Assembly: GCF_001723605.1 (NCBI RefSeq)
Contig: NZ_CP017111.1
Coordinates: forward strand, 868,001-932,000
DNA length: 64,000 nt
DNA from: Sulfurospirillum halorespirans DSM 13726
Lineage (GTDB): Bacteria; Campylobacterota; Campylobacteria; Campylobacterales; Sulfurospirillaceae
Direction of reading: 5' to 3'
In this document: piece after piece, positions 1 through 64,000 of the stretch
Numbering within the stretch: position 1 is the first letter of the stretch
Layout of the letters: the number at the start of each line of letters is the position of its first letter
Position numbers and translations under genes: made by a program
The notes under the pieces: generated by a model
What the model saw: only the letters and a program-made list of their open reading frames with translations
Told to the model about the DNA's origin: nothing
The model's database searches: none

Positions 1-375
1 CGTTTTATTGGAACCCATGAGTGTGATGCGGCTCAAAATTTTAAAGAAGTTTTACTCAAAGCGCATAAAGAAGATATTCAACTCTTTAAATCCCCCGTTG
101 GCTACCCAGCGCGAGGGGTAAGAACCAATCTTATTCAGATGGTCGAGAAAAGAGAAGGACCTCCTATTCGCTGTATCAGTAACTGTGTCAGCCCCTGTCA
201 CAGAGGACAAGAAGCTAAAGCCGTAGGTTACTGCATTGCCGATAGTTTGAGTGACGCCTACATGGGAAAATTAGAGACAGGGCTCTTTTTTACAGGAGCC
301 AATGGCTATAAACTCAATGAAATTATTAGTGTAAAAGAACTTATTGCAAAGCTGGTACATGGGGAAGCAAATTAG
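1..375 (+). CDS. Nitronate monooxygenase family flavoprotein, C-terminal part
   Basis: The frame is open from the first base, so this is the C-terminal 124 residues of a gene that starts before the window. It reads RFIGTHECDA at the start and then KSPVGYPARGVRTN, followed by a cysteine-containing segment (CISNCVSPCH). This matches the end of the 2-nitropropane dioxygenase/nitronate monooxygenase family (FMN-dependent, cytosolic), which oxidises nitroalkanes or serves as an NAD(P)H-dependent flavin oxidoreductase. In Campylobacter such a gene sits directly before amiA, as here. Its stop overlaps the start of amiA, so the two are probably translationally coupled. The true substrate is unknown. 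Confidence 0.75.
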   Translation, partial: RFIGTHECDAAQNFKEVLLKAHKEDIQLFKSPVGYPARGVRTNLIQMVEKREGPPIRCISNCVSPCHRGQEAKAVGYCIADSLSDAYMGKLETGLFFTGANGYKLNEIISVKELIAKLVHGEAN

Positions 376-2005
376 AGCATTTTTTGTTTTACTGTTGATG
401 TGTGGTGCTCTTTTGGGAGCACCCAATTACATGCAACAGCTAGAGCAATACGATGCCCAAATGAAAAATGCAAATAACGATGAGATGTTGCGTGTCTTTC
501 ATGGACTTAAGGCGATCTATATTCAAGCGATTATTGGAAGCGATGATGCGCTTAAAAAAGAGACCTTAGAACGCCTTATTAAAACAGCAAAACTCCTTAA
601 ACTGGATGCTTCCAAGTATGAATCTGAACTTGCCACAATGAGTAAAGGCAGTCAAAAAACAGCCCCTTCAAAGCCACTGATTCCCCCACCTGCGGCGGAA
701 GAGAGTTTTGCAGACTCTAGCAGTAGCCCTAAAAACACAACTGCCCCTGTCGTTTCTGCCTTTCCTCCTGAAAAAGAGAGCCGCGTGAGTGCTCAGCCTG
801 CAACAACGCAGGTCGCTTCCACGCTACCTAAAAACTATAATGGCAAAAATGTACTGCACCATGTCAAAACCAGTGAAGAGGAGATCGTGCTTGATTTTGG
901 CTCTGCGGTTACTGAGAATAGTGTCAAGATTTTTGTTCTTAAAAGTGCAGATAGCTATAAAAAAATTATCGATATTCCTGCCATTATTATGAATGCTCCT
1001 TTAACCATTGCAACTCCTAAGAAATTGCAAAATCTACGCATCAGTCAGTACAATACCAATACGATCCGCATTATTTTAGATGCTCCAAGTGCCTTTGAGA
1101 CGTATGTAAGTGTGCTGGATAATCAAGTGATTTTATCGCTCGATAAAAAACCAATTTTGCGTGAGAAGAGAATCATAGCACCAACGGCAGAAGCCCCTAA
1201 AAAAGTTCCTGTTGTGGCAACTGTTCCTGAGCCTTCTTCCAAATCGTATACGGCTGCAACTTCTGCTGTTCCTGTAGAGCCAGTTCTTGTGCCCAGTAAA
1301 GCCTCCAATAAAAAAGGGGTGAAACGAGATAAAACGATCGTGATTGATGCGGGGCATGGTGGTAAAGATGCAGGTGCGATTGGGTATAAGCAACGCATGG
1401 AAAAGCATCTGGTGCTTGATATGGCGCTGCAGCTTGGAAAAGAGCTCAAATCTCGTGGATATAAAGTCTATTATACCCGTCAAAGAGATGAGTTTATCAA
1501 CCTACGGGATCGTACCAAAGTCGCCAATGATAAAAATGCCGACCTGTTTGTTTCCCTGCACGCCAATGCAGCCCCGACGGAAGCAAAAAAACTCTCTATG
1601 AAAGGCTTAGAGACCTTCTTTCTCTCTCCCGATCGTTCAGAGCGTTCTAAAAACGTCGCTGCTTTAGAGAACCAATCGGATATGGAAGAGATGGATTTTT
1701 ACTCCAAAGAGACCTTTCTCAATGTCTTTAATCGTGAAAAGATAGTGCTCTCCAATAAAATCGCGATAGATGTGCAATCGAGTATGCTCAAAAGTGTGCG
1801 CAAAAAGTACAGTGTGGAAGATGGCGGTGTCAGAGAAGCGCCATTTTGGGTCTTAGTAGGCGCTACGATGCCTTCCGTTTTGGTGGAATTAGGCTACATC
1901 AGCAACCCTGAAGAGTCCGATAATATGTTCAATCCTCAGTACCAAAGGCATTTGGTTGATGGTATTAGCGATGGAATTGATCAGTATTACGCTAACAATC
2001 CTTGA
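359..2005 (+). CDS. amiA: N-acetylmuramoyl-L-alanine amidase (Amidase_3)
   Basis: Periplasmic zinc amidase that removes stem peptides from peptidoglycan during cell separation. From ATG 359 the protein begins MGKQIRAFFVLLLMCGALLGA, a clear signal peptide; ATG 344 adds five residues and is less likely. The middle holds an AMIN-type targeting region (about residues 165-270), then a Pro/Ala-rich linker. The catalytic domain starts near residue 325 with VIDAGHGG (zinc His), MEKH (zinc Glu), SLHAN (zinc His) and ends with VELGYISN (catalytic Glu near 510). At about 548 aa it is long for the family because of the linkers. It overlaps the upstream gene and converges with the cinA-like gene. Confidence 0.93.
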   Translation: MGKQIRAFFVLLLMCGALLGAPNYMQQLEQYDAQMKNANNDEMLRVFHGLKAIYIQAIIGSDDALKKETLERLIKTAKLLKLDASKYESELATMSKGSQKTAPSKPLIPPPAAEESFADSSSSPKNTTAPVVSAFPPEKESRVSAQPATTQVASTLPKNYNGKNVLHHVKTSEEEIVLDFGSAVTENSVKIFVLKSADSYKKIIDIPAIIMNAPLTIATPKKLQNLRISQYNTNTIRIILDAPSAFETYVSVLDNQVILSLDKKPILREKRIIAPTAEAPKKVPVVATVPEPSSKSYTAATSAVPVEPVLVPSKASNKKGVKRDKTIVIDAGHGGKDAGAIGYKQRMEKHLVLDMALQLGKELKSRGYKVYYTRQRDEFINLRDRTKVANDKNADLFVSLHANAAPTEAKKLSMKGLETFFLSPDRSERSKNVAALENQSDMEEMDFYSKETFLNVFNREKIVLSNKIAIDVQSSMLKSVRKKYSVEDGGVREAPFWVLVGATMPSVLVELGYISNPEESDNMFNPQYQRHLVDGISDGIDQYYANNP

Positions 2006-2726
2006 TCGTTTTACCTTTTTTCAAAGCAGCCTCTTTAAAATAGCGTGACCACTGCTCGACTTTCTCTTTATCGGTATGGGCAATGTAAATCTCCGCGATA
2101 CGTTTATCGCCCACAAAACGAGGCAAAGAAGAAAAACTAAGCTCCTTCGGAAGCGCTTCCATAATCTCGATCAGATCATTTTCGGTCGTTTCCACAATGA
2201 AGGACTCACTGTAAAGTTTAGGTTGAGTAGGGAAGTATTGATCGAGGGCTTCTTTGACCATTGGCCATGCCATAGAGGGAAATCCTGGGGTGAAAAAGAA
2301 GCGTTGAAAGAGAGAAAATCCAGGGACTCGATTGACCACATTGTGTAAAAGTTCAGCCTCTGGAGGAAGCATCGCCATCGTGACACGATGAGGATAGGCC
2401 TCTTTACCATACTGCGCTTCAATGAGCTCTTTTGCTTTTACATGTAAGCTTAGAGGTTGGGCTGTAAACACCTTGCTGGCGATAGGGCGGGTAAGATCAT
2501 CGGGTGTGGCACCAATGCCACCAAAGCAGAACATTACACTTTGCGGATCATTTAGAATCATCTTAAAACAGTTTTGAATCAAAAGAGGTTTGTCTTCGAT
2601 CACGAAACTTCCTACATGTAAAAGTCCGCGGTTTTGTAGTTCTTGGTTGATAAAGGCGAAGTGTTTATCTACCCTGCGACCATTGAGCAGCTCAGTGCCG
2701 ATGATCACAGAGTAGAAGTGGTGCAT
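1992..2726 (-). CDS. CinA-like molybdopterin-binding domain protein
   Basis: A 244-residue protein consisting mainly of a MoCF_biosynth/CinA N-terminal type domain: IIGTELLNGRRVD near the start and FCFGGIGATPDDLT around residue 70 are the typical ligand-binding loops. It lacks the C-terminal nicotinamide-nucleotide amidase domain of full CinA, so a role in molybdopterin or nucleotide metabolism is only inferred. It starts in a TGATG overlap with adk, which places it last in an aspS-adk-cinA operon. Its 3' end overlaps the 3' end of amiA by 14 bp. A TTACATGTAA copy (2438-2447) is read as Leu-His-Val, and a one-base variant occurs at 2612-2621. Confidence 0.8.
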   Translation of the reverse strand: MHHFYSVIIGTELLNGRRVDKHFAFINQELQNRGLLHVGSFVIEDKPLLIQNCFKMILNDPQSVMFCFGGIGATPDDLTRPIASKVFTAQPLSLHVKAKELIEAQYGKEAYPHRVTMAMLPPEAELLHNVVNRVPGFSLFQRFFFTPGFPSMAWPMVKEALDQYFPTQPKLYSESFIVETTENDLIEIMEALPKELSFSSLPRFVGDKRIAEIYIAHTDKEKVEQWSRYFKEAALKKGKTIKDC

Positions 2727-3298
2727 CAGATGTTGCTTTTGACGAAATCTTCCATTTCGTTGACGATTTCTTCAATGCTTCTCTCTCCATTGATTTTATG
2801 AAGAAGACTTTTCGCACCGTAAAATGCTTGAATGCCAGCTAGTGGCTCTGTGTAAACTTTCATACGGTTTTTGAAGACTTGAACGTTATCGTCCGCCCCA
2901 CGTGCACGTCCTAAAACGCGGTCACATGCGACTTGCTCGCTGACTTCAACTTCAATGACCGAAACCAGTTTAACGGTTGTCTCTGTAGAGAGGATGGCAT
3001 CGAGTGCTTTCATCTGCTCATCGGAGCGTGGGAAGCCGTCTATGAGGACAACATTTTTAGGGCTATTTTTGATAGCACTGACGATGGTATTGATAACAAT
3101 GTCAAGAGGGACGAGATTGCCTGCACTGACAAACGAATCAATCGTTTTACCCAGTTCACTACCACTTGCCACTTCATCGCGAAGCAACTCACCGGTTGAA
3201 TAGTGTGCGATCACATCGCTATTTTTCTCAGCAATTAAACTTGCATCCGTTGTTTTACCACTGCCTGGGGCACCAATAATCAAAAATAGTCTCTTCAC
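2726..3298 (-). CDS. adk: Adenylate kinase
   Basis: Catalyses ATP + AMP = 2 ADP in the cytosol. The P-loop GAPGSGKTT lies at residues 9-17, the AMP-binding region follows ([12 protein letters not shown]), then LIDGFPRS near residue 85 and the DRVLGRARG segment. At 190 residues it is the short form: there is no cysteine-bearing zinc LID insertion. It sits 14 bp downstream of aspS and overlaps the cinA-like gene by one base. Gene order aspS-adk is shared with Campylobacter jejuni. Confidence 0.95.
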
Positions 3299-3312
3299 TA
3301 ATAAACTCCTCT

Positions 3313-5061
3313 TTATTTGGTTTTTTCTCTAAGTCTAATGCCAAGGTCACGCAATTGATCACCTTCAACTGCACTTGGAGCGCGTGTTAATAAGCATTGT
3401 GCTTTTTGGGTTTTAGGGAAGGCAATCACATCACGAATACTTTCACTTTTGGTGATCAGCATCATCAAGCGATCAAGTCCGATGGCTAACCCACCATGCG
3501 GTGGTGCTCCGAATTTAAGTGCATCGAGTAAGAATTCAAACTTCTCATGCGCCTCTTCATCGCTGATACCAAGGAGATTAAAGACTTTTTGTTGAATCTC
3601 TTTTTTATGAATCCTAATACTTCCGCCACCCAGTTCAACACCGTTGAGAACGACATCATACGCAATCGATTCCATCTCATCGATAGGTGTGTTGTCAATG
3701 TCTTTTGGCATGGTGAAGGGATGGTGAAGTGCTTTGACTCTGCCATTTTCAACTTCAAACATCTCAAAATCAACGACCCACACAAACTCAAATTGATCTT
3801 TGGGGATGATGTTCATCGCTTCGGCTAAGAAGATACGAAAACGTCCCATATAATCTAATACGAGCTTTTTCTCACCAGCACCAAAGAAGATCGCGTCGCC
3901 TACATGTAAATCTGCTGCGCTAACAATTGCTTGTAAATCTTCTTCATCAAAGAATTTTGCTAAAGGCCCTTTAAGCCCTTCTTCTTTCATTTGAAAATAG
4001 CCCAGACCAGAGGCTCCAAATTTGCGAACATACTCTTCAAAGCCTTGCATTTGGCGTTTGGAGAAAATGTTATCGCCGTTTGGCACTTTAAGCGCTTTAA
4101 TGCGGTTTTTCTTGGTATCTTTCGCAATGTTGCTAAAAATCTCATTTTTACACTTTGCAAAGATATCGATCACATCAATCATCGAAAGATCATAACGAAG
4201 GTCAGGTTTGTCGGAGCCGTATTTTTCCATAGCCTCTTTAAAACGAATACGATTAAACGGAGTGGTGATCTCATGGCCGCACGCTTTGAAAACATCTTTT
4301 AAAAGATTTTCAGTTACTTTCATGACGTCTTCTTGGTTACAAAAACTCATCTCGATGTCAATTTGTGTAAATTCTGGTTGACGATCAGCGCGTAAATCTT
4401 CGTCACGGAAACATTTTGCCACTTGGAAATAACGATCAAATCCTGCACACATTAAAAGTTGTTTGAAAAGTTGAGGCGATTGGGGAAGGGCATAAAATTC
4501 ACCATTGTGAACACGACTTGGAACGAGATAATCGCGTGCTCCCTCAGGCGTTGATTTGGTTAAAATGGGCGTTTCAACCTCTAAAAAACCTTGCGAATCG
4601 AGTGAATTACGAACGGCAATCGTTGCTTTACTTCTGAGTTTGAAAATTTCGTAGGCTTTAGGATTACGAAGATCTAAGTAACGGTATTTCAGACGGACAT
4701 CTTCACCCACATTGTTATCGCCGATGACAAATGGAACAGTTTCACTAGCATTTTCAATGATCAATTCATCGACAACAATTTCGATTTTACCGGTTTTAAG
4801 ACGAGGATTTTCCAATCCTTCCCCTCTGGCTCGCACGCGACCTTTGGCTTTTAAGACAAATTCATCTCTCACGTGGGCGGCAAGGTCATGCGCGCTGATG
4901 CTATCTGCTGGGTCGCACACCAGTTGTACCAACCCTGATTTATCACGAAGGTCAATGAAGATAACCCCACCGTGATCTCTGTTGCTATTTGCCCAGCCAC
5001 ACACTTCTACAATCTCGCCAATGTTAGCGATATCTAAATCTGTACAATAATGACTTCTCAA
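3313..5061 (-). CDS. aspS: Aspartyl-tRNA synthetase (Asp/Asn type)
   Basis: Class IIb synthetase, 582 residues, bacterial type. It has an N-terminal OB-fold anticodon domain ([21 protein letters not shown]), motif 2 ([18 protein letters not shown]), the bacterial GAD insertion and motif 3 ([11 protein letters not shown]). Campylobacterota usually make Asn-tRNA by transamidation, so this enzyme is probably non-discriminating; that cannot be read from the sequence. First gene of the minus-strand operon with adk. A TTACATGTAG variant (3900-3909) again encodes Leu-His-Val. Confidence 0.96.
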
Positions 5062-5204
5062 TGGTTCTTCCTAAAACGCTTTTTTAAAGTTAAGAGTATA
5101 GCTAAAAGTAGCTTTTCTTTAGTTTATTTTTAGAAGGGATTGTCATCTTTTGTGGTACAATCAACCCCAAGCTGTTATAAAAAATCTCTCAATTTTGGGG
5201 TAGC
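5062..5204. promoter_or_regulatory. Divergent intergenic region aspS / diguanylate cyclase
   Basis: This 143-bp gap separates the divergent starts of aspS (minus) and the GGDEF gene (plus). It is AT-rich and should hold promoters for both directions. I did not find a strong -35/-10 pair or operator that I would defend. A GGGG stretch about 4 bases before ATG 5205 is the best ribosome-binding candidate for the GGDEF gene. Confidence 0.4.
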
Positions 5205-6044
5205 ATGCATCTAATGATTATGATCGGTGAATTGGTTTTTTTAATTATCGGTGCTCTTTTCTTAGTGCGCGCACTCTCCCCCATTAAGCGGTTAATTTCT
5301 GAGCTGCCAGAAGGAACGCTAAAGCGACGTTGGCGACTCTTAAGCAATCTTACACTCTTCTTTCTCCTCTTTTACTTTGTTTTTGGTTACAACTTATGGC
5401 TACTGCGTGAAAGCATCACCATGCTCTCAATGCTTGGCTCTTTAATGCTTCTTTTAGGCGGTATTGCTTCGTATGTGATGGGGCAACTGGCACTTCAAAC
5501 AGCCAATGATGTCAAAGACATGGCAATTTTACAGCATGAAAGCATTACAGACGCGCTTACGGGACTTAAAAACAGACGTTATTTTGACCAGCGTATGAGT
5601 GAAGAGGTTGCTCTCTCCTTGCGCCATAAACTTCCCTTGAGTTTAATGCTTTTGGATGTGGATCATTTTAAAAAAATCAACGATACGTATGGACACCAAA
5701 TTGGGGATGAAGTCCTCTCCTCGCTTGCTAAACTCATTTCAGGAATGGTGCGCGATAGCGACATCGTCGCCCGATATGGGGGCGAAGAGATTGCCATTAT
5801 TACCCCTCGAACCAGCAAAGAAGAGGCGGCACTTTTAGCGGAGCGATTACGTGATTTGATTGAAAAAACGACGGTTGCAATGGTTGGAACCACACAAGAG
5901 GTTGTGCAAGTGACGGTGAGTTTGGGGATTTGCTCCCTTAGCGCCGTTATTACCGATAAAGATGCCCTCTTAGAAGAGAGTGATCAAGCCCTTTACTTGG
6001 CAAAAAAATATGGACGAAACAGGGTTGTAGTGAGTAATTGGTAG
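5205..6044 (+). CDS. Membrane-anchored diguanylate cyclase (GGDEF)
   Basis: Synthesises cyclic di-GMP from two GTP. The N-terminal third contains three to four hydrophobic helices (about residues 8-28, 46-64 and 72-95). A GGDEF domain follows from about residue 115 (DALTGLKNRRYFDQRM). The active site is GGEEI, a permitted variant, and RDSD lies five residues before it, forming the RxxD allosteric inhibition site. It is therefore probably active and product-inhibited. No recognisable ligand-binding domain is fused; the membrane part itself may be the sensor. It stands alone, divergent from aspS and convergent with a lipoprotein gene. Confidence 0.9.
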   Translation: MHLMIMIGELVFLIIGALFLVRALSPIKRLISELPEGTLKRRWRLLSNLTLFFLLFYFVFGYNLWLLRESITMLSMLGSLMLLLGGIASYVMGQLALQTANDVKDMAILQHESITDALTGLKNRRYFDQRMSEEVALSLRHKLPLSLMLLDVDHFKKINDTYGHQIGDEVLSSLAKLISGMVRDSDIVARYGGEEIAIITPRTSKEEAALLAERLRDLIEKTTVAMVGTTQEVVQVTVSLGICSLSAVITDKDALLEESDQALYLAKKYGRNRVVVSNW

Positions 6045-6045
6045 A

Positions 6046-6065
6046 GGGAAGAGAACTCTCTTCCC
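6046..6065. terminator. Stem-loop between convergent genes
   Basis: GGGAAGAG (6046-6053) and CTCTTCCC (6058-6065) form a perfect 8-bp stem with a 4-base loop. It lies immediately after the GGDEF stop codon and before the stop of the convergent lipoprotein gene, so it can serve both strands. Neither side has a good T-run, so strength as an intrinsic terminator is uncertain. Confidence 0.6.
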
Positions 6066-6070
6066 GAGGG

Positions 6071-6637
6071 CTACATACGTGTTAAGCGTGTTACGATTTG
6101 ATCGATACTGTCTGTAAATAACGAGTACAAGAACGGCTCTAAATCTTTTGAGTTATACGAAGGTGCGATCCATTTGCTCCCTTTTTGGCGGAAGTTTTGG
6201 GTGATCACATCGTCCCCTTTACGCACAACCACTTCAATTTCGATCTCGCCGTTAAGGTTTGCATCAAAATTTTTGTCATTGTAGATGAGCTCAATATCTT
6301 TAATAGAGACTTCGACAATCAGGTTCGCTTCACTGCTTGAAGCGTCGGTGTTAAAGCCCGCAAGATTGAGTGCATATCCTAACCCTTCTGTGTATTTCTC
6401 AGCAAAATTTTCGTTACTGTAGAAGTTGATGGTGGTGGAACTTTTTTGATCCACATAACCGATAATATTTTTCTTCGCACGTAGATCTTTCACAGGTTTC
6501 AGATAAACGACTTTCTTATCGCGTGTGATGGGGCCTTTGTATTCGGCTTTGTACGATTCTAAACTCAGTGCTTCATTTTTGTAGGTACAACCGCTAAAAA
6601 TAAGCAGTGCAACCGCTGCAAAAAAGAGATGTTTCAT
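6071..6637 (-). CDS. Outer-membrane-type lipoprotein (YajG-like)
   Basis: A 188-residue lipoprotein: MKHLFFAAVALLIFSGCTYK shows a signal peptide ending in the lipobox FSGC. The mature part contains VVYLKPVKDLRAKK and alternating beta-strand patterns that resemble the YajG family, whose function is not known. No catalytic motif is visible. It is monocistronic; transcription would start in the 98-bp gap shared with nadK. Confidence 0.75.
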   Translation of the reverse strand: MKHLFFAAVALLIFSGCTYKNEALSLESYKAEYKGPITRDKKVVYLKPVKDLRAKKNIIGYVDQKSSTTINFYSNENFAEKYTEGLGYALNLAGFNTDASSSEANLIVEVSIKDIELIYNDKNFDANLNGEIEIEVVVRKGDDVITQNFRQKGSKWIAPSYNSKDLEPFLYSLFTDSIDQIVTRLTRM

Positions 6638-6735
6638 GGTAGTGCTCCTCGTGTTTGACCTTCTGTGTGGTCTGTCATATCGGCGAATTATAGCATAATC
6701 GCTGATTAATAAAAGAGACGCTAAAATGAGGTATC

Positions 6736-7614
6736 ATGAAAATAACCAATCATACAAAAAAATTAACCACGATTACAACCGTAGGGCTTGTCAGCAAACC
6801 CAATGATGGCACGCTGTGCGGGTACGTGCATGAGATTGAAACAGCGCTCAATAAACACGGTGTTAACTTGCTCATTGAAGAAAAAAGTGCCCAACTTTTA
6901 GGGTGTGGCGAAGGGATAAGTTTTGAGCACATGTGTAAAGCGAGTGATTTTCTGATCTCCCTAGGCGGTGATGGTACCCTGATCTCGTTGTGTCGCAAAA
7001 GCTTCAAGTATCATAAACCCGTTTTGGGGATTCATGCGGGGCAATTAGGGTTTTTAACCGACATTCAGACCGATGAAATCAGCGATTTTATTGAAGAACT
7101 TTTTGTGGGAAATTACCGAATTGATACGCGAATGATGCTGGAAGTCTCTTTACATGTAAACGGTAAAGTGGAAAAAGTGGTTGCCTTTAACGACATTGTG
7201 TTATCGCGTTCTAAAATATCGCACATGAGTACCATCAAAGCCTATGTAGATGGGCAACTTTTTAATTCGTATTATGGCGATGGTTTGATCGTCTCAACCC
7301 CTACAGGCTCGACCGCCTACAACCTCTCAGCCGGAGGTCCTGTGGTGTATCCACTTACCGAAGCGCTGATCATCACGCCGATTTGCCCGCATTCGCTCTC
7401 TCAAAGACCACTTGTGTTGCCTGTCGATTTTGAGATTGCGTTTGAGAGTGATGGCGATACCGTGATTGTCGTGGATGGGCAAGATACCTATACGATGAAT
7501 GAGATTGAGCGGGTGAGTGTGCGCATCGCGAAGCAAGGAGCGGAGCTGATTCACAGTTTGGATCGCGACTATTTTGAGATATTGAAAAAGAAACTGCATT
7601 GGGGGCATCTGTGA
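6736..7614 (+). CDS. nadK: NAD kinase
   Basis: Phosphorylates NAD to NADP, 292 residues. Family motifs are all present: SLGGDGTLI (GGDGT catalytic loop, about residues 74-82), FNDIVLSR, and GDGLIVSTPTGSTAYNLSAGGPV around residues 177-198. It is followed without a gap by recN, a pairing also seen in Campylobacter. A TTACATGTAA copy at 7150-7159 is read as Leu-His-Val inside the gene. Confidence 0.96.
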   Translation: MKITNHTKKLTTITTVGLVSKPNDGTLCGYVHEIETALNKHGVNLLIEEKSAQLLGCGEGISFEHMCKASDFLISLGGDGTLISLCRKSFKYHKPVLGIHAGQLGFLTDIQTDEISDFIEELFVGNYRIDTRMMLEVSLHVNGKVEKVVAFNDIVLSRSKISHMSTIKAYVDGQLFNSYYGDGLIVSTPTGSTAYNLSAGGPVVYPLTEALIITPICPHSLSQRPLVLPVDFEIAFESDGDTVIVVDGQDTYTMNEIERVSVRIAKQGAELIHSLDRDYFEILKKKLHWGHL

Positions 7615-9152
7615 TAGAGCGCTTGTTGATTAAAAACCATCTCTCCTTTTCGGAGTGTGATATAGCATTTGAAAAAGGGTTAGTGGTTTTTAGCGGTCCG
7701 AGTGGGGCGGGTAAATCGGTGTTGATGCAAGGGCTTTTGTCGCTTTTTGGCTATGGCGATGTTCATGCTGATGTGATTGAAGCCGTTGTTGGGGAAAAAT
7801 TAGGACTCGAAGCCTTTGGTTTTGAAGAGGAAGAGCCAAATATTTTTAAATTTCTCAAAGCGAAGAATGCGCGTTATTTTATCAACACCCAAGCGGTCTC
7901 TAAAAAAGGGATGGTGGAGCTTTCGCGCACCTTCGTAAACTACCTATCGGTCAAAGATAACAGTGAATTTGAAAATAGCCGTCTTTTAAGCTTATTGGAT
8001 GGTGTATGTGCGCGTCAGGAGCCCGATCATCACGAGGTAGTGAGTAAATTTGAAACACTTTTCGGCGAATATAAAACCTTCAAAGAAGAGCTCAAACAGA
8101 TCGAAGCAGAAGAACAAAAAGTCGAAGATCTCAAAGAGTTTGCACGTTTTGAAATTGCCAAAATCAATGAAGTCTCTCCTAAGATCGGCGAAGATGAAGA
8201 GCTGCTCCGTTTTAAAAAATCGCTCTCTAAAAAAGAGAAGATTGAAGCGGCGATGCAAAAAGCAGGATCTATTTTTGAACTTGAAAGCAGTGTGATTGAA
8301 GTACTCACTCTTATTGAAACCAATAGCAGCTTTTTTGATGCGTGCATGAATGAACTGCGTTTGGTCTTTGAAAAGCAAAATGAAACCCTAGAAGCCCTTG
8401 AAGAGATCGATGTGGAATCGCTTTTAGATCGTATCGAAAAGATCGCACAGCTTAAAAAACGGTATGGTTCGATTGAAGAGGCATTGGCACATAAACACAA
8501 GCGTGAAGAGGAGCTTGCTCGTTATGAAAACATCGCTTTTGAGAAAAGCCAGTTGGAAAAAACCGTTGCTACTTATGAGCGCGAAGTAACGCAAAAGAGC
8601 CTGCACATCAGTCAAACGCGCCAGACCTATTTACCGCTGTTAGAAGCGCGCCTCAATGACTACCTTTCCCAGCTGTATATGCCTTCATTAAATCTGCGTT
8701 TGGAAGAGGGCGCCATGAGTGAACTTGGGTGTGATGCTTTACATGTAAACCTTGGCAAAGTCGATCTTAAAAAGATTAGTTCTGGCGAATACAACCGTGT
8801 CCGTTTGGCATTTTTAGCCACACAGAATGAATTTTTACTCTCACGTGGTGGTGTGCTCATCCTCGATGAGATCGATGCAAATCTCAGTGGTAAGGAGTCC
8901 ATGAGTGTCGCAAATGTCTTAAAAACGCTCTCATTGAAGTACCAAATCTTTGCGATTTCGCATCAACCACAGCTCTCGTCCGTTGCCAATCAGCATTTTT
9001 TGGTCACCAAAGATGCTTTACATGTAAGCCATGTGGTACCACTTGGAGACGCGGAGCGCATTGTGGAATTGGCGCGCATGGTGAGTGGTGAAAATGTGAG
9101 CGATGAAGCGATCGTTTTTGCCAAGTCTCTTTTAGAGAGTGCAAATTTGTAA
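7611..9152 (+). CDS. recN: DNA repair protein RecN
   Basis: SMC-like ATPase for double-strand break repair. The GTG at 7611 overlaps the nadK TGA as GTGA and has GGGGG a few bases upstream, so it is preferred over the in-frame TTG at 7599; this gives 513 residues. Walker A is GPSGAGKS near residue 29. A long Glu/Lys-rich coiled coil occupies about 140-350, ISSGEYNRVRLAF is the signature motif and LILDEIDANLSGKES the Walker B/D-loop region. It is slightly shorter than E. coli RecN. Two TTACATGTAA copies lie inside (8739-8748, 9018-9027), both encoding Leu-His-Val. Confidence 0.93.
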   Translation: MIERLLIKNHLSFSECDIAFEKGLVVFSGPSGAGKSVLMQGLLSLFGYGDVHADVIEAVVGEKLGLEAFGFEEEEPNIFKFLKAKNARYFINTQAVSKKGMVELSRTFVNYLSVKDNSEFENSRLLSLLDGVCARQEPDHHEVVSKFETLFGEYKTFKEELKQIEAEEQKVEDLKEFARFEIAKINEVSPKIGEDEELLRFKKSLSKKEKIEAAMQKAGSIFELESSVIEVLTLIETNSSFFDACMNELRLVFEKQNETLEALEEIDVESLLDRIEKIAQLKKRYGSIEEALAHKHKREEELARYENIAFEKSQLEKTVATYEREVTQKSLHISQTRQTYLPLLEARLNDYLSQLYMPSLNLRLEEGAMSELGCDALHVNLGKVDLKKISSGEYNRVRLAFLATQNEFLLSRGGVLILDEIDANLSGKESMSVANVLKTLSLKYQIFAISHQPQLSSVANQHFLVTKDALHVSHVVPLGDAERIVELARMVSGENVSDEAIVFAKSLLESANL

Positions 9153-9253
9153 CAGTTTTTTTCCACCTCATTTCTACTCGTTGCAAAAATCATACGAATA
9201 TCATATCTTTTCTTTACTCTGCGTGTAGAGTTTACATTTAAGAGGAGGTTTGT

Positions 9254-10903
9254 ATGCAAACTTGGCAACAAGTTTATTCCCCCATTGCGGGCAGTTTAGG
9301 GCTATCTGCACTCGTGGCGTTAATCCCTATTATCTTTTTCTTTCTAGCACTTGCCGTGTTTAGAATGAAAGGTCATTACGCCGCAACGATTACATTAGCG
9401 CTTTCTATGATAGTGGCTGTTGTTGGTTTTGGTATGCCTACGAATATGGCATTTGCTTCAGCAGGGTACGGCTTTTTATACGGCCTTTGGCCTATTGCTT
9501 GGATTATCGTCGCGTCGGTTTTCCTTTACAAGCTAACGGTCAAAAGTGGTCAATTTGGAATTATTCGTAACTCCATTCTTACGATTACCGATGATCAACG
9601 TATCCAAGTCATTCTCATTGGTTTTGCCTTTGGTGCGTTTTTGGAAGGTGCTGCTGGTTTTGGTGCTCCTGTTGCGATTACAGCGGCTATTCTTGTTGGA
9701 CTTGGGTTCCAGCCAATCTATGCAGCAGGTCTTTGTTTGATCGCCAATACTGCACCGGTTGCCTTTGGCGCTTTAGGTATTCCTATCTTGGTCGCAGGTA
9801 AAGTCACTGGCATCGATCCTTTCTTAGTCGGTGCAATGGCAGGACGTCAGCTTCCATTCCTTTCTGTCCTTATTCCTCTTTGGATTGTTGCAATGATGGA
9901 TGGTTGGAGAGGTGTTAAAGAAGTATGGCCAGCAGCTCTTGTAGCAGGTGGTAGTTTTGCATTGTCTCAATACGCAACGTCTAACTTCATTGGACCAGAG
10001 TTACCCGACGTAACCTCTGCAATCCTCTCTATCGTCTCTTTAACCGTTTTCTTAAAATTCTGGAAACCAAAAAATGTGATGAAAGGTCATGTTTCTGCTG
10101 AACTTGAGAAAGAGACCCAAAAAGCACATACGGGTGGCGAAGTGCTTAAAGCATGGTCACCGTTTATTATTCTCTCTGTTATGGTTACTATCTGGACAAC
10201 CAATGCCTTTAAAGCGTATTTCGCTAAAGGCGCAATCATGGCAGGTACCATATTCAACTTTGAGTTTACAAGTATCAGCAACACCATTTTCAAAATGATG
10301 CCAATTGTCGCTAAACCTACTGCATTCTCAGTGGTTTATACTTTCAACCCGATTTCGGCTACAGGAACAGCGATCTTCTTTGCGGCAATTATCTCTATGT
10401 TTGTGTTACGCGTCAATGTTTCAACAGCGATTAAAACAATGGGTGAAACACTCTTTGAGCTTAAATGGGCGATTTTATCTATCGGTATGGTTTTGGGCTT
10501 TGCCTTTGTGATGAACTATTCAGGCATGTCAACAACGATGGCACTTGTGCTTGCAAACACAGGCTTCTTGTTCCCATTCTTCTCTCCAATCCTTGGTTGG
10601 TTAGGCGTATTCTTGACAGGTTCAGATACATCATCCAACGCACTTTTCTGCGGATTGCAACAAAATACAGCGCAACAGCTTGGATTGAATGAGACCTTGA
10701 TGGTTACAGCCAATACAACCGGTGGTGTTTGTGGTAAGATGATTTCTCCTCAATCTATCTCCATTGCATGTGCATCTGCTGGTATTGTTGGAAAAGAGTC
10801 AGACCTCTTTAGATTTACCGTAAAACACAGCTTGATTCTTGTCACCATTATGGGCTTAATGACAATGGCACAAGCGTATATCTTTACGTGGATGATTCCT
10901 TAA
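9254..10903 (+). CDS. lctP: L-lactate permease (LctP family)
   Basis: Inner-membrane lactate:H+ symporter of 549 residues with about 13 hydrophobic segments. Characteristic parts include the N-terminal [25 protein letters not shown] around residue 120 and the C-terminal [17 protein letters not shown] strong ribosome-binding site (AAGAGGAGG) precedes ATG 9254. It is a single-gene unit with its own upstream gap and a terminator hairpin after it. Lactate would serve as electron donor and carbon source for the anaerobic respiration encoded further along. Confidence 0.95.
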
Positions 10904-10929
10904 TCTTTCGTAATATTCTCACGTTTTGA

Positions 10930-10960
10930 GGCGGTGGTTTGATCCTCCACCGCCCTCTTT
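10930..10960 (+). terminator. Rho-independent-like terminator after lctP
   Basis: GGCGGTGG (10930-10937) pairs with CCACCGCC (10947-10954), an 8-bp GC-rich stem with a 9-base loop, followed by CTCTTT. It lies 26 bp after the lctP stop and before the next gene's promoter. Confidence 0.8.
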
Positions 10961-10999
10961 AGGAAATTTCCAAAATTTTATGTTAGAATTGACTTAATC

Positions 11000-11009
11000 T
11001 TACATGTAA
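11000..11009. repeat. TTACATGTAA palindrome upstream of the CbrR-like gene
   Basis: Exact copy of the iterated palindrome in a short intergenic region, 15 bp before ATG 11025 and just ahead of the AGGA ribosome-binding site. It may be transcribed as part of the leader. Confidence 0.9.
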
Positions 11010-11024
11010 TGATTAGGAACATTG

Positions 11025-12278
11025 ATGGCACGCGAAAAGATTTTAATTGTTGAAGATAACAAAGCACTTTCCAAATTGATCGTCAAAAAGATGGAGGCCA
11101 GTCTGAATTTTGATGTGGATGCCGCCTACAGTTTTGAAGAGGCTCAAACGATTGTTGAAAAGAACAATGATTATTTTGTCGCACTTCTCGATCTTAACCT
11201 TCCCGATGCTCCCGATGGTGAAGTGGTAGATATGATCTTATCCTATAAAATTCCCTCCATAATTCTCACAGGTTCGATGGATCAAGAGATACGTGAAAAG
11301 ATTTTGAAAAAAGATGTGATTGATTATGTCTATAAAGGTAATATCGATGATGTCAATTATATTTTCACGCTGATTGAGAGATTGCATAAAAACCGTGATA
11401 TTAAAGTCATGATCGTGGATGATTCTATGGCGACACGTTCCCAAATCAAATCCCTGTTACATCACCAAATGTTTAAAGTATTGGTTGCCGCACACGGTGA
11501 AGAGGCATTAGCGTTTTTAAAAGACAACCCTGACATCAAGCTTATCTTAACTGATTATTTAATGCCGGTTATTGATGGTGTGGAGCTGACCAAAGAGGTT
11601 CGCAAACTCTACAATAAAAATGAACTCTCCATCATTGCGATGACAGCAAGCAATCAAGAACTGATCTCTGCTAAATTTCTTAAAATCGGTGTAAATGATT
11701 TTATCAACAAACCTTTTTTGCGAGAAGAGATAGCATGTCGCATTAACAATTCATTGGATGCTTTAGAGTACATTGCTAAAATCAAAGAGATGGCGCAAAA
11801 TGATTTTTTAAGTGGACTTTCAAACAGGCGCCATTTCTTTGAAGTGATGCGAGAGTATTTTCACGAGGCAAAAAAGCGTGATGAGTCATTTGCCATAGCC
11901 TTAATTGATGTGGATAATTTTAAACAGATTAACGATACATTAGGGCATCATGTGGGCGATACGGTGATTGTTGAGCTGGCAAAAGCCTTGAGTAAACACC
12001 TCACGCATGATCATTTTATTGCACGTTGGGGTGGTGATGAGTTTTGTGTCGTGCTTAAAAATATTGAGCAAAAAAAGGCATTGGAATTTTTTATAAAACT
12101 CAAAAGCGCCATTTCAGGGCTTCACATTAAAACCAAAGAGAAAAAAGAGGTGAGTGTGAATATCTCCATTGGGGTGACGTTTGGTGATTTAGAAAGCGTG
12201 GAAGAGATGATCAATCAAGCCGATAAGGCACTGTATATTTCAAAAAAGAATGGACGAAACAGGGTTGAGGTCGCTTAA
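11025..12278 (+). CDS. cbrR: Response regulator with two receivers and GGDEF (CbrR-like)
   Basis: Cytosolic diguanylate cyclase of 417 residues. Receiver 1 (about 1-120) has IVEDN and the phosphoacceptor in LLDLNLP; receiver 2 (about 125-245) has IVDDS and LTDYLMP. The GGDEF domain has an intact ARWGGDEF motif but no RxxD inhibition site (THDH stands there). Architecture and the following tatD match C. jejuni Cj0643 (CbrR, reported in bile-salt resistance); the same function here is inferred. ATG 11025 follows AGGA by 7 bases and is preferred over TTG 11022. No cognate kinase is adjacent. Confidence 0.88.
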   Translation: MAREKILIVEDNKALSKLIVKKMEASLNFDVDAAYSFEEAQTIVEKNNDYFVALLDLNLPDAPDGEVVDMILSYKIPSIILTGSMDQEIREKILKKDVIDYVYKGNIDDVNYIFTLIERLHKNRDIKVMIVDDSMATRSQIKSLLHHQMFKVLVAAHGEEALAFLKDNPDIKLILTDYLMPVIDGVELTKEVRKLYNKNELSIIAMTASNQELISAKFLKIGVNDFINKPFLREEIACRINNSLDALEYIAKIKEMAQNDFLSGLSNRRHFFEVMREYFHEAKKRDESFAIALIDVDNFKQINDTLGHHVGDTVIVELAKALSKHLTHDHFIARWGGDEFCVVLKNIEQKKALEFFIKLKSAISGLHIKTKEKKEVSVNISIGVTFGDLESVEEMINQADKALYISKKNGRNRVEVA

Positions 12279-13079
12279 ATGATCATTGATACCCATTGCC
12301 ATTTAGATGATATTCAGTTTCGAAACGATGTCGATAGTGTGATCCAAAATGCGTATGAAAAAGGGGTGCAAGGGATTATTATTCCAGGTGCTGATCGTGA
12401 AGATTTAAGCTATGCCCAAGAGCTTTCCCATCGCTATGAACATATCTTTTTTGCCGCAGGTATTCATCCGTATCATCATGAGCAGTATGACGAAAAAATA
12501 CTCCGATCTTTTTTGAAAGATGAAAAGTGTATCGCCGTGGGTGAATGTGGATTAGACTATTTTAGATTGCCTGAAGATGCCCATGAAAAAGAGTTTGAAA
12601 AAGAGCAACAGCACCATATTTTTGCAAAACAGATTGCTTTAGCACGGGAGCTTAAGAAGCCATTGATCGTCCATATTCGCGATGCAAATGAAGATAGTAA
12701 GCGTCTTTTACAAGAAGGCAATGCAGGCGAAGTTGGAGGTGTCCTACACTGTTATAACGCGTCAAAACATCTTTTAGAGTTAGCACAGCATGGCTTTTAT
12801 TTTGGTATTGGTGGCGTATTAACGTTTAAAAATGCCAAAAATTTAGTCGAAGTTTTACCACTGATTCCCCGCGAAAAACTCCTTATTGAAACGGACGCTC
12901 CCTACCTAACACCGATGCCTCATCGAGGTGAACGCAACGAGCCAGCCTATACACTTTTGGTTGCAGAAAAAATGGCAGAGCTTCTAAATATGAGTGTCAC
13001 CGAACTTCACAATTTAACCTCAAAAAATGCTTTTACACTCTTTAAAGCTTTGGAAAAGATAAAGTTAGCTACAATCTAA
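12279..13079 (+). CDS. tatD: TatD family metal-dependent hydrolase
   Basis: A 266-residue TIM-barrel nuclease/hydrolase. It begins MIIDTHCHLDD (HxH metal ligands), carries AVGECGLDYFR near residue 87, PLIVHIRDA near 128 and LIETDAPYLTP near 205, all standard TatD signatures. It starts on the base after the preceding stop codon, so it is translated from the same transcript as the CbrR-like gene. TatD proteins are 3'-5' DNases or D-aminoacyl hydrolases; the substrate cannot be told from sequence. Confidence 0.93.
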   Translation: MIIDTHCHLDDIQFRNDVDSVIQNAYEKGVQGIIIPGADREDLSYAQELSHRYEHIFFAAGIHPYHHEQYDEKILRSFLKDEKCIAVGECGLDYFRLPEDAHEKEFEKEQQHHIFAKQIALARELKKPLIVHIRDANEDSKRLLQEGNAGEVGGVLHCYNASKHLLELAQHGFYFGIGGVLTFKNAKNLVEVLPLIPREKLLIETDAPYLTPMPHRGERNEPAYTLLVAEKMAELLNMSVTELHNLTSKNAFTLFKALEKIKLATI

Positions 13080-13116
13080 TAAATCATAAGCAACATTAAC
13101 ACGATAAAGGAGAGGC

Positions 13117-14358
13117 ATGTATAAGGTTATTTTAACCCTTTTTTTTCTGTTTCAGAGTCTCCATGCTTTTTTAAATACCGATAATAACTACGAAAAACAA
13201 CTCATCGCCCTCAAAAATTTTGATCTTCCAAACACCTTCTTGAAAGATTCTATCTTTATCTCTATGCAAGAAGATGTTGAGATTTATAAGACCAAACACT
13301 TTTTACGCACACTTGAGAGTGGCGACCGATTTGTGCCTATTTTGCAAAAAATGATGCAAGAAGCGGGCGTTCCTACCGAGTTCTTATACCTTGCCATGAC
13401 CGAATCGAGTTTTGATCCTTACTCCTCTTCTCCTGCACGAGCTTCAGGCATTTGGCAATTTATCCCTGATACTGCGCGTCGTTATGGTTTGGTGAACAAT
13501 GCCTTTGTGGATGAAAGGCGTGATCCTATCAAATCCACTGAAGCGGCGATTGCTTATCTGAAACGTTTACACGATATGTTTGGGAAGTGGTATTTAGCAG
13601 CTCTTGCGTATAACTGTGGCGAAGGGGCTGTTACCAAAGCGATCGCTAAAGCAGGAAGCGATGATATTAGCGTTTTACTCGATGAAAATCAAAAATACCT
13701 TCCCAAAGAGAGCAGGCTGTATATTCGTAAAATTCTGATGATGAGCTTTATCTCAGGCAGTACCGATTTTATGCTGGATAATGGCTCTGAGTATCTGCTA
13801 AACCGTGCCAATAATGCAACGTTTGTCAAAGTTACTGTTCAAAGCGGTACCTTGCTCAAAGATGTCTCGGAGAGTATTGGTATTTCGGTTAATGAGCTTA
13901 AGTCGTATAATCCCCATCTCAAACACGCTTTTGTCTCTCCACTTGGTGCCAAAGGGTATCTTTATATTCCCCAAGATCGTCAAGTCTCTTTTTCTCAAAA
14001 TTTTGATCAAACCAAAGAGCCTCAAAAATACGCTGTTTATACGACCCAAAAAGGCGACTCTCTGCAAAGCATTGCTAAAAGGTACGGTGTAAGCTATCAG
14101 TCGTTGATGGATCTTAATAACCTAAAAACGGCTGCTTTAAAACCAAAAACAGACTTGGTGGTACCTTCTGGTGTTCCAATGCCTGTAACAACACCTTCTT
14201 CTAATAATGCTGAAAAAATCTACGTGATTAAAGCAGGTGACACCATTGAAACCGTAGCGAAAAAGCATGATATTCCTGTTGCCCAATTGATCAAAGCCAA
14301 TAAGAAAAAAAATGCACTTGTAAAAGTGGGAGAGAGTATTGTCATTCCAAAAAATTAG
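13117..14358 (+). CDS. mltD: Membrane-bound lytic murein transglycosylase with LysM (MltD-like)
   Basis: Exported peptidoglycan lytic transglycosylase of 413 residues. It has a signal peptide (MYKVILTLFFLFQSLHA) and an SLT domain with catalytic Glu in AMTESSFDP near residue 91, then SGIWQFIPDTARRYGL and LAALAYNCGEGAV. Two C-terminal LysM repeats follow (YTTQKGDSLQSIAKRYGVS and YVIKAGDTIETVAKKHDI). No lipobox is seen, so membrane attachment is unclear. First gene of the envelope operon; same position as C. jejuni Cj0645. Confidence 0.92.
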   Translation: MYKVILTLFFLFQSLHAFLNTDNNYEKQLIALKNFDLPNTFLKDSIFISMQEDVEIYKTKHFLRTLESGDRFVPILQKMMQEAGVPTEFLYLAMTESSFDPYSSSPARASGIWQFIPDTARRYGLVNNAFVDERRDPIKSTEAAIAYLKRLHDMFGKWYLAALAYNCGEGAVTKAIAKAGSDDISVLLDENQKYLPKESRLYIRKILMMSFISGSTDFMLDNGSEYLLNRANNATFVKVTVQSGTLLKDVSESIGISVNELKSYNPHLKHAFVSPLGAKGYLYIPQDRQVSFSQNFDQTKEPQKYAVYTTQKGDSLQSIAKRYGVSYQSLMDLNNLKTAALKPKTDLVVPSGVPMPVTTPSSNNAEKIYVIKAGDTIETVAKKHDIPVAQLIKANKKKNALVKVGESIVIPKN

Positions 14359-15136
14359 TGGATTAAGCCTTTGTGTTGTCATGGTTTTGACGTTTTACGG
14401 ATGCTCTTCTAAAAATAACTCTTACCCGTATCGTTCTAGCGGAGGTGCTACTATGGCGCCTCCTGAAGGTACTGGATCCATCAATGATTCTCCTGCCATG
14501 CACAGAGCTACGATGCGCCCTTACAGTATTGATGGGAAAATGTATACGCCCACGATGGTCAGCGTTGGGGATTATTTCAGTGGCATTTCGAGTTGGTACG
14601 GCAAAGATTTTCATGGTAAAAAGACCTCGAATGGTGAGGTTTACAATATGTATGAGATGACAGCAGCCCACAAAACCCTTCCAATGAATACGATGCTTAA
14701 AGTCACCAATCTTAAAAACAATAAAAGCATTGTGGTTCGCGTGAACGATCGTGGCCCTTTTGTGGGAACACGGATTATTGATCTTTCGTATACGGCGGCA
14801 ACGCGGATTGAGCTGGTTGCCAATGGCACAGGTCCTGTGGGTATTGAAGTCATTGGTTTTGCCGGTGTTGTCGCTCCTTCTGGTTCACCAAAACAGAGTG
14901 TCGTAGAGACCGATTATCTGATCCAAATTGGAGCGTTTAGAAGCAAAGAGGGTGCAACGCGCTTTGCTCAAAGCAATATGAATGTCAATAATCGCTACAA
15001 TGCGATTATTAAAGAGGGAACCTTTGACAATGAGCCAATATACCGTGTATGGCTCAAAGGGTTTGGCAGCGAAGCTGAAGCCTCTGATTTCATTGCAAAA
15101 GGGCCACATAAAGGCTCATTTATCGTAAGGGAATAG
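14339..15136 (+). CDS. rlpA: RlpA family lipoprotein (DPBB and SPOR domains)
   Basis: Septal-ring lipoprotein that acts as a lytic transglycosylase on denuded glycan strands in some species. The TTG at 14339 overlaps the upstream gene by 20 bp and gives a signal peptide ending VLTFYGC, a lipobox; later ATG codons would cut this signal short. The double-psi beta-barrel has ISSWYGKDFHGKKTSNGEVYN, LPMNTMLKVTN and VRVNDRGPFVGTRIIDLS with the catalytic Asp. The C-terminal SPOR domain (IQIGAFRSKEGA) binds denuded peptidoglycan. About 265 residues. Confidence 0.92.
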   Translation: MSFQKISGLSLCVVMVLTFYGCSSKNNSYPYRSSGGATMAPPEGTGSINDSPAMHRATMRPYSIDGKMYTPTMVSVGDYFSGISSWYGKDFHGKKTSNGEVYNMYEMTAAHKTLPMNTMLKVTNLKNNKSIVVRVNDRGPFVGTRIIDLSYTAATRIELVANGTGPVGIEVIGFAGVVAPSGSPKQSVVETDYLIQIGAFRSKEGATRFAQSNMNVNNRYNAIIKEGTFDNEPIYRVWLKGFGSEAEASDFIAKGPHKGSFIVRE

Positions 15137-15137
15137 T

Positions 15138-15710
15138 ATGCAAACACTCCAACGCATTACCAAAGAGACACAGATCAGTGTTGAATTAGAGATTAATGGT
15201 ACGGGAAAAGCCGTTATTGAGACAGGGATTGGTTTTTTTGACCATATGCTTGAAGCTTTTGCTAAGCACTCCTTGATCGACTTAACGCTTACATGTAAAG
15301 GCGATACGCACATCGATTTTCATCACAGTGTCGAAGATGTCGGCATTGTTTTAGGGCAAGCTTTGCGTGCTTCGATTTATCCGATTGAGTGTGTTGAGCG
15401 TTATGGCAATGCGGTTGTGGTGATGGACGAAGCGGCTGTTGAATGCGCCTTGGATCTAAGCAATCGTGCTTACCTCGTGTATGAAGTTGAGATGGAAGGC
15501 AAAGTCGGCGCCTTTGATGTTGAACTCGCAGAAGAGTTTTTCAGAGCCCTCATTGTCAATGCAGGCATCAGTGCGCATATCGTTGCGCGTCGTGGTAAAA
15601 ACAGACACCACCTGTTAGAAGCGGCGTTTAAAGCGTTTGCCGTAGCCCTTCGCAGGAGTTTAGTGAAAAATGAGCGTGCGGGAATTCCAAGTACTAAAGG
15701 TGTGTTGTAA
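15138..15710 (+). CDS. hisB: Imidazoleglycerol-phosphate dehydratase
   Basis: Sixth step of histidine synthesis. The 190-residue monofunctional enzyme has the manganese-binding signatures GIGFFDHMLEAFAKHS and DFHHSVEDVGI near the start and RRGKNRHHLLEAAFKA near the end. It begins one base after the rlpA stop and overlaps kdsC by one base. Its location among envelope genes is out of pathway context. TTACATGTAA at 15289-15298 is read as Thr-Cys-Lys. Confidence 0.96.
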   Translation: MQTLQRITKETQISVELEINGTGKAVIETGIGFFDHMLEAFAKHSLIDLTLTCKGDTHIDFHHSVEDVGIVLGQALRASIYPIECVERYGNAVVVMDEAAVECALDLSNRAYLVYEVEMEGKVGAFDVELAEEFFRALIVNAGISAHIVARRGKNRHHLLEAAFKAFAVALRRSLVKNERAGIPSTKGVL

Positions 15711-16207
15711 TGATTGAATTATTGGTGTTTGATGTGGATGGCTGTTTGACCGATGGTGGCATCATGTATGGTAATAGCGAAACAGAAGAGTTTAAAACGT
15801 TTAATGTCAAAGATGGTTTTGGCATTGTCTCATGGATGAAGCTTGGCCGCAAAAGTGCGATTATTACAGGACGAAGTTCGGATGTCGTAACCAAACGGGC
15901 GAAAGAGCTGGGAATCACCCATTTGTATCAAGATGTTAAAGATAAAAAAGCCGTTTTGCAAGCCATATTGAACAAAGAGGGTTTGGGTTTTGAAAATGTG
16001 GCTGCCATTGGGGATGATCTGAATGATCTAAGCCTTTTACGCTCCGTGGGTCTCTCTTTTTGTCCCAAAGATGCTATGCCTTTGATTCAAAAAGAGGTTG
16101 ATGTGGTCTTGTCCAAAGAGGGTGGACGTGCAGCCGTTCGTGAAATGATCGACATTGTGGTCGAAAAAGAAAACTTAAGCGAGGCATTCGTAAACCTTTG
16201 GCTCTAA
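15710..16207 (+). CDS. kdsC: 3-deoxy-D-manno-octulosonate 8-phosphate phosphatase
   Basis: HAD phosphatase that releases KDO for lipopolysaccharide. The 165-residue protein starts MIELLVFDVDGCLTDG (motif I, DVDGC), has AIITGRSS (motif II) and AAIGDDLNDL (motif IV). There is no cap domain, which is normal for KdsC. Its ATG overlaps the hisB TAA. Together with lptC and lptA it forms an LPS assembly block. Confidence 0.95.
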   Translation: MIELLVFDVDGCLTDGGIMYGNSETEEFKTFNVKDGFGIVSWMKLGRKSAIITGRSSDVVTKRAKELGITHLYQDVKDKKAVLQAILNKEGLGFENVAAIGDDLNDLSLLRSVGLSFCPKDAMPLIQKEVDVVLSKEGGRAAVREMIDIVVEKENLSEAFVNLWL

Positions 16208-16734
16208 AAATCCTTTCGTATGCAACCGTGCTCTTTTTTGGCATGATGATTTTTCTAATGATCAAAGAACCTTACACGATTGATATGCTTGATGCCAATG
16301 GAAATCTTGTCCCTGAAGTAGAGCTCTTTAATGCCCAAAATTATCAACTGAAAGAAAACAGTATAGAAAGCATTGTCCATTCGGAGTATGTTGCTCGGTA
16401 CAAAGATTTTGATAAACTTTATGTCATTCATGCTGGGCATAAAACTAAAGAGGGATTGCGTGGCATACTCACCTCTGATGAAGGAACCCTGCAAGATAAC
16501 GTGATGCATTTTATGACCAATTCGCACTATTATAGAGATGATGGTGTCTCTTTAGAGGGTGAAGATATTTATTATGATCTTAAACAAGAAATTTTAAGCA
16601 GTGAAAAACCCTTTATTTTTGCCCAAAAGCAGAGCCGTAGCCATGGGCTTTCATTTGTTTATCAGATGAAAGAGGGCACAATAAGCGCCACGAATATACA
16701 CTCCTTTATTCAACAACTAGGAAAAACGAAATGA
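16198..16734 (+). CDS. lptC: LPS export protein LptC (candidate)
   Basis: A 178-residue protein with one N-terminal membrane segment (YATVLFFGMMIFLM) followed by a periplasmic beta-rich domain, as in LptC, the inner-membrane bridge of the Lpt machine. Similarity to the family is weak at sequence level, so the call leans on position between kdsC and lptA. The TTG at 16198 overlaps the end of kdsC by 10 bp; no in-frame ATG lies near. Its 3' end overlaps lptA (ATGA). Confidence 0.82.
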   Translation: MALKILSYATVLFFGMMIFLMIKEPYTIDMLDANGNLVPEVELFNAQNYQLKENSIESIVHSEYVARYKDFDKLYVIHAGHKTKEGLRGILTSDEGTLQDNVMHFMTNSHYYRDDGVSLEGEDIYYDLKQEILSSEKPFIFAQKQSRSHGLSFVYQMKEGTISATNIHSFIQQLGKTK

Positions 16735-17195
16735 AAAAATTGGGTTTACTCTGCCTTTGTCTTTCACAACTGCTCATCAGTGCAGAAGTGGAAGTGACTG
16801 CCGATAAATTTTTTGCCGATGAAAAAAAACAGATCAGTATTTTTGAAGGGCATGTTGTGGTTATCAAAGAGGGCGATAAACTGACCGCTAAGAAAGTTGT
16901 GATTGAATTTGATGAGAAAAAACAACCCCTTCGTTATATCGCTACAGGCGATGCGAAAGGGAACTTAACGATGAACCAAAAGAAGTACTATGGCGAAGCG
17001 GAAAAGATGACCTATGAGCCAACCAAAAGCCTTTATACCCTTGAAAAGAAAGCTTTTTTACATGAGATAGAGACCGATAAAAAAGTGTATGGTGATTATA
17101 TTCGCGCAAATCAAAACACAGGGCAGTACGAAGTCGATGGCAAGGGTGCGGGGCCTGTGAAATTTATCTTCAAAGTTGAGGATAAAAAACAGTGA
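16731..17195 (+). CDS. lptA: LPS transport periplasmic protein LptA
   Basis: Periplasmic bridge carrying LPS from LptC to LptD. MKKLGLLCLCLSQLLISA is the signal peptide; the mature OstA-like domain shows the repeating beta-strand pattern (VEVTADKFFADEKK, FEGHVVVIKEGDKLTAKKV, YEVDGKGAGPVKF). At 154 residues it is of normal length. It overlaps lptC (ATGA) and engB (GTGA), so the three genes are tightly coupled. Confidence 0.88.
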   Translation: MKKLGLLCLCLSQLLISAEVEVTADKFFADEKKQISIFEGHVVVIKEGDKLTAKKVVIEFDEKKQPLRYIATGDAKGNLTMNQKKYYGEAEKMTYEPTKSLYTLEKKAFLHEIETDKKVYGDYIRANQNTGQYEVDGKGAGPVKFIFKVEDKKQ

Positions 17196-17794
17196 TCAAA
17201 GTCAAAGACGCCTTCTTTGTGAAATCTGCCTCTAAAATGGAGGAGACGACACCTGAGGGAATGAGCGAAGTCGCTTTTATTGGTCGCAGTAATGTAGGTA
17301 AAAGCTCGATTATTAATGCACTCACGAATAAAAAAGGGCTTGCCAAGAGCTCTTCAACGCCAGGTAAAACACGCCTGATTAACTTTTTTCAGATTGTTTT
17401 GGCGAAGGATGAGAAGACTTACCACATGCAACTGGTGGATCTTCCCGGTTTTGGGTATGCTAGAGTATCGCACAGCCTCAAAGAAGAGTGGCAGAAAAAT
17501 TTAACGACGTACATTCAAAAGCGTGTCTCCATTCGCACCTTTGTGCATCTCATCGACTCGCGTCACCCTTTTTTAGAGATTGATCAAGCAGTGCACACCT
17601 ATCTTCAAGAGATTGTAAGAGCTGATCAGCATATTTTGCGTATTTTTACCAAACTCGATAAATTAAAACAGAGCGAAATCAGCGTGATTAAAAAAAATTA
17701 TCCGTGCGCTCTTTTGGTCTCAAGCAGCAGTAAAAAAGGGATTGATAAAGCCTTAGAAGCCATCTTTGAAACGCTTTTTGGAGATCAAGAATGA
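17192..17794 (+). CDS. engB: Ribosome biogenesis GTP-binding protein EngB/YsxC
   Basis: Essential cytosolic GTPase for large-subunit assembly, 200 residues. G1 is GRSNVGKSS (about residues 29-37), G2 the Thr in STPGKT, G3 DLPGFGYARV and G4 TKLDKL. The start is the GTG at 17192, overlapping the lptA stop as GTGA. Confidence 0.95.
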   Translation: MIKVKDAFFVKSASKMEETTPEGMSEVAFIGRSNVGKSSIINALTNKKGLAKSSSTPGKTRLINFFQIVLAKDEKTYHMQLVDLPGFGYARVSHSLKEEWQKNLTTYIQKRVSIRTFVHLIDSRHPFLEIDQAVHTYLQEIVRADQHILRIFTKLDKLKQSEISVIKKNYPCALLVSSSSKKGIDKALEAIFETLFGDQE

Positions 17795-18249
17795 TTCATT
17801 ACACCAAAGCAAAACTCAGCGATATTATCCTGATGCAAGACGTCGTGCAACCTGAAGTGGAGAAGGGCATCATTTTATTTCGCAGTTCCGATGAGATGGC
17901 GACGAACATTCGCTCGTACATTCTTGCCAAAGAGGATGAGAAGATTATTGGCTTTGGAGCGCTTCATTTTCATGCCGATGATCTCGCAGAAATTCGCAGT
18001 CTCGTGGTCAAAGATGGTTTTCGTGGGCGTGGTGTTGGCAAAGGTATTGTTCAAACACTTATGGTTGAAGGAGAGGGTTTGGGTGTGAAAAAAGTCTTTA
18101 CCTTAACCTATCAAAAAGCCTTTTTTGAATCGGTTGGTTTTAGTGAAATCCCCAAAGAAGCACTGCCTACGCATAAAATCTGGGCAGATTGTATCAAATG
18201 CAAACATTTTCCAATATGCGACGAAATAGCGCTCATCAAAACTATCTAA
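17791..18249 (+). CDS. ArgA-like GNAT N-acetyltransferase
   Basis: A 152-residue GNAT acetyltransferase. The acetyl-CoA loop is RGRGVGKGIV near residue 74, preceded by AEIRSLVVKDGFRG. The C-terminal IWADCIKCKHFPICDE, with clustered cysteines, is typical of the short amino-acid N-acetyltransferases that replace classical ArgA (N-acetylglutamate synthase) in some bacteria. A role in arginine biosynthesis is a reasonable inference but no arg genes are nearby. It overlaps engB by 4 bp. Confidence 0.75.
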   Translation: MIHYTKAKLSDIILMQDVVQPEVEKGIILFRSSDEMATNIRSYILAKEDEKIIGFGALHFHADDLAEIRSLVVKDGFRGRGVGKGIVQTLMVEGEGLGVKKVFTLTYQKAFFESVGFSEIPKEALPTHKIWADCIKCKHFPICDEIALIKTI

Positions 18250-18689
18250 CCCTCTTTTGGATCAGTGGATGGCTTTTGTGTGGGCTCGCGATGTCCTCGC
18301 TCTATCCGCTTATTCCCTCATTTGTGGGGGTGGTTTTTTGCTATCTTATTTTAAACTCCAATCGTCATGAAGAAAATGCTATGCCACTGTTCTTAGCGTT
18401 TTTCTATCTTTGCTTGTATGATCTCACCAAAGGATTCTACCTCTTTTCGTATGTGATCTTATTTACACTTATCTACAAATTTGCGATTTATCGAATTCAA
18501 AATATTATTACATGTAACAACTGCATTTTAGCTGCGTATGTGACTATGGCGTATTTGGGGCATTACCTGCTCAATGCTTTTTTTGCCTACTTGGACAACG
18601 AATCTTTCCCCTATTTTTCCAATGTCTATTTTTACTATATTGCGATTGATTCCATACTTTCGTTTATGCTTTTTAAGGTGACACGGTGA
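18216..18689 (+). CDS. Integral membrane protein, possibly MreD-like
   Basis: About 157 residues from ATG 18216 (MRRNSAHQ), with four to five hydrophobic helices. TTG 18189 and ATG 18198 are alternative starts further into the upstream gene. Sequence alone does not identify it; its position directly before mrdA (PBP2) suggests a shape-determining partner like MreD. It overlaps mrdA by 4 bp. TTACATGTAA at 18508-18517 encodes Thr-Cys-Asn. Confidence 0.6.
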   Translation: MRRNSAHQNYLTLFWISGWLLCGLAMSSLYPLIPSFVGVVFCYLILNSNRHEENAMPLFLAFFYLCLYDLTKGFYLFSYVILFTLIYKFAIYRIQNIITCNNCILAAYVTMAYLGHYLLNAFFAYLDNESFPYFSNVYFYYIAIDSILSFMLFKVTR

Positions 18690-20485
18690 GAATTAAGATC
18701 GTTCTTGCCATCTTCATTTCGGTGTGGATTGCTCTTTTGGTGAGGGTTTATTATATTAGCATTAAATCCAATGCCTATTACGAAGAGATTGCTAAGCAAA
18801 ATGCGGTCAAAGTGGATGAACTCGCACCTTTGCGTGGTGTTATTCTGGATCGAAATTTAAACCCACTCTCTGTCAATCGTCTGGGTTTTTCCATTGGCAT
18901 TAAACCAAGGCTTAGCCTGAAAGCCAGCCGTGAGATTTTGGACGAAGAGATCGCTTTTTTATCATCTATCTTGCCTGATTTTAGTGTCAAAGAGCTCAGC
19001 AAAGAGTATCTCAAAGCAGACTCGGCGTACAATCATGATTTTGTCGAAGTCATCCCCTTTATTCCTTATGATAAGCTCATCCCCCAATTTGCTAAAATCG
19101 CGCAACACGACAATTTGATGATTAAAATTACCTCGAAACGACACTATCCGTATGGCACGCTCGCATCGCATGTGATCGGCTATGTGGGCAAGTCCAACAC
19201 CCAAGATGTGGCAGAAGATGAAACCGCAAAGTTGGTAGGCTTTTCGGGCAAAACGGGCATCGAAAAATTTTATAACACCGTTTTACAAGGGGTCAAAGGT
19301 GAGAAAAAGACCAAAGTAACGGCATTTAACCAAATCATTGAACAGGTGAGCAAAACGCTTCCCCAAAGTAATGATCTTATCTTAAGCCTTGATCTTGACT
19401 TGCAACGCTACATTGCAGAACTTTTTAGTGATGACAGTGGCGCGGTGGTGGTGATGAACGCCAAAAATGGTGAAATATTAGCCGCTGCGAGCTTCCCTGA
19501 GTATGATCTCAATACATTTGTCAACGGCATTTCACGGGAAGAGTGGGCCGTGTTGGCAAACGACCTGAACCATCCTTTTACCAATAAATTGGTCAACGGT
19601 CTCTACCCTCCAGGCTCGGTTGTGAAGATGGGCGTGGGCATGGCGATGATGAACTCAGGCATCGTTACGCCCACGATGACGTTTGAATCAACAGGGACGA
19701 TGGAGTTAGGCGGTCGGGTTTTTCGTGATTGGAAAAAAGAGGGGCATGGCATTATCTCGTATGCACGGGCGATTAAAGAGAGTTGCGATGACTACTTTTA
19801 TAAAGCCAGCTTGAAAACGGGCATTGACAACATTGCACCGTTTCTTTCTAAAATTGGCTTTGCTCAAAAAACAGGTATCGATCTGCCGCGTGAATTCATT
19901 GGAACGGTTCCGAGTCGCGAGTGGAAAAAAGCACGTTTTGGCAAAGGGTGGTCACAAGGTGAAACGCTCATTAGCTCCATCGGGCAAGGTTATTTTCTCG
20001 TAACGCCCGTTCAAGTGGCAAAATACACCGCATTTCTTGCCACAGGTAATGGTGTGACGCCACATTTTGTGAGTAAAATTAACGATGAAGCGCTTGATTT
20101 CCCCGTAGATCCAAATATAGTCAGTGAAAATGAAAAACGCTATTTGAAGATTACAAGAGATGCGATGTATGAAGTGGCGAATGTTCAAGGGGGTACGGCT
20201 CTTAGACACATCAACCTCACGGCTCCTTTTAAGATCGCTGCGAAGACGGGAACGGCTCAAGTGGTGGGTATTTCGCAAACCGACAAAAAGCGTATGCGCG
20301 AAGAGGATATGGACTACTATCAACGTTCTCACGCGTGGCTTACCACGTATGGCCCTTATGATAATCCTCAGTATGTTGTAACGGTTTTGGTTGAACATGG
20401 AGGGCATGGCGGAAGTGAAGGCGGTCCCATCATTTCTAAAATTTACGATAAGCTCTATGAAAAAGGGTATATTAAACTCAAATAA
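18686..20485 (+). CDS. mrdA: Penicillin-binding protein 2 (elongation transpeptidase)
   Basis: Class B PBP of 599 residues that cross-links peptidoglycan along the cell side wall. One N-terminal membrane helix (IVLAIFISVWIALLVRV) is followed by a dimerisation domain (LAPLRGVILDRN). Transpeptidase motifs are SVVK in PPGSVVKMG near residue 312, the SCDDYF segment near 368 (SxN/D position) and KTGTAQ near 519. The start is the GTG at 18686, overlapping the previous stop. Last gene of the envelope operon. Confidence 0.94.
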   Translation: MRIKIVLAIFISVWIALLVRVYYISIKSNAYYEEIAKQNAVKVDELAPLRGVILDRNLNPLSVNRLGFSIGIKPRLSLKASREILDEEIAFLSSILPDFSVKELSKEYLKADSAYNHDFVEVIPFIPYDKLIPQFAKIAQHDNLMIKITSKRHYPYGTLASHVIGYVGKSNTQDVAEDETAKLVGFSGKTGIEKFYNTVLQGVKGEKKTKVTAFNQIIEQVSKTLPQSNDLILSLDLDLQRYIAELFSDDSGAVVVMNAKNGEILAAASFPEYDLNTFVNGISREEWAVLANDLNHPFTNKLVNGLYPPGSVVKMGVGMAMMNSGIVTPTMTFESTGTMELGGRVFRDWKKEGHGIISYARAIKESCDDYFYKASLKTGIDNIAPFLSKIGFAQKTGIDLPREFIGTVPSREWKKARFGKGWSQGETLISSIGQGYFLVTPVQVAKYTAFLATGNGVTPHFVSKINDEALDFPVDPNIVSENEKRYLKITRDAMYEVANVQGGTALRHINLTAPFKIAAKTGTAQVVGISQTDKKRMREEDMDYYQRSHAWLTTYGPYDNPQYVVTVLVEHGGHGGSEGGPIISKIYDKLYEKGYIKLK

Positions 20486-20486
20486 T

Positions 20487-20500
20487 CGTTACATGTAACG
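20487..20500. repeat. 14-bp perfect palindrome between convergent stops
   Basis: CGTTACATGTAACG, an extended copy of TTACATGTAA, fills the 16-bp gap between the stop codons of mrdA and the convergent PfpI gene. As RNA it would give a small hairpin on either strand; there is no T-run, so terminator function is doubtful. Confidence 0.85.
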
Positions 20501-20501
20501 T

Positions 20502-21080
20502 TTAAAGCTTGTTCACATCAATCTCATACTCTATTTTCTCTGCCACTTCTTGCGCGAGCTTCACGCCAAAAAGTTCACGCAAAAGGTAAAATCCAAGTTC
20601 TAAGCCAGAACTCACACCCGCGGCAGTGATGATCTTTCCATCATGAACCACTTTGCTAGAGACGACATTGACGCCATACGCGGCTAATTCATCAAACGTG
20701 CTGTGGTACGTCGTTGCCTCTTTACCTAAAAGCAACCCCGCTTCTGCTAGAAAAAAAGCGCCTGTACAGACAGAGGTAAGGTAGGTCGCTTCATTGTGGC
20801 GTGCTTCTATAAACGCGCGCATCGAAGGCTCTTTCATCCACTCAATGCGACCTTTCCCTCCGGGAAAAAGCAAAATATCTAAAACAGGTGCACTCTCAAA
20901 ACTCGCATCGGGCAAGATTTTAAGACCATTAAACGCTTGCACTGGTTCTAAACTGGGGGCGATGAGCATGACTTTCGTGCTGTTAGGTGCTATTTTATTG
21001 ATGTAGCTCAGCACCTCAAAAGGAGCGACAAAATCCAACTCTTCGACATTGGAAAAAATAACAATACCAATGGTAACCAT
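20502..21080 (-). CDS. DJ-1/PfpI family protein
   Basis: A 192-residue class I glutamine amidotransferase-like protein. The nucleophile elbow is SVCTGAFFLAEAG (Cys near residue 101) and DILLFPGGKG precedes it. The sequence is nearest to isonitrile hydratase/ThiJ-type members, whose roles range from stress protection to isonitrile hydrolysis. It lies 3 bp after ybeY in a minus-strand operon, with no functional link to its neighbours. Confidence 0.85.
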   Translation of the reverse strand: MVTIGIVIFSNVEELDFVAPFEVLSYINKIAPNSTKVMLIAPSLEPVQAFNGLKILPDASFESAPVLDILLFPGGKGRIEWMKEPSMRAFIEARHNEATYLTSVCTGAFFLAEAGLLLGKEATTYHSTFDELAAYGVNVVSSKVVHDGKIITAAGVSSGLELGFYLLRELFGVKLAQEVAEKIEYEIDVNKL

Positions 21081-21083
21081 GAC

Positions 21084-21503
21084 CTAATCCTCCGTACGAA
21101 CAATTAAACTCTTGGGTAAATGATACTGCGTTATCCATGATTTTTCCATATCGCGCATCTGCCCGCTGTCCACTTCATGATCAAACCCTAAAAGATGTAG
21201 CATGCCGTGAATGAACAAAAGGGTGATCTCCTCTTCCACACTGTGCCCCAACTCTTTGGCTTTTTGCGCTGCGAGCTCATGGTTGATAACGATGGAACCA
21301 AGAGGGGCGTGGGGAAAATCATCAATGGGGAAGCTTAGCACGTCGGTGGTTTTATCCATCCCTCGATGCTCTAAATTGAGCTCGTGCATACTTTCACCAT
21401 CAATGATCAAAAGCTCTACCTCTTTAGGTGTATGCTCCGTGCAAATCTGCTCTAAAATCTTTACACGTAAAGGGATGTTGAATTCATTTTCGATCAGCAG
21501 CAT
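21084..21503 (-). CDS. ybeY: Endoribonuclease YbeY
   Basis: Metal-dependent RNase for 16S rRNA maturation and ribosome quality control, 139 residues. The zinc motif is [12 protein letters not shown] near residue 100, and TTDVLSFP precedes it near residue 52; both are family hallmarks. It lies 12 bp downstream of the MurF-like gene. Confidence 0.94.
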
Positions 21504-21515
21504 AAAAATATCCTT

Positions 21516-22520
21516 TTAAAACAGGCTGGGCTGGTTGGTAAATGTTTTGATAAACAGAGGCTCACATGCCTCTTTATCGCTTAAAATCAGAGCGTATTGA
21601 AACGATGTGTCGCCCAAGATGGCAAGCTCTTCGATGGATTCAAATAAGATCGTTTTTCCGCTAAAGTCCAATGCTTCTTGAAACGTTTTGGGCACGCAGA
21701 GAATCACATGGGAAGCATCAACTTGGGTTAGAAGGTACGCTATCAAGGAAGGAATTAACGAAGGTGCAGGCTCAAAAATAAGCGCTTTATCGCTGCTTCC
21801 AAACTCCTTTTTACACAGCGCATGTGTGATAAATTGTGGGTAAAAATGGTCACAAAAGCCAAGATGCTCCAAACTGTAGGCGATCTCATGGGTATCACAA
21901 AAGCCAAGTAAACAGAGCAGCTCTTCGACAAAAAGAGAGGGAATTTTTTGCTCTGTGTAGTAGCGTTCATTGTGCCAAAAAGAGCTGAGAAACAGCCCTT
22001 TTGCCATCACCGTAGGCTTTACATGTAAAGTGGTTTCAATGCTTTGAGAAGCAGGGGCAATGTCGTGTGCAAGGGTTGGATTGCTTAGGCAAAAACGCTC
22101 TTCTTCTTTCGCACCCAGAATGGTTTTAACGATGCTAAAAAGATCGTTTCGCAGACGTTTGATACTGCGAGGCGTTTGAATGATCTCCAAAAGTGCTTCT
22201 TGTACAGGGGAAAGTAGAAGGATGTCGAGTGATTTTTGGGTGATCGTGTAGCGTAACAGTTTGATGAGAATCTGCTCAATGGAGTTCACTTCGATCCACG
22301 CGCACTCTTCATCTTCATTGGCAAAAGCAAGAGTCGTGACAATGGCGTAAGCGCCTTTTTCAAGCGCTTGGTGGATCAGCTCGCGTGATGCTGTGGTGTC
22401 GATAAAAAGATCGCCATGCGAGACGCGCATACTCTCCAGTGCGATGGAAGCAAACGCATCAATGGGAGGCGTAGTTCTAAGCCTTCCATCAATGATGCGT
22501 ACAAAGTTCTCTATCTTCAT
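21516..22520 (-). CDS. Hypothetical protein with MurE/MurF N-terminal-like segment
   Basis: The start at 22520 (MKIENFVRIIDGRLRT) overlaps the metG stop as ATGA and is preferred over a longer frame that runs into metG. The 334-residue product opens like the substrate-binding domain of Mur ligases (SMRVSHGDLFIDTTASRELIHQ, then LEKGAYAIVT). It lacks the P-loop and the rest of the ligase, so it is not a working Mur enzyme of known type. C. jejuni has an uncharacterised gene next to metG (Cj0837c). Function unknown. TTACATGTAA at 22019-22028 encodes Leu-His-Val. Confidence 0.7.
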   Translation of the reverse strand: MKIENFVRIIDGRLRTTPPIDAFASIALESMRVSHGDLFIDTTASRELIHQALEKGAYAIVTTLAFANEDEECAWIEVNSIEQILIKLLRYTITQKSLDILLLSPVQEALLEIIQTPRSIKRLRNDLFSIVKTILGAKEEERFCLSNPTLAHDIAPASQSIETTLHVKPTVMAKGLFLSSFWHNERYYTEQKIPSLFVEELLCLLGFCDTHEIAYSLEHLGFCDHFYPQFITHALCKKEFGSSDKALIFEPAPSLIPSLIAYLLTQVDASHVILCVPKTFQEALDFSGKTILFESIEELAILGDTSFQYALILSDKEACEPLFIKTFTNQPSLF

Positions 22521-24454
22521 CCAATTGAAGCGCCACTTTGGCGAGGACGTTCTGGGCGAACCAAACAGAGTCCCTCTTTGTCTTTTGCTGCTAGGAGCAT
22601 ACCTTGGCTGAGTAGCCCTTTGATCGTGGCAGGTTTGAGGTTCGCAACCACGCACACTTGGGTGTTGATAAGCTCTTCAGGCGTGTAATACTCACGAATC
22701 CCTGCGACAATTTGTCGTGGCTCTGCTTCACCCAGATCGACTTTGAGTTTCAAAAGACGATCGCTTCCTTCTAAAATGCTCGCTTCTAAAATCGTTCCCA
22801 CTTTCAAAGCGGTTTCAAAAAATTGGTCAATCGTAATGATCGACTCGATCTTTGCCTCTTTCTTCTCTTTTTTAGCAGGTTGTGGTGCGACTATGGGTGC
22901 AGATTCAACAGGTTGTTCCATCAACTCCTCTTCGATGCGTGGGAAAAGTGGTGGCACTTTTTCGATCGTAAATTCATCTAAAAAGGTTTTACGCAAAACG
23001 ATTTTGTCATAGTTTGCAGTGTTGATCTCAAAGCCCATCGCTTTGGCGATCGTCATAGTTGTTTTAGGCATAACAGGGTGCAAAAGTATGGAAACACGCG
23101 CCAAGATGTTGGAAACGAGGGCGACGAGTGCTAAGGCTTGCTCTGTTTTTCCCTCTTTGATTTTGACCCACGGCTCATGCACGGTAATCGCTTGGTTGGC
23201 GATGCTCAGCACTTTCCAAAGCTCTTCAAGGTAACGGTTGGTTTGAAGCTCTAAGAGGTTGTTTTCGACAGTTTTTAAGATCTCATCCACCGCCACCAGC
23301 TCACTCTCATGAAAGGTCGTGACATCCTTGGAGTTAATCACGCCATTGCTGTATTTGCCACTCATTCCGATGATACGATTCAGTAGGTTCCCAAGCTCAT
23401 TGCCCAGATCGGAGTTGATACGATCCATCAAGGCTTTTTGGCTAAAGTCACCGTCTTGACCAAACGGCACTTCACGAAGCATAAAGTATCTAAAGTTCTC
23501 TAAGCCATAGGCATCGGCAACCTCTTTAGGATTAACGACATTGCCTTTACTTTTGCTCATCTTCTCACCATTTCTCGTCCACCAACCGTGTGCGGCGACA
23601 TGTTTTGGAAGCGCCAAACCAAGGCTCATCAAAAATGCTGGCCAGTAGATGGCATGAAAGCGAAGAATGTCTTTGCCCACTAAGTGCATCGTTGCGGGCC
23701 AAAAGTCCATGTTTTTTTCATCGGTGCCGTATCCAAGTGCGGTTGTGTAGTTTAAAAGGGCGTCCAACCAGACATACATGACGTGTTTATCATCGTTCAT
23801 TGAAGCGGGCAATTTCACACCCCAGTCAAAACTGGTACGTGTAATAGAGAGATCACGAAGTCCTTGTTTGACAAAGCTAATCACTTCGTTTTTTTTGCCT
23901 CGTGGAAGGACACATTTCTCATCGTTGTTGTACCATTTGATGAGATCTTCTTGGTATTTAGAGAGTTTAAAGAAGTAACTCTCTTCTTTGACCAGACGGG
24001 TGAGTTTGCCACAATCGGGGCATTTGTCCTCATCGACCAGTTGGGTGTCCGTAAAAAAAGTCTCACAGCTCACACAGTAGTGACCTTCGTATTCGCCTTT
24101 GTAAATGTCGCCTTTGTCAAACATGACTTGAAACGCTTTTTGAACCCCCGTTTTATGCTCGGCGTCCGTCGTGCGGATGAATTTGTCGTAACTGATCTCA
24201 AACTCATCCCAAAGAGCGCGGAATTTGCCACTGATCTCATCCGCATAGGCTTGAGGCGTTTTGTTGCGTAATTTTGCCGCTTCTTCGATCTTTTGACCGT
24301 GTTCATCGGTTCCTGTTAAGAAAAAAGTCTCATAGCCTTTCAAACGATAATAGCGTGCCATGGTGTCTGCGATAATGGTCGTGTACGCATGTCCGATATG
24401 CGGAACATCGTTAACATAGTAGATTGGGGTGGTAATGTAGGCTTTTTGGGACAT
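22517..24454 (-). CDS. metG: Methionyl-tRNA synthetase
   Basis: Class I synthetase, 645 residues. HIGH appears as HIGH in VPHIGHAY near residue 20, the zinc knuckle as CVSC and CPDC (about 127-148), and KMSKS in EKMSKSKGN near 296. A C-terminal EMAP/Arc1p-like tRNA-binding domain (about 540-645, FETALKVGTILEA) is fused, as in Campylobacter. It is part of a minus-strand operon from mobB to the PfpI gene. Confidence 0.96.
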   Translation of the reverse strand: MSQKAYITTPIYYVNDVPHIGHAYTTIIADTMARYYRLKGYETFFLTGTDEHGQKIEEAAKLRNKTPQAYADEISGKFRALWDEFEISYDKFIRTTDAEHKTGVQKAFQVMFDKGDIYKGEYEGHYCVSCETFFTDTQLVDEDKCPDCGKLTRLVKEESYFFKLSKYQEDLIKWYNNDEKCVLPRGKKNEVISFVKQGLRDLSITRTSFDWGVKLPASMNDDKHVMYVWLDALLNYTTALGYGTDEKNMDFWPATMHLVGKDILRFHAIYWPAFLMSLGLALPKHVAAHGWWTRNGEKMSKSKGNVVNPKEVADAYGLENFRYFMLREVPFGQDGDFSQKALMDRINSDLGNELGNLLNRIIGMSGKYSNGVINSKDVTTFHESELVAVDEILKTVENNLLELQTNRYLEELWKVLSIANQAITVHEPWVKIKEGKTEQALALVALVSNILARVSILLHPVMPKTTMTIAKAMGFEINTANYDKIVLRKTFLDEFTIEKVPPLFPRIEEELMEQPVESAPIVAPQPAKKEKKEAKIESIITIDQFFETALKVGTILEASILEGSDRLLKLKVDLGEAEPRQIVAGIREYYTPEELINTQVCVVANLKPATIKGLLSQGMLLAAKDKEGLCLVRPERPRQSGASIG

Positions 24455-24487
24455 CGTTTTTCCTAGTTAAATTGATTCATTGTATTG

Positions 24488-24685
24488 TTAAAACTCAAAT
24501 CCGCCACCGTGTCCTTTTGCCATACTTTCGTAAACGGCTTTGACATAGGTTTTGCGGATTTCACACTCAAACATTTTTTCACAATCGCTGCACGTTACAA
24601 GGTTTTTATCCTGTTGGCATGCTTGTAAAAGTGCTTTTTTCTCTTGCAAATCTTGTTCGTAAATGTCACTGACTTCACTACTCAT
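24488..24685 (-). CDS. Small conserved cysteine-containing protein
   Basis: A 65-residue protein between fbp and metG. It has two cysteine pairs ([11 protein letters not shown]) and ends in a glycine-rich GHGGGFEF. A small gene occupies the same place in C. jejuni (Cj0839c). The cysteines could bind metal, but no function is known. It overlaps fbp by 8 bp, indicating cotranscription. Confidence 0.75.
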
Positions 24686-25514
24686 AGCACTTCCGAACGC
24701 GTTTTATCTCTGTTGTCGAGCCAAAGAAACACGGTGTCGTGTCATGTGGATGCGAAGGGGTGAGGTCAAGCACTCTGTGTTTGCCATCGATCGCCTCGCC
24801 ACCTGCTTTTTCGTACACAAACGCAAAAGGGAAGACTTCAAAAATCATGCGCAGTTTGCCTTTTGGCACATCGCTTGTTGCAGGGTACGAGAAAAGTCCG
24901 CCACCTTTGAGAAGAATTTGATGCAAATCTGGCACCATTCCGCCTGAATAACGCAAGCGATAGCCATCGGCAAAGATTGCATCAATCAATGCTTTATGCT
25001 TAGGTTCCCAACACATTTGGGTTGAACCTGGCGCATTGAGTTTGCCTTTTTCTTTCAGCGTGATTGTTTGAATGAAGACAAATTCACCGTTTTTATTGAG
25101 ACGGTACATCTTAACATCAACTTCCGCAATGACCAGCTCAACGCGAGGTCCATAGACAACGTAGACCGCTGCTTTAAGATTTGCCCCTGCATAGCCACCC
25201 TCGTAGATGCCAAAGATGGAGCCGACACTGAGGTTAACATCAATGAGGCTTGAACCATCCAGTGGGTCGTACCCAACACCGTAAATGCCGTTTACATGTA
25301 AAGGTGTTTTGTCTGCTTTCTCTTCGCTCACGATCTCTTTGATCGAAGCAACTTTGGCAAACTCCTCTTCGATGATAAGGTCACTTTTGATGTCCAGTTT
25401 GAGTTGGGTGTCGCCTGTGGAGTTGATGTTCTCAGAATAGCCCGTATCATCAAACTCAATGGCTTCTCGAATGCGTATGGCGGAACGTTTTATAGCTTCG
25501 TATATTTCGTGCAT
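24678..25514 (-). CDS. fbp: Fructose-1,6-bisphosphatase, class I
   Basis: Gluconeogenic enzyme of 278 residues. The metal-binding motif appears as [12 protein letters not shown] near residue 95, with EEKADK upstream (a metal-site Glu) and [14 protein letters not shown] in the second half. The [15 protein letters not shown] segment near residue 200 is typical. It follows mobB with a single-base gap. TTACATGTAA (25292-25301) is read as Leu-His-Val. Confidence 0.94.
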
Positions 25515-25515
25515 G

Positions 25516-26013
25516 TTATTTCACTTTCTTAGCATTTTTGAGTATCCAAGCAACGACTTGCTCGGGGTTATTCAGATCTAAAATTGCAATATGGGAAGGG
25601 AGGTCATAATCGCTTAAATTGATACTCTCATCAATCGCAATGGCGTCGGAGCAGTCAAAATAGTCCACATCCAGTTTGTTACGAAAAATCGCAATGCGCG
25701 GAAGCGGTAGATTTTTAAGCCCTTCCACCAACAAGAAATCAAAGCTTCCTAGCATATCAATGATCTCATCCAAACTTTTTTGATGTTTCGAAAAAAGCGT
25801 CGTACGCGTTGGAGAGGTTATCACGACTTCAGCGCCCGTTTGCGAAAACTTCCAGCTATCTTTGCCTTCCACATCGAAGATCGCTTTATCGCTTGGGTCA
25901 TTTTTAATGATCGCAAGTGCATGGTCGTTTTTAAGAATGTTTGCCACCTTAAGGATCAGCGTTGTTTTGCCGCTATCTGATGGTCCCGTGAATGCAACAG
26001 CTAAGGATTTCAT
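25516..26013 (-). CDS. mobB: Molybdopterin-guanine dinucleotide biosynthesis protein MobB
   Basis: Small GTPase, 165 residues, that assists formation of the guanine dinucleotide cofactor used by molybdoenzymes. The P-loop is GPSDSGKTT near residue 10; the [15 protein letters not shown] segment near residue 92 is the conserved second half. First gene of the minus-strand operon with fbp and metG, the same arrangement as C. jejuni Cj0841c-Cj0838c. Confidence 0.9.
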
Positions 26014-26122
26014 TTTTTCCTGCTTTTTATGTTATTATCGTGCTAATATAAAAAATTATAGCAAAAAAAGATTTAGCTTTTGATGAGTTGATCTGCGTGT
26101 GTGCTAAGTATGAGGAATGATA

Positions 26123-26599
26123 ATGCGATATATTTCAATGGTTTTGATACTGTTTTTACTCTCGGGATGTGCTTCAAAATTGAGCGAAAATGAAAGTGAA
26201 AAGACCTTGGATTATGGAATGGCAAACTCTAAAAAGATTGAAATTCAAAACTCAAAAACCTCTAAGACCTTTGTGCTTATCACCTATCTTAACCCCATTC
26301 ATCATGATCTTGTAACGCAAGAGAGCGAAAAATTTGTCGTAGGAACCTACAAAGCTACAGGCGATGGCGCCTTTGATAGAGTCACTCTTTCAAAGTTTAA
26401 AGTCAATGGAAGCGATGAAAATCTGACGGTTACACCTCTCAATCAAGATGCACCCCTACTCAAATTGATCTCAACGTCAAACGCTTGGACCAACTATGTG
26501 TTAATCCAAGCGCCAAAGACAGAGGAGATCAAGATGGAGATTAGTTTCGAAAACGATCAGTCGCAGAGGGTATCAACAACATTTCGAAAAGATTTTTGA
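26123..26599 (+). CDS. Lipoprotein of unknown function
   Basis: About 158 residues. ATG 26123 lies 6 bases after GAGGA and gives MRYISMVLILFLLSGC, a lipoprotein signal with lipobox; ATG 26117 adds two residues. The mature protein shows no motif I recognise. The same position beside slt is occupied in C. jejuni by Cj0842. Its last 59 bp overlap the convergent slt gene. Confidence 0.75.
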   Translation: MRYISMVLILFLLSGCASKLSENESEKTLDYGMANSKKIEIQNSKTSKTFVLITYLNPIHHDLVTQESEKFVVGTYKATGDGAFDRVTLSKFKVNGSDENLTVTPLNQDAPLLKLISTSNAWTNYVLIQAPKTEEIKMEISFENDQSQRVSTTFRKDF

Positions 26600-28184
26600 T
26601 CGAAACATCTTCGCCTAAAAGATGGCGGTACACGACATAATTTGCCAGTACTTTTTTGCCGTACTCTCGACTCTCTTCGTTGATCATGCTCTCCATACTT
26701 AAAAACGGCTCATACTCACCTTGTGAAAATGCCCCAGCTTGCAGATGTTTTTTGGTAAATCCCATACCGCCATTGTAAGCGTACGCTATAAAGAGCGGGT
26801 GCATGAGATTTCTCTCTAAAAAATTAAGATGAAGATTTCCAAAGAGATACGCCACCCGAGGGTCAAACATCATAGCGATTGAAAATGTTTCCAGCTTCTC
26901 TTTTTTAGCAATGTCACGTGCCACAAAAGGCATAAACTGCATCATTCCAAGCGCATACGACGTTGAGACGACCGAAGGGATAAAACGGCTCTCTTGACGC
27001 GCGATGGAGAGCATCAATGCTTGGCGATGAATGGAATAACTTGAAAGTTCTTCAGGGTAAGGAATCGGGTAGTAGTTTTGGGCATACCGTGTGGCGCGTT
27101 CCATCAAGTAGCTGTAATGCGGCAATGTGTTGGCGTATTTGAAGCTTTGCGCCAAGGTTTCGACCTCTTGAGAGCTCATGTGATAGACTTTATTCATCAC
27201 TTTAATCCATGCAAATGGATCGCTCACATTAAATGTTGGGTGCGTGCCTTCTAAAACGGGTGAGACGATATTTTGCATCGGTCGACCCAGCTGTTCGTAG
27301 GCATAAAGGGAGTACATGTTGATGTCGCCATCTTGCACGATGCGTTCTAAAAAGCGAGCATCTTTGGTCACTAAATAGAGCCAAAAGAGCGCTTTGTCTT
27401 TCTCTTCACTCTTCGTGGAGCGCTCAATAGAAAGTTCAAAAAACGTCAATGCTTGCTCTTTTTCACCGTATTTGAGGGCATTGAGTCCCATATAAAAGAG
27501 CGCTTTGGTGTTTACATGTAAAGAAGGGCTTACATGTAACAAGGAGCGTTGCACATTGTCCAGTTTATCGTTTTGGACAACATTGTAAGCAAGCTGGTTG
27601 AATTTGACCGATTGGGAAAGTCGATCCATCTGCTCTTTGGGGATGATCTGTTGGTTGAAAACAGCCGCTTTATACGCGGTGATACTGCCGTTAAAAAGGT
27701 TTAAGAACGTGTTGACATCGCTGCTCAGTGCAGCTTCATACACGTTGTCATTTTCCATCAAGGTAATGAGATTGACCAGCTCTTTGTTCTGTTTGAGACG
27801 CGGTTTGATGAATTTCAGTTGCCCTTTTGCCACAGAGGTGACTTTCGCGATGTTGATGCCGATGTTGAGGCATTCATCATCTTCTTTCATCAACGCGGTG
27901 ACATCAAGATCAATACATTTGGAGATTTTTTTATACTCAAGATTGTCCATTTTTTTAGCAAAAAGATGAAAAAAACGAATGTTCATCGTATGCACCATCC
28001 CAAAGAGCGCTTTGGCTTCTTTGGGGGTGGTGGCATCGCTTTGAAGGTATTCGTAGATGTAAAAATCTTTCGCAAGACTGCGCGGTTTATCATCAAAAAA
28101 GGCAAAGTCAACAGGCTCATCCGCAAACAGGTCAATGCAAATACAAAGGCAAAAGAGAAGGCCTAAAAAAAGTTTATAAAGCAT
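26541..28184 (-). CDS. slt: Soluble lytic murein transglycosylase
   Basis: Periplasmic enzyme, about 547 residues, that cleaves glycan strands. The start at 28184 (MLYKLFLGLLFCLCICIDLF) supplies a signal peptide; the longer frame reads back into yggT. An alpha-helical superhelix makes up most of the protein, and the C-terminal SLT domain has the catalytic Glu in SIARQESRFIP, then ALGMMQFMPF and AYAYNGGMGF. Two TTACATGTAA copies 18 bp apart (27512, 27530) encode Leu-His-Val twice. Confidence 0.92.
   Translation of the reverse strand: MLYKLFLGLLFCLCICIDLFADEPVDFAFFDDKPRSLAKDFYIYEYLQSDATTPKEAKALFGMVHTMNIRFFHLFAKKMDNLEYKKISKCIDLDVTALMKEDDECLNIGINIAKVTSVAKGQLKFIKPRLKQNKELVNLITLMENDNVYEAALSSDVNTFLNLFNGSITAYKAAVFNQQIIPKEQMDRLSQSVKFNQLAYNVVQNDKLDNVQRSLLHVSPSLHVNTKALFYMGLNALKYGEKEQALTFFELSIERSTKSEEKDKALFWLYLVTKDARFLERIVQDGDINMYSLYAYEQLGRPMQNIVSPVLEGTHPTFNVSDPFAWIKVMNKVYHMSSQEVETLAQSFKYANTLPHYSYLMERATRYAQNYYPIPYPEELSSYSIHRQALMLSIARQESRFIPSVVSTSYALGMMQFMPFVARDIAKKEKLETFSIAMMFDPRVAYLFGNLHLNFLERNLMHPLFIAYAYNGGMGFTKKHLQAGAFSQGEYEPFLSMESMINEESREYGKKVLANYVVYRHLLGEDVSIKNLFEMLLIPSATDRFRN
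27512..27539. repeat. Paired TTACATGTAA palindromes inside slt
   Basis: Two exact copies, 27512-27521 and 27530-27539, lie 18 bp start to start and in the same reading frame, giving a LHVSPSLHV stretch in Slt. This is the tightest pair in the window. Confidence 0.9.
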
Positions 28185-28470
28185 TGGCAAGCGCAAACAG
28201 TAGTTTGACCGCAAACAGGTCGACAAATTGAAGTGTCAAAATCACGATCAAGGGCGCAAGGTCGATGCCACCAATCAGTGTTGGAACCAATTTACGAATA
28301 AAGGCATACACTGGGTTGGTGAGCCGAAAAAGAATCTGTACAATCGGATTGTACGGATCAGGGCGCACAAAGGTAATGAGAGCGGCTATAATCACCACCC
28401 AAATATAAATGTTAATGAGGGTATGTAAAATGTTGGCAAACGCTTCAATAAATGTTGATAAAACGATCAT
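28174..28470 (-). CDS. YggT family membrane protein
   Basis: A 98-residue integral membrane protein with two hydrophobic halves separated by IRPDPYNPIVQILFRLTNP-like residues (here VRPDPYNPIVQILFRLTNP), the YggT signature. The family is linked to osmotic stress and cell-division plane placement but has no firm role. It overlaps gltX-like by 4 bp and slt by 11 bp, so it is in the same operon. Confidence 0.88.
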   Translation of the reverse strand: MIVLSTFIEAFANILHTLINIYIWVVIIAALITFVRPDPYNPIVQILFRLTNPVYAFIRKLVPTLIGGIDLAPLIVILTLQFVDLFAVKLLFALANAL

Positions 28471-29654
28471 CTAACAATCTCCTTAAGGTAGTTTTTAATG
28501 AATGGATATAAAAGGGCAAGATCAAGCCCCGTGTCAGCTCCTGTGAGCCACAAACGAAGGAGTTTCAAAAAAGGTTCATCTTCAAGCCCACTTTTTTCTG
28601 CCAAATAGGCTTTAAACGCATCAAAGCTCGCACAATAGGGCGCATTTAAAATGAGCTCTTGAAGTAGTTTACTCTCTTTTTCAAAGGTTGTATCCAATGC
28701 TTTTTTGGCAAAGAGTGCATCTACTTTTTGTTTGATCTCATACGTCGTGCTTGCTTCTTCCGTATACAGTTTAGCAAGTTTTCCAATGTTCTCACAGGCG
28801 TACCCGATGCGTTTTGAAAGCTCCATATCAGGGATGCGTTTGATATGCTCACGATTGATAAAGCGCAGTTTATCAATGTCAAAAGGTGCAGGTGATTGTG
28901 AAATCGTTTTGATGTCAAACCACGCGATCGCCTCTTCAAGCGTGAAAATTTCCGTTGGTGCAGGATTGCTCAACAGGAGAAGATAATTCATAATCGCTTC
29001 AGGCATAAACCCTTGGTCTAAAAGTCTCTTAACAGCGCTTTCATCTTTTTGGCACAGAAGCGAAGGCACATGCGTGTAGTGCATCGCTTGGTCATACCCT
29101 ATCGATTTGCGAATATGCTCCTCTTTTGGCGCAGTGGGTTCCTGCTCATTTTCTCGAATGATTGTGGTAACGCCTTGAAGCATATCGTCGCAAGCACAGG
29201 CGAAAGTGTAGGTCGGGTATTTGTCGGTGCGCATAATGACAAAGCTATCACAGGTGGTATCGAGTTTTTTCATACGAATAACAAAGGGTTTTGGAGTGTT
29301 TAAAACCTCATCTGGGCTTAAATGCTCGCATGTTCCAATACAAGGTGACTCCTCGTTTTCATGGAGGCAAAAACAGATAAAGGCTTTTTTCGTGTCCAAA
29401 AGCGTGGAGGCGAATTGGAGGTGGTATTTGAAATTGTTGCTTTGGTAGTAAAGCTGTGAATAGGAAATGCCAAAGAGTTCCAACATCTCTAAAATCTCTT
29501 GGTCTTTGCCTTCGATCGTGCGTGCTCTATCGCCATCTTCAATGCGCACAATGAGTGACTCACCCGCTTGTTTGGCGCAGATGGAATTTAAAAGCGCAAC
29601 TCTGAGGTCATTGACGCTCATATCGCCCGTGGGAGAAGGGGAAAATCTATACAT
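28467..29654 (-). CDS. GluRS-like protein (GltX2-type) with both catalytic motifs lost
   Basis: The 395-residue product is plainly derived from a bacterial glutamyl-tRNA synthetase: RFSPSPTGDM at the start, LIVRIEDGDRART, and a helical C-terminal anticodon-binding part. However, HIGH is replaced by SVND (TGDMSVNDLRVAL), and the KMSKR loop is missing, the region reading SLLCQKDESAVKRLL. Both motifs bind ATP, so tRNA charging is unlikely. The frame is intact and sits between glnS and yggT, where C. jejuni keeps gltX2. It is probably a retained or decaying paralogue, perhaps with another role. Confidence 0.85.
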   Translation of the reverse strand: MYRFSPSPTGDMSVNDLRVALLNSICAKQAGESLIVRIEDGDRARTIEGKDQEILEMLELFGISYSQLYYQSNNFKYHLQFASTLLDTKKAFICFCLHENEESPCIGTCEHLSPDEVLNTPKPFVIRMKKLDTTCDSFVIMRTDKYPTYTFACACDDMLQGVTTIIRENEQEPTAPKEEHIRKSIGYDQAMHYTHVPSLLCQKDESAVKRLLDQGFMPEAIMNYLLLLSNPAPTEIFTLEEAIAWFDIKTISQSPAPFDIDKLRFINREHIKRIPDMELSKRIGYACENIGKLAKLYTEEASTTYEIKQKVDALFAKKALDTTFEKESKLLQELILNAPYCASFDAFKAYLAEKSGLEDEPFLKLLRLWLTGADTGLDLALLYPFIKNYLKEIVR

Positions 29655-31908
29655 GCTTCAACGTCTCAGTCACAAGTTCATTAACTACGGTTGGGTTCGC
29701 TTTGCCACCACTGTTTTTAAGCACTTGTCCTACAAAGAAGCCAAAAAGATTGGTATTGCCTGCTTTAAATTTTGCGACATTGTCAGGGTTTTTGGCGATG
29801 ACTTCATCAATAAGGGGCTTTAATTTTTCAGGATCACTGATCTGTGTTAGCCCTTTTGCTTCAACGATGACGGTTGGATTTTCTCCTGTCATAACCATCT
29901 CTTCAAAGACGTGTTTTGCAATTTTATTGGAAATCGTTCCCTCATCGATCATTGTGACAAGTTCAGCTATCTCTTTAGCGCTAAATTTTAAGGGTGCATC
30001 AAGTTTAAGTTCTCTTGCCACTTCGTTTGCGACGATGTTTGCAAGACTGATCGGACTGTTGACAAAAGTGAGCGTCTCTTCATAAAATGAGGAGAGTTGC
30101 TCATCGCGCGCTAAGATATTGGCGATTTCATGGTTGAGCCCAAGCTCTTTCGTGTAAGTATCAAAATGTGCCTGTTCAGATTCACTCATAGGAGCGACAA
30201 CACCCTCAACGATGGAGGGCTTTTTAGCTTCAGGTTTTGGTGTGGATGGCGTTACTTCTGTCTTTTTAGCCCATGAGTCTTTAAGCCCGACAATTTTATT
30301 AAACACAGGTTTTTCATCGGTGTAATCAATCGGATCAGCGTAAAAATAGCCTTGTCTCTCAAACTGGAATCTCACATCAGGTTTTTCGCTGATAACAGCG
30401 GGTTCTACAAAGGCATGCGTGATTACATGTAAAGAATTAGGATTGAGATCTTCTAAGCCATCGGGTGCTTCGTTAGAGTATAACCGCTCATACAGTCTGA
30501 CTTCGACTTTTTTAGCATGTTTTGCACTGACCCAGTGAATAGCACTTTTCGTTTTAATATTGCTTGTGTCTTCACCACTTTTGGAGTTAGGATGATACTC
30601 TGCTTTTAGTTCTATGATGGTGCCGCTAGCATCTTTCACGACCTCTTTACATGTAAGAATGTACGCATGTTTAAGCCTCACAGGTTGTGTAGGTGTCAAA
30701 CGGTAATAACCCTCAGGAGGATTTTCACTAAAATCATCTCTCTCAATGTAAATCTCACGAGAAAAAGGAAGTTTACGTGAACCCTCTTTAGGCACATCGT
30801 GTGGGAAATAAGAAGCGTCTATCTCTTCTTCACCGTCATAATTTTCGATGGTCACTTTGAGTGGGTCTAGGACACACATCACGCGTGGTACTTTTTGATT
30901 TAAATCGTCGCGGATGCAAAATTCAAGCTGTGCCACATCGACCATCGAGTTTGCTTTGGCGATGCCGATTTGATCGCAAAAATTGAGGATGGATTCGGGT
31001 GTATAGCCTCTTCGTTTATAACCTGCAATGGTCGGAAGGCGAGGGTCATCCCAGCCGTTGACATGGTTGCCGTTCACCAATTCTAAGAGTTTGCGTTTGC
31101 TCATGACCGTATAGTTTATGCCTAAACGTGCAAACTCATGTTGGTAGGGACGAGGAGGGGTAAGATCGAGTGCATCGAGTACCCAGTCGTAAATATCGCG
31201 GTTGTTTTCAAACTCTAGGGTACAGATCGAGTGCGTTACCCCTTCGATGTAGTCGGACAAACAGTGTGCAAAGTCATACATCGGGTAGATGCACCACTCA
31301 TCGCCAGATCTGAAGTGATGGGCATGACGGATGCGATACAGTAGCGGATCGCGCATTTTCATATTGGCAGCACTCATATCGATTTTAGCGCGTAAAACGT
31401 GTTCGCCATCTTTAAACTCGCCCTTTTTCATGCGCGCTAAAAGGTCTAGATTTTCTTCAATGCTGCGTTCTGCAAATTGACTGCGTCGTCCTGCTTCTTT
31501 GATCGTGCCACGGTATTCACGAATCTCTTCTTCATTCAGGCTATCCACATAGGCTTTGCCCATTTTGACAAGCGTCACAGCATAATCGTAAATTTTTGGG
31601 AAATAATCAGAAGCAAAGCGCACATGATCCGCCCAGTTAAACCCAAGCCATGTGACAGCATCTTTAAGCGCTTCAACGTATTTCATGTCTTCCGTCGTTG
31701 GGTTGGTGTCATCCATTCGGAGGTTACAATGCCCGTGATAATCCCGTGCAATGCCAAAATTGATACAGATAGATTTAGCATGTCCAATGTGCGGAAATCC
31801 ATTAGGCTCTGGAGGAAATCTGGTAATAATTTCTTTATACTTTCCAGACTTTAAATCCTCTTCCACAATGGTGCGTAAAAAATCTTTGCTCTCACTCATC
31901 TTATTCAA
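29647..31908 (-). CDS. glnS: Glutaminyl-tRNA synthetase with C-terminal GatB/YqeY domain
   Basis: Class I synthetase charging tRNA-Gln directly. FPPEPNGFPHIGHAKS near residue 31 contains HIGH and VMSKRKL near 270 is the KMSKS loop; both are intact. After the anticodon barrels (to about 570) comes a helical domain like GatB/YqeY (AKEIAELVTMIDEGTISNKI, then FFVGQVLKNSGGKANP), total 753 residues. Such tails are known on Deinococcus GlnRS. C. jejuni lacks glnS and makes Gln-tRNA by transamidation, so this gene was probably acquired. It overlaps gltX-like by 8 bp. Two TTACATGTAA copies inside. Confidence 0.93.
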   Translation of the reverse strand: MNKMSESKDFLRTIVEEDLKSGKYKEIITRFPPEPNGFPHIGHAKSICINFGIARDYHGHCNLRMDDTNPTTEDMKYVEALKDAVTWLGFNWADHVRFASDYFPKIYDYAVTLVKMGKAYVDSLNEEEIREYRGTIKEAGRRSQFAERSIEENLDLLARMKKGEFKDGEHVLRAKIDMSAANMKMRDPLLYRIRHAHHFRSGDEWCIYPMYDFAHCLSDYIEGVTHSICTLEFENNRDIYDWVLDALDLTPPRPYQHEFARLGINYTVMSKRKLLELVNGNHVNGWDDPRLPTIAGYKRRGYTPESILNFCDQIGIAKANSMVDVAQLEFCIRDDLNQKVPRVMCVLDPLKVTIENYDGEEEIDASYFPHDVPKEGSRKLPFSREIYIERDDFSENPPEGYYRLTPTQPVRLKHAYILTCKEVVKDASGTIIELKAEYHPNSKSGEDTSNIKTKSAIHWVSAKHAKKVEVRLYERLYSNEAPDGLEDLNPNSLHVITHAFVEPAVISEKPDVRFQFERQGYFYADPIDYTDEKPVFNKIVGLKDSWAKKTEVTPSTPKPEAKKPSIVEGVVAPMSESEQAHFDTYTKELGLNHEIANILARDEQLSSFYEETLTFVNSPISLANIVANEVARELKLDAPLKFSAKEIAELVTMIDEGTISNKIAKHVFEEMVMTGENPTVIVEAKGLTQISDPEKLKPLIDEVIAKNPDNVAKFKAGNTNLFGFFVGQVLKNSGGKANPTVVNELVTETLKHV

Positions 31909-32040
31909 ACCTTTTTGATTGATAACTCTTATATGCTCTGTATTTTACCATGCTCTGTATTAATTAACCCAAAAGCGTTGATGATTGCATAGGCAAGAAC
32001 CATTAAACTGCTTCTACAAATTGGGAGATATTGAGTAATT

Positions 32041-32062
32041 TTTACTTTACATGTAAAGTAAA
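32041..32062. repeat. 22-bp perfect palindrome containing TTACATGTAA
   Basis: The core TTACATGTAA (32047-32056) is flanked by TTTACT on the left and AGTAAA on the right, making a 22-bp perfect inverted repeat. It lies about 130 bp upstream of the glnS start in a non-coding region. Confidence 0.9.
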
Positions 32063-32111
32063 TAAATAGAAGAAATTAGGAACGATCTACAAGTACCAAG
32101 AATACAAAGTA

Positions 32112-32222
32112 TCACTTTTTTGAATTTTTTTGAATGAGGTTCATTGCGAGAATAACTAACACGATAAGAAGAACATTTAAGAGTATCATTAAAATGAAAA
32201 AAACCTTCAAAGACATGACCAT
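32112..32222 (-). CDS. Possible small membrane protein (about 36 aa)
   Basis: An open frame starting ATG 32222 (or ATG 32216) encodes MVMSLKVFFILMILLNVLLI and continues hydrophobic before a Lys/Asn-rich tail. It would form one membrane helix with a positively charged end. GGGA lies a few bases before the first ATG. It follows the hydrolase gene in the same direction, 68 bp downstream. Small hydrophobic ORFs arise by chance in AT-rich DNA, so this is a tentative call. Confidence 0.4.
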   Translation of the reverse strand: MVMSLKVFFILMILLNVLLIVLVILAMNLIQKNSKK

Positions 32223-32290
32223 CCCTTTTTTAATGAAAGAGGGAAGAGTTCTTTTGACTCTTTCCTCTTCAATAATGATATTATGTGAAA

Positions 32291-33640
32291 CTATCTAGTT
32301 GGAACTCTTGAAGAGAGTGGTGCTGGTTTATACTCTGGTAAAATACGGCAATCACTTTGTGGATTCCATTTTGCATCAAGAGTGCGGCATTTTTGTACAA
32401 CCTCAAAAGGTGTTGGCTTTTTCCTTGTATCAACCCATGTTAAAAGAACATCCATAGCTGCTATATATTGGGCATCGCTTAGATAACTATGCTCTTTGTC
32501 ATTGGTGTAAAGTTGTACCATGTTGTTAGCATGTCCTGCTTTTGCAACAGTCTCTTCCCACGTGCTTGCAAGTTCAACAAATGCAATAGGGTCATTAATA
32601 CCACGCATTGTGATAATAGGTAATGCAATGTTTCCTGTTGGATCGGTATCTTTACCAAAATCCGCAACAGCTGTTGGGTCAGCTTTATAGCGGAGTACTT
32701 TTTTATTGAGTTCTTCATCATTGGACGAACCAACGTATTTTATCGTCTCATTGCCAAAAGGATTGCGACCATTTAAGCGGTTAAAGACAATATCTTGAAA
32801 GTGATTGGTTGCCCAACCAAGATGACCTTGAATGCTTTTCTCTGGGATTTTAATCACATTGGCAATGGTTTTAAGATTCTCTTTTTGTTTCTCAGAGCGT
32901 TCAGCTTCAGGTTTATTAAGCCCTAGGCATTCATTGACTCTTTGTGTAAGATCGTCTTTACTCATCTTAGCATCTTTTGAAGCCAATCCTTGCCAAAGTG
33001 GATATTGCATCTCATTGGCACGTGGGTGATTTTCACAAATAGCTTGCCATACAACTCTTAGATCAAGTCTAAAATCATACGATTTTGTTCCTCCAGCTAA
33101 AACACCACTGGTGAGAAGAACAGCGTCAATTTTTGGCTGAACTTTTGAAAGTGGACCATCTACTTCAGCAGCACGTGCCGCAACACCACCACCCCATGAC
33201 TGCCCATGTAAAATTACTTTTTTTGTCTTTCCTACAAGTTTAGATGCTATAGGTAAAAGGCGTGCAGTATCTTCAGCGGCTGACATAAGTGCCACACCAC
33301 CTTGTCTGTATGAAGTGACAGCGAGTGCATTACCACTCCTGACCCAAATAGACCAACGTTCAAAATCTTCGATAGCACGTTCTGCTTTCGGAAGCTTTCC
33401 TAGTGCTGGACCTCCATGGGAATGCAGAACAAGATTGCCATTCCACTCTTTTGGCTTAGCAACCCAATAATAGGCACCCGCTTCATCTTGTCCTGCCCAA
33501 CATATTGTACCAACGGGAAGGTGTTTGACTTCAGAAGGGCATGGTTGCTCTGTGGGTGCAGCAAAAGAAAAAGAGAGTGCGGTACTTGCTAAAAGACAGC
33601 TTTTGATTAAAATTGATGATAGGTTTGGTTTAGATTTCAT
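32291..33640 (-). CDS. Exported alpha/beta hydrolase (putative esterase)
   Basis: About 449 residues from ATG 33640 (MKSKPNLSSILIKSCLLAST), chosen because it has GGAG upstream and gives a signal peptide; a longer frame begins near 33700. The nucleophile elbow is HGQSWGGG and the oxyanion region LVLHSHGGPA; a late DKEHSYL may supply the His. It is therefore a periplasmic serine hydrolase, substrate unknown. It follows the porin gene after an 82-bp gap with a stem-loop. Neighbouring porin and anion transporter suggest it frees a carboxylate for uptake. Confidence 0.8.
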   Translation of the reverse strand: MKSKPNLSSILIKSCLLASTALSFSFAAPTEQPCPSEVKHLPVGTICWAGQDEAGAYYWVAKPKEWNGNLVLHSHGGPALGKLPKAERAIEDFERWSIWVRSGNALAVTSYRQGGVALMSAAEDTARLLPIASKLVGKTKKVILHGQSWGGGVAARAAEVDGPLSKVQPKIDAVLLTSGVLAGGTKSYDFRLDLRVVWQAICENHPRANEMQYPLWQGLASKDAKMSKDDLTQRVNECLGLNKPEAERSEKQKENLKTIANVIKIPEKSIQGHLGWATNHFQDIVFNRLNGRNPFGNETIKYVGSSNDEELNKKVLRYKADPTAVADFGKDTDPTGNIALPIITMRGINDPIAFVELASTWEETVAKAGHANNMVQLYTNDKEHSYLSDAQYIAAMDVLLTWVDTRKKPTPFEVVQKCRTLDAKWNPQSDCRILPEYKPAPLSSRVPTR

Positions 33641-33672
33641 GATAGATTGCTCCATATCGTTATGTTTTACAC

Positions 33673-33703
33673 CCTTTGAGGCACCATAAAACTGCCTCAA
33701 AGG
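33673..33703 (-). terminator. Stem-loop between porin and hydrolase genes
   Basis: CCTTTGAGGCA (33673-33683) and TGCCTCAAAGG (33693-33703) form an 11-bp perfect stem with a 9-base loop. It lies 20 bp after the porin stop on the minus strand and is not followed by a T-run. It may stop part of the transcripts or protect porin mRNA, setting higher expression of porin than hydrolase. Confidence 0.7.
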
Positions 33704-33722
33704 AACTTACAAAAAGGGTGTG

Positions 33723-34976
33723 TTAAAATTTATAGTTGGCTTTGAACCAAAGTTCTTCGCCTTTACCCGTTCCAGCTGCTGCTGTTTCTGCAGACTCGTC
33801 TCCTAAAATGGTATAAAGTAGTTCAGTCTCTAAGCCTTTAAGTGCACCAATAAATTTGTAACTGCCGTAAAAATCCGTAATGCTTTGATCGTTTTGATTT
33901 GCTGCTTTGGAAGCGACATCAAGCTGTGTATAGCGAGCACCTGCAGTTAAACCAATTTGTTTGAAGTTATAGTTTGCATCCACGGTGTAACCTGAAGTGT
34001 CTGAACTATAGGTTCCAACTCGGACTTGTTTACCTTTAACATAGTTCGGTTGTGCACCACCACCAAGTCCTGCTTTAACGCCTTTATTACCCGCATCATC
34101 GCTAATAGAAGAGTAGGCTACATAGGTTTTAAAATTACCATAGCCAAGGTTGAGCTTTACACCGTACATCGTTGCTTCCTCGTAGTGCTTCCAGTCAGTA
34201 TAAAGATAATTTGCTGCTATACCATAGTCAAAATTGTTGTATTTGTTGGTGTATTCAGCTTCAAAGTAGTAGTCTTCATAGCCTTGAATACGACTGCTTG
34301 CTGTTGAACCTTTTGAGTCATCATCAAAGGTTAAGTATTGGAAGGTGAGTTCAACATTGGGGATAGATTTGTTAATCACCATCGCGGTATAAGCGTAATC
34401 ATGGTCTTTATTGAGCTCTTCAAACTGGCCAACACCACCATCTCCATCAGCTCTATCTTGAAATTTAGTAACAGCACCTACCATAACGCTGGTATCAGGT
34501 AAGTCTGTATTGGTAATCAATGCTCCTTCAAATGATTGAGTAATCATACGCGATGTACTACTCCCAATGAGAGGCGTTTTAATAAATTGACGACCAATTT
34601 TTGCGGTTGTTTTGCCAATGGTATAGTTAACATACGCTTCTGAGAGTTGAGTACCAGAGCCATAGAGGTCATCATTTTGGTTCGTTCCAAAGACCTCTTT
34701 TGCTTCATCGTCAGCAAAAGGAGCCGCACTGGTTTGTGTTGTAAACCCTAAACTAAGGCCGTAAAAAGTACCTGTGTTATAGCGTAATTGCATACCTGTC
34801 AAAAAAATATCAGAGCTTGAATTTGCAAGATCTTTGTCACGGTCAATGTACCATGCACGGAGTTCTCCGCTAATTTTACCCTCTTTAAATGCGTCAGCAA
34901 GAGTATCTGCTGCAAATGAACTGGTCATAAGACCAGCAACGACGATAGCCGCCAAACTAAGTTTAGCTAATTTCAT
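33723..34976 (-). CDS. Outer membrane porin (OprD-like)
   Basis: From ATG 34976 (MKLAKLSLAAIVVAGLMTSSFAA) the protein has a signal peptide and 417 residues; AAGGAG lies 4-9 bases upstream, and the longer frame ahead of it is not coding. The mature part shows regular amphipathic beta strands ending in an aromatic residue (LWFKANYKF), typical of a 16-18-stranded porin. It resembles the OprD family common in Campylobacterota, many of which pass carboxylates. It precedes the hydrolase and follows the response regulator in the same direction. Confidence 0.85.
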   Translation of the reverse strand: MKLAKLSLAAIVVAGLMTSSFAADTLADAFKEGKISGELRAWYIDRDKDLANSSSDIFLTGMQLRYNTGTFYGLSLGFTTQTSAAPFADDEAKEVFGTNQNDDLYGSGTQLSEAYVNYTIGKTTAKIGRQFIKTPLIGSSTSRMITQSFEGALITNTDLPDTSVMVGAVTKFQDRADGDGGVGQFEELNKDHDYAYTAMVINKSIPNVELTFQYLTFDDDSKGSTASSRIQGYEDYYFEAEYTNKYNNFDYGIAANYLYTDWKHYEEATMYGVKLNLGYGNFKTYVAYSSISDDAGNKGVKAGLGGGAQPNYVKGKQVRVGTYSSDTSGYTVDANYNFKQIGLTAGARYTQLDVASKAANQNDQSITDFYGSYKFIGALKGLETELLYTILGDESAETAAAGTGKGEELWFKANYKF

Positions 34977-35097
34977 ACCTTTCTCCTTATGTGAAATAAT
35001 TCTGGGGACAAGAGAAGTGTAGAAGAAAAAAGTTTCTGGAAAGTCGCTTTTTGACCCTTTACAAAAAATGATTTCATCGAATGGTTTAAAGAAGATT

Positions 35098-35107
35098 TTA
35101 CATGTAA
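35098..35107. repeat. TTACATGTAA in the porin upstream region
   Basis: Exact palindrome copy in the gap between the response regulator stop and the porin start, about 120 bp upstream of the porin ATG on the minus strand. Confidence 0.9.
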
Positions 35108-35130
35108 AAAAGTGATTAAAAAAAGAGTTT

Positions 35131-35844
35131 TTAGGATAAAAGAATGCGGTAACCAACCCCTGAGATATTTTCAATGGCTTCTTTTCCTATTTTGGTACGC
35201 AGTTTATTGACAAGGCTTTTAAAGGCACTTTCACTTCCCATATCCTCTTCCCAAAGAGTTGTTTGAATCTCTTCCTTGGAGGTCATACGGCTTTTGTTGG
35301 AGATAAGCTGATCCAAAAGTTTGACCTCTTTTGCCGTAAGAGGATGTATTTCATTATGAAAAGTGATACTACGTTGTTGATAAGAATAAATAGCACCTGT
35401 AATAAATTGCACGCTCAGTATTTTGTTCTGAACTATTTTTCGAGCAGCGCTTTTCAGGGTTTTTTCTAAAATAGTGAAGTCGATAGGTTTAGTAAGATAA
35501 TCGACCAAAGAGAGCTTCACTGCTTCAAAAAGATATTCTTTATCGGTATAAGCGCTCAAAAGAAAGATTTGTGATTTTTCGTCAAATTGGCGTATCCATT
35601 TGACAAACTCAATACCATTGATACCCGGTAAATTAATATCGCAAATAATAATATCAGGATGAAAGATCTCATATATTTTCATTGCTTCTTCGGCAGATTC
35701 AACGGCTAAGATAGTGTTGCTAAAGTAATGAAGAACTTTGGATATAGTTGCACGAATCGAAGCATCATCTTCGATGTAGAGAATATGAAGCGATTTCAGT
35801 GTTGTTTGCAGTGAAAAATCGTTATCTATGTGGTATATTGACAT
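35131..35844 (-). CDS. OmpR-type response regulator
   Basis: A 237-residue two-domain regulator. The receiver (about 15-130) has ILYIEDD, the phosphoacceptor Asp in IIICDINLPG and LTKPI near its end. The C-terminal winged helix has LTAKEVKLLDQLISNK and ISGVGYRILLS. It lies 18 bp after the DASS transporter gene, upstream of the porin, and is probably the partner of the divergent sensor kinase. AAGGAA precedes the ATG. Confidence 0.9.
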   Translation of the reverse strand: MSIYHIDNDFSLQTTLKSLHILYIEDDASIRATISKVLHYFSNTILAVESAEEAMKIYEIFHPDIIICDINLPGINGIEFVKWIRQFDEKSQIFLLSAYTDKEYLFEAVKLSLVDYLTKPIDFTILEKTLKSAARKIVQNKILSVQFITGAIYSYQQRSITFHNEIHPLTAKEVKLLDQLISNKSRMTSKEEIQTTLWEEDMGSESAFKSLVNKLRTKIGKEAIENISGVGYRILLS

Positions 35845-35862
35845 CTCTAATTCCTTTATATC

Positions 35863-37299
35863 TTAATACAATCCAACCATCTTCCACCAAGCTAAACCCA
35901 CTACAATAAAAATAAACTGATTAAGTAAATTGATTATAAATCCAGCACTTAACCACTCTTTTTTACTGACATACCCTGAATCAAAAAGTATCACACCTCT
36001 CGCATGAGTATAAGGTGTAAGTGACCCGTATAAACTACTGGAAAATCCCAAAAGTAAGGCTAATGGATAGATGGGAATGCCCAATTTGACGCCTACGCCT
36101 AAAAAAACAACGTATAAAGCCGCTACTTGTGCCGTACCGCTGGCAAAAAAGTAGTGGGTGTAGGTGTAAATAGCATTCAGTACGACTAAGATAATGACCC
36201 AGTGCATAGAAGTCATACCGTAAAGATGTTCCCCAACCATAGAGCCAAACCATTTAGTGAAGCCCAATTTATGTAAAAATTCTGCCATCATCAACAAAGC
36301 AGAGAGCCAGATAAGCGTATCCCATGCTGTTTTCTCACCTTTAATATCATCCCAACTCAACACACCTGTAACAATCAGTGTAGAAAGACCGATAAGGGCT
36401 GTTGTCGTCGCGTGAATGCCAAAATTGGCACCAAAAATCCAAAGGATTAAGACGCCTAAAAAAGTAAAGCCCATGATGAATTCATTACGAGAAAAAGCCC
36501 CTTTTTTGATGAGTTCATATGTGGCAAAACGATGTGCTTCTCGTGACTCTTCAATACGAGGCTTCATAATGAAATAAAGCGCAATAGGCACAAAAAATAA
36601 AGAGACCAGTGCAGGTATACTTGCAGCAATAAACCAATCCCCCCAGCTTAGCTGAACACCAAAACTACTGGCAAATTTAACAATAAGTGGATTTGCCGCA
36701 TAGGCTGTAATAAAGAGCGTTCCTGTGATGTCATTGATATGACTTATACACATAATGAGGTAAGCGCCCATTTTGTGGCGACTTGGATCATTGGGGTATG
36801 ATTTGAACGTATGGGCTAATGCCGTCGTAATAGGATAAATGATACCACCCGAACGTGCCGTACTGCTGGGTGTTGCAGGGGCTAAGATAAGATCGGCTAA
36901 AGAGAGTGCATAGGCAAGCCCAAGGGTTCGTTTGCCAAAATAGCGAATCATAAGAAGCGCAATGCGTTCACCAAGCCCCGTTTTAATAAACCCTTTTGCC
37001 ATAAAAAATGCAATTACAATGAGCCAAATAAGATCACTGTTGAACCCACTTAAAGCATCCGTAACTGCTTTTTTGGATGAGATGGCTCCGGCAGCTCCGG
37101 TGATCGCAAAAATGGTGATACCCAAAACACCAATGGCTCCCATAGGCATGACATTGAACATAATTGCTGTGATAGTACTCAGAAAGATAATAAGTGTGTG
37201 CCATGAGTGTAATTCTATGGCGTCTGGTCTAATAAACCATGCAATAGATGCAATAAGTGCAATGGTAAAAAGAGGGATGATTTTGACAGTATCCTGCAT
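35863..37299 (-). CDS. DASS family anion transporter (CitT/YflS-like)
   Basis: Inner-membrane di/tricarboxylate transporter of 478 residues with about 12 helices. Family segments include SGFNSDLIWLIVIAFFMAKG near residue 90, APATPSSTARSGGIIYPI near 140 and FGSSLYGSLTPYTHARG-like sequence near the end. Members carry succinate, malate, citrate, tartrate or 2-oxoglutarate; the substrate here is not known. Together with its co-directional regulator, porin and exported hydrolase, it suggests a regulated uptake route for an organic acid. AAGGA precedes the ATG. Confidence 0.88.
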   Translation of the reverse strand: MQDTVKIIPLFTIALIASIAWFIRPDAIELHSWHTLIIFLSTITAIMFNVMPMGAIGVLGITIFAITGAAGAISSKKAVTDALSGFNSDLIWLIVIAFFMAKGFIKTGLGERIALLMIRYFGKRTLGLAYALSLADLILAPATPSSTARSGGIIYPITTALAHTFKSYPNDPSRHKMGAYLIMCISHINDITGTLFITAYAANPLIVKFASSFGVQLSWGDWFIAASIPALVSLFFVPIALYFIMKPRIEESREAHRFATYELIKKGAFSRNEFIMGFTFLGVLILWIFGANFGIHATTTALIGLSTLIVTGVLSWDDIKGEKTAWDTLIWLSALLMMAEFLHKLGFTKWFGSMVGEHLYGMTSMHWVIILVVLNAIYTYTHYFFASGTAQVAALYVVFLGVGVKLGIPIYPLALLLGFSSSLYGSLTPYTHARGVILFDSGYVSKKEWLSAGFIINLLNQFIFIVVGLAWWKMVGLY

Positions 37300-37308
37300 C
37301 TTTAATCC

Positions 37309-37318
37309 TTACATGTAA
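37309..37318. repeat. TTACATGTAA in a divergent promoter region
   Basis: Exact palindrome copy in the 93-bp region between the divergently transcribed DASS transporter and sensor kinase genes, 10 bp upstream of the transporter ATG, next to its ribosome-binding site. Confidence 0.9.
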
Positions 37319-37392
37319 AAGAAGGTAGCGTTATTATAAGCAAAAAAAGTCGCTAATAAGCTTTTTTTTGTTTGTATGTTATGATAATCGCT

Positions 37393-39822
37393 ATGAAGCG
37401 ATTCTCCTATTTTGTGTTCACATTGGCTTTAATGTCATCTGCTCTGTTGGCTGGAACTGAAACGTTTTTAAATAAAAAAGAGAAAGCCTACATTGATGCA
37501 AAACCCATTTTAAACGTTTACGTAGAACCTGATGTCTACTCTTACAGTTACACGTATGATAATTATCTCAATGGCTATGCTATTCACTATTTACGGCTTT
37601 TAGCCAAAAAACTCGATGTTGATCTTCGTTTTATAACCGATATAACACGAGAGGAAGCTAAAAAACGGCTTGATTCTGGAGCGTTAGATGTAGCGCTTTT
37701 CCCTACCTTTGAGCCTTTGGATGACAATGCCTTCCAGTTTAGTAAATTTCCTATAGGCGTTTTGCAACCTGCCTTGCTTATGCCTAAAATTTATCAATTA
37801 TCCCCCACCTTAGAATCCATTGAAAAATTACGTATTGTGATGTTAAAGGATGATGCATTTGCTTCCACCATCAAAGACAAAAATCCCGATGCAACCATAG
37901 AGATTGTCAATACTATTGAAGAGGCTGTTTTAAGAGTTGCTGAGCAAGAAGCTGATCTTGCTATTGGCTTACATGAAATTTTTACAGCACATCTTGAGTC
38001 TAAAATGATCACTTCTTTGCAAAGTATTCCGCTTCGCAATAATGCAGATTTTCCGATGGTCAAGATATTTTTAACCACAGCTAAAGAAAATATTGTTTTT
38101 ATCTCAATTTTGAATAAAGCTATGGCAGAAATTGATTATAAAGAACTTGTATTTGCTCGAAATCGCTTTTTCCCTTCCGATTCATTTCGCCAAACCAATA
38201 TTAAAGTACCACTGAGCAAAGAAGAGAAATTTTTCTTGATGGGACAGCATGTTTTACAGTTCTGTGCCATTCCAAACAGCCTTCCTTACGGAGATATTGT
38301 ACAAAATCGTTACGAAGGTATTGGGTCTGATGTGATAGCCCTTTTAGAAAAAAATTTAGACATTCCTATCCAACTTGTTCCCACACACTCAAAAGAGGAG
38401 TCTGTGCAAAAACTGCTTAGTAAAAAATGTGATTTTATTGCAATGGCGAGTGAAACATCGGGCACTGATTTACAAATGGCGTTTACTTCTGCTATTTTGC
38501 AGGTTCCTCTTGTTGTTTTAACAACCGATGATAGGCTTTATGTTTCTGATTTTAAAGAGATTGCAGATCGCTCTTTTGCGATACAAAAAGAGCATCCCAT
38601 GATTGCTTCGCTACAAGCAGTGTACCCTTCACTCAAGCTTACCTTGGTCAATACTGAAATTGAAGGATTGAAATTGGTAGAAGAGGGAATTCAGTATGGG
38701 TTTATAACCTCTAATTTTACGGTTTCGCATCTTTTTGCGTATCACATTGCCAATAATCTTAAAGTCTCTGCTCAAATTCCTCTTAAGATGCCCGTTGGTT
38801 TTGCGCTTTTGGCTGAAAATCAACTGCTTTATTCCATTTTAGAGCAATCTATGCAGAGTGTTTTGAGTGGTGAAATAGAGCATTTAATTCTAAAATGGGT
38901 TCCTGATCGTTCTCCTAAGGGATTTGATTACACTGTAATCTTGCAGTTAGTGTTCTTATTTATGCTTTTCTCTGTCATTGCGTTTATCCTTTATTTCGAG
39001 GTGAGACTGAAAAAAAGCCGCTTGGAAGAGGCAACACAATCTCTTGATATCCTCAATCATGAGTTAGAATCAAGAATTAAAAAAGAGGTTGAGATCAGCC
39101 GTGAAAAAGATATGGTGATGTACCGCCAAAGCAGATTTGCAAGTATGGGTGAGATGATAGGCAATATCGCCCATCAATGGCGCCAGCCTTTAATGGAGTT
39201 ATCGGCTATTTTGATGGATTTACAAGCGGCGATTCACTTTAAAAAAAAGGTGACAGAACATGGAATAATTGATACAATTAACGCTTCAAACCGGGTTATT
39301 CAGTTTATGTCCCATACGATTGATGACTTTAGAAACTTCTTTTCACCACAAAAAGAACTAAGTGCTTTTTGCATTAACGAAGTGGTTGCAGAAGCTATTA
39401 ACATCATGAAAGCAACTTTACATCATCACCGTATTGCTTTAGAAGTGGTTGAACATTTGCCTAACGCTATGGCATATGGGCTTAAAAATGAATATGCCCA
39501 AGTCATCATTAATCTCATTTCCAATGCAAAGGATATTTTGACGGTTCGAGCAGTGGCAAAAGGCCGTATTATCATTGAAATTGATCAAAATGCAGAATAC
39601 TCTAAAGTCTCTGTGATCGATAATGCAGGAGGCATTAAAGATGAAGATTTTTCTCATATTTTTGAGCCTTTTTTTACCAAAGAGAAAAGCAATGGCACAG
39701 GAATTGGACTTTTTATGTCGCGTATGATTATTGAAAACAATATGAAAGGTATTATTACAGTAGGAAATGTGGATAATGGTGTAGCGTTTTGTGTAACAGT
39801 TCCAAGACCTCATAACGTATGA
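37393..39822 (+). CDS. Sensor histidine kinase with two periplasmic SBP-like domains
   Basis: About 809 residues from ATG 37393 (MKRFSYFVFTLALMSSALLAG signal peptide); TTG 37372 and ATG 37381 are alternatives, and none has a clear ribosome-binding site. Two successive SBP_bac_3-like domains (about 25-265 and 280-520) precede a single membrane helix (near 535) and a coiled coil. The kinase core has GEMIGNIAHQWRQPL with the phosphorylated His, the N-box NLISNAKDIL and GTGIGLFMSR. It should sense a small solute directly in the periplasm and signal to the divergent response regulator. Confidence 0.9.
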   Translation: MKRFSYFVFTLALMSSALLAGTETFLNKKEKAYIDAKPILNVYVEPDVYSYSYTYDNYLNGYAIHYLRLLAKKLDVDLRFITDITREEAKKRLDSGALDVALFPTFEPLDDNAFQFSKFPIGVLQPALLMPKIYQLSPTLESIEKLRIVMLKDDAFASTIKDKNPDATIEIVNTIEEAVLRVAEQEADLAIGLHEIFTAHLESKMITSLQSIPLRNNADFPMVKIFLTTAKENIVFISILNKAMAEIDYKELVFARNRFFPSDSFRQTNIKVPLSKEEKFFLMGQHVLQFCAIPNSLPYGDIVQNRYEGIGSDVIALLEKNLDIPIQLVPTHSKEESVQKLLSKKCDFIAMASETSGTDLQMAFTSAILQVPLVVLTTDDRLYVSDFKEIADRSFAIQKEHPMIASLQAVYPSLKLTLVNTEIEGLKLVEEGIQYGFITSNFTVSHLFAYHIANNLKVSAQIPLKMPVGFALLAENQLLYSILEQSMQSVLSGEIEHLILKWVPDRSPKGFDYTVILQLVFLFMLFSVIAFILYFEVRLKKSRLEEATQSLDILNHELESRIKKEVEISREKDMVMYRQSRFASMGEMIGNIAHQWRQPLMELSAILMDLQAAIHFKKKVTEHGIIDTINASNRVIQFMSHTIDDFRNFFSPQKELSAFCINEVVAEAINIMKATLHHHRIALEVVEHLPNAMAYGLKNEYAQVIINLISNAKDILTVRAVAKGRIIIEIDQNAEYSKVSVIDNAGGIKDEDFSHIFEPFFTKEKSNGTGIGLFMSRMIIENNMKGIITVGNVDNGVAFCVTVPRPHNV

Positions 39823-39885
39823 GAAAGCAACTTTAACGCAACTTTCTTTAGCTAGTATCATTAGGTTATGGTATGCTAATTAGCT

Positions 39886-39895
39886 TTACATGTAA
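39886..39895. repeat. TTACATGTAA overlapping a ribosome-binding site
   Basis: Exact palindrome immediately followed by GGAAATGT; the AAGGA that serves the gene starting at 39904 begins inside the palindrome. Folding of the palindrome in RNA could influence access to this site. Confidence 0.85.
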
Positions 39896-39903
39896 GGAAA
39901 TGT

Positions 39904-40824
39904 ATGTCATGGACATTTAACCAACGCATTGCCCTTGTTGCAGGCGTTTTACTCACCTTTTTTTTGTTACTTTTTGGCAGTGTATCGTATTTTAAAATGA
40001 AGTTTTATTTGGAAAAAGAGATCACAGCAAAGCAGATGAGCATTATGAAATCGCTTCAAACAGACATCAATGGATGGATGCAGCCTAGTATGCGCCAAGT
40101 ACAAGATGTTGCTAAAGAGCTTGAGATGCATACTCCTTTTATTAAAGAGGAGATTGTTCCTATTTTGGCACGCTCTAAAAAAGCGATTAATGCTGTTCAG
40201 GTCTATTTTGGTTTGGAAGATGGGCGAATGATGTACGATACGGGAAAAGAGCTGAACAGGGATTGGTACGATCCTCGTAATAGACCGTGGTATGCGGAAG
40301 GGCTGGACGCAAATGAAACCGTTATTTCAGAGCCTTTTGTGGGCTTTGCAAGCAATCAACTGACCGTAACGATTATGACACCTGTATTTGTACATGGGAA
40401 AAAACAAGGGGTTGTGGCAGCATCATTTTATGTTAATAAGCTGTACCGTAAAATTAAAGCAGTGCATATGGAGGATGGTTATGCGTTTATTGTCAATGCT
40501 CAGGGTAAAATTATTATCCATCCCGACAAAGCCATGATCAATGTGAATTTACAAGAGCAAAATCCCGCTTTGAAAAAAATGTATGCGTATATGACGATGC
40601 ATAAAGAGGGTTCATACACCTATGAATTTGATGGGAGGAAAGAGCTTATTACCTTTGGAGAATTACGCAATGGTTGGTTTAGTGTTGTTTCCATTGAAAA
40701 TGCGAAAGCATATGCATTTAACCATAGTATGCTAAAACTCTATTGGGTTATGGGTTTTCTTATGATTGTTCTTACTGTGATGATTTTGGTGCGTATGACT
40801 CACAAAAGTGTTGAGCACGAATAA
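39904..40824 (+). CDS. dCache-domain membrane protein without output domain
   Basis: A 306-residue protein with one helix at each end (about 10-32 and 278-298) and a periplasmic double-Cache domain between, with DWYDPRNRPWYAEG near residue 118. This is the sensor half of a chemoreceptor or kinase, but only about eight residues (ending SVEHE) follow the second helix. No HAMP, methyl-accepting or kinase domain follows, and the next gene begins 3 bp later, so it is not an obvious frameshift. Ligand and partner are unknown. Confidence 0.8.
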   Translation: MSWTFNQRIALVAGVLLTFFLLLFGSVSYFKMKFYLEKEITAKQMSIMKSLQTDINGWMQPSMRQVQDVAKELEMHTPFIKEEIVPILARSKKAINAVQVYFGLEDGRMMYDTGKELNRDWYDPRNRPWYAEGLDANETVISEPFVGFASNQLTVTIMTPVFVHGKKQGVVAASFYVNKLYRKIKAVHMEDGYAFIVNAQGKIIIHPDKAMINVNLQEQNPALKKMYAYMTMHKEGSYTYEFDGRKELITFGELRNGWFSVVSIENAKAYAFNHSMLKLYWVMGFLMIVLTVMILVRMTHKSVEHE

Positions 40825-40827
40825 GCC

Positions 40828-41478
40828 ATGAAGTACGCGATTCTTTGTTCTCTTTTATGGCTAACACATAGTATCGCTACACCGCTTTCACTCTCCGATG
40901 AGGTTTTTCAAGAAGCACAGCACATCTTACAAACACAGCAAGAGAGCCATTATGATCATAAAACAGTCATTAATGAATCTAAAGGCTATTACCGTGTAGA
41001 TTGCTCCTCTTTTGTATGCCATGTTTTACGCAAAAAATCACCGTTGGCTTTAGCGATGCTTCCTATCGATGTCCATCACGTACATGCAAGAGCACAGAAT
41101 TTTTACGACTACTTTAAACAGTTAGAAAGCGTGCCCAATGCGCACTGGATGGCAGTTAAAACTCTCTTTGATCTTGAGCGTGGTGATATTATTGCATGGA
41201 AATACGACCTCTCTTCCCATAAAAAAGATACAGGGCATGTTGTTATTGTTGCTGAAAAACCAATTCAAGAAGAGCAGACTCTCTATCGTATTCGTGTGAT
41301 TGATGCTTCAAAAGGCAAACATGCTAATGACACTAGAGCCAAAGAAAGCGATGGCATTGGTAGTGGTGATATGTGGTTTCGAGTCAATGAAAAGGGCGCA
41401 CCAATAGGGCTTTATTGGTCAAGTAAAGAGAAAAAGGAGCGTCAACATTTTATTGTAATGGGACGTGTACAGCACTAA
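40828..41478 (+). CDS. Exported NlpC/P60-like cysteine peptidase or amidase
   Basis: A 216-residue protein with a signal peptide (MKYAILCSLLWLTHSIA). VDCSSFVCHVL near residue 57 carries the likely nucleophilic Cys and TGHVVIVAE near residue 145 the His, in the order expected for NlpC/P60-type enzymes. Such proteins usually cut peptidoglycan peptides in the periplasm. It starts 3 bp after the dCache gene, so the two are cotranscribed; the functional link is not known. Confidence 0.7.
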   Translation: MKYAILCSLLWLTHSIATPLSLSDEVFQEAQHILQTQQESHYDHKTVINESKGYYRVDCSSFVCHVLRKKSPLALAMLPIDVHHVHARAQNFYDYFKQLESVPNAHWMAVKTLFDLERGDIIAWKYDLSSHKKDTGHVVIVAEKPIQEEQTLYRIRVIDASKGKHANDTRAKESDGIGSGDMWFRVNEKGAPIGLYWSSKEKKERQHFIVMGRVQH

Positions 41479-41648
41479 AATCAGCTTATTATTCGAGCTT
41501 ATTAGTAGTAATGCTAATACTTTTATTTTTATTTAAAATAAACAAACTATTTTCTTTCTTTCCTCAATCACTCTTTTCAATTCATTTATGTAATGTGTGT
41601 TGCATGTAACGAAGGTCTATAAAATAGGTTATGGAGTTCTCCCTTATA
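41479..41648. other. Convergent intergenic gap
   Basis: 170 bp between the NlpC-like gene and the convergent response regulator. It is AT-rich, contains a weak inverted repeat (ATTAG/CTAAT near 41504-41521) followed by a T-rich stretch, and a partial copy of the palindrome (GCATGTAAC near 41602). No gene seen. Confidence 0.4.
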
Positions 41649-42350
41649 TTATTGTGGTAAATCAGGTGTTGAAGGTACCTTATAATCAATTTTGATCTGG
41701 TACCCTACACCGTTAATATTTTCAAAAAAATCAACATCACAGATTTCTCTGATACGGTAGATCACCATTTGAAGTTTTTTAAGATTGAGTTGCTCATCAT
41801 CCCAAAGCGTTGCATAGAGTCGTTCGTAGCTTACGCAGTGGTTTTTATGCTCACACAGCGTTTGAATCAGTTTTAGCGCATTGGGACTCATTTTGATCAT
41901 TCGACCTTGTTTATAGAGTAAACGTGTCTCATGGTTAAAACAAAATCCGCCTGCAATTTTACTGATTTTTGTGCTCGGAAGAGGGTTTTTTTTGGCGCTT
42001 AAAAGTGAAATGGTTGCTATGATTTCCCTCTCGTTATAGGGTTTGATGATGTACCCGTCCGCTTTGGCGTCTATCGCATAAGTGATCATTTCATCATCGG
42101 CATACGCTGTCGTAAAGACGATGGCGCAGTCACTGATAGAGCGAAGATGCATCGCTACTTCACACCCACTCATAGCGCCTTTAATCATAATATCAAGTAA
42201 CACCAAATCAGGTTCATATTTACGAACGCTCTCCAACGCATCGGCTCCATTATCGACACTCTCAACAACGCACCAGCTCTGTTTTTCGACGATCATTTTG
42301 AGGTATTCTGCGGCGATACACTCATCTTCTACGATCACTATTTTATACAT
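41649..42350 (-). CDS. OmpR-type response regulator
   Basis: About 233 residues from ATG 42350, which has AGGTGA upstream and overlaps the kinase gene by 8 bp. The receiver has IVEDE, phosphoacceptor in VLLDIMIKG and IKPYN. The C-terminal winged helix (MSPNALKLIQTLCEHK, then INGVGYQIKI) is of the OmpR type. Its partner is the kinase upstream. This type of receiver is more often joined to ANTAR or standalone outputs when paired with HisKA_2 kinases. Confidence 0.88.
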   Translation of the reverse strand: MYKIVIVEDECIAAEYLKMIVEKQSWCVVESVDNGADALESVRKYEPDLVLLDIMIKGAMSGCEVAMHLRSISDCAIVFTTAYADDEMITYAIDAKADGYIIKPYNEREIIATISLLSAKKNPLPSTKISKIAGGFCFNHETRLLYKQGRMIKMSPNALKLIQTLCEHKNHCVSYERLYATLWDDEQLNLKKLQMVIYRIREICDVDFFENINGVGYQIKIDYKVPSTPDLPQ

Positions 42351-43521
42351 GTTCACCTCTTTTGTAGGCTATTTGGTAACATAAGCCATGGTTGTAAGAG
42401 ACTTTGAGTGTTCCTTTGAGCTGTTTGACGTTTAAGTCGACCAACTGTAGACCGAAGTTTCTTTTCATGTTGGAGTCATACCCACTCCCGTTGTCAAAAT
42501 AGGTCAGTAAAACGGTATCACCACGACGTTTTAGGACAATGATGATTTTTGGATTTTCTTCCGTTTTAAATGCGTATTTAAAACTATTCACAAGTAGTTC
42601 ATTGATAATCAAACCAATGGGGATGACTTCATTGAGTGAAAGCTCTAGCGTGTCTGCTTTGAAGAGAATGTTAACATGCTCGCTGAGTGTACTTTGGATG
42701 TTTCGATACAATTTTTCAATAAACTCTTTGGCATTGACTTTTTCAAGATCATGCGAGACGTAGAGCATAGAGTGTACCATCGCCATCGCATCGATTCTGC
42801 TTTTACTCACTTGGATGATGTCGCGTACTTTTTGATCCTCTTTTTCCGCTTGAATGGCAAGCATAGAGGAGACAATATTAAGATTGTTTTTAACGCGGTG
42901 TTGTAATTCATTGTAAAGGAGATCTTTTTTGTAGTTTGCGTTAATTAAACGTTTATACGTGTCGATTCGTGTGATTTCATAATACAAAGCAAAAATGATG
43001 ACAATCACGAAAACCGATATAAAATTGATAATAGCCGCAGGAGTATGCAAAAAAATGCTGGTTTGCAAAGCGTCTTGATAATACAGAAGCAAGAGTCCTG
43101 TAATAGCAATCATAACGAAGCTAAACACGAGTCCTTTTTTCCAGCTAAAAAGAGAAAAAATGCCTAATATTAACGGAAATAAAAATCCGGATATATAATC
43201 ATCAAAGCGGTAGATAAAGATAGCCGATACTGTTTCAACGCAGAGGATGAACCCCATGGTATACGAAGCATAGTCGTATTTTCTTTTTCGATAAAACATA
43301 AAAAAAGAGAAAATAATCAGCAGAAGCATCATTGAGGTAAGGGGGATAATTTGATAATCGTGATTTGACAGATCCAAACCAATATGAAAACAAAAGATAC
43401 AAAAACATACGGTATGGATGATCCAGATAATCTTCCCTCGCCTTCCTTCTGTTGCCCTTTGTATTTCCGCATTCAATGGGAGATGTGATGTTTTCATGAA
43501 ATTAAATTTATCACGTTTCAA
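42343..43521 (-). CDS. Sensor histidine kinase, HisKA_2 type
   Basis: 392 residues (384 if ATG 43497 is used). The N-terminal half has about six membrane helices in three pairs with very short loops, so it probably senses something within or across the membrane. The dimerisation domain contains ELQHRVKNNLNIVSSML with the phospho-His, the HisKA_2 signature, and the ATPase part has LIINELLVNSFKYAF and NFGLQLVDL. It is translationally coupled to the following response regulator. Confidence 0.87.
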   Translation of the reverse strand: MKRDKFNFMKTSHLPLNAEIQRATEGRRGKIIWIIHTVCFCIFCFHIGLDLSNHDYQIIPLTSMMLLLIIFSFFMFYRKRKYDYASYTMGFILCVETVSAIFIYRFDDYISGFLFPLILGIFSLFSWKKGLVFSFVMIAITGLLLLYYQDALQTSIFLHTPAAIINFISVFVIVIIFALYYEITRIDTYKRLINANYKKDLLYNELQHRVKNNLNIVSSMLAIQAEKEDQKVRDIIQVSKSRIDAMAMVHSMLYVSHDLEKVNAKEFIEKLYRNIQSTLSEHVNILFKADTLELSLNEVIPIGLIINELLVNSFKYAFKTEENPKIIIVLKRRGDTVLLTYFDNGSGYDSNMKRNFGLQLVDLNVKQLKGTLKVSYNHGLCYQIAYKRGEHV

Positions 43522-43628
43522 CTTAAAGGATTCAATCTTTCCTCAACCGTATTTTCATGTGACTAGAACGTGGTTTTTTATTTATATAATTATTGAAAGA
43601 AAAAATTTAGATTTGTGGTTTGACGTTT

Positions 43629-43638
43629 TTACATGTAA
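43629..43638. repeat. TTACATGTAA at the start of the TPR gene
   Basis: Exact palindrome 11 bp before ATG 43649; AAAGG at its right edge is the best ribosome-binding candidate for that gene. Confidence 0.85.
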
Positions 43639-43648
43639 AGGTTTACAC

Positions 43649-44071
43649 ATGATGACAGTGAGTGAAATTTTAGACATTGATATTGAATCTTTGAACCCTG
43701 ACGCATTGGCTTTGCTTCGCACGACAATCGTAGAAAATCAGTCGTTGTTTCGCTTAGAATGTGAAGTCTTTTATCAGTGGGGTAAAATTGAGCAAAAACT
43801 CAATATGCCCCATTCTGCTGAAGTGCGTTTTAAAAATGCACTCTTTTTGAATCAAGAGCACACGAAGAGTATGCGTGAGCTTGGATTGTTGTATGCACAA
43901 AGTGAACGGTTACATGACGCGCTTAGGTTGTTTGCGATGCTCGTGACGATTGACCCCACAGACTACGAAGCATGGCGTGATGGTGGAACTATCTTGCTCA
44001 GCATGCACGAACCTTATAAAGCAATGGAGTGGATGAAAATGGCAAAAAAAGCCAATACGATGGTTTTTTGA
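43649..44071 (+). CDS. TPR-repeat protein
   Basis: A 140-residue protein from ATG 43649 (MMTVSEILDIDIES). Three consecutive helix pairs have TPR spacing (AEVRFKNALFLNQEH, LGLLYAQSERLHDALRLFAM, AWRDGGTILLSMHEPYKAMEW), indicating a protein-binding scaffold. A longer frame back to 43418 overlaps the kinase start and is unlikely. It is divergent from the kinase and convergent with the LysR gene. Partner unknown. Confidence 0.75.
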   Translation: MMTVSEILDIDIESLNPDALALLRTTIVENQSLFRLECEVFYQWGKIEQKLNMPHSAEVRFKNALFLNQEHTKSMRELGLLYAQSERLHDALRLFAMLVTIDPTDYEAWRDGGTILLSMHEPYKAMEWMKMAKKANTMVF

Positions 44072-44086
44072 TCACCTGTATTGGAA

Positions 44087-44986
44087 TTATAAATTTTTTG
44101 CTATGGATAAAAACTCATGCGCAATTTTGGATAAACGTTTGTCTTCTCGATACGCTAAAACAACCGTTCGAGTAAGCAGTGGTTCATCTATGCTAAAAAG
44201 CAAGAGTTTGTCTTGTTTATCTTCTTTAATAAATTGAGGCACTGTAAAACAAGCACCAATACCTGAAGCAACAATGGAATTGGCGATATCAAACGTTTCT
44301 GTTTCACAAAAAATATTGGGTTCAAAGCCCGCTTCTTTAAAGATTTTGTCGTATATCGGCCTACTTCTTTGCGTATCTTTCGGCAAGATAAATTTTTCAT
44401 TTTTCAGATCACGCAAAGAGATCATAGGGTAGCCTTTAATCCTTTTTTTCACTTTCTGCGCAAGAGGATGGCTTATCGGTAAAGCAAGTAAAGCTTGCTC
44501 TTCTTTAATAACTTTATAACTCAGCCCTTCAGAGTGAAGTGGCAATATAAGTGTCGCTATATCAACATCGCCATCTAGAAGCATTTTTTCCAATTTTAAA
44601 GTCGAAAATACTTGGGATACTTTGATATCCGCATTGGGGAATTTTTTATAAAATTTCGACAATGCGTCGGGAATAAAATGGTATCCCGTTTGTGAAAACC
44701 CCAGTCGTAACTTTCCATTTTCAAAGCCTGTAACATCACGCATTTGTACATTTAAATCATTGTAAAGCTCTATGATAGCGTTTGCTTTCGAGAGATAAAT
44801 CTCTCCCGCATGGGTCAGACTAATAGGCGTTGTGCTTCGATCAAAAAGCGGTACACCAATTTGCTTTTCTAATATATTAATACTCTGACTTAAAGAGGGT
44901 TGGGCTATTTTTAGTTTTTGAGCCGCCTTTGTAAAGCTTTTTAATTTTGCCACCATAACAACACACTCTATTTGCTTTAAACTCAC
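44087..44986 (-). CDS. LysR family transcriptional regulator
   Basis: A 299-residue regulator: the N-terminal winged helix has FTKAAQKLKIAQPSLSQSINILEKQIGVPLFDR-type sequence, and the C-terminal part forms the effector-binding domain (KLRLGFSQTGYHFIPDALSKF). It is divergent from mfrABE across 183 bp, the usual arrangement when a LysR protein controls the adjacent operon and itself. The effector could be fumarate or a related acid, which is inference. Confidence 0.92.
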   Translation of the reverse strand: MSLKQIECVVMVAKLKSFTKAAQKLKIAQPSLSQSINILEKQIGVPLFDRSTTPISLTHAGEIYLSKANAIIELYNDLNVQMRDVTGFENGKLRLGFSQTGYHFIPDALSKFYKKFPNADIKVSQVFSTLKLEKMLLDGDVDIATLILPLHSEGLSYKVIKEEQALLALPISHPLAQKVKKRIKGYPMISLRDLKNEKFILPKDTQRSRPIYDKIFKEAGFEPNIFCETETFDIANSIVASGIGACFTVPQFIKEDKQDKLLLFSIDEPLLTRTVVLAYREDKRLSKIAHEFLSIAKNL

Positions 44987-45169
44987 TAAAAATCCCTTAA
45001 ATACGATATTTTGCAGAACTTTACCCCATAAGAAAAGACCTATGAGAACATATACAAAACAGTCTTTGACTTATGGATAAAAGTGTATTAATATTTTGCT
45101 GTTATTAAATTTAAAATGTATTTAAAAAATATAATTTTAAATTTATAAAATCATTTACGAGGAAATCTT
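44987..45169. promoter_or_regulatory. Divergent LysR / mfrA regulatory region
   Basis: This AT-rich 183-bp region should contain the LysR operator and the mfrA promoter. A TTGACTTATGGATAA stretch (about 45069-45083) has one good Crp/Fnr half-site (TTGAC) but a poor second half. ACGAGGAAATCTT gives mfrA a ribosome-binding site (GAGG). Confidence 0.45.
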
Positions 45170-47020
45170 ATGAGTGAACAGTTTACCAGAAGAGAGTTTC
45201 TGCAGTCAGCCTGTATTACCATGGGTGCATTAGCGGTAAGTACGGGTGGTGTTGAGCAAGCTTTTGCTGCGACTTCAACCTCCACACCCAATACTTCAGG
45301 AATGCCAACATGTGATGTATTGATTATTGGTTCAGGTGCTGCAGGGCTTCGTGCTGCTGTTGCCGCACGTAAAAAGAACCCAAATCTAAGTGTTGTTGTT
45401 GTGAGTAAAGTCATGCCAACCAGAAGTGCTACAACCATGGCAGAGGGTGGCATTAACGGCGTTATTGATTTTAGCGAAGGAGACTCATTTGAGCTTCACG
45501 CGAAAGATACCGTAAAAGGTGGTGACTTCTTGGTTGATCAAGATACCGCACTTAAATTTGCTACATACGCAGGTGCGGCAATTCATGAACTTGACTACCT
45601 TGGTATGCCGTTTTCTCGTAATGCCAAAGGCGAAGTCAATAAACGCTACGCGGGTGGTGCTTCAAAAATCCGTTGTAACTTTGCTTCGGATAAAACAGGG
45701 CATATTCTTACCCATACCTGTTTAGATGACGCGCTTAAAAACGGTGTAAAGTTTTTGATGGATCATCATATGCTCGATCTTAGTATTGAAGATGGTCACT
45801 GCGAGGGTGTTGTTCTTAGAAATATCCGCACGGGTGATATCGCTCCTGTTCGTGCAAAATCTGTCGTTTTAGCAACGGGCGGCTATACCCGCGTATTTTG
45901 GAACAGAACATCAACCCCCTACATCGCAACAGGTGATGGTGCGGCAGCGGTCCTTCGTGCTGGATTAGCGTTTAAAGACCCAGAGATGCTTCAATTCCAC
46001 CCAACCGGTGTCTGCCATGGTGGTACATTGATTACCGAAGCGGCACGAGGAGAAGGTGGTATCTTGCTCAATAACCTAGGGGAACGTTTTATGAAACGCT
46101 ATGTACCAAACAAAATGGAACTTGCCCCTCGTGATATTGTTGCACGTTCTATTGAGACAGAGATTCGTGAAGGTCGTGCGTTTGGTCACGATATGGAAGC
46201 GTATGTACTGCTTGATGTAACGCATTTGGGTAAAGAAAAAATCATGAGAGATTTACCTCAAATCCGCCACATTGGTATGTTGTTTGAAAACATGGATTTG
46301 GTTGAAAAACCAATTGCAATTCGCCCAACAGCGCACTACTCCATGGGTGGTATTCATGTCACAAGTATTGACACGATGGCTACTCCTGCTCCTGGTCTTT
46401 TTGCAGCGGGTGAAGCTTCATGTGTATCCATTCATGGTGCAAACCGTTTGGGTGGTAACTCACTGTGTGATGCAACCGTTACAGGAAGAATTGCAGGTAT
46501 TAATGCAGCAGAGTATGCGGCTAAAGCAGATTTTGGTAAAGGTAAACGCCTTAATGATTTAACACTCAAATGGACAAGTCATTTTAAAGAGATAACCAGC
46601 TCTGGTAAAGGCAATGATAACGACATGTACGCCCTTCGTGAAGAAATGGGTGCTGCTAACTGGTACAACATGGGTATCTTTAGAACTGAGTCTAAATTAC
46701 TCGCTCTTGCTGACAAACATGCTGAATTCCAAGCACGTTACGAAGCAATTCGTATCCCAAATGCTAATCCTGTGTTTAACACAGCCTATACAGAGTATGT
46801 TGAACTTGGTAACTTGTTGCTTGCTTCTCGTGCTGCACTTATGGGTGCTACGGCGCGTAAAGAGTCACGTGGTTCTCACTTTAGAGAAGATTACTTAAAA
46901 CGTGATGACGCAAACTTCTTGAAGCACTCCATGGTCACCATGGATGAGAGCGGTAAAATGCATTTAGACTGGAAAGATGTTGTTGTCGGTCAGTTTAAAA
47001 TTGAAGAGAGGAAATACTAA
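45170..47020 (+). CDS. mfrA: Methylmenaquinol:fumarate reductase flavoprotein subunit
   Basis: FAD-bearing catalytic subunit, 616 residues. It has a twin-arginine signal (TRREFLQSACITMGALAV), which exports the folded protein, as known for W. succinogenes and C. jejuni MfrA. FAD-binding GSGAAGLRAA near residue 54, SATTMAEGGINGV near 86, and active-site blocks LQFHPTG, TEAARGEGG and HGANRLGGNSL follow the SdhA/FrdA family. It reduces fumarate, and in C. jejuni also mesaconate or crotonate, in the periplasm. Its stop overlaps the mfrB start. Confidence 0.93.
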   Translation: MSEQFTRREFLQSACITMGALAVSTGGVEQAFAATSTSTPNTSGMPTCDVLIIGSGAAGLRAAVAARKKNPNLSVVVVSKVMPTRSATTMAEGGINGVIDFSEGDSFELHAKDTVKGGDFLVDQDTALKFATYAGAAIHELDYLGMPFSRNAKGEVNKRYAGGASKIRCNFASDKTGHILTHTCLDDALKNGVKFLMDHHMLDLSIEDGHCEGVVLRNIRTGDIAPVRAKSVVLATGGYTRVFWNRTSTPYIATGDGAAAVLRAGLAFKDPEMLQFHPTGVCHGGTLITEAARGEGGILLNNLGERFMKRYVPNKMELAPRDIVARSIETEIREGRAFGHDMEAYVLLDVTHLGKEKIMRDLPQIRHIGMLFENMDLVEKPIAIRPTAHYSMGGIHVTSIDTMATPAPGLFAAGEASCVSIHGANRLGGNSLCDATVTGRIAGINAAEYAAKADFGKGKRLNDLTLKWTSHFKEITSSGKGNDNDMYALREEMGAANWYNMGIFRTESKLLALADKHAEFQARYEAIRIPNANPVFNTAYTEYVELGNLLLASRAALMGATARKESRGSHFREDYLKRDDANFLKHSMVTMDESGKMHLDWKDVVVGQFKIEERKY

Positions 47021-47979
47021 TGAAATTTATCATTGATCGCTTTGATGGCAACAAAAATTATCAACAAACCTATACGGTAGAGAAAAAGGATATAGAAGCG
47101 TTGACCTTGTTAGGGACTTTGCTTTTTATTAAACAACACCAAGATCTTACGCTTAACTTTACAGCTTCATGCCGTATGGCAATTTGTGGTGCCTGTGGGG
47201 TGCGTGTGAATGGTCACGCGTATCTTGCATGTGATACCAAAATGACAGAGCTTTTTGAAGAGTACAAAGATACCGATATATTTCGTATCTCTCCACTCTC
47301 TAATTATACGGTCATTTCTGATCTTGCAGTAGATTGGGAACCTGCTATTGAGAATCTTCGTAAAGTAAAACCAGGTTTGGTTGCAAAATCGGAATTTTCA
47401 GAAAAAGAGGGTTGTCGCCAAAACCAAGAGCAATACGATCGTATTGTAGGACAATGGGATTGTATCTTATGTGGTGTGTGTGCTTCAGAGTGTAATAAGC
47501 TCTCAGCAGATCGTAGTGATTATATGGAGCCATTTGTTTATACTCGTGCATGGAAAGTAGCGAATGACTCACGTACAAAAGATCCGATGATTCACGTTAA
47601 ACCTTCTGTCACCAATGGCCTTTGGAACTGTGTTCACTGCCATGAGTGTACAAACCGCTGTCCAAAACATATTAGCGCAGCAGAAGACATCGCAGGACTT
47701 CGTGCAATGGCTATGAGAAAAGGCTTGAATTCTGGCGTTGGCCCAGCACACGCTAAATCATTCTATACAGACTTAGTTGAAGATTCAGGTCGCCTCAATG
47801 AAATTCGTCTAGCACTTAGAACGGAAGGTGTTAGTACCGCACTTCGTGCAGGCACAGCAGTTACCTTAATGCGTGCAGGTAAAATGAATCCACTTGAGAT
47901 TTTCGGTGGTCATACCATTGAAGGTCACAAAGATTTAGTAAAAATGATTAAAGCAGCACAAGCTGCAAACAAGGAGTAA
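47020..47979 (+). CDS. mfrB: Methylmenaquinol:fumarate reductase iron-sulfur subunit
   Basis: 319-residue electron-transfer subunit. The [2Fe-2S] ligands lie in SCRMAICGACGVRVNG and YLACD (about residues 47-70). CILCGVCASECNK and CVHCHECTNRCPKH provide the other clusters. It has no signal of its own and would travel with MfrA through the Tat pathway. It overlaps mfrA by one base (TAATG) and lies 3 bp before mfrE. Confidence 0.92.
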   Translation: MKFIIDRFDGNKNYQQTYTVEKKDIEALTLLGTLLFIKQHQDLTLNFTASCRMAICGACGVRVNGHAYLACDTKMTELFEEYKDTDIFRISPLSNYTVISDLAVDWEPAIENLRKVKPGLVAKSEFSEKEGCRQNQEQYDRIVGQWDCILCGVCASECNKLSADRSDYMEPFVYTRAWKVANDSRTKDPMIHVKPSVTNGLWNCVHCHECTNRCPKHISAAEDIAGLRAMAMRKGLNSGVGPAHAKSFYTDLVEDSGRLNEIRLALRTEGVSTALRAGTAVTLMRAGKMNPLEIFGGHTIEGHKDLVKMIKAAQAANKE

Positions 47980-47982
47980 CGT

Positions 47983-48837
47983 ATGCAAAATGAATTTGCT
48001 TTTTTCCCTGGATGCGTGCTTACTCAAGCCGCTATTGAAGCGAAAATGTCTCTTGAAGCCATAGCCCCAATTTTAGGCATTAAACTTAAAGAGATTAATG
48101 GATGGAGTTGTTGTGGTGCTTCTCAAGCACAAGACGTTGATCCTCTAGCAACCTTGGTTGCCAATGCACGTAACCTTGCTTTGGCAGAGAAGATGAACTT
48201 GCCAGTTCTTACAACATGCAGTACCTGTTTACTCATGTTGCGTCGTGCAAAAATACAATTAGACAATGGTCAAAAAGAGAAAATCAATACCTACCTTGCA
48301 AAAGGTAACATGACTTATAAAGGAACCAGTGAAGTTACAAGCCTTCTTTGGGTCTTGGCTCAAAATGCTGAGATGATTAAGTCTAAAGTAAAAAAACCTC
48401 TCTCAGGTCTAAAAGTAGCTGTTTTTTACGGCTGTCACAGTGTAAGACCTGGCAAAGATCTTGGATTTGAAAGTTCAGTGAATCCAACCAGTTTTGAAAC
48501 CGTTGTCAAAGCGTTGGGGGCAGAGGTTGTACCTTTTGAAAAACGTTTGGACTGCTGTGGTTTCCACGCGGTTTATCCAGCGGAGAAGTCTGTTATGAAG
48601 ATGACCAGTGGCATTGTTAACAGTGCAGCTGAGTCTAAAGCAGACTGTGTAGTCACTCCTTGTCCTTTGTGTCAAATGCAATTAGACATCTATCAAGATG
48701 ATGCACAAGATACAACAAAGTCTAAAGCGCGTGTGCCAGTGCTCCACCTCTCTCAATTGGTGGGTTTAGCACTAGGGGTTCCTGCTAAGAAATTAGGACT
48801 TGATTACAACGTGATTGATGCAAGTAAACTTGCATAA
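47983..48837 (+). CDS. mfrE: Methylmenaquinol:fumarate reductase subunit E (CCG domains)
   Basis: 284-residue cysteine-rich membrane-associated subunit resembling heterodisulfide reductase B and SdhE. Two CCG repeats are visible: FPGCVLTQ...GWSCCGAS...CSTCLLM and FYGCHSVRP...LDCCGFHA...CPLCQMQ. These bind an iron-sulfur cluster and take electrons from low-potential methylmenaquinol. Third gene of the mfr operon in the standard order. Confidence 0.92.
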   Translation: MQNEFAFFPGCVLTQAAIEAKMSLEAIAPILGIKLKEINGWSCCGASQAQDVDPLATLVANARNLALAEKMNLPVLTTCSTCLLMLRRAKIQLDNGQKEKINTYLAKGNMTYKGTSEVTSLLWVLAQNAEMIKSKVKKPLSGLKVAVFYGCHSVRPGKDLGFESSVNPTSFETVVKALGAEVVPFEKRLDCCGFHAVYPAEKSVMKMTSGIVNSAAESKADCVVTPCPLCQMQLDIYQDDAQDTTKSKARVPVLHLSQLVGLALGVPAKKLGLDYNVIDASKLA

Positions 48838-48896
48838 GACTTGGGCATAGAGGTAGGTACGTTGAAAACTGTTTTGACAATCCTCCTCTCTCAAGT
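48819..48896 (+). promoter_or_regulatory. Overlapping hairpins between mfrE and the ModA-like gene
   Basis: A small hairpin TGCAAG-TAAA-CTTGCA (48819-48834) ends at the mfrE stop. A larger one follows: ACTTG (48839-48843), AGAGG (48849-48853) and AGG (48855-48857) pair with CCT (48882-48884), CCTCT (48885-48889) and CAAGT (48892-48896). The ACTTG and CAAGT elements of the two hairpins could also pair with each other, so alternative folds exist. It may separate mfr expression from the next gene. Confidence 0.5.
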
Positions 48897-48931
48897 ATTT
48901 AAAATACGACACTGATCTTAGGAGTAAAGTG

Positions 48932-49732
48932 ATGTTAAAGTTTTTTTCTAAAGTGACGTCGGTTGCATTTTTATCCCTTTTATTCGTATTTGGGGTACAG
49001 GCTGCAACCATTGAAGTTATCAGTTCAGGAGCTTTTTATGCCACTATGGCTGAATTAAAGCCGGTGTTTGAAGAAAAAACAGGGCACCAAATCCATCTCT
49101 CTTCTGGTTCATCGATGGGTGCTTCTGCAACGTCTATTCCTAACCGTCTTAAAAACGGTGAAACATTCGATCTTATCATACTCGCCAGTGATCAACTGGA
49201 TAAAATGATTGCCGATGATTTTGCACTCAAAGGAAGTAGGGTAGATCTCGTTCACTCGTCAATTGGTATGATGGTGAAAAAAGGACAACCAAAGCCAGAC
49301 ATTAGTACACAAGCTCAATTTGACAAGGTGTTAGTAGATGCAAAATCGATTGGATACTCTGCAAGTGCTAGTGGAACCCACTTGAACGAAAAGGTATTCC
49401 CCTATTTTGGAGAAGATGTCAAAGCTAAAACTAAGCTGATTGTAGGTGATCGTGTTGCTACGTGGGTTGGGCGTGGCGATCTGGAAATCGGTTTTCAACA
49501 AGTGAGTGAAATCGTGCCTTTTACCGGAGAAAATGGCAGTGTTGATTTGGTGGGTTCTATTCCTTCTCCTTATCAAAAAGTGACTATTTTCTCTGTTGGC
49601 GTTGCGAAAGGGAGTAAAGAGCCAGCAGCAGCGCAAGAGCTCGTCATATTTCTCACCGCTAAGGAAAATTTTCCTCGTTTGAGAGCACAAGGGCTTATTC
49701 CAGCAGCCGTTGCACGAGATATAGCCAAATAA
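48932..49732 (+). CDS. ModA-like periplasmic substrate-binding protein
   Basis: 266 residues from ATG 48932 (TAGGAG 7 bases upstream). The signal peptide is LKFFSKVTSVAFLSLLFVFGVQA. The mature protein follows the molybdate-binding ModA pattern: IEVISSGAFYATMAELKPVFE, LSSGSSMGAS, FDLIILAS and GYSASASGTHLN. No permease or ATPase is adjacent, so it works with a distant ABC transporter or serves as a binding or sensory protein. Its oxyanion or organic-acid ligand is not known. Confidence 0.82.
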   Translation: MLKFFSKVTSVAFLSLLFVFGVQAATIEVISSGAFYATMAELKPVFEEKTGHQIHLSSGSSMGASATSIPNRLKNGETFDLIILASDQLDKMIADDFALKGSRVDLVHSSIGMMVKKGQPKPDISTQAQFDKVLVDAKSIGYSASASGTHLNEKVFPYFGEDVKAKTKLIVGDRVATWVGRGDLEIGFQQVSEIVPFTGENGSVDLVGSIPSPYQKVTIFSVGVAKGSKEPAAAQELVIFLTAKENFPRLRAQGLIPAAVARDIAK

Positions 49733-49953
49733 GTACTACCGTATGATCAATAACACATTGAAACAACACGCTATTTAAACAATACCAAGCTTACAATGGA
49801 TTTGGATGAGTTAATCTTTAACGCAAATTATAAATTTTAATGTGTCACCTCTGCTTTAGGGTTTATGTCTCTTGAAAGGTAAAACAGGGAGCATCCGTTT
49901 AATGGATGCCCCCTGTATGAGTTAAAAATTTGTTACTTCACTAAAGGATCTCT
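49733..49953. other. Intergenic region with one long hairpin
   Basis: 221 bp between the ModA-like gene and the chemoreceptor gene. The only clear structure is the hairpin at 49884-49916. The rest is AT-rich, presumably the chemoreceptor promoter. No gene seen. Confidence 0.5.
49884..49916 (+). terminator. Strong stem-loop upstream of the chemoreceptor gene
   Basis: ACAGGG-A-GCATCC (49884-49896) pairs with GGATGC-C-CCCTGT (49904-49916): 12 pairs with a single A/C mismatch and a 7-base loop. No T-run follows. It lies 37 bp before the chemoreceptor start, so it could end the upstream transcript or act in the leader. Confidence 0.6.
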
Positions 49954-51567
49954 ATGACACTCTCAAAGCAACTCCTTATTATGTTGGTATCTGCTATTGT
50001 AGGTGCTTCCACGATTTTTGGTATCAGCTTACTCAAAATGGATCAAATCTATACAACCACTACTACCTGTCAAAAAGAGACATTACCCAGCGTATTGTTG
50101 TTGGATGATATGCAAAGAGGGTTTTATCGCATTAGGCTTTTATTGTGGGAACATATAGGCACAGATGTCAATAATAAAGATGAAATCAAAATACTTGATG
50201 ATAGGTATCGTACTTACAGAGCAGAATATGAAACGAATTTAAAAAATTATGAGACATATTTATCTGATGCCCAAGATAAAGAAATTTATGAAAAAGAGAA
50301 ACAGCTTTACGCCATCTACATAGCGATGGCAGATAAAGTTTTGCAACTATCCCGTGAAGATAAAAAAGCAGAAGCGAAAGACTTTATGCTTAAAAATCGA
50401 AAAATGTCACGTAATTTAACCGATACCATCGATGAGCAAATGACGTACAATAAAAAACTTTCGGAAAACAATGCTCTTGTAGCTCAAGCTACTAAACAGA
50501 CTGCAAGCATTGAAATGACCATTATTATCACGTTGGTCATACTTTTAACGGTTATGCTCAGTTATCTTATTAAGAATAACATCATGCAAGGCGTACACTT
50601 AATCAGAGACAGTATCACACATTTTGTCAAAGATAAAAATCTTAAATTCAGAATTGGTTATGAAAAGAACAATGAAATCAAAGAGATTGTTGATAGCTTT
50701 AATGATTTGGTTACAACCTTAGAAAATACCATTGTAGATGCCAAAAACTCTTCCAATGAAAATGCCTCTGTTTCTCATGAGTTAAGCACGACCAGTATGC
50801 AGATAGGAAGAAATGCAGAGCAAAGCTCGATCATTGTTGAAAATACCATTTTTGAGATAGACAGCATCAAATCCTTTGTTCAAGAGACAGCTAAACTCTC
50901 TGAGAGTATGAAAGAGGAAATTATAGATGCGGGTAAAAAACTAAACCATGCTAAAGATGAAATTATCTCCTTGCGAAATGAAGTTGATCAAGCAAGCGAA
51001 GCAGAAACAGCACTTGCAGGACAGTTAGAGCAGATGAGTAAAGATGCCGAACAAGTGAAACAAATCTTAACGGTTATTTCAGATATTGCTGATCAAACCA
51101 ATCTTTTAGCTTTAAATGCCGCTATTGAAGCAGCAAGGGCTGGTGAGCATGGCAGGGGCTTTGCTGTAGTTGCCAATGAAGTACGTAAATTGGCTGAACG
51201 AACCCAAATCTCACTCACAGAGATCAATGCCACTATTAATGTCATTGTTCAGTCCATTGTGAATTCATCCGATCAAATGAATAAAAATGCAAAAAACATT
51301 CAACGACTCTCAGCGGTTTCAAGCGTAGTCGAAAACACCATTATGGGGACAAGTCAAGTGATGCAAAACAGTGTTGAGTCTGTCAGTACGAGTGCACAAA
51401 ACTCTCGAAAGATTTCAAGCGATACCGATAAGATTGCGGATATGGTCTCTAACATCAACACCTTAACCTTCCAAAATGCTAGAAGTGTTGAGGAGATTGC
51501 AGCAGCGGCAGATCATCTTTCTCGTTTATCTGAAACCTTAAATGGTAAGCTTCAACAATTTAGATAA
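49954..51567 (+). CDS. Methyl-accepting chemotaxis protein (4HB sensor)
   Basis: Transmembrane chemoreceptor, 537 residues. The first helix is near residues 6-28, then a periplasmic four-helix-bundle domain (about 30-185), a second helix (188-207), HAMP, and a cytoplasmic signalling domain. The hairpin tip is [41 protein letters not shown], the conserved CheA/CheW contact. The position near respiratory genes suggests sensing of an electron acceptor or energy state, which is only inference. Confidence 0.93.
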
Positions 51568-51661
51568 ACATGAAAATTTAATATGCCAAAACCATAAAGA
51601 TTTTGTAAATGAGGTTCCATCAACAGTGTTGCAATTTCTTAAATTTTAGGAAGAATATACA

Positions 51662-52372
51662 ATGGATGAATTAACTTTAGGGTTTATTAGTTTTTGTACA
51701 TCCGTCATAACAGGGGTCATTGGTATCGGTGGCGGATTATTACTCATTGCTATACTTCCTTCATTTTTACCTCTTAATGCTCTCATCCCTATACATGGGT
51801 TAAATCAAATTACAAGTAATTTATCAAGAGCTTATTTTGGATACAAAGATATACAATTTCAAGTCATACCAAAATTTTTAGTAGGATCATTCATTGGTGT
51901 TGGAATATTTATGTATTTTTTAAAAACGATATCTCTAACATATATTCCTTTATTGATAGGAGTATATATTTTATTGTCATTATGGTCACGAAATTTTAAT
52001 ACTAAAATAATGAAATATGAAAGTTATTATGTCATTGGATTTTTTCAAACAGGAGTATCTGTTATTGTTGGTACAACGGGGCAGCTTGCAATGACAAAAT
52101 TACTTAAAGAATTTAAAGATAAAAATAAAGTAGTTGCTACATCAGCTATTCTTATGAGTATAACGCATATATTAAAAATCACTGTTTTTATCTATTTTGG
52201 ATTTGTTTTTTATGACTACCTTAGTATCGTCACTAATATGGTTGTTGGCTCAATTTTGGGCTCTTATGTTGGAACAAAATTAAGAAATAAACTAGATAGT
52301 AAAAAATTAATTTTTATATTAAAAATATTTCTTTCTGTCTTGGCAGTAAAAAATATTATAAGTATTGGCTAA
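51662..52372 (+). CDS. TauE/SafE family sulfite/organosulfonate-type permease
   Basis: 236-residue membrane protein with seven to eight helices in two halves. IGIGGGLLLIAILPSFL near residue 21 and VGTTGQLAMTKLL near residue 136 are the duplicated TauE/SafE motifs. Members export sulfite, sulfoacetate or similar anions. The gene is clearly more AT-rich than its neighbours (many AAA, ATT, TTA codons), which hints at transfer or low expression. It is monocistronic, with 95 bp and 153 bp gaps on either side. Confidence 0.85.
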   Translation: MDELTLGFISFCTSVITGVIGIGGGLLLIAILPSFLPLNALIPIHGLNQITSNLSRAYFGYKDIQFQVIPKFLVGSFIGVGIFMYFLKTISLTYIPLLIGVYILLSLWSRNFNTKIMKYESYYVIGFFQTGVSVIVGTTGQLAMTKLLKEFKDKNKVVATSAILMSITHILKITVFIYFGFVFYDYLSIVTNMVVGSILGSYVGTKLRNKLDSKKLIFILKIFLSVLAVKNIISIG

Positions 52373-52525
52373 TTTTATTCTCTCCTTGATCTCTATTCTC
52401 TTTCTAAGCCTGAGTCAATTTTGATAGAAAAGTTATACTCGAAAAAGAAAATATTTTATAGTTTAAAGAAAGTTCTAATCATGCTTAAGTTAGGATAGCT
52501 CACTTTTATTGAAAGGCTTTATCCC

Positions 52526-53164
52526 ATGGATAGAATTCGAAACGTTTCTTGTTTTTCAAAACTAAACGACGCACAACTTGAAAAGCTTAAGAAGATTTCG
52601 GTCATCAAAAAGTTTAGCGCCAAAGAGATTTTGTTTTACGAAGGCGATGCGCCCATTTATCTTTATGTACTGCTTCAAGGAACGCTCAAAGTCTATAAAA
52701 CCAATCACAAAGGACAACAGATCTTTTTGCACCAGTTTTACCCAGGTGGTTTAGTCGCGGAACTGGCAAATTTTGAGAACATTCCTTACCCTGCAACGGC
52801 GGAATTTATGAGTGAGAGTGAAGTGCTTCGCATCGACTACAAGGCGTTGGAGCATGATTTTTTCAAAAATCCTGACATTTCGTTTGAGATTATTAAATCG
52901 CTCATTGCAAAGCATAAAATTTTGATTGATGTCATTCAAAAAGAGGTGATTTTAACCGCCGATGCCAAAGTGGCGAAGTTCATCCTCGAAAATGGCGAAC
53001 TCTTTAAAACGCTTAAAAACACTCAAGTCGCTTCCATTCTCAACCTGACTCCTGAAACACTCTCCCGTACCCTTTCTAAGTTTAAATCTTCAGGATTTAT
53101 CGAGCTTGATGAAAAGCATCATATTCGCATTCTAGACACGCAGAAACTGGAAGAAGTCCTCTAG
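52526..53164 (+). CDS. Crp/Fnr family regulator upstream of nrf
   Basis: 212-residue regulator: an N-terminal cyclic-nucleotide-type beta barrel (about 15-125), dimer helix, and winged helix near 165-200 with recognition helix TPETLSRTLSKF. The E-xx-SR pattern matches proteins that read TTGA half-sites. There is no Fnr cysteine cluster, so it does not bind a [4Fe-4S] cluster in the Fnr way. It resembles the NssR-type regulators described for Campylobacterota nitrogen respiration and nitrosative stress. It lies just before a TTGAC-N4-GTCAA operator and nrfH. Confidence 0.88.
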   Translation: MDRIRNVSCFSKLNDAQLEKLKKISVIKKFSAKEILFYEGDAPIYLYVLLQGTLKVYKTNHKGQQIFLHQFYPGGLVAELANFENIPYPATAEFMSESEVLRIDYKALEHDFFKNPDISFEIIKSLIAKHKILIDVIQKEVILTADAKVAKFILENGELFKTLKNTQVASILNLTPETLSRTLSKFKSSGFIELDEKHHIRILDTQKLEEVL

Positions 53165-53180
53165 CTTTATTTACATTTCA

Positions 53181-53194
53181 TTGACATAGGTCAA
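53181..53194. promoter_or_regulatory. Crp/Fnr-type operator of the nrf operon
   Basis: TTGACATAGGTCAA is a perfect TTGAC-N4-GTCAA inverted repeat, the only such site I noticed. Its centre (53187.5) lies 41.5 bp before the start predicted from the -10 element at 53217-53222, the classic class II activator position. Two Crp/Fnr proteins with matching recognition helices are encoded on either side of the nrf genes. Confidence 0.8.
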
Positions 53195-53216
53195 GGTTTT
53201 TTTTCGCCTTTCTTTA

Positions 53217-53222
53217 TACAAT
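53217..53222 (+). promoter_or_regulatory. Predicted -10 element of the nrf promoter
   Basis: TACAAT within TTTATACAAT, placed so that transcription would begin near 53229. No good -35 is present; the operator overlaps that place, as expected for an activator-dependent promoter. The leader to the nrfH start would be about 150 nt. Confidence 0.65.
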
Positions 53223-53291
53223 ACCCTATAGCTTTCACTAGATTATTACATTCAATTAAAATTAATAATTAGGAGGTTGTGAGTCTTTGGG

Positions 53292-53315
53292 TACAAGGTG
53301 CGATTTTGCCTTGTA
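53292..53315 (+). promoter_or_regulatory. Hairpin in the nrf leader
   Basis: TACAAGG (53292-53298) pairs with CCTTGTA (53309-53315), a 7-bp stem with a 10-base loop, about 65 nt into the predicted leader and before the larger palindrome. Confidence 0.55.
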
Positions 53316-53333
53316 TTGGGTCGAATAAGGCGT

Positions 53334-53357
53334 TGTTGCTTTACATGTAAAGCAACA
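53334..53357. repeat. 24-bp perfect palindrome before the nrfH ribosome-binding site
   Basis: The core TTACATGTAA (53341-53350) is extended by TGTTGCT on the left and AGCAACA on the right, the longest perfect version in the window. As RNA it would form a 10-bp stem with a CAUG loop, ending 10 nt before the AAGGAGG of nrfH. Confidence 0.9.
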
Positions 53358-53378
53358 CAGAACATCAAAGGAGGAAAT

Positions 53379-53912
53379 GTGAAAAAGAGTAATTTCCTAA
53401 AGTACGCGGCACTCTTTGTTTTTGTCGTAGCCATCGGCTTTTTTGCCTACGTGGTTCACGCATCCAAAGCGCTGTCGTATCTCTCCAGTGATCCAAAAGC
53501 CTGTATCAACTGTCACGTCATGAATACGCAATATGCGACATGGCAACACAGTTCACATGCACAGAGGGCTGGGTGTATCGATTGTCACTTACCACGCGAT
53601 AATATGGTTAACAAATACATTGCCAAAGCGCGCGATGGGTATAACCACAGTGTAGCATTTACGTTCAATACGTACAAAAATGCGATTAAAATCAGTGACG
53701 ATGGTGCGAAGAGAGTTCAGGAGAATTGTATTTCGTGTCATGCAAGTTTAACCTCACAAATGGTTAAAAATGCGGATGCCAATCACAATTATGACGATCC
53801 AAGCGTCGCTACGGGTAGACGTTGTTGGGAGTGTCATAAGGGCGTGCCACACGGCAAAGTAAGAGGTCTTACCACGACACCGAATAATTTGGGTGTTAAA
53901 GAAGTCCAATAG
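53379..53912 (+). CDS. nrfH: Cytochrome c nitrite reductase small subunit NrfH
   Basis: Tetraheme menaquinol dehydrogenase that anchors NrfA to the membrane, 177 residues. The GTG at 53379 follows AAGGAGG and gives an N-terminal signal anchor (YAALFVFVVAIGFFAYVV). Heme motifs are CINCH (42), CIDCH (66), CISCH (117) and CWECH (149). A longer frame upstream runs through the leader palindrome and is rejected. First structural gene of the nrf operon; it passes quinol electrons to NrfA. Confidence 0.95.
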   Translation: MKKSNFLKYAALFVFVVAIGFFAYVVHASKALSYLSSDPKACINCHVMNTQYATWQHSSHAQRAGCIDCHLPRDNMVNKYIAKARDGYNHSVAFTFNTYKNAIKISDDGAKRVQENCISCHASLTSQMVKNADANHNYDDPSVATGRRCWECHKGVPHGKVRGLTTTPNNLGVKEVQ

Positions 53913-53943
53913 CTTTATTTTTAAAGCGCAATAAAAAGAGTTC

Positions 53944-53958
53944 TGCCTCAAAGAGGCA
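53944..53958 (+). promoter_or_regulatory. Intercistronic hairpin nrfH-nrfA
   Basis: TGCCTC-AAA-GAGGCA, a 6-bp GC-rich stem, lies in the 123-bp gap between nrfH and nrfA, followed by further AGCTTT/AAAGCT inverted segments. It may protect the nrfA message or lower read-through so that subunit levels differ. Confidence 0.5.
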
Positions 53959-54035
53959 AGCTTTAGTGCATAGCGCAGCGTAGCTTTAAGAGCTTTGCTT
54001 TTAAAGCGTGTAAAAATAGAAAAGGAAGGTACAAA

Positions 54036-55568
54036 ATGAATAAGTTCAAAGTATTACTGGTTGGCTCATTGGTTGCTATCGGCGCAATGGCATTGTTAGC
54101 TGGCAATATCACCGAAAGAGAAAAACAAAGAGTCGAACTTGCTAAAGCACCAAGCGAGGCAGGCATCGAAGGCAAAGCAAAAAGTGAAGAGTGGGCAAAG
54201 TACTATCCACGTCAGTTTGATTCTTGGAAAAAAACCAAAGAGAGCGATAACATTGACGATATGCTCGCTAAAAAACCTTACCTTGCCGTTGCTTGGGCGG
54301 GTTATCCGTTTTCAAAAGATTACAATGCACCACGAGGACATTACTACGCGGTACAAGACAATGTAAATTCCCTTAGAACCGGCGCTCCAACCGATGCTAA
54401 AACAGGTCCGTTGCCAACAGCATGTTGGACATGTAAATCGCCTGACGTTCCTCGTTTGATCGAAGAAGATGGTGAATTAGAGTATTACACGGGTAAATGG
54501 GCAAAATACGGCGCGCAAGTGGTTAACTCAGTCGGTTGTGCAACGTGTCACGATGATAAAACAGCGCAGTTAAGCGTTCGTGTGCCACATCTCAATCGTG
54601 GTCTAGCCGCTGCAGGTCTTAAAAGCTTTGAAGAGTCTACGCACCAAGAGAAACGCTCACTTGTTTGTGCACAATGTCACGTAGAGTACTACTTCAAAAA
54701 GACAGAGTGGAAAGATGCGAAAGATGTGAACAAAACAGCGATGGTGGTGACCCTTCCATATGCTAAAGGTTTGAGCGTTGAATCGATGGAAAAATACTAC
54801 GATGAGATCAACTTCTCTGACTGGGTTCATAGCATTTCTAAAACACCAATGATCAAAGCGCAACACCCAGACTGGGAGCTTTGGAGAACGGGTATTCATG
54901 GACAAAAAGGTGTTTCATGTGCGGATTGTCACATGCCTTACACACAAGAGGGTTCTGTGAAGTATTCTGATCACCAAATTGGAAATCCACTTAAAAATAT
55001 GGATAAAAGTTGTATGAACTGCCACAGAGAGAGTGAAGATAAACTCAGAGGCATCGTTCAACAAAAAGTGGAGCGTAAAGACTTTATGATGGACATCGCG
55101 TTTGATAATATCGCTAAAGCACACATCGAGACGGGAAAAGCGATGGAAGTGGGTGCAAGTGATGATGAGCTTAAAGAGATCAGAACACTCATTCGTCATG
55201 CACAATGGAGAGGCGATATGGCGATTGCAGGTCATGGTGCGTTCTTCCACGCTCCTGAAGAGGTCTTACGCCTTTTAGGATCCGCCAACGAGCAAGCACA
55301 ACAAGCCCGTCTAAAACTGGTCAGCGTTCTTGCAAAACACGGTGTTATGGACTACGTTGCACCTGATTTTGACACGAAAGACAAAGCGCAAAAAATCGCT
55401 AAAGTCGATATGCCAGCATTGATCGCTGAAAAGCTTAAATTTAAAGAAACTCTGGAGAAAGAGTGGAAAAAAGAGGCATCTGCAAAAGGCAGACTCGCTC
55501 CAAATTCCGTTGCTCTTGATCCAGCGGTGGACAGCAAATCTTCTTACTTCGATAAAAACAAGAAGTAA
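54036..55568 (+). CDS. nrfA: Ammonia-forming cytochrome c nitrite reductase NrfA
   Basis: Periplasmic pentaheme enzyme, 510 residues, reducing nitrite to ammonium with six electrons. The active-site heme is bound by CWTCK (130-134), the lysine-ligated type; the others are CATCH (168), CAQCH (211), CADCH (295) and CMNCH (326). A signal peptide (VLLVGSLVAIGAMALLA) precedes. AAAGGAAGG precedes the ATG. The CXXCK heme needs the dedicated lyase encoded next (nrfI). Confidence 0.97.
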   Translation: MNKFKVLLVGSLVAIGAMALLAGNITEREKQRVELAKAPSEAGIEGKAKSEEWAKYYPRQFDSWKKTKESDNIDDMLAKKPYLAVAWAGYPFSKDYNAPRGHYYAVQDNVNSLRTGAPTDAKTGPLPTACWTCKSPDVPRLIEEDGELEYYTGKWAKYGAQVVNSVGCATCHDDKTAQLSVRVPHLNRGLAAAGLKSFEESTHQEKRSLVCAQCHVEYYFKKTEWKDAKDVNKTAMVVTLPYAKGLSVESMEKYYDEINFSDWVHSISKTPMIKAQHPDWELWRTGIHGQKGVSCADCHMPYTQEGSVKYSDHQIGNPLKNMDKSCMNCHRESEDKLRGIVQQKVERKDFMMDIAFDNIAKAHIETGKAMEVGASDDELKEIRTLIRHAQWRGDMAIAGHGAFFHAPEEVLRLLGSANEQAQQARLKLVSVLAKHGVMDYVAPDFDTKDKAQKIAKVDMPALIAEKLKFKETLEKEWKKEASAKGRLAPNSVALDPAVDSKSSYFDKNKK

Positions 55569-55577
55569 ACTTCATTC

Positions 55578-55601
55578 CGAAGAGAGGGAAACCTCTCTTC
55601 G
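55578..55601 (+). terminator. Strong GAAA-loop hairpin after nrfA
   Basis: CGAAGAGAGG (55578-55587) and CCTCTCTTCG (55592-55601) form a perfect 10-bp stem closed by a GAAA tetraloop. No T-run follows and nrfI continues in the same direction, so it is more likely a message-stabilising or partial-stop element than a full terminator. Confidence 0.7.
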
Positions 55602-55663
55602 TGTATGCTATACTTAAACTGCCAATACCGTGGCATCTTAAGTGTGTTATACAAAGGACAAAC

Positions 55664-58039
55664 GTGTTGCTCAAAGTTTTTGGCTCCTACAAAACAACGC
55701 TGATACTGCTCTTCTTTTTAGCCGTGGGCGCTGCGATTGCAACCTTTGTGGAAAATGACTTTGGCACAGCGGTAGCGCGTTATTATGTCTATAATTCTAT
55801 CTGGTACGAAGTGATTTTAGTTCTTAGTGCGATTAACCTTGCTATAGCCCTTTACCGCTCCAAAATGATTTTACATGTAAGCCGTTTTACCTTTCATGCG
55901 GCGTTTATTCTTATTCTTATAGGATCAGGTCTCACGCGTTATTTGGGTGTCGATGGCGTGATGAAAATACGCGAAGGCTCAAGCTCAAATCTCATCTTTA
56001 GCAGTGAAAAAAACGCGGAGATCACGTTACCGTTTGCACTGCATCTGAATGACTTTGAGCTAGAACGCTATTACGGCAGTCGCTCACCCTCAGCCTATAC
56101 CAGCGATGTTCACGTAAGAGATGGCAATACAACGCTCGATGCGCAGATCTACATGAACCATACACTCACCTACAAAGGGTACAAATTTTTCCAAACCTTC
56201 TACGATCCCGATGAAAAAGGCACGATTCTCTCGGTCACCAAAGACCCTGGGGTGGAAGTGACCTATGTGGGCTACACGCTGCTTTTTTTAGGGCTTCTTT
56301 TAAATTTAGTTGATCCCAAATCGCGCTTTCGTAGGCTCATTTCCGAGGTCAAAAGCAGTTCACTTCTGGTTGTTTTCATGCTGTTGGTTCAAACACCGTT
56401 ATGGTGCGAGAGCGAGTATGTGCAAACGTATTTGAGTGAGCATCAAGCGAACAGCAAAGAGGTCAGTGACGCGTTTGGAAAACTGGTCGTGCAGTCGCGC
56501 ATGGGGCGCATGAAGCCTTTTGATACGTTAAGCCAAGAGGTACTGTATAAACTGAGCGGTAAAAATAGCCTGTACGACATGGACGCGATGCAAGTGGCGC
56601 TTGGGATGCTCTCACACCCGAGTGTGTGGAAGAATCTGCCGATGATTCAGACCAAAACGCCTAAGCTTCGAGAGTTCATCGGCATTGCGAAAGATCAAAA
56701 ATTGGCAAGCTTTGAGGACTTTTTTGATGGACATCGCTACAAACTAGACGCAGAGCTTCAAAAAGCGCTTGCGATGAAACCAAGCACACGCGGCACCTTT
56801 GAGAATGATTTGATCAAAGTCGATGAGCGCCTGAGCATCGCTTTTATGCTCTACCAAGGAGTCCTCTTTAAAATCTTCCCACTGCCCCATGATGCCAACC
56901 ACACATGGCTCGCCTTCGAGCAGATGTTTGCGCAATTAGAGGGCGCGGAAGCCGACAAAGTGCAAGAGAGCTCCACCGCATTTATCGAGGCACTGTTTGA
57001 ACGCAATTACGCCAAAGCACTTTTACATGTAAAGACGTTTTCGCAGTTTCAAAGCAAATATAGTGCTGAAATTATGCCCTCATCCACGCACATTCAGATC
57101 GAAATTTTCTACAATAAACTGATGCTTTTTGAGCGTTTAACCTTGGCGTATGTATTTTTAGGTTTGATACTTTTAGTCGTCGCGTTTGGACGCGTTTTTG
57201 CGCCTGCTACCTTTACATGTAAACTGGATCGACCGCTCTTTTTTATCGTCGCAACGTTATTTGTCGTGCACACCTGTGGACTCGCACTGCGTTGGTACAT
57301 CAGTGGTCACGCGCCACTCAGCGATACGTACGAGTCCATCGTTTATATCGCGTGGTCGTGTCTGCTTTTTTGCATGCTCTTTTTGCGCCGTTCGTTGTTT
57401 GCCCTTTCAGGCTCGGTGATGATGGCGGGCATCTTTATGTTTGTCGCACACTTGGGGCACATCGACCCTGAGATCACCAATCTTGTGCCCGTTTTAAAAT
57501 CGTTTTGGCTTAGCGTTCATGTCTCCATCATTACAGCGAGTTATGGCTTTTTGGCACTGGGCTGTGCGTTGGGACTGTTCACGCTGATACTCTTTACATG
57601 TAAACGCTCAGCCAAGATCGTTGCCACCATCAAACACCTCACCGCCATCAATGAAATCACCCTGATTTTGGGCTTGAGCCTTTTGGTTATCGGCAACTTT
57701 TTAGGCGGTATTTGGGCGAATGAATCGTGGGGGCGTTACTGGGGTTGGGACCCTAAGGAGACGTGGGCGTATATCTCCATTTTGGTCTACGCGATCATTT
57801 TACATGTAAGACTGGTGCCACGGTTTTATTCGCACTATCTCTTTGCCGTGCTTTCGCTTTTAGGCTTTGCCTCCATCTTGATGACCTACTTTGGCGTGAA
57901 CTTTTACTTAGCAGGGATGCACTCCTACGCCACGGGCGATCCTGTGCCAATTCCCATGTGGGTCTATGTCTGCAGTGGGGTAGTTGCAATGTTGATTATA
58001 ATGTCATATAAAAATAAAAATCTTAAGGAAGAAAAATGA
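55664..58039 (+). CDS. nrfI: Fused ResB-CcsA cytochrome c synthase (NrfI type)
   Basis: System II heme lyase of about 791 residues. The GTG at 55664 follows AAAGGA by 5 bases; the longer frame back to 55601 crosses the hairpin. The N-terminal ResB part has three to four helices and a large periplasmic loop; the C-terminal CcsA part has the heme-binding WWD-like motif ESWGRYWGWDPKETW. In W. succinogenes the nrf-linked synthase NrfI is needed for the CXXCK heme of NrfA; position supports the same here. Five TTACATGTAA copies lie inside. Confidence 0.92.
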   Translation: MLLKVFGSYKTTLILLFFLAVGAAIATFVENDFGTAVARYYVYNSIWYEVILVLSAINLAIALYRSKMILHVSRFTFHAAFILILIGSGLTRYLGVDGVMKIREGSSSNLIFSSEKNAEITLPFALHLNDFELERYYGSRSPSAYTSDVHVRDGNTTLDAQIYMNHTLTYKGYKFFQTFYDPDEKGTILSVTKDPGVEVTYVGYTLLFLGLLLNLVDPKSRFRRLISEVKSSSLLVVFMLLVQTPLWCESEYVQTYLSEHQANSKEVSDAFGKLVVQSRMGRMKPFDTLSQEVLYKLSGKNSLYDMDAMQVALGMLSHPSVWKNLPMIQTKTPKLREFIGIAKDQKLASFEDFFDGHRYKLDAELQKALAMKPSTRGTFENDLIKVDERLSIAFMLYQGVLFKIFPLPHDANHTWLAFEQMFAQLEGAEADKVQESSTAFIEALFERNYAKALLHVKTFSQFQSKYSAEIMPSSTHIQIEIFYNKLMLFERLTLAYVFLGLILLVVAFGRVFAPATFTCKLDRPLFFIVATLFVVHTCGLALRWYISGHAPLSDTYESIVYIAWSCLLFCMLFLRRSLFALSGSVMMAGIFMFVAHLGHIDPEITNLVPVLKSFWLSVHVSIITASYGFLALGCALGLFTLILFTCKRSAKIVATIKHLTAINEITLILGLSLLVIGNFLGGIWANESWGRYWGWDPKETWAYISILVYAIILHVRLVPRFYSHYLFAVLSLLGFASILMTYFGVNFYLAGMHSYATGDPVPIPMWVYVCSGVVAMLIIMSYKNKNLKEEK
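55871..57809. repeat. Five TTACATGTAA copies inside nrfI
   Basis: Exact copies at 55871, 57023, 57223, 57594 and 57800 (each 10 bp). Three are read as Leu-His-Val and two as Thr-Cys-Lys. This is the densest cluster in the window, about one per 475 bp of gene. Confidence 0.9.
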
Positions 58040-58686
58040 AAAAATTCTCTATTGCTCTTGTGACGCTTGCTTGTAGTTTAGCCCTTCATGCAGGAGATGT
58101 CTTTGAAGGCACGGTGGTTGACACACTGAATGGCGGTGGTTACACCTATCTGCAAATTGATGATACAAAGAAAAAATACTGGGTTGCCGTTGAGGGAACG
58201 AAAGTTGAAAAAGGGACGGAAGTTCGTTTTACTGAGGAACTTCGTGCCAAAAATTTTGAGAGCAAATCGCTTAACCGCACGTTTGATGAGATCGTTTTTG
58301 CCTCGAACCTTCAGTACCGTACACAAGTTCCTGAAAAGGGCAATTTAGCGCTTATTAACGAGCAAGTTAAAGAGTCTCCTTACAAACAAAACGATACTAT
58401 GAGTGTTAAAGAAGCGTGGGAAAAACGCGCCAGTTTGAAAGATAAAACGATTGCGATTCGAGGTAAGGTTGTCAAAGCGTCTCCCAATATTTTAGGGCAA
58501 AATTGGATTCATATTCAAGATGGTACGGGCGAGGGCAGCGACGTAGGGCGTATTGTGTTTACCTCCAAAGAGCTTCCTAAAGTGGGGGACATCGTGACCG
58601 CAAAAGGTGTCGTGAGTGTGGATAAAGATTTTGGTTCGGGCTATTTTTACAAGATTATTGTGCAAAATGCTACCTTTAGCAAATAA
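58036..58686 (+). CDS. nrfJ: Periplasmic OB-fold-like protein (NrfJ candidate)
   Basis: 216-residue exported protein (signal MKKFSIALVTLACSLALHAG). Two similar halves, GTVVDTLNGGGYTYLQI and GKVVKASPNILGQNWIHIQDG, look like tandem OB folds. It overlaps nrfI by 4 bp (ATGA). In W. succinogenes the fourth gene of nrfHAIJ encodes an uncharacterised protein; this is called NrfJ from position and general type only. No heme or metal motif is present. Confidence 0.65.
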   Translation: MKKFSIALVTLACSLALHAGDVFEGTVVDTLNGGGYTYLQIDDTKKKYWVAVEGTKVEKGTEVRFTEELRAKNFESKSLNRTFDEIVFASNLQYRTQVPEKGNLALINEQVKESPYKQNDTMSVKEAWEKRASLKDKTIAIRGKVVKASPNILGQNWIHIQDGTGEGSDVGRIVFTSKELPKVGDIVTAKGVVSVDKDFGSGYFYKIIVQNATFSK

Positions 58687-58702
58687 ACCGTAAAGCGTAA
58701 CG

Positions 58703-59365
58703 ATGACAAACGATCCTTTGGCGCTTATTGCTTCCTTGCCACTGTTTGATTCTCTGCAAAGTGACGATATCCAAAAAATCGCCTCCTTTTGCAGTGTGCG
58801 TCACCATAAAGCTGGTGATGTGCTTTTTTATGAAAAAGACACCAAAGATGCGATCTATTACATCATCAAAGGCTCGGTCAAATTTTACAAGGTAGACCGT
58901 TTTGATAATGAAATTTTCCTCTACAAACTCTACTCCAACTCCCTTATTTTCAATGTTTCCAAGCTGATTGATAGCTTTTTTATCAGCTGTTACGCGAACG
59001 CCGAATTTTTGGAAGACAGCACGGTGCTCTCCATCCAAAGTGAGCCGTTTCGCGCGATGATCTACACCAATCACCGTTTGATGACGAAGATATTGGAAGA
59101 GTCGTTTAAGATGATTCAGCAGATGCAGTGTATTATTAGCCGTGATGTTGTGTTTGATGGAACGGCGAAAGTCGCGCACATGCTCGTTAATGAGCTGGAA
59201 ACGTTTAACCGCCTTAAAAAACATGAAATTGCCTATATGTTGCACATTCAACCTGAGACACTTTCACGTATTTTAAACAAACTCACCCGTAACGGCACGA
59301 TTGAGATCGAAAAAAACAGCGTTGTGGTCTTGAATATTCAAGAGCTCAAAGAGATTTATGAGTAG
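58703..59365 (+). CDS. Second Crp/Fnr family regulator
   Basis: 220-residue regulator downstream of nrfJ in the same direction. It has an N-terminal sensory barrel (GDVLFYEKDTKDAIYYIIKG), a dimer helix and a winged helix with recognition segment QPETLSRILNKL, again E-xx-SR. No Fnr-type cysteine cluster is seen. It differs clearly from the first regulator, so they are not a recent duplicate. It may sense nitrite, nitrate or NO products for the nrf genes; this is inference. Confidence 0.86.
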   Translation: MTNDPLALIASLPLFDSLQSDDIQKIASFCSVRHHKAGDVLFYEKDTKDAIYYIIKGSVKFYKVDRFDNEIFLYKLYSNSLIFNVSKLIDSFFISCYANAEFLEDSTVLSIQSEPFRAMIYTNHRLMTKILEESFKMIQQMQCIISRDVVFDGTAKVAHMLVNELETFNRLKKHEIAYMLHIQPETLSRILNKLTRNGTIEIEKNSVVVLNIQELKEIYE

Positions 59366-59371
59366 GACATT

Positions 59372-60751
59372 ATGATTAAACCAACCACCATTAGCACCAA
59401 AATGAAACTCGCAGGCGGACTGCTTTCGTTTGTGATTATTTTCATCATTTCACTCACCGTCATGATGAACCAGATGAGCAAAAAAGACTCCTACATCATC
59501 AACATCGCAGGCAAACAGCGCATGCTCTCCCAAAAGATCAGTAAAGAGACCTTTTTCATCGTGCATCGCCATACCAATGACTTCCGCGAGCTCAACACCG
59601 CGGTCGGTCTGTTTGAAAGCAGCCTCAAAGACCTTTTGTACGGCAATGATGCCAAAGGCATTTACGCCCCTCAAAATGATCGCATCCAAACCAAACTGGA
59701 AGAGGTCATGGCGCTGTGGCTTCCGTTTCGCGTTGAGGTTGAAGCGCTTAAAAGCGGCATCGAAGAGGTGCGCCCAGATATGGAAGTCTTAACGCCTCGC
59801 ATCGAAAAACTCCTCGTGCTCTCTGACACGGTGGTGCAACGCATGGTGGGAGCGAATCTCAGCAACATTCACATCGATCTTTCAGGTCGTCAACGCATGC
59901 TCTCTCAACGTATGGGGCTGTATGTGAATCGTTATTTGCGCTCGGCCAATGCACAAGACTTGCTCGTTTATGCCGATGCCAAGGCACTTTACAACAAAAC
60001 CATTAAAAGCTTTTTGGATGATGCTGCGGTGAAAAATGCTCCCGAAGTCTACGCCATCGTCAAAGAGAACAACGCGTATTGGGAAGAGTACATGCTCTAC
60101 TTAGACCATGTCATCGCACTGGAGAGTGAGATCAACAAGCACTTGGCGTTTGTGTATGAAAAAAACGTGCAACTGCTCAATGCAATGGATGAAGCGGTCT
60201 GGCTCTACACCGACCACAGCGAAGCCAAAAACGATATGTTTCTCAAATTTCAGTACATCGCGCTTTTGATTGGGCTTATTATCATCGTGTATGCGTTTGT
60301 GATGACCAAAGAGATTACGGAACATTTAGAAGGGTTTGTGCAAAAAGCCAAAGAGCTCGCACATGGCGATATAAGTAGTTTTTCGGGGCAAAATGTGACG
60401 CTCTCTTCCCACAGCGAAGATGAGCTCAAAGAAGCTTCAACGCACATTTCACTCTTTGTGCAAAAGGTCAATCTCGCGATGAAAGACTCCGAAGATGCGC
60501 TCAAAAAAGCAGAAAATGCCGTCTCACAACTCCAGCAACTCGCGGAAGAAGTTGAAGATGTCATCGAAGATATGGGCATTGACGAGAATGCAAAGAAGAC
60601 GTTTGATAAAAATGTGAACGCGACAGAAGACATCGCCATCCAGTCGGCGGAAAATCTCATCCATGTCAACCGCATGCTTCAAAAGCTGAAAAAAAGCCTT
60701 AATGCGATGGTCGAGAGTAGCAACCAAACGGACGAAAAAAAAGAGGTGTAA
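59372..60751 (+). CDS. PilJ/NarX-like sensor protein without output domain
   Basis: 459-residue membrane protein. After the first helix (about 15-33) it has INIAGKQRMLSQKISK (43-58), very close to the nitrate-binding P-box of NarX, and a second related IDLSGRQRMLSQRM near residue 170, the PilJ pattern. A second helix lies near 290-310, then HAMP-like and coiled-coil segments to the end. No kinase, methyl-accepting or GGDEF domain follows. It starts 6 bp after the second Crp/Fnr gene, so it could report nitrate or nitrite to that regulator. Confidence 0.8.
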   Translation: MIKPTTISTKMKLAGGLLSFVIIFIISLTVMMNQMSKKDSYIINIAGKQRMLSQKISKETFFIVHRHTNDFRELNTAVGLFESSLKDLLYGNDAKGIYAPQNDRIQTKLEEVMALWLPFRVEVEALKSGIEEVRPDMEVLTPRIEKLLVLSDTVVQRMVGANLSNIHIDLSGRQRMLSQRMGLYVNRYLRSANAQDLLVYADAKALYNKTIKSFLDDAAVKNAPEVYAIVKENNAYWEEYMLYLDHVIALESEINKHLAFVYEKNVQLLNAMDEAVWLYTDHSEAKNDMFLKFQYIALLIGLIIIVYAFVMTKEITEHLEGFVQKAKELAHGDISSFSGQNVTLSSHSEDELKEASTHISLFVQKVNLAMKDSEDALKKAENAVSQLQQLAEEVEDVIEDMGIDENAKKTFDKNVNATEDIAIQSAENLIHVNRMLQKLKKSLNAMVESSNQTDEKKEV

Positions 60752-60807
60752 CAATTCATTTAAACTCTTGATGTATCATCATTGAAAAGATTGTATAAGA
60801 GGCTTGA

Positions 60808-61374
60808 ATGAAAAAAGTTTACATTATTCATGGCTATTCCGCTTCGTCCAATGACCATTGGTTTCCGTGGTTTGTTGAGAAAGTTCATACCGTGTACGGC
60901 ATAGAGGTGGCACTGCTACGCATGCCGATGTCCGAAACACCGCAGGTTGAGGCGTGGCTTGAAAAACTTCGCGACAAGATCGGCACGCCGAATAATGAGA
61001 CGTTTATCATCGCGCACAGTCTAGGCTGTATCACCCTTTTGCGCTACCTTGACGCACTCCCTGAGAGTTTTGCTCTTGGCGGCATGATCTTAGTCTCCCC
61101 ATTTGATAAACCCCTCGAAATTTTCCCCAACCTTGACGCGTTTGTTGACACCAAACTTGACTACGCCAAACTCTCACGCAACATCCTCCAAAAGCACGTC
61201 ATTTTCTCTGACAACGATATGTACGTTCCCTCTTTCATCAGTAAAGAACTGGGCATCAAACTCGACAGCGCCCTTCTAGAAATCCCACGTGGCGGACATT
61301 TCTTAGGCATTGAAGGCTTTGAAATGTTCCCCGAATTGTATGAGATTTTTAGGCAGATGATTACGAAATATTAA
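60808..61374 (+). CDS. RBBP9/YdeN family serine hydrolase
   Basis: 188-residue alpha/beta hydrolase of the small RBBP9/YdeN type: IIHGYSASSNDHWFPW near the start (HGxxG with NxHW-like pattern), nucleophile elbow AHSLG near residue 72, and GGHFLG near 171 with the catalytic His. Substrate unknown. It stands alone 56 bp after the sensor gene. Confidence 0.85.
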   Translation: MKKVYIIHGYSASSNDHWFPWFVEKVHTVYGIEVALLRMPMSETPQVEAWLEKLRDKIGTPNNETFIIAHSLGCITLLRYLDALPESFALGGMILVSPFDKPLEIFPNLDAFVDTKLDYAKLSRNILQKHVIFSDNDMYVPSFISKELGIKLDSALLEIPRGGHFLGIEGFEMFPELYEIFRQMITKY

Positions 61375-61648
61375 TTAGGCTAATTTAGAAGACAGTGGTA
61401 GTTTTAATCATTTTAATGAATCTAGTTTATCCATATTCATTGATTTCCAAAAAGAATTTGTAAAACGAAAGTTGCTCCATTGATTAATACCATATTTGTC
61501 AATACCTTCTTTGTGATTTGCTGTCCGAATGTCGCCGATTTTTACAATGTCTTAAATCAGTTTTTTGGAATTTCGGCTCGCATTAATAGTTATTAATTTT
61601 AGCTGTATCGCCCAAAGCTGCTGTAATAAAAACAATCCTTTTTTAAAA
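61375..61648. other. AT-rich junction with a gene remnant
   Basis: 274 bp between the hydrolase and the histidine kinase. Base composition falls here. The only coding trace is a 47-codon fragment on the minus strand (next entry). This may be the edge of an acquired segment. Confidence 0.5.
61408..61551 (-). pseudogene. Remnant of an unidentified gene
   Basis: The minus strand reads DIVKIGDIRTANHKEGIDKY and continues with an aromatic-rich INQWSNFRFTNSFWK before a stop. A stop codon directly precedes DIVK and there is no start codon at the proper place. The composition looks protein-like rather than random. I take it for the 3' end of a decayed gene; its family is not recognised. Confidence 0.35.
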
Positions 61649-62920
61649 TTAATTTATGGAATAAATCAGAAAATTATTTTTACCATCTTCGTACTTGTAT
61701 TTTAAGGTATGACCATGTTTTTTAAAAATTTGATTTGCTATATAAAGTCCAAGACCCAGCCCTGAATTTGACGCCTCTACCTTTCTGTTAAAAGCCCTTT
61801 CAAAATCAAGTCTTTCTGCCTCAAGCTTCTCTCCTATGCTACTTATGCAGACCGTATTTTTATCTATGCTTACAAGAACTTTGCCACTAGAGTATTTTAA
61901 AGCATTGTCAATTAAATTTTTAACGCCAGTTGCGTAAAGTTCAAAATCAACCTCTACCGCACTTATTTTGTTGTCCGCTCGCACTTCTATGCGACTCGTA
62001 TCTTTTAATAAAAGTAGATCTATTGAGTGATCAATGATATCTATGACTCGGTGTTTATTTTTTTTAAATGCCCATTCATTGGATACAAGTTTTTCTACCT
62101 TGACGACTTCGCCCAATATTATTTCAAGTCGTATAAAAATTTTTTTTAATATATTTTTAAATTTATCATCTTGTAAGAGCTCAGCTATCACGTCCGCCAT
62201 AATCCGCCCCTTCATTATCGGGTTGCGAAATTCGTGCAAAATATTGCGTAAAAATAGTGCTCTGGCTTCCTTTAGTGTATATAGTTTTTGCATTGTCGCA
62301 TTAAATTCGCTGGCGATTTGGCCTATTTCATCATTTGCTTCTATTTTTATCGGTTTAAATTTATCTTTTTCTCCTGTTTCCCTTATCAAATTTTTTAAAT
62401 TTCTAAGTTTTAGCAGCTTTCTTAAAACGGCTATAAAAAAAGCCATCATTACACTATTTACTATAAACCAAAGTATCCAAATTCTAGGTGAAGAGAGTTC
62501 TTTTAAATTTTCTAAAGGCACCCCGTTCCTAATGATACTACTTCTTGATGGGGCAAGCCCTGCCGCAGCCATAATTTGAGATAGCATTTCAGAATCTACA
62601 GAAAAAAATCTAGGCACAAAATAAAGCTTTTTATTGTATCTTATCATATCAGCATATGAATCGCTAAAAATTTTCTCACCGTTTTGCCTAATCTCACTAG
62701 GGTTAAGGCTACTGTCTTTAAGTCCGATTTGCTCTAGCTGTTGAGTTATATTGCCATCTTCTTGTCCGCGTATGCGCATACCTAACATAAAGCGCTGGTA
62801 AGTAAAGTACTCCGCATCTCTTATTTGTCTATTGGATTCGATAAAAAATGCCGAATTTATTGTAATTAGAGCTACAAAAAAGAAAAATGATATTAATTTG
62901 ACTATAGATATACTACCCAT
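61649..62920 (-). CDS. Sensor histidine kinase (ArsS-like)
   Basis: 423 residues. Helix 1 (7-27), a periplasmic domain of about 115 residues, helix 2 (148-167), HAMP (about 168-220), then RNILHEFRNPIMKGRI with the phospho-His at 229, N-box NLIDNALKYS (335-344) and GLGLGLYIANQIFKKHGH. The pattern resembles ArsS-type acid or metal sensors of Campylobacterota. Its 3' codons and those of the paired regulator are much more AT-rich than the rest of the window. It overlaps the regulator by 8 bp. Confidence 0.88.
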   Translation of the reverse strand: MGSISIVKLISFFFFVALITINSAFFIESNRQIRDAEYFTYQRFMLGMRIRGQEDGNITQQLEQIGLKDSSLNPSEIRQNGEKIFSDSYADMIRYNKKLYFVPRFFSVDSEMLSQIMAAAGLAPSRSSIIRNGVPLENLKELSSPRIWILWFIVNSVMMAFFIAVLRKLLKLRNLKNLIRETGEKDKFKPIKIEANDEIGQIASEFNATMQKLYTLKEARALFLRNILHEFRNPIMKGRIMADVIAELLQDDKFKNILKKIFIRLEIILGEVVKVEKLVSNEWAFKKNKHRVIDIIDHSIDLLLLKDTSRIEVRADNKISAVEVDFELYATGVKNLIDNALKYSSGKVLVSIDKNTVCISSIGEKLEAERLDFERAFNRKVEASNSGLGLGLYIANQIFKKHGHTLKYKYEDGKNNFLIYSIN

Positions 62921-63731
62921 TGATAAATTTATACCCTATACCGCGCACAGAGTGAATAAAGCGTGGATTTTGAGGATCATCTCCAATTTTTTGGCGTAGG
63001 CGCCCTATAGCTACATCAATACTTTTTAGTCCACTTTGAAATTTTGACTGACCTAAATGTATCAAAATATCTTCTCTTGGTATAACTATCCCCTCTTTTT
63101 CATAAAGGTAGGTAAAAATATCAAATTCCAATTTTGTTGGTGCTATTTCCTCTTTATTCTTTACAATGATACGTCTTTGTTTATCGACTAAAAAAGTTTT
63201 GGAGTCATTGCTAACCAGTATCCCTCGGCGTAATATGGACCTTAGCCTAAAAGCAAGTTCTATGGGCTCATACGGCTTTGTCACATAATCATCTGCCCCA
63301 AGCTCAAACCCTTTTATCTTATCTAGTGTCTCGGTGCGAGCCGATGATATAATTATAGGTAGCGACAGATAGGTCCGCCTAACATTTTTGCACACTTCAA
63401 GACCGTCCATATCGGGCAAGCCCAGATCAAGTACCAATGCATCGAAGGTACTTTTTTCGTTTAAAATTTTAAGTCCTTCAAGCGGATTTGTGGCTATCGT
63501 TACGCCAATCTCACTTTTTGCCAAAGCATATTTTAAAAGCTCAGCCAGATCAAGATCGTCTTCTATAAGTAAAATTTCTATCATAGTATCGAAGGTATTT
63601 TTTTCGTTTAAAATTTTAAGTCCTTCAAGTGGATTTGTGACTATAGTTATGCCAATCTCACTTTTTGCCAAAGCATATTTTAAAAGCTCAGCCAGATCAA
63701 GATCGTCTTCTATAAGTAAAATTTCTACCAT
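62913..63731 (-). CDS. OmpR-type response regulator with duplicated N-terminus
   Basis: 272 residues, about 49 more than normal. The first 49 (MVEILLIEDDLDLAELLKYA onward) are repeated nearly exactly as residues 50-98 (MIEILLIEDDLDLAELLKYA onward). The full receiver is the second copy, with phosphoacceptor in LVLDLGLPD; the first copy has the acidic pair only. A winged helix follows (APTKLEFDIFTYLYEKEG, then SVRGIGYKFING). The ancestral start was probably ATG 63584, now internal. Neither start has a clear ribosome-binding site. Confidence 0.88.
   Translation of the reverse strand: MVEILLIEDDLDLAELLKYALAKSEIGITIVTNPLEGLKILNEKNTFDTMIEILLIEDDLDLAELLKYALAKSEIGVTIATNPLEGLKILNEKSTFDALVLDLGLPDMDGLEVCKNVRRTYLSLPIIISSARTETLDKIKGFELGADDYVTKPYEPIELAFRLRSILRRGILVSNDSKTFLVDKQRRIIVKNKEEIAPTKLEFDIFTYLYEKEGIVIPREDILIHLGQSKFQSGLKSIDVAIGRLRQKIGDDPQNPRFIHSVRGIGYKFING
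63438..63731. repeat. 147-bp in-frame tandem duplication
   Basis: Copy A 63585-63731 and copy B 63438-63584 are tandem, each 147 bp (49 codons), and differ at only about six or seven bases. The unit runs from the start codon into the receiver domain and keeps the frame open. Confidence 0.92.
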
Positions 63732-63738
63732 ACGTAGT

Positions 63739-63886
63739 GATTATACCGAAATCTTACCAAATTATAAAAATTTAGAACTAAAAAATATTTTTATGTAATG
63801 TTACCAAAATGTTACCAAACCTTATCATATTCTAAAAATTTATAACTAAAAAAATATTTTTAGAAATGTTGCCAAAATCTTGCCGT
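63739..63886 (-). promoter_or_regulatory. Upstream region with three pairs of 11-bp boxes
   Basis: Three tandem pairs of an 11-bp element, consensus AATGTTACCAA: 63739-63749/63750-63760 (weaker first box), 63797-63807/63808-63818 (both perfect), and 63865-63875/63876-63886 (AATGTTGCCAA, AATCTTGCCGT). Adjacent 11-bp direct repeats are the usual binding mode of OmpR/PhoB-type regulators, so autoregulation is likely. TATAAT on the minus strand at 63761-63766 is a good -10 for the regulator gene; a diverged copy of the same AT-rich block lies 68 bp away. Confidence 0.6.
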
Positions 63887-64000
63887 TTTTAATAAGCCTA
63901 CGCGTTAAAATTATGTTTTTGTTAATAAATCTAAGGAGGATATCAAAAGTTAAGGGGGGAAATTTTTACGTAACGCGGTATTGATCTTTGGCGCTCATAA
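63887..64000. other. Window end, no complete gene
   Basis: This stretch is AT-rich at first, then contains AAGGAGG (about 63933-63939) and GGGGGG (63955-63960), both possible ribosome-binding sites, but no convincing start codon in a long open frame. A plus-strand gene may start near the edge; I cannot support one from what is visible. Confidence 0.3.

Follow-up and report, generated by a model that had tools for sequence, protein, structure and literature searches.

A membrane sensor of the PilJ type, with an exact nitrate-binding N-box and no kinase module, is encoded directly downstream of a Crp/Fnr regulator in Sulfurospirillum, and the same two genes stand together across the Campylobacterales. 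This pair probably represents a novel form of nitrate switch built from two proteins. It lies in the 64,000-nucleotide stretch of DNA analysed here (the window), at the following positions:

58703..59365, plus strand: Crp/Fnr regulator Crp2, NssA type (Pfam and comparison with the Wolinella Crp/Fnr proteins)
59372..60751, plus strand: kinase-less PilJ/N-box membrane sensor of 459 aa with an ATG start (ORF, Pfam, AF2 model and fold alignment)

No earlier description of the pair was found in the open-access literature, a scope outside which Kern and Simon 2016 (Wolinella) falls.

Conservation of the gene pair

The ORF coordinates place the sensor ATG 6 nt downstream of the Crp2 TAG, the spacing that a previous sequence-only reading of this DNA had given. 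Crp2 itself consists of cNMP_binding and HTH_Crp_2 domains, with no receiver domain detected by Pfam. For the survey of gene-pair conservation, sensors were sought by their own sequence without reference to Crp/Fnr, yielding 148 non-identical complete sensors of 280-480 aa with flanking DNA; E-values and tallies are relative to the genome set searched. Conservation was complete, as a Crp2 orthologue was found directly upstream of the sensor in 148/148, with a gap of -32 to 63 nt, a mode of -4 (56 cases, a 4-bp overlap) and 146 of the 148 at 30 nt or less. Since every complete sensor was paired, the arrangement is far beyond chance, and the pairing is very well supported. By the count of anonymous family labels among the pairs retrieved with DNA, no fewer than 12 Campylobacterales families have it, and both long and short diverged forms are represented.

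At a threshold of 1e-15, sensor matches were present in 191 of 399 genomes of the order, which is an upper figure since some are other PilJ proteins. Six matches were unpaired: three were split or truncated at a contig end, two were fragments of chemoreceptors and one was a distant PilJ protein. Among named GTDB genomes, full-length relatives of the sensor were in Campylobacterota. The matches from other phyla (within L113-L128) mostly covered the PilJ region only and had no Crp2 homologue alongside, and the six PilJ proteins scanned from these phyla carried MCPsignal (e.g. L113, L116) or histidine-kinase (HisKA) outputs.

Architecture of the sensor

The following elements of the sensor were recognized:

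59408..59464, plus strand: TM1, aa 13-31 (hydropathy 2.52)
59498..59533, plus strand: first N-box INIAGKQRMLSQ, aa 43-54 (exact McpN N-box match)
59873..59908, plus strand: second N-box IDLSGRQRMLSQ, aa 168-179, found in long forms (pattern match)
60248..60304, plus strand: TM2, aa 293-311 (hydropathy)
60305..60481, plus strand: HAMP-like segment, aa 312-370 (homology to MCP HAMP; NarQ alignment)

PilJ (PF13675) was detected in two stretches of the sensor (9.5e-26) and in 22/22 family members scanned, and no histidine kinase, MCP (MCPsignal), GGDEF or HAMP model exceeded the Pfam threshold in the window protein or in the family members scanned. The description of a PilJ-type sensor without a kinase or chemotaxis module is therefore upheld, as is the presence of two membrane helices, since hydropathy shows two peaks only (aa 13-31 and 293-311). 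The two motifs previously called P-box-like proved to be one exact and one near-exact N-box (G-x-x-R): INIAGKQRMLSQ fits the published McpN pattern (PMC6381276) exactly and IDLSGRQRMLSQ differs from it by a single change, A to S. Within the window genome the sensor was the sole protein over the PilJ cut-off, and a weak 548-aa match was without G-x-x-R-M. Two size forms were present among the 148 sensors, 83 long, normally with two N-boxes, and 65 short with one, the latter occurring in relatives of Arcobacter and Sulfurimonas among others. Reading the gene as a truncated or degenerate NarX (a pseudogene) was rejected, because intact long forms are conserved in bacteria ranging from Sulfurospirillum to relatives of Helicobacter.

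The AlphaFold2 model of the sensor had a mean pLDDT of 81, most of the periplasmic bundle exceeding 90, and aligned with the PilJ periplasmic region at Z 20.7 and with McpN at Z 18.2 (1.9 A over 124 residues). G47 and R50 of the nitrate-binding G-x-x-R were each kept in 140 of the 148 sensors. Judged by these motifs, nitrate is well supported as the ligand. Since the N-box arginine is absent in 8 of the 148 pairs, it is probably not the ligand of every family member. In two short-form pairs (L038 6271-7221 and L040 888-1844) the N-box has degenerated while the partner Crp and some form of the cytoplasmic motif are retained, and the ligand may have changed there.

The segment following TM2 shows homology to the HAMP part of same-genus chemoreceptors (phmmer 1e-9 in a small set, and also in a genome search), and the sensor model aligned with NarQ fragments including the TM and HAMP parts at Z about 15. 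The earlier assignment of HAMP-like sequence thus gains support from both homology and structural alignment, though the Pfam HAMP model is silent on the same segment. The kinship of TM2 and the HAMP-like segment with chemoreceptors could also suit a sensor that feeds a separate kinase, either CheA via receptor arrays or an orphan histidine kinase, which then acts on Crp2 or elsewhere. However, the sensor has no MCPsignal domain and therefore no known CheA-binding tip, the Crp/Fnr proteins have no receiver domain, and no kinase or response regulator was a conserved neighbour among the identified genes around the pairs. As far as it can be tested, action through a separate kinase, which the sequence-only reading had named as the finding that would overturn its proposal, is disfavoured by the absence of both a linked kinase and a kinase output in the sensor family, and we consider it extremely unlikely.

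The cytoplasmic hairpin

The protein had been thought to end after a coiled coil. Instead, the AF2 models place a conserved antiparallel helical hairpin at the C-terminus:

60419..60727, plus strand: cytoplasmic helical hairpin, aa 350-452, proposed output (AF2 models)
60626..60646, plus strand: EDIAIQS motif, aa 419-425 (E419 in 147/148)

The two helices are predicted at aa 350-400 and 405-455, the first of which starts as the second helix of the HAMP-like segment, and the hairpin reached a pLDDT of about 85-90 in the prediction from a deeper alignment. An E419-D420-x-x-I423 motif is almost invariant in the hairpin (n=148), and E351, E419, D420, I423 and E427 are conserved at 91-99% across the 148 sensors. 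The same alignment contains no conserved histidine in the cytoplasmic part, the best column being at 52%. Since the hairpin is so conserved and no histidine exceeds this value, the alignment indicates a dedicated and conserved module rather than a remnant, with no candidate phospho-acceptor histidine. A fold search with the cytoplasmic part alone returned generic helical hairpins only (best Z about 10), with no family standing out, and the hairpin sequence profile matched mostly coiled coils and designed helical proteins in the PDB, with one weak match to sensory rhodopsin transducer.

The Crp/Fnr partner and NssA of Wolinella

The genome assigned to W. succinogenes encodes an NrfA identical over 507 residues to PDB 1FS9, the Wolinella enzyme. 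It contains three Crp/Fnr matches, of which the nap-adjacent one is 47% identical to the window Crp2; downstream of it come a gene for a 460-aa sensor (34% to the window sensor) and then napA. Among these three, the nap-adjacent protein was the closest to 148/148 paired Crp/Fnr proteins, which are its orthologues. The Crp/Fnr upstream of nap in Nitrosophilus labii is reported to be 44.8, 29.2 and 26.1% identical to NssA, NssB and NssC, respectively (PMC11539149), and the nap-upstream Crps of the genomes with family label f19, which may be relatives of N. labii, had identities of about 44-49% with the nap-adjacent Wolinella protein, 28-31% with the second and 24-27% with the third. Since these identities mirror the published pattern, the nap-adjacent Wolinella protein is by inference NssA. 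In passages of the NssA literature, this nitrate-responsive activator is described as mediating the response of Wolinella to nitrate (PMC6682613), and how Nss regulators detect nitrate, NO and N2O is said in a review not to be understood (PMC8139620); the passages found in both present a regulator of unknown sensing and do not mention a sensor partner.

Exceptions to the pairing were sought from the Crp/Fnr side, where 28 proteins were labelled sensor-less, 20 of them closest to the NssB-type paralogue of W. succinogenes. One of the 28 was cut by a contig end (L022) and one was actually paired via an overlapping start (L174). True sensor-less relatives of Crp2, at about 33% identity, were found at L181, L182, L184 and L187, and apart from these and L177 most of the others are the NssB-type paralogue. 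At L177 (1483-2647) all that follows an intact Crp/Fnr gene is a 65-aa fragment carrying the sensor C-terminal motif, so that the sensor there seems decayed. At L195 (5226-10105) a Crp/Fnr of the same clade lies close to napA but lacks a sensor, and this napA has no good promoter box in front of it. Several positions distinguish paired from sensor-less Crps, among them a cluster at aa 147-154, presumably the hinge before the DNA-binding domain, which can be regarded only as a candidate contact or allosteric site.

Crp/Fnr proteins usually sense via their own effector domain. The regulator might accordingly bind a cytoplasmic effector of its own (NO, redox or another small molecule), with the sensor only tuning its level or acting in parallel and co-transcription reflecting shared regulation rather than contact. 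The few Crp2 relatives that stand alone would fit such an arrangement, as would C96 and C143, the only cysteines above 30% in the paired Crps (77% and 72%, respectively). Neither cysteine is invariant, however, and the alignment of paired Crps lacks the FNR-type set of four cluster-binding cysteines. Sensing by Crp2 alone would also leave the exceptionless adjacency over 12 families and the highly conserved cytoplasmic hairpin without a recognized output domain to be explained, and we therefore regard it as rather unlikely.

Genetic neighbourhood and promoter boxes

The genes in this part of the window are ordered Crp1, nrfH, nrfA, nrfI, nrfJ-like, Crp2, sensor and hydrolase, with the following features upstream of Crp2:

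52526..53164, plus strand: second Crp/Fnr, Crp1, NssB type, no sensor attached (Pfam, Wolinella comparison)
53181..53194, plus strand: palindrome TTGACATAGGTCAA upstream of nrfH (exact consensus match)
53298..53912, plus strand: nrfH, start codon uncertain (Pfam)
54036..55568, plus strand: nrfA (Pfam)
55601..58039, plus strand: nrfI, ResB/CcsA-type cytochrome c assembly (Pfam)
58036..58686, plus strand: nrfJ-like gene, 16 nt upstream of Crp2 (ORF position; name from the NrfHAIJ order, PMC4585668)

With Crp1 just upstream of nrfH, regulators of the NssA and NssB types flank one nrf operon. The neighbours of the pair elsewhere include napA, napB, moaA (molybdenum cofactor) or nrf, and most pairs outside Sulfurospirillum are near nap genes. 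The location next to nrf described by the sequence-only reading therefore holds in Sulfurospirillum, but as a general emphasis it is too narrow because many pairs outside this genus adjoin napA. Accidental co-transcription with nrf was rejected, since the two genes remain together where they stand beside napA. This company of nap, nrf and molybdenum cofactor genes, like the exact N-box of the window protein, also speaks against a real signalling unit whose ligand is other than nitrate or nitrite, a reading that the minority of pairs without G-x-x-R would favour and that we hold to be very unlikely.

The published consensus is TTGA-N6-TCAA (PMC11539149). At one mismatch or less it occurs 66 times in the window, compared with 62.7 in shuffles, and since this frequency is no higher than in shuffles it is position and conservation that count. 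In scans of the 300 nt upstream of nrfH or napA, the box was present before 12/12 nrfH genes, 10 of them exact, and before 51/51 napA genes at one mismatch or less, with 26 exact. By hand count about 49 of the 51 napA genes have the tighter TTGAC-N4-GTCAW or something close to it, in many cases at -72 to -76, and napA of the window genome is preceded by TTGACTTAAGTCAT. Taking nrfH and napA together, the tighter palindrome stands before the gene at almost every locus checked. The NssB-type paralogue is an equally possible reader of the TTGAC-N4-GTCAW sites. In S. multivorans, Nap and NrfA are raised by nitrate (PMC4585668).

In the window genome, two overlapping exact TTGA-N6-TCAA boxes (L309 1241-1258) lie about 60-75 nt before the start of hcp, the hybrid cluster protein gene. 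Hydroxylamine reductase is strongly nitrate-induced in S. multivorans (PMC4585668).

Elsewhere in the window, a response regulator gene on the minus strand (62913-63731) has in its 5' end a 147-bp tandem duplication with a 95% match (63441-63732), which repeats the first 49 or so residues in frame, and a 68-bp tandem repeat of 2.1 copies (63744-63885) lies upstream of the same gene.

Proposed mechanism

We propose that the sensor and the NssA-type Crp/Fnr form one nitrate-signalling unit under contact control, and we consider this scheme as a whole reasonably probable. With its periplasmic PilJ bundle, a homodimeric inner-membrane receptor would bind nitrate, and perhaps nitrite too, at the N-box, and the resulting change would travel via TM2 and the HAMP-like segment to the cytoplasmic hairpin with its E-D-x-x-I motif. 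The hairpin would then control the co-encoded regulator by protein-protein contact, without phosphoryl transfer or a second messenger, and the freed or activated regulator would switch on TTGAC-N4-GTCAW promoters before napA and nrfHAIJ; in Sulfurospirillum the nrfHAIJ operon appears to include the Crp2 and sensor genes themselves. Protein-protein control is the best explanation because the exact N-box, the transmission segment, the conserved hairpin and the constant co-encoding of Crp/Fnr are found together with no kinase. Sequestration without nitrate and release with nitrate is slightly favoured over activation by contact, since it is the simplest scheme for a regulator that has to reach DNA and has a precedent in the LytTR Regulatory Systems (PMC6193735). 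Mean-field DCA of the 148 concatenated pairs (effective about 97) gave top couplings between Crp and the periplasmic domain, which are phylogenetic noise; since such couplings are impossible, covariation, underpowered at this sample size, was uninformative.

The Crp/Fnr family is normally seen as self-contained sensors. If the proposal is true, a receptor of the NarX/chemoreceptor type can act on a Crp/Fnr protein without a kinase. It is somewhat more probable than the converse that the sensor is a kinase-less receptor derived from a chemoreceptor, with a HAMP-linked hairpin that acts directly on Crp/Fnr by capturing or activating it, that it forms a separate class of transmembrane signalling, and that it serves as a Campylobacterota-wide nitrate switch explaining NssA sensing. 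The pair offers a specific and easily tested answer to the question of nitrate sensing in Campylobacterota, covering at least 12 families and extending to the model organism W. succinogenes. The ammonification of nitrate that these bacteria carry out is important in sediments, vents, wastewater and hosts.

Comparison with known systems

The sensor shares with NarX and NarQ a periplasmic helical sensor, the P-box G-x-x-R, two TM helices and a HAMP-like segment. Unlike them it has no DHp, no HATPase (HisKA/HisKA_3 absent) and no phospho-acceptor histidine, and its partner is a Crp/Fnr protein rather than a response regulator. With the chemoreceptors McpN and PilJ it has in common the PilJ domain and the HAMP-like segment, the exact N-box being as in McpN and the tandem periplasmic bundle as in PilJ, but the MCP signalling domain is absent and the partner is a transcription factor. 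In the LytTR Regulatory Systems, too, a single operon encodes the regulator together with its transmembrane partner and may be positively autoregulated (PMC6193735). The families are, however, unrelated: the LRS partners are membrane inhibitors whereas here the partner is a receptor with a known ligand-binding motif, and the regulator has cNMP_binding and HTH_Crp_2 in place of the LytTR DNA-binding domain. NasR (NIT-ANTAR) also couples a nitrate-binding helical domain to gene control without phosphorylation (PMC8199190), but it is a single soluble protein that acts on RNA through ANTAR. The paired Crps differ from FNR (Fe-S) in being without its four cluster-binding cysteines. NssA of W. succinogenes, taken as the nap-adjacent protein, is like the window Crp2 (47%) and has a sensor gene directly downstream.
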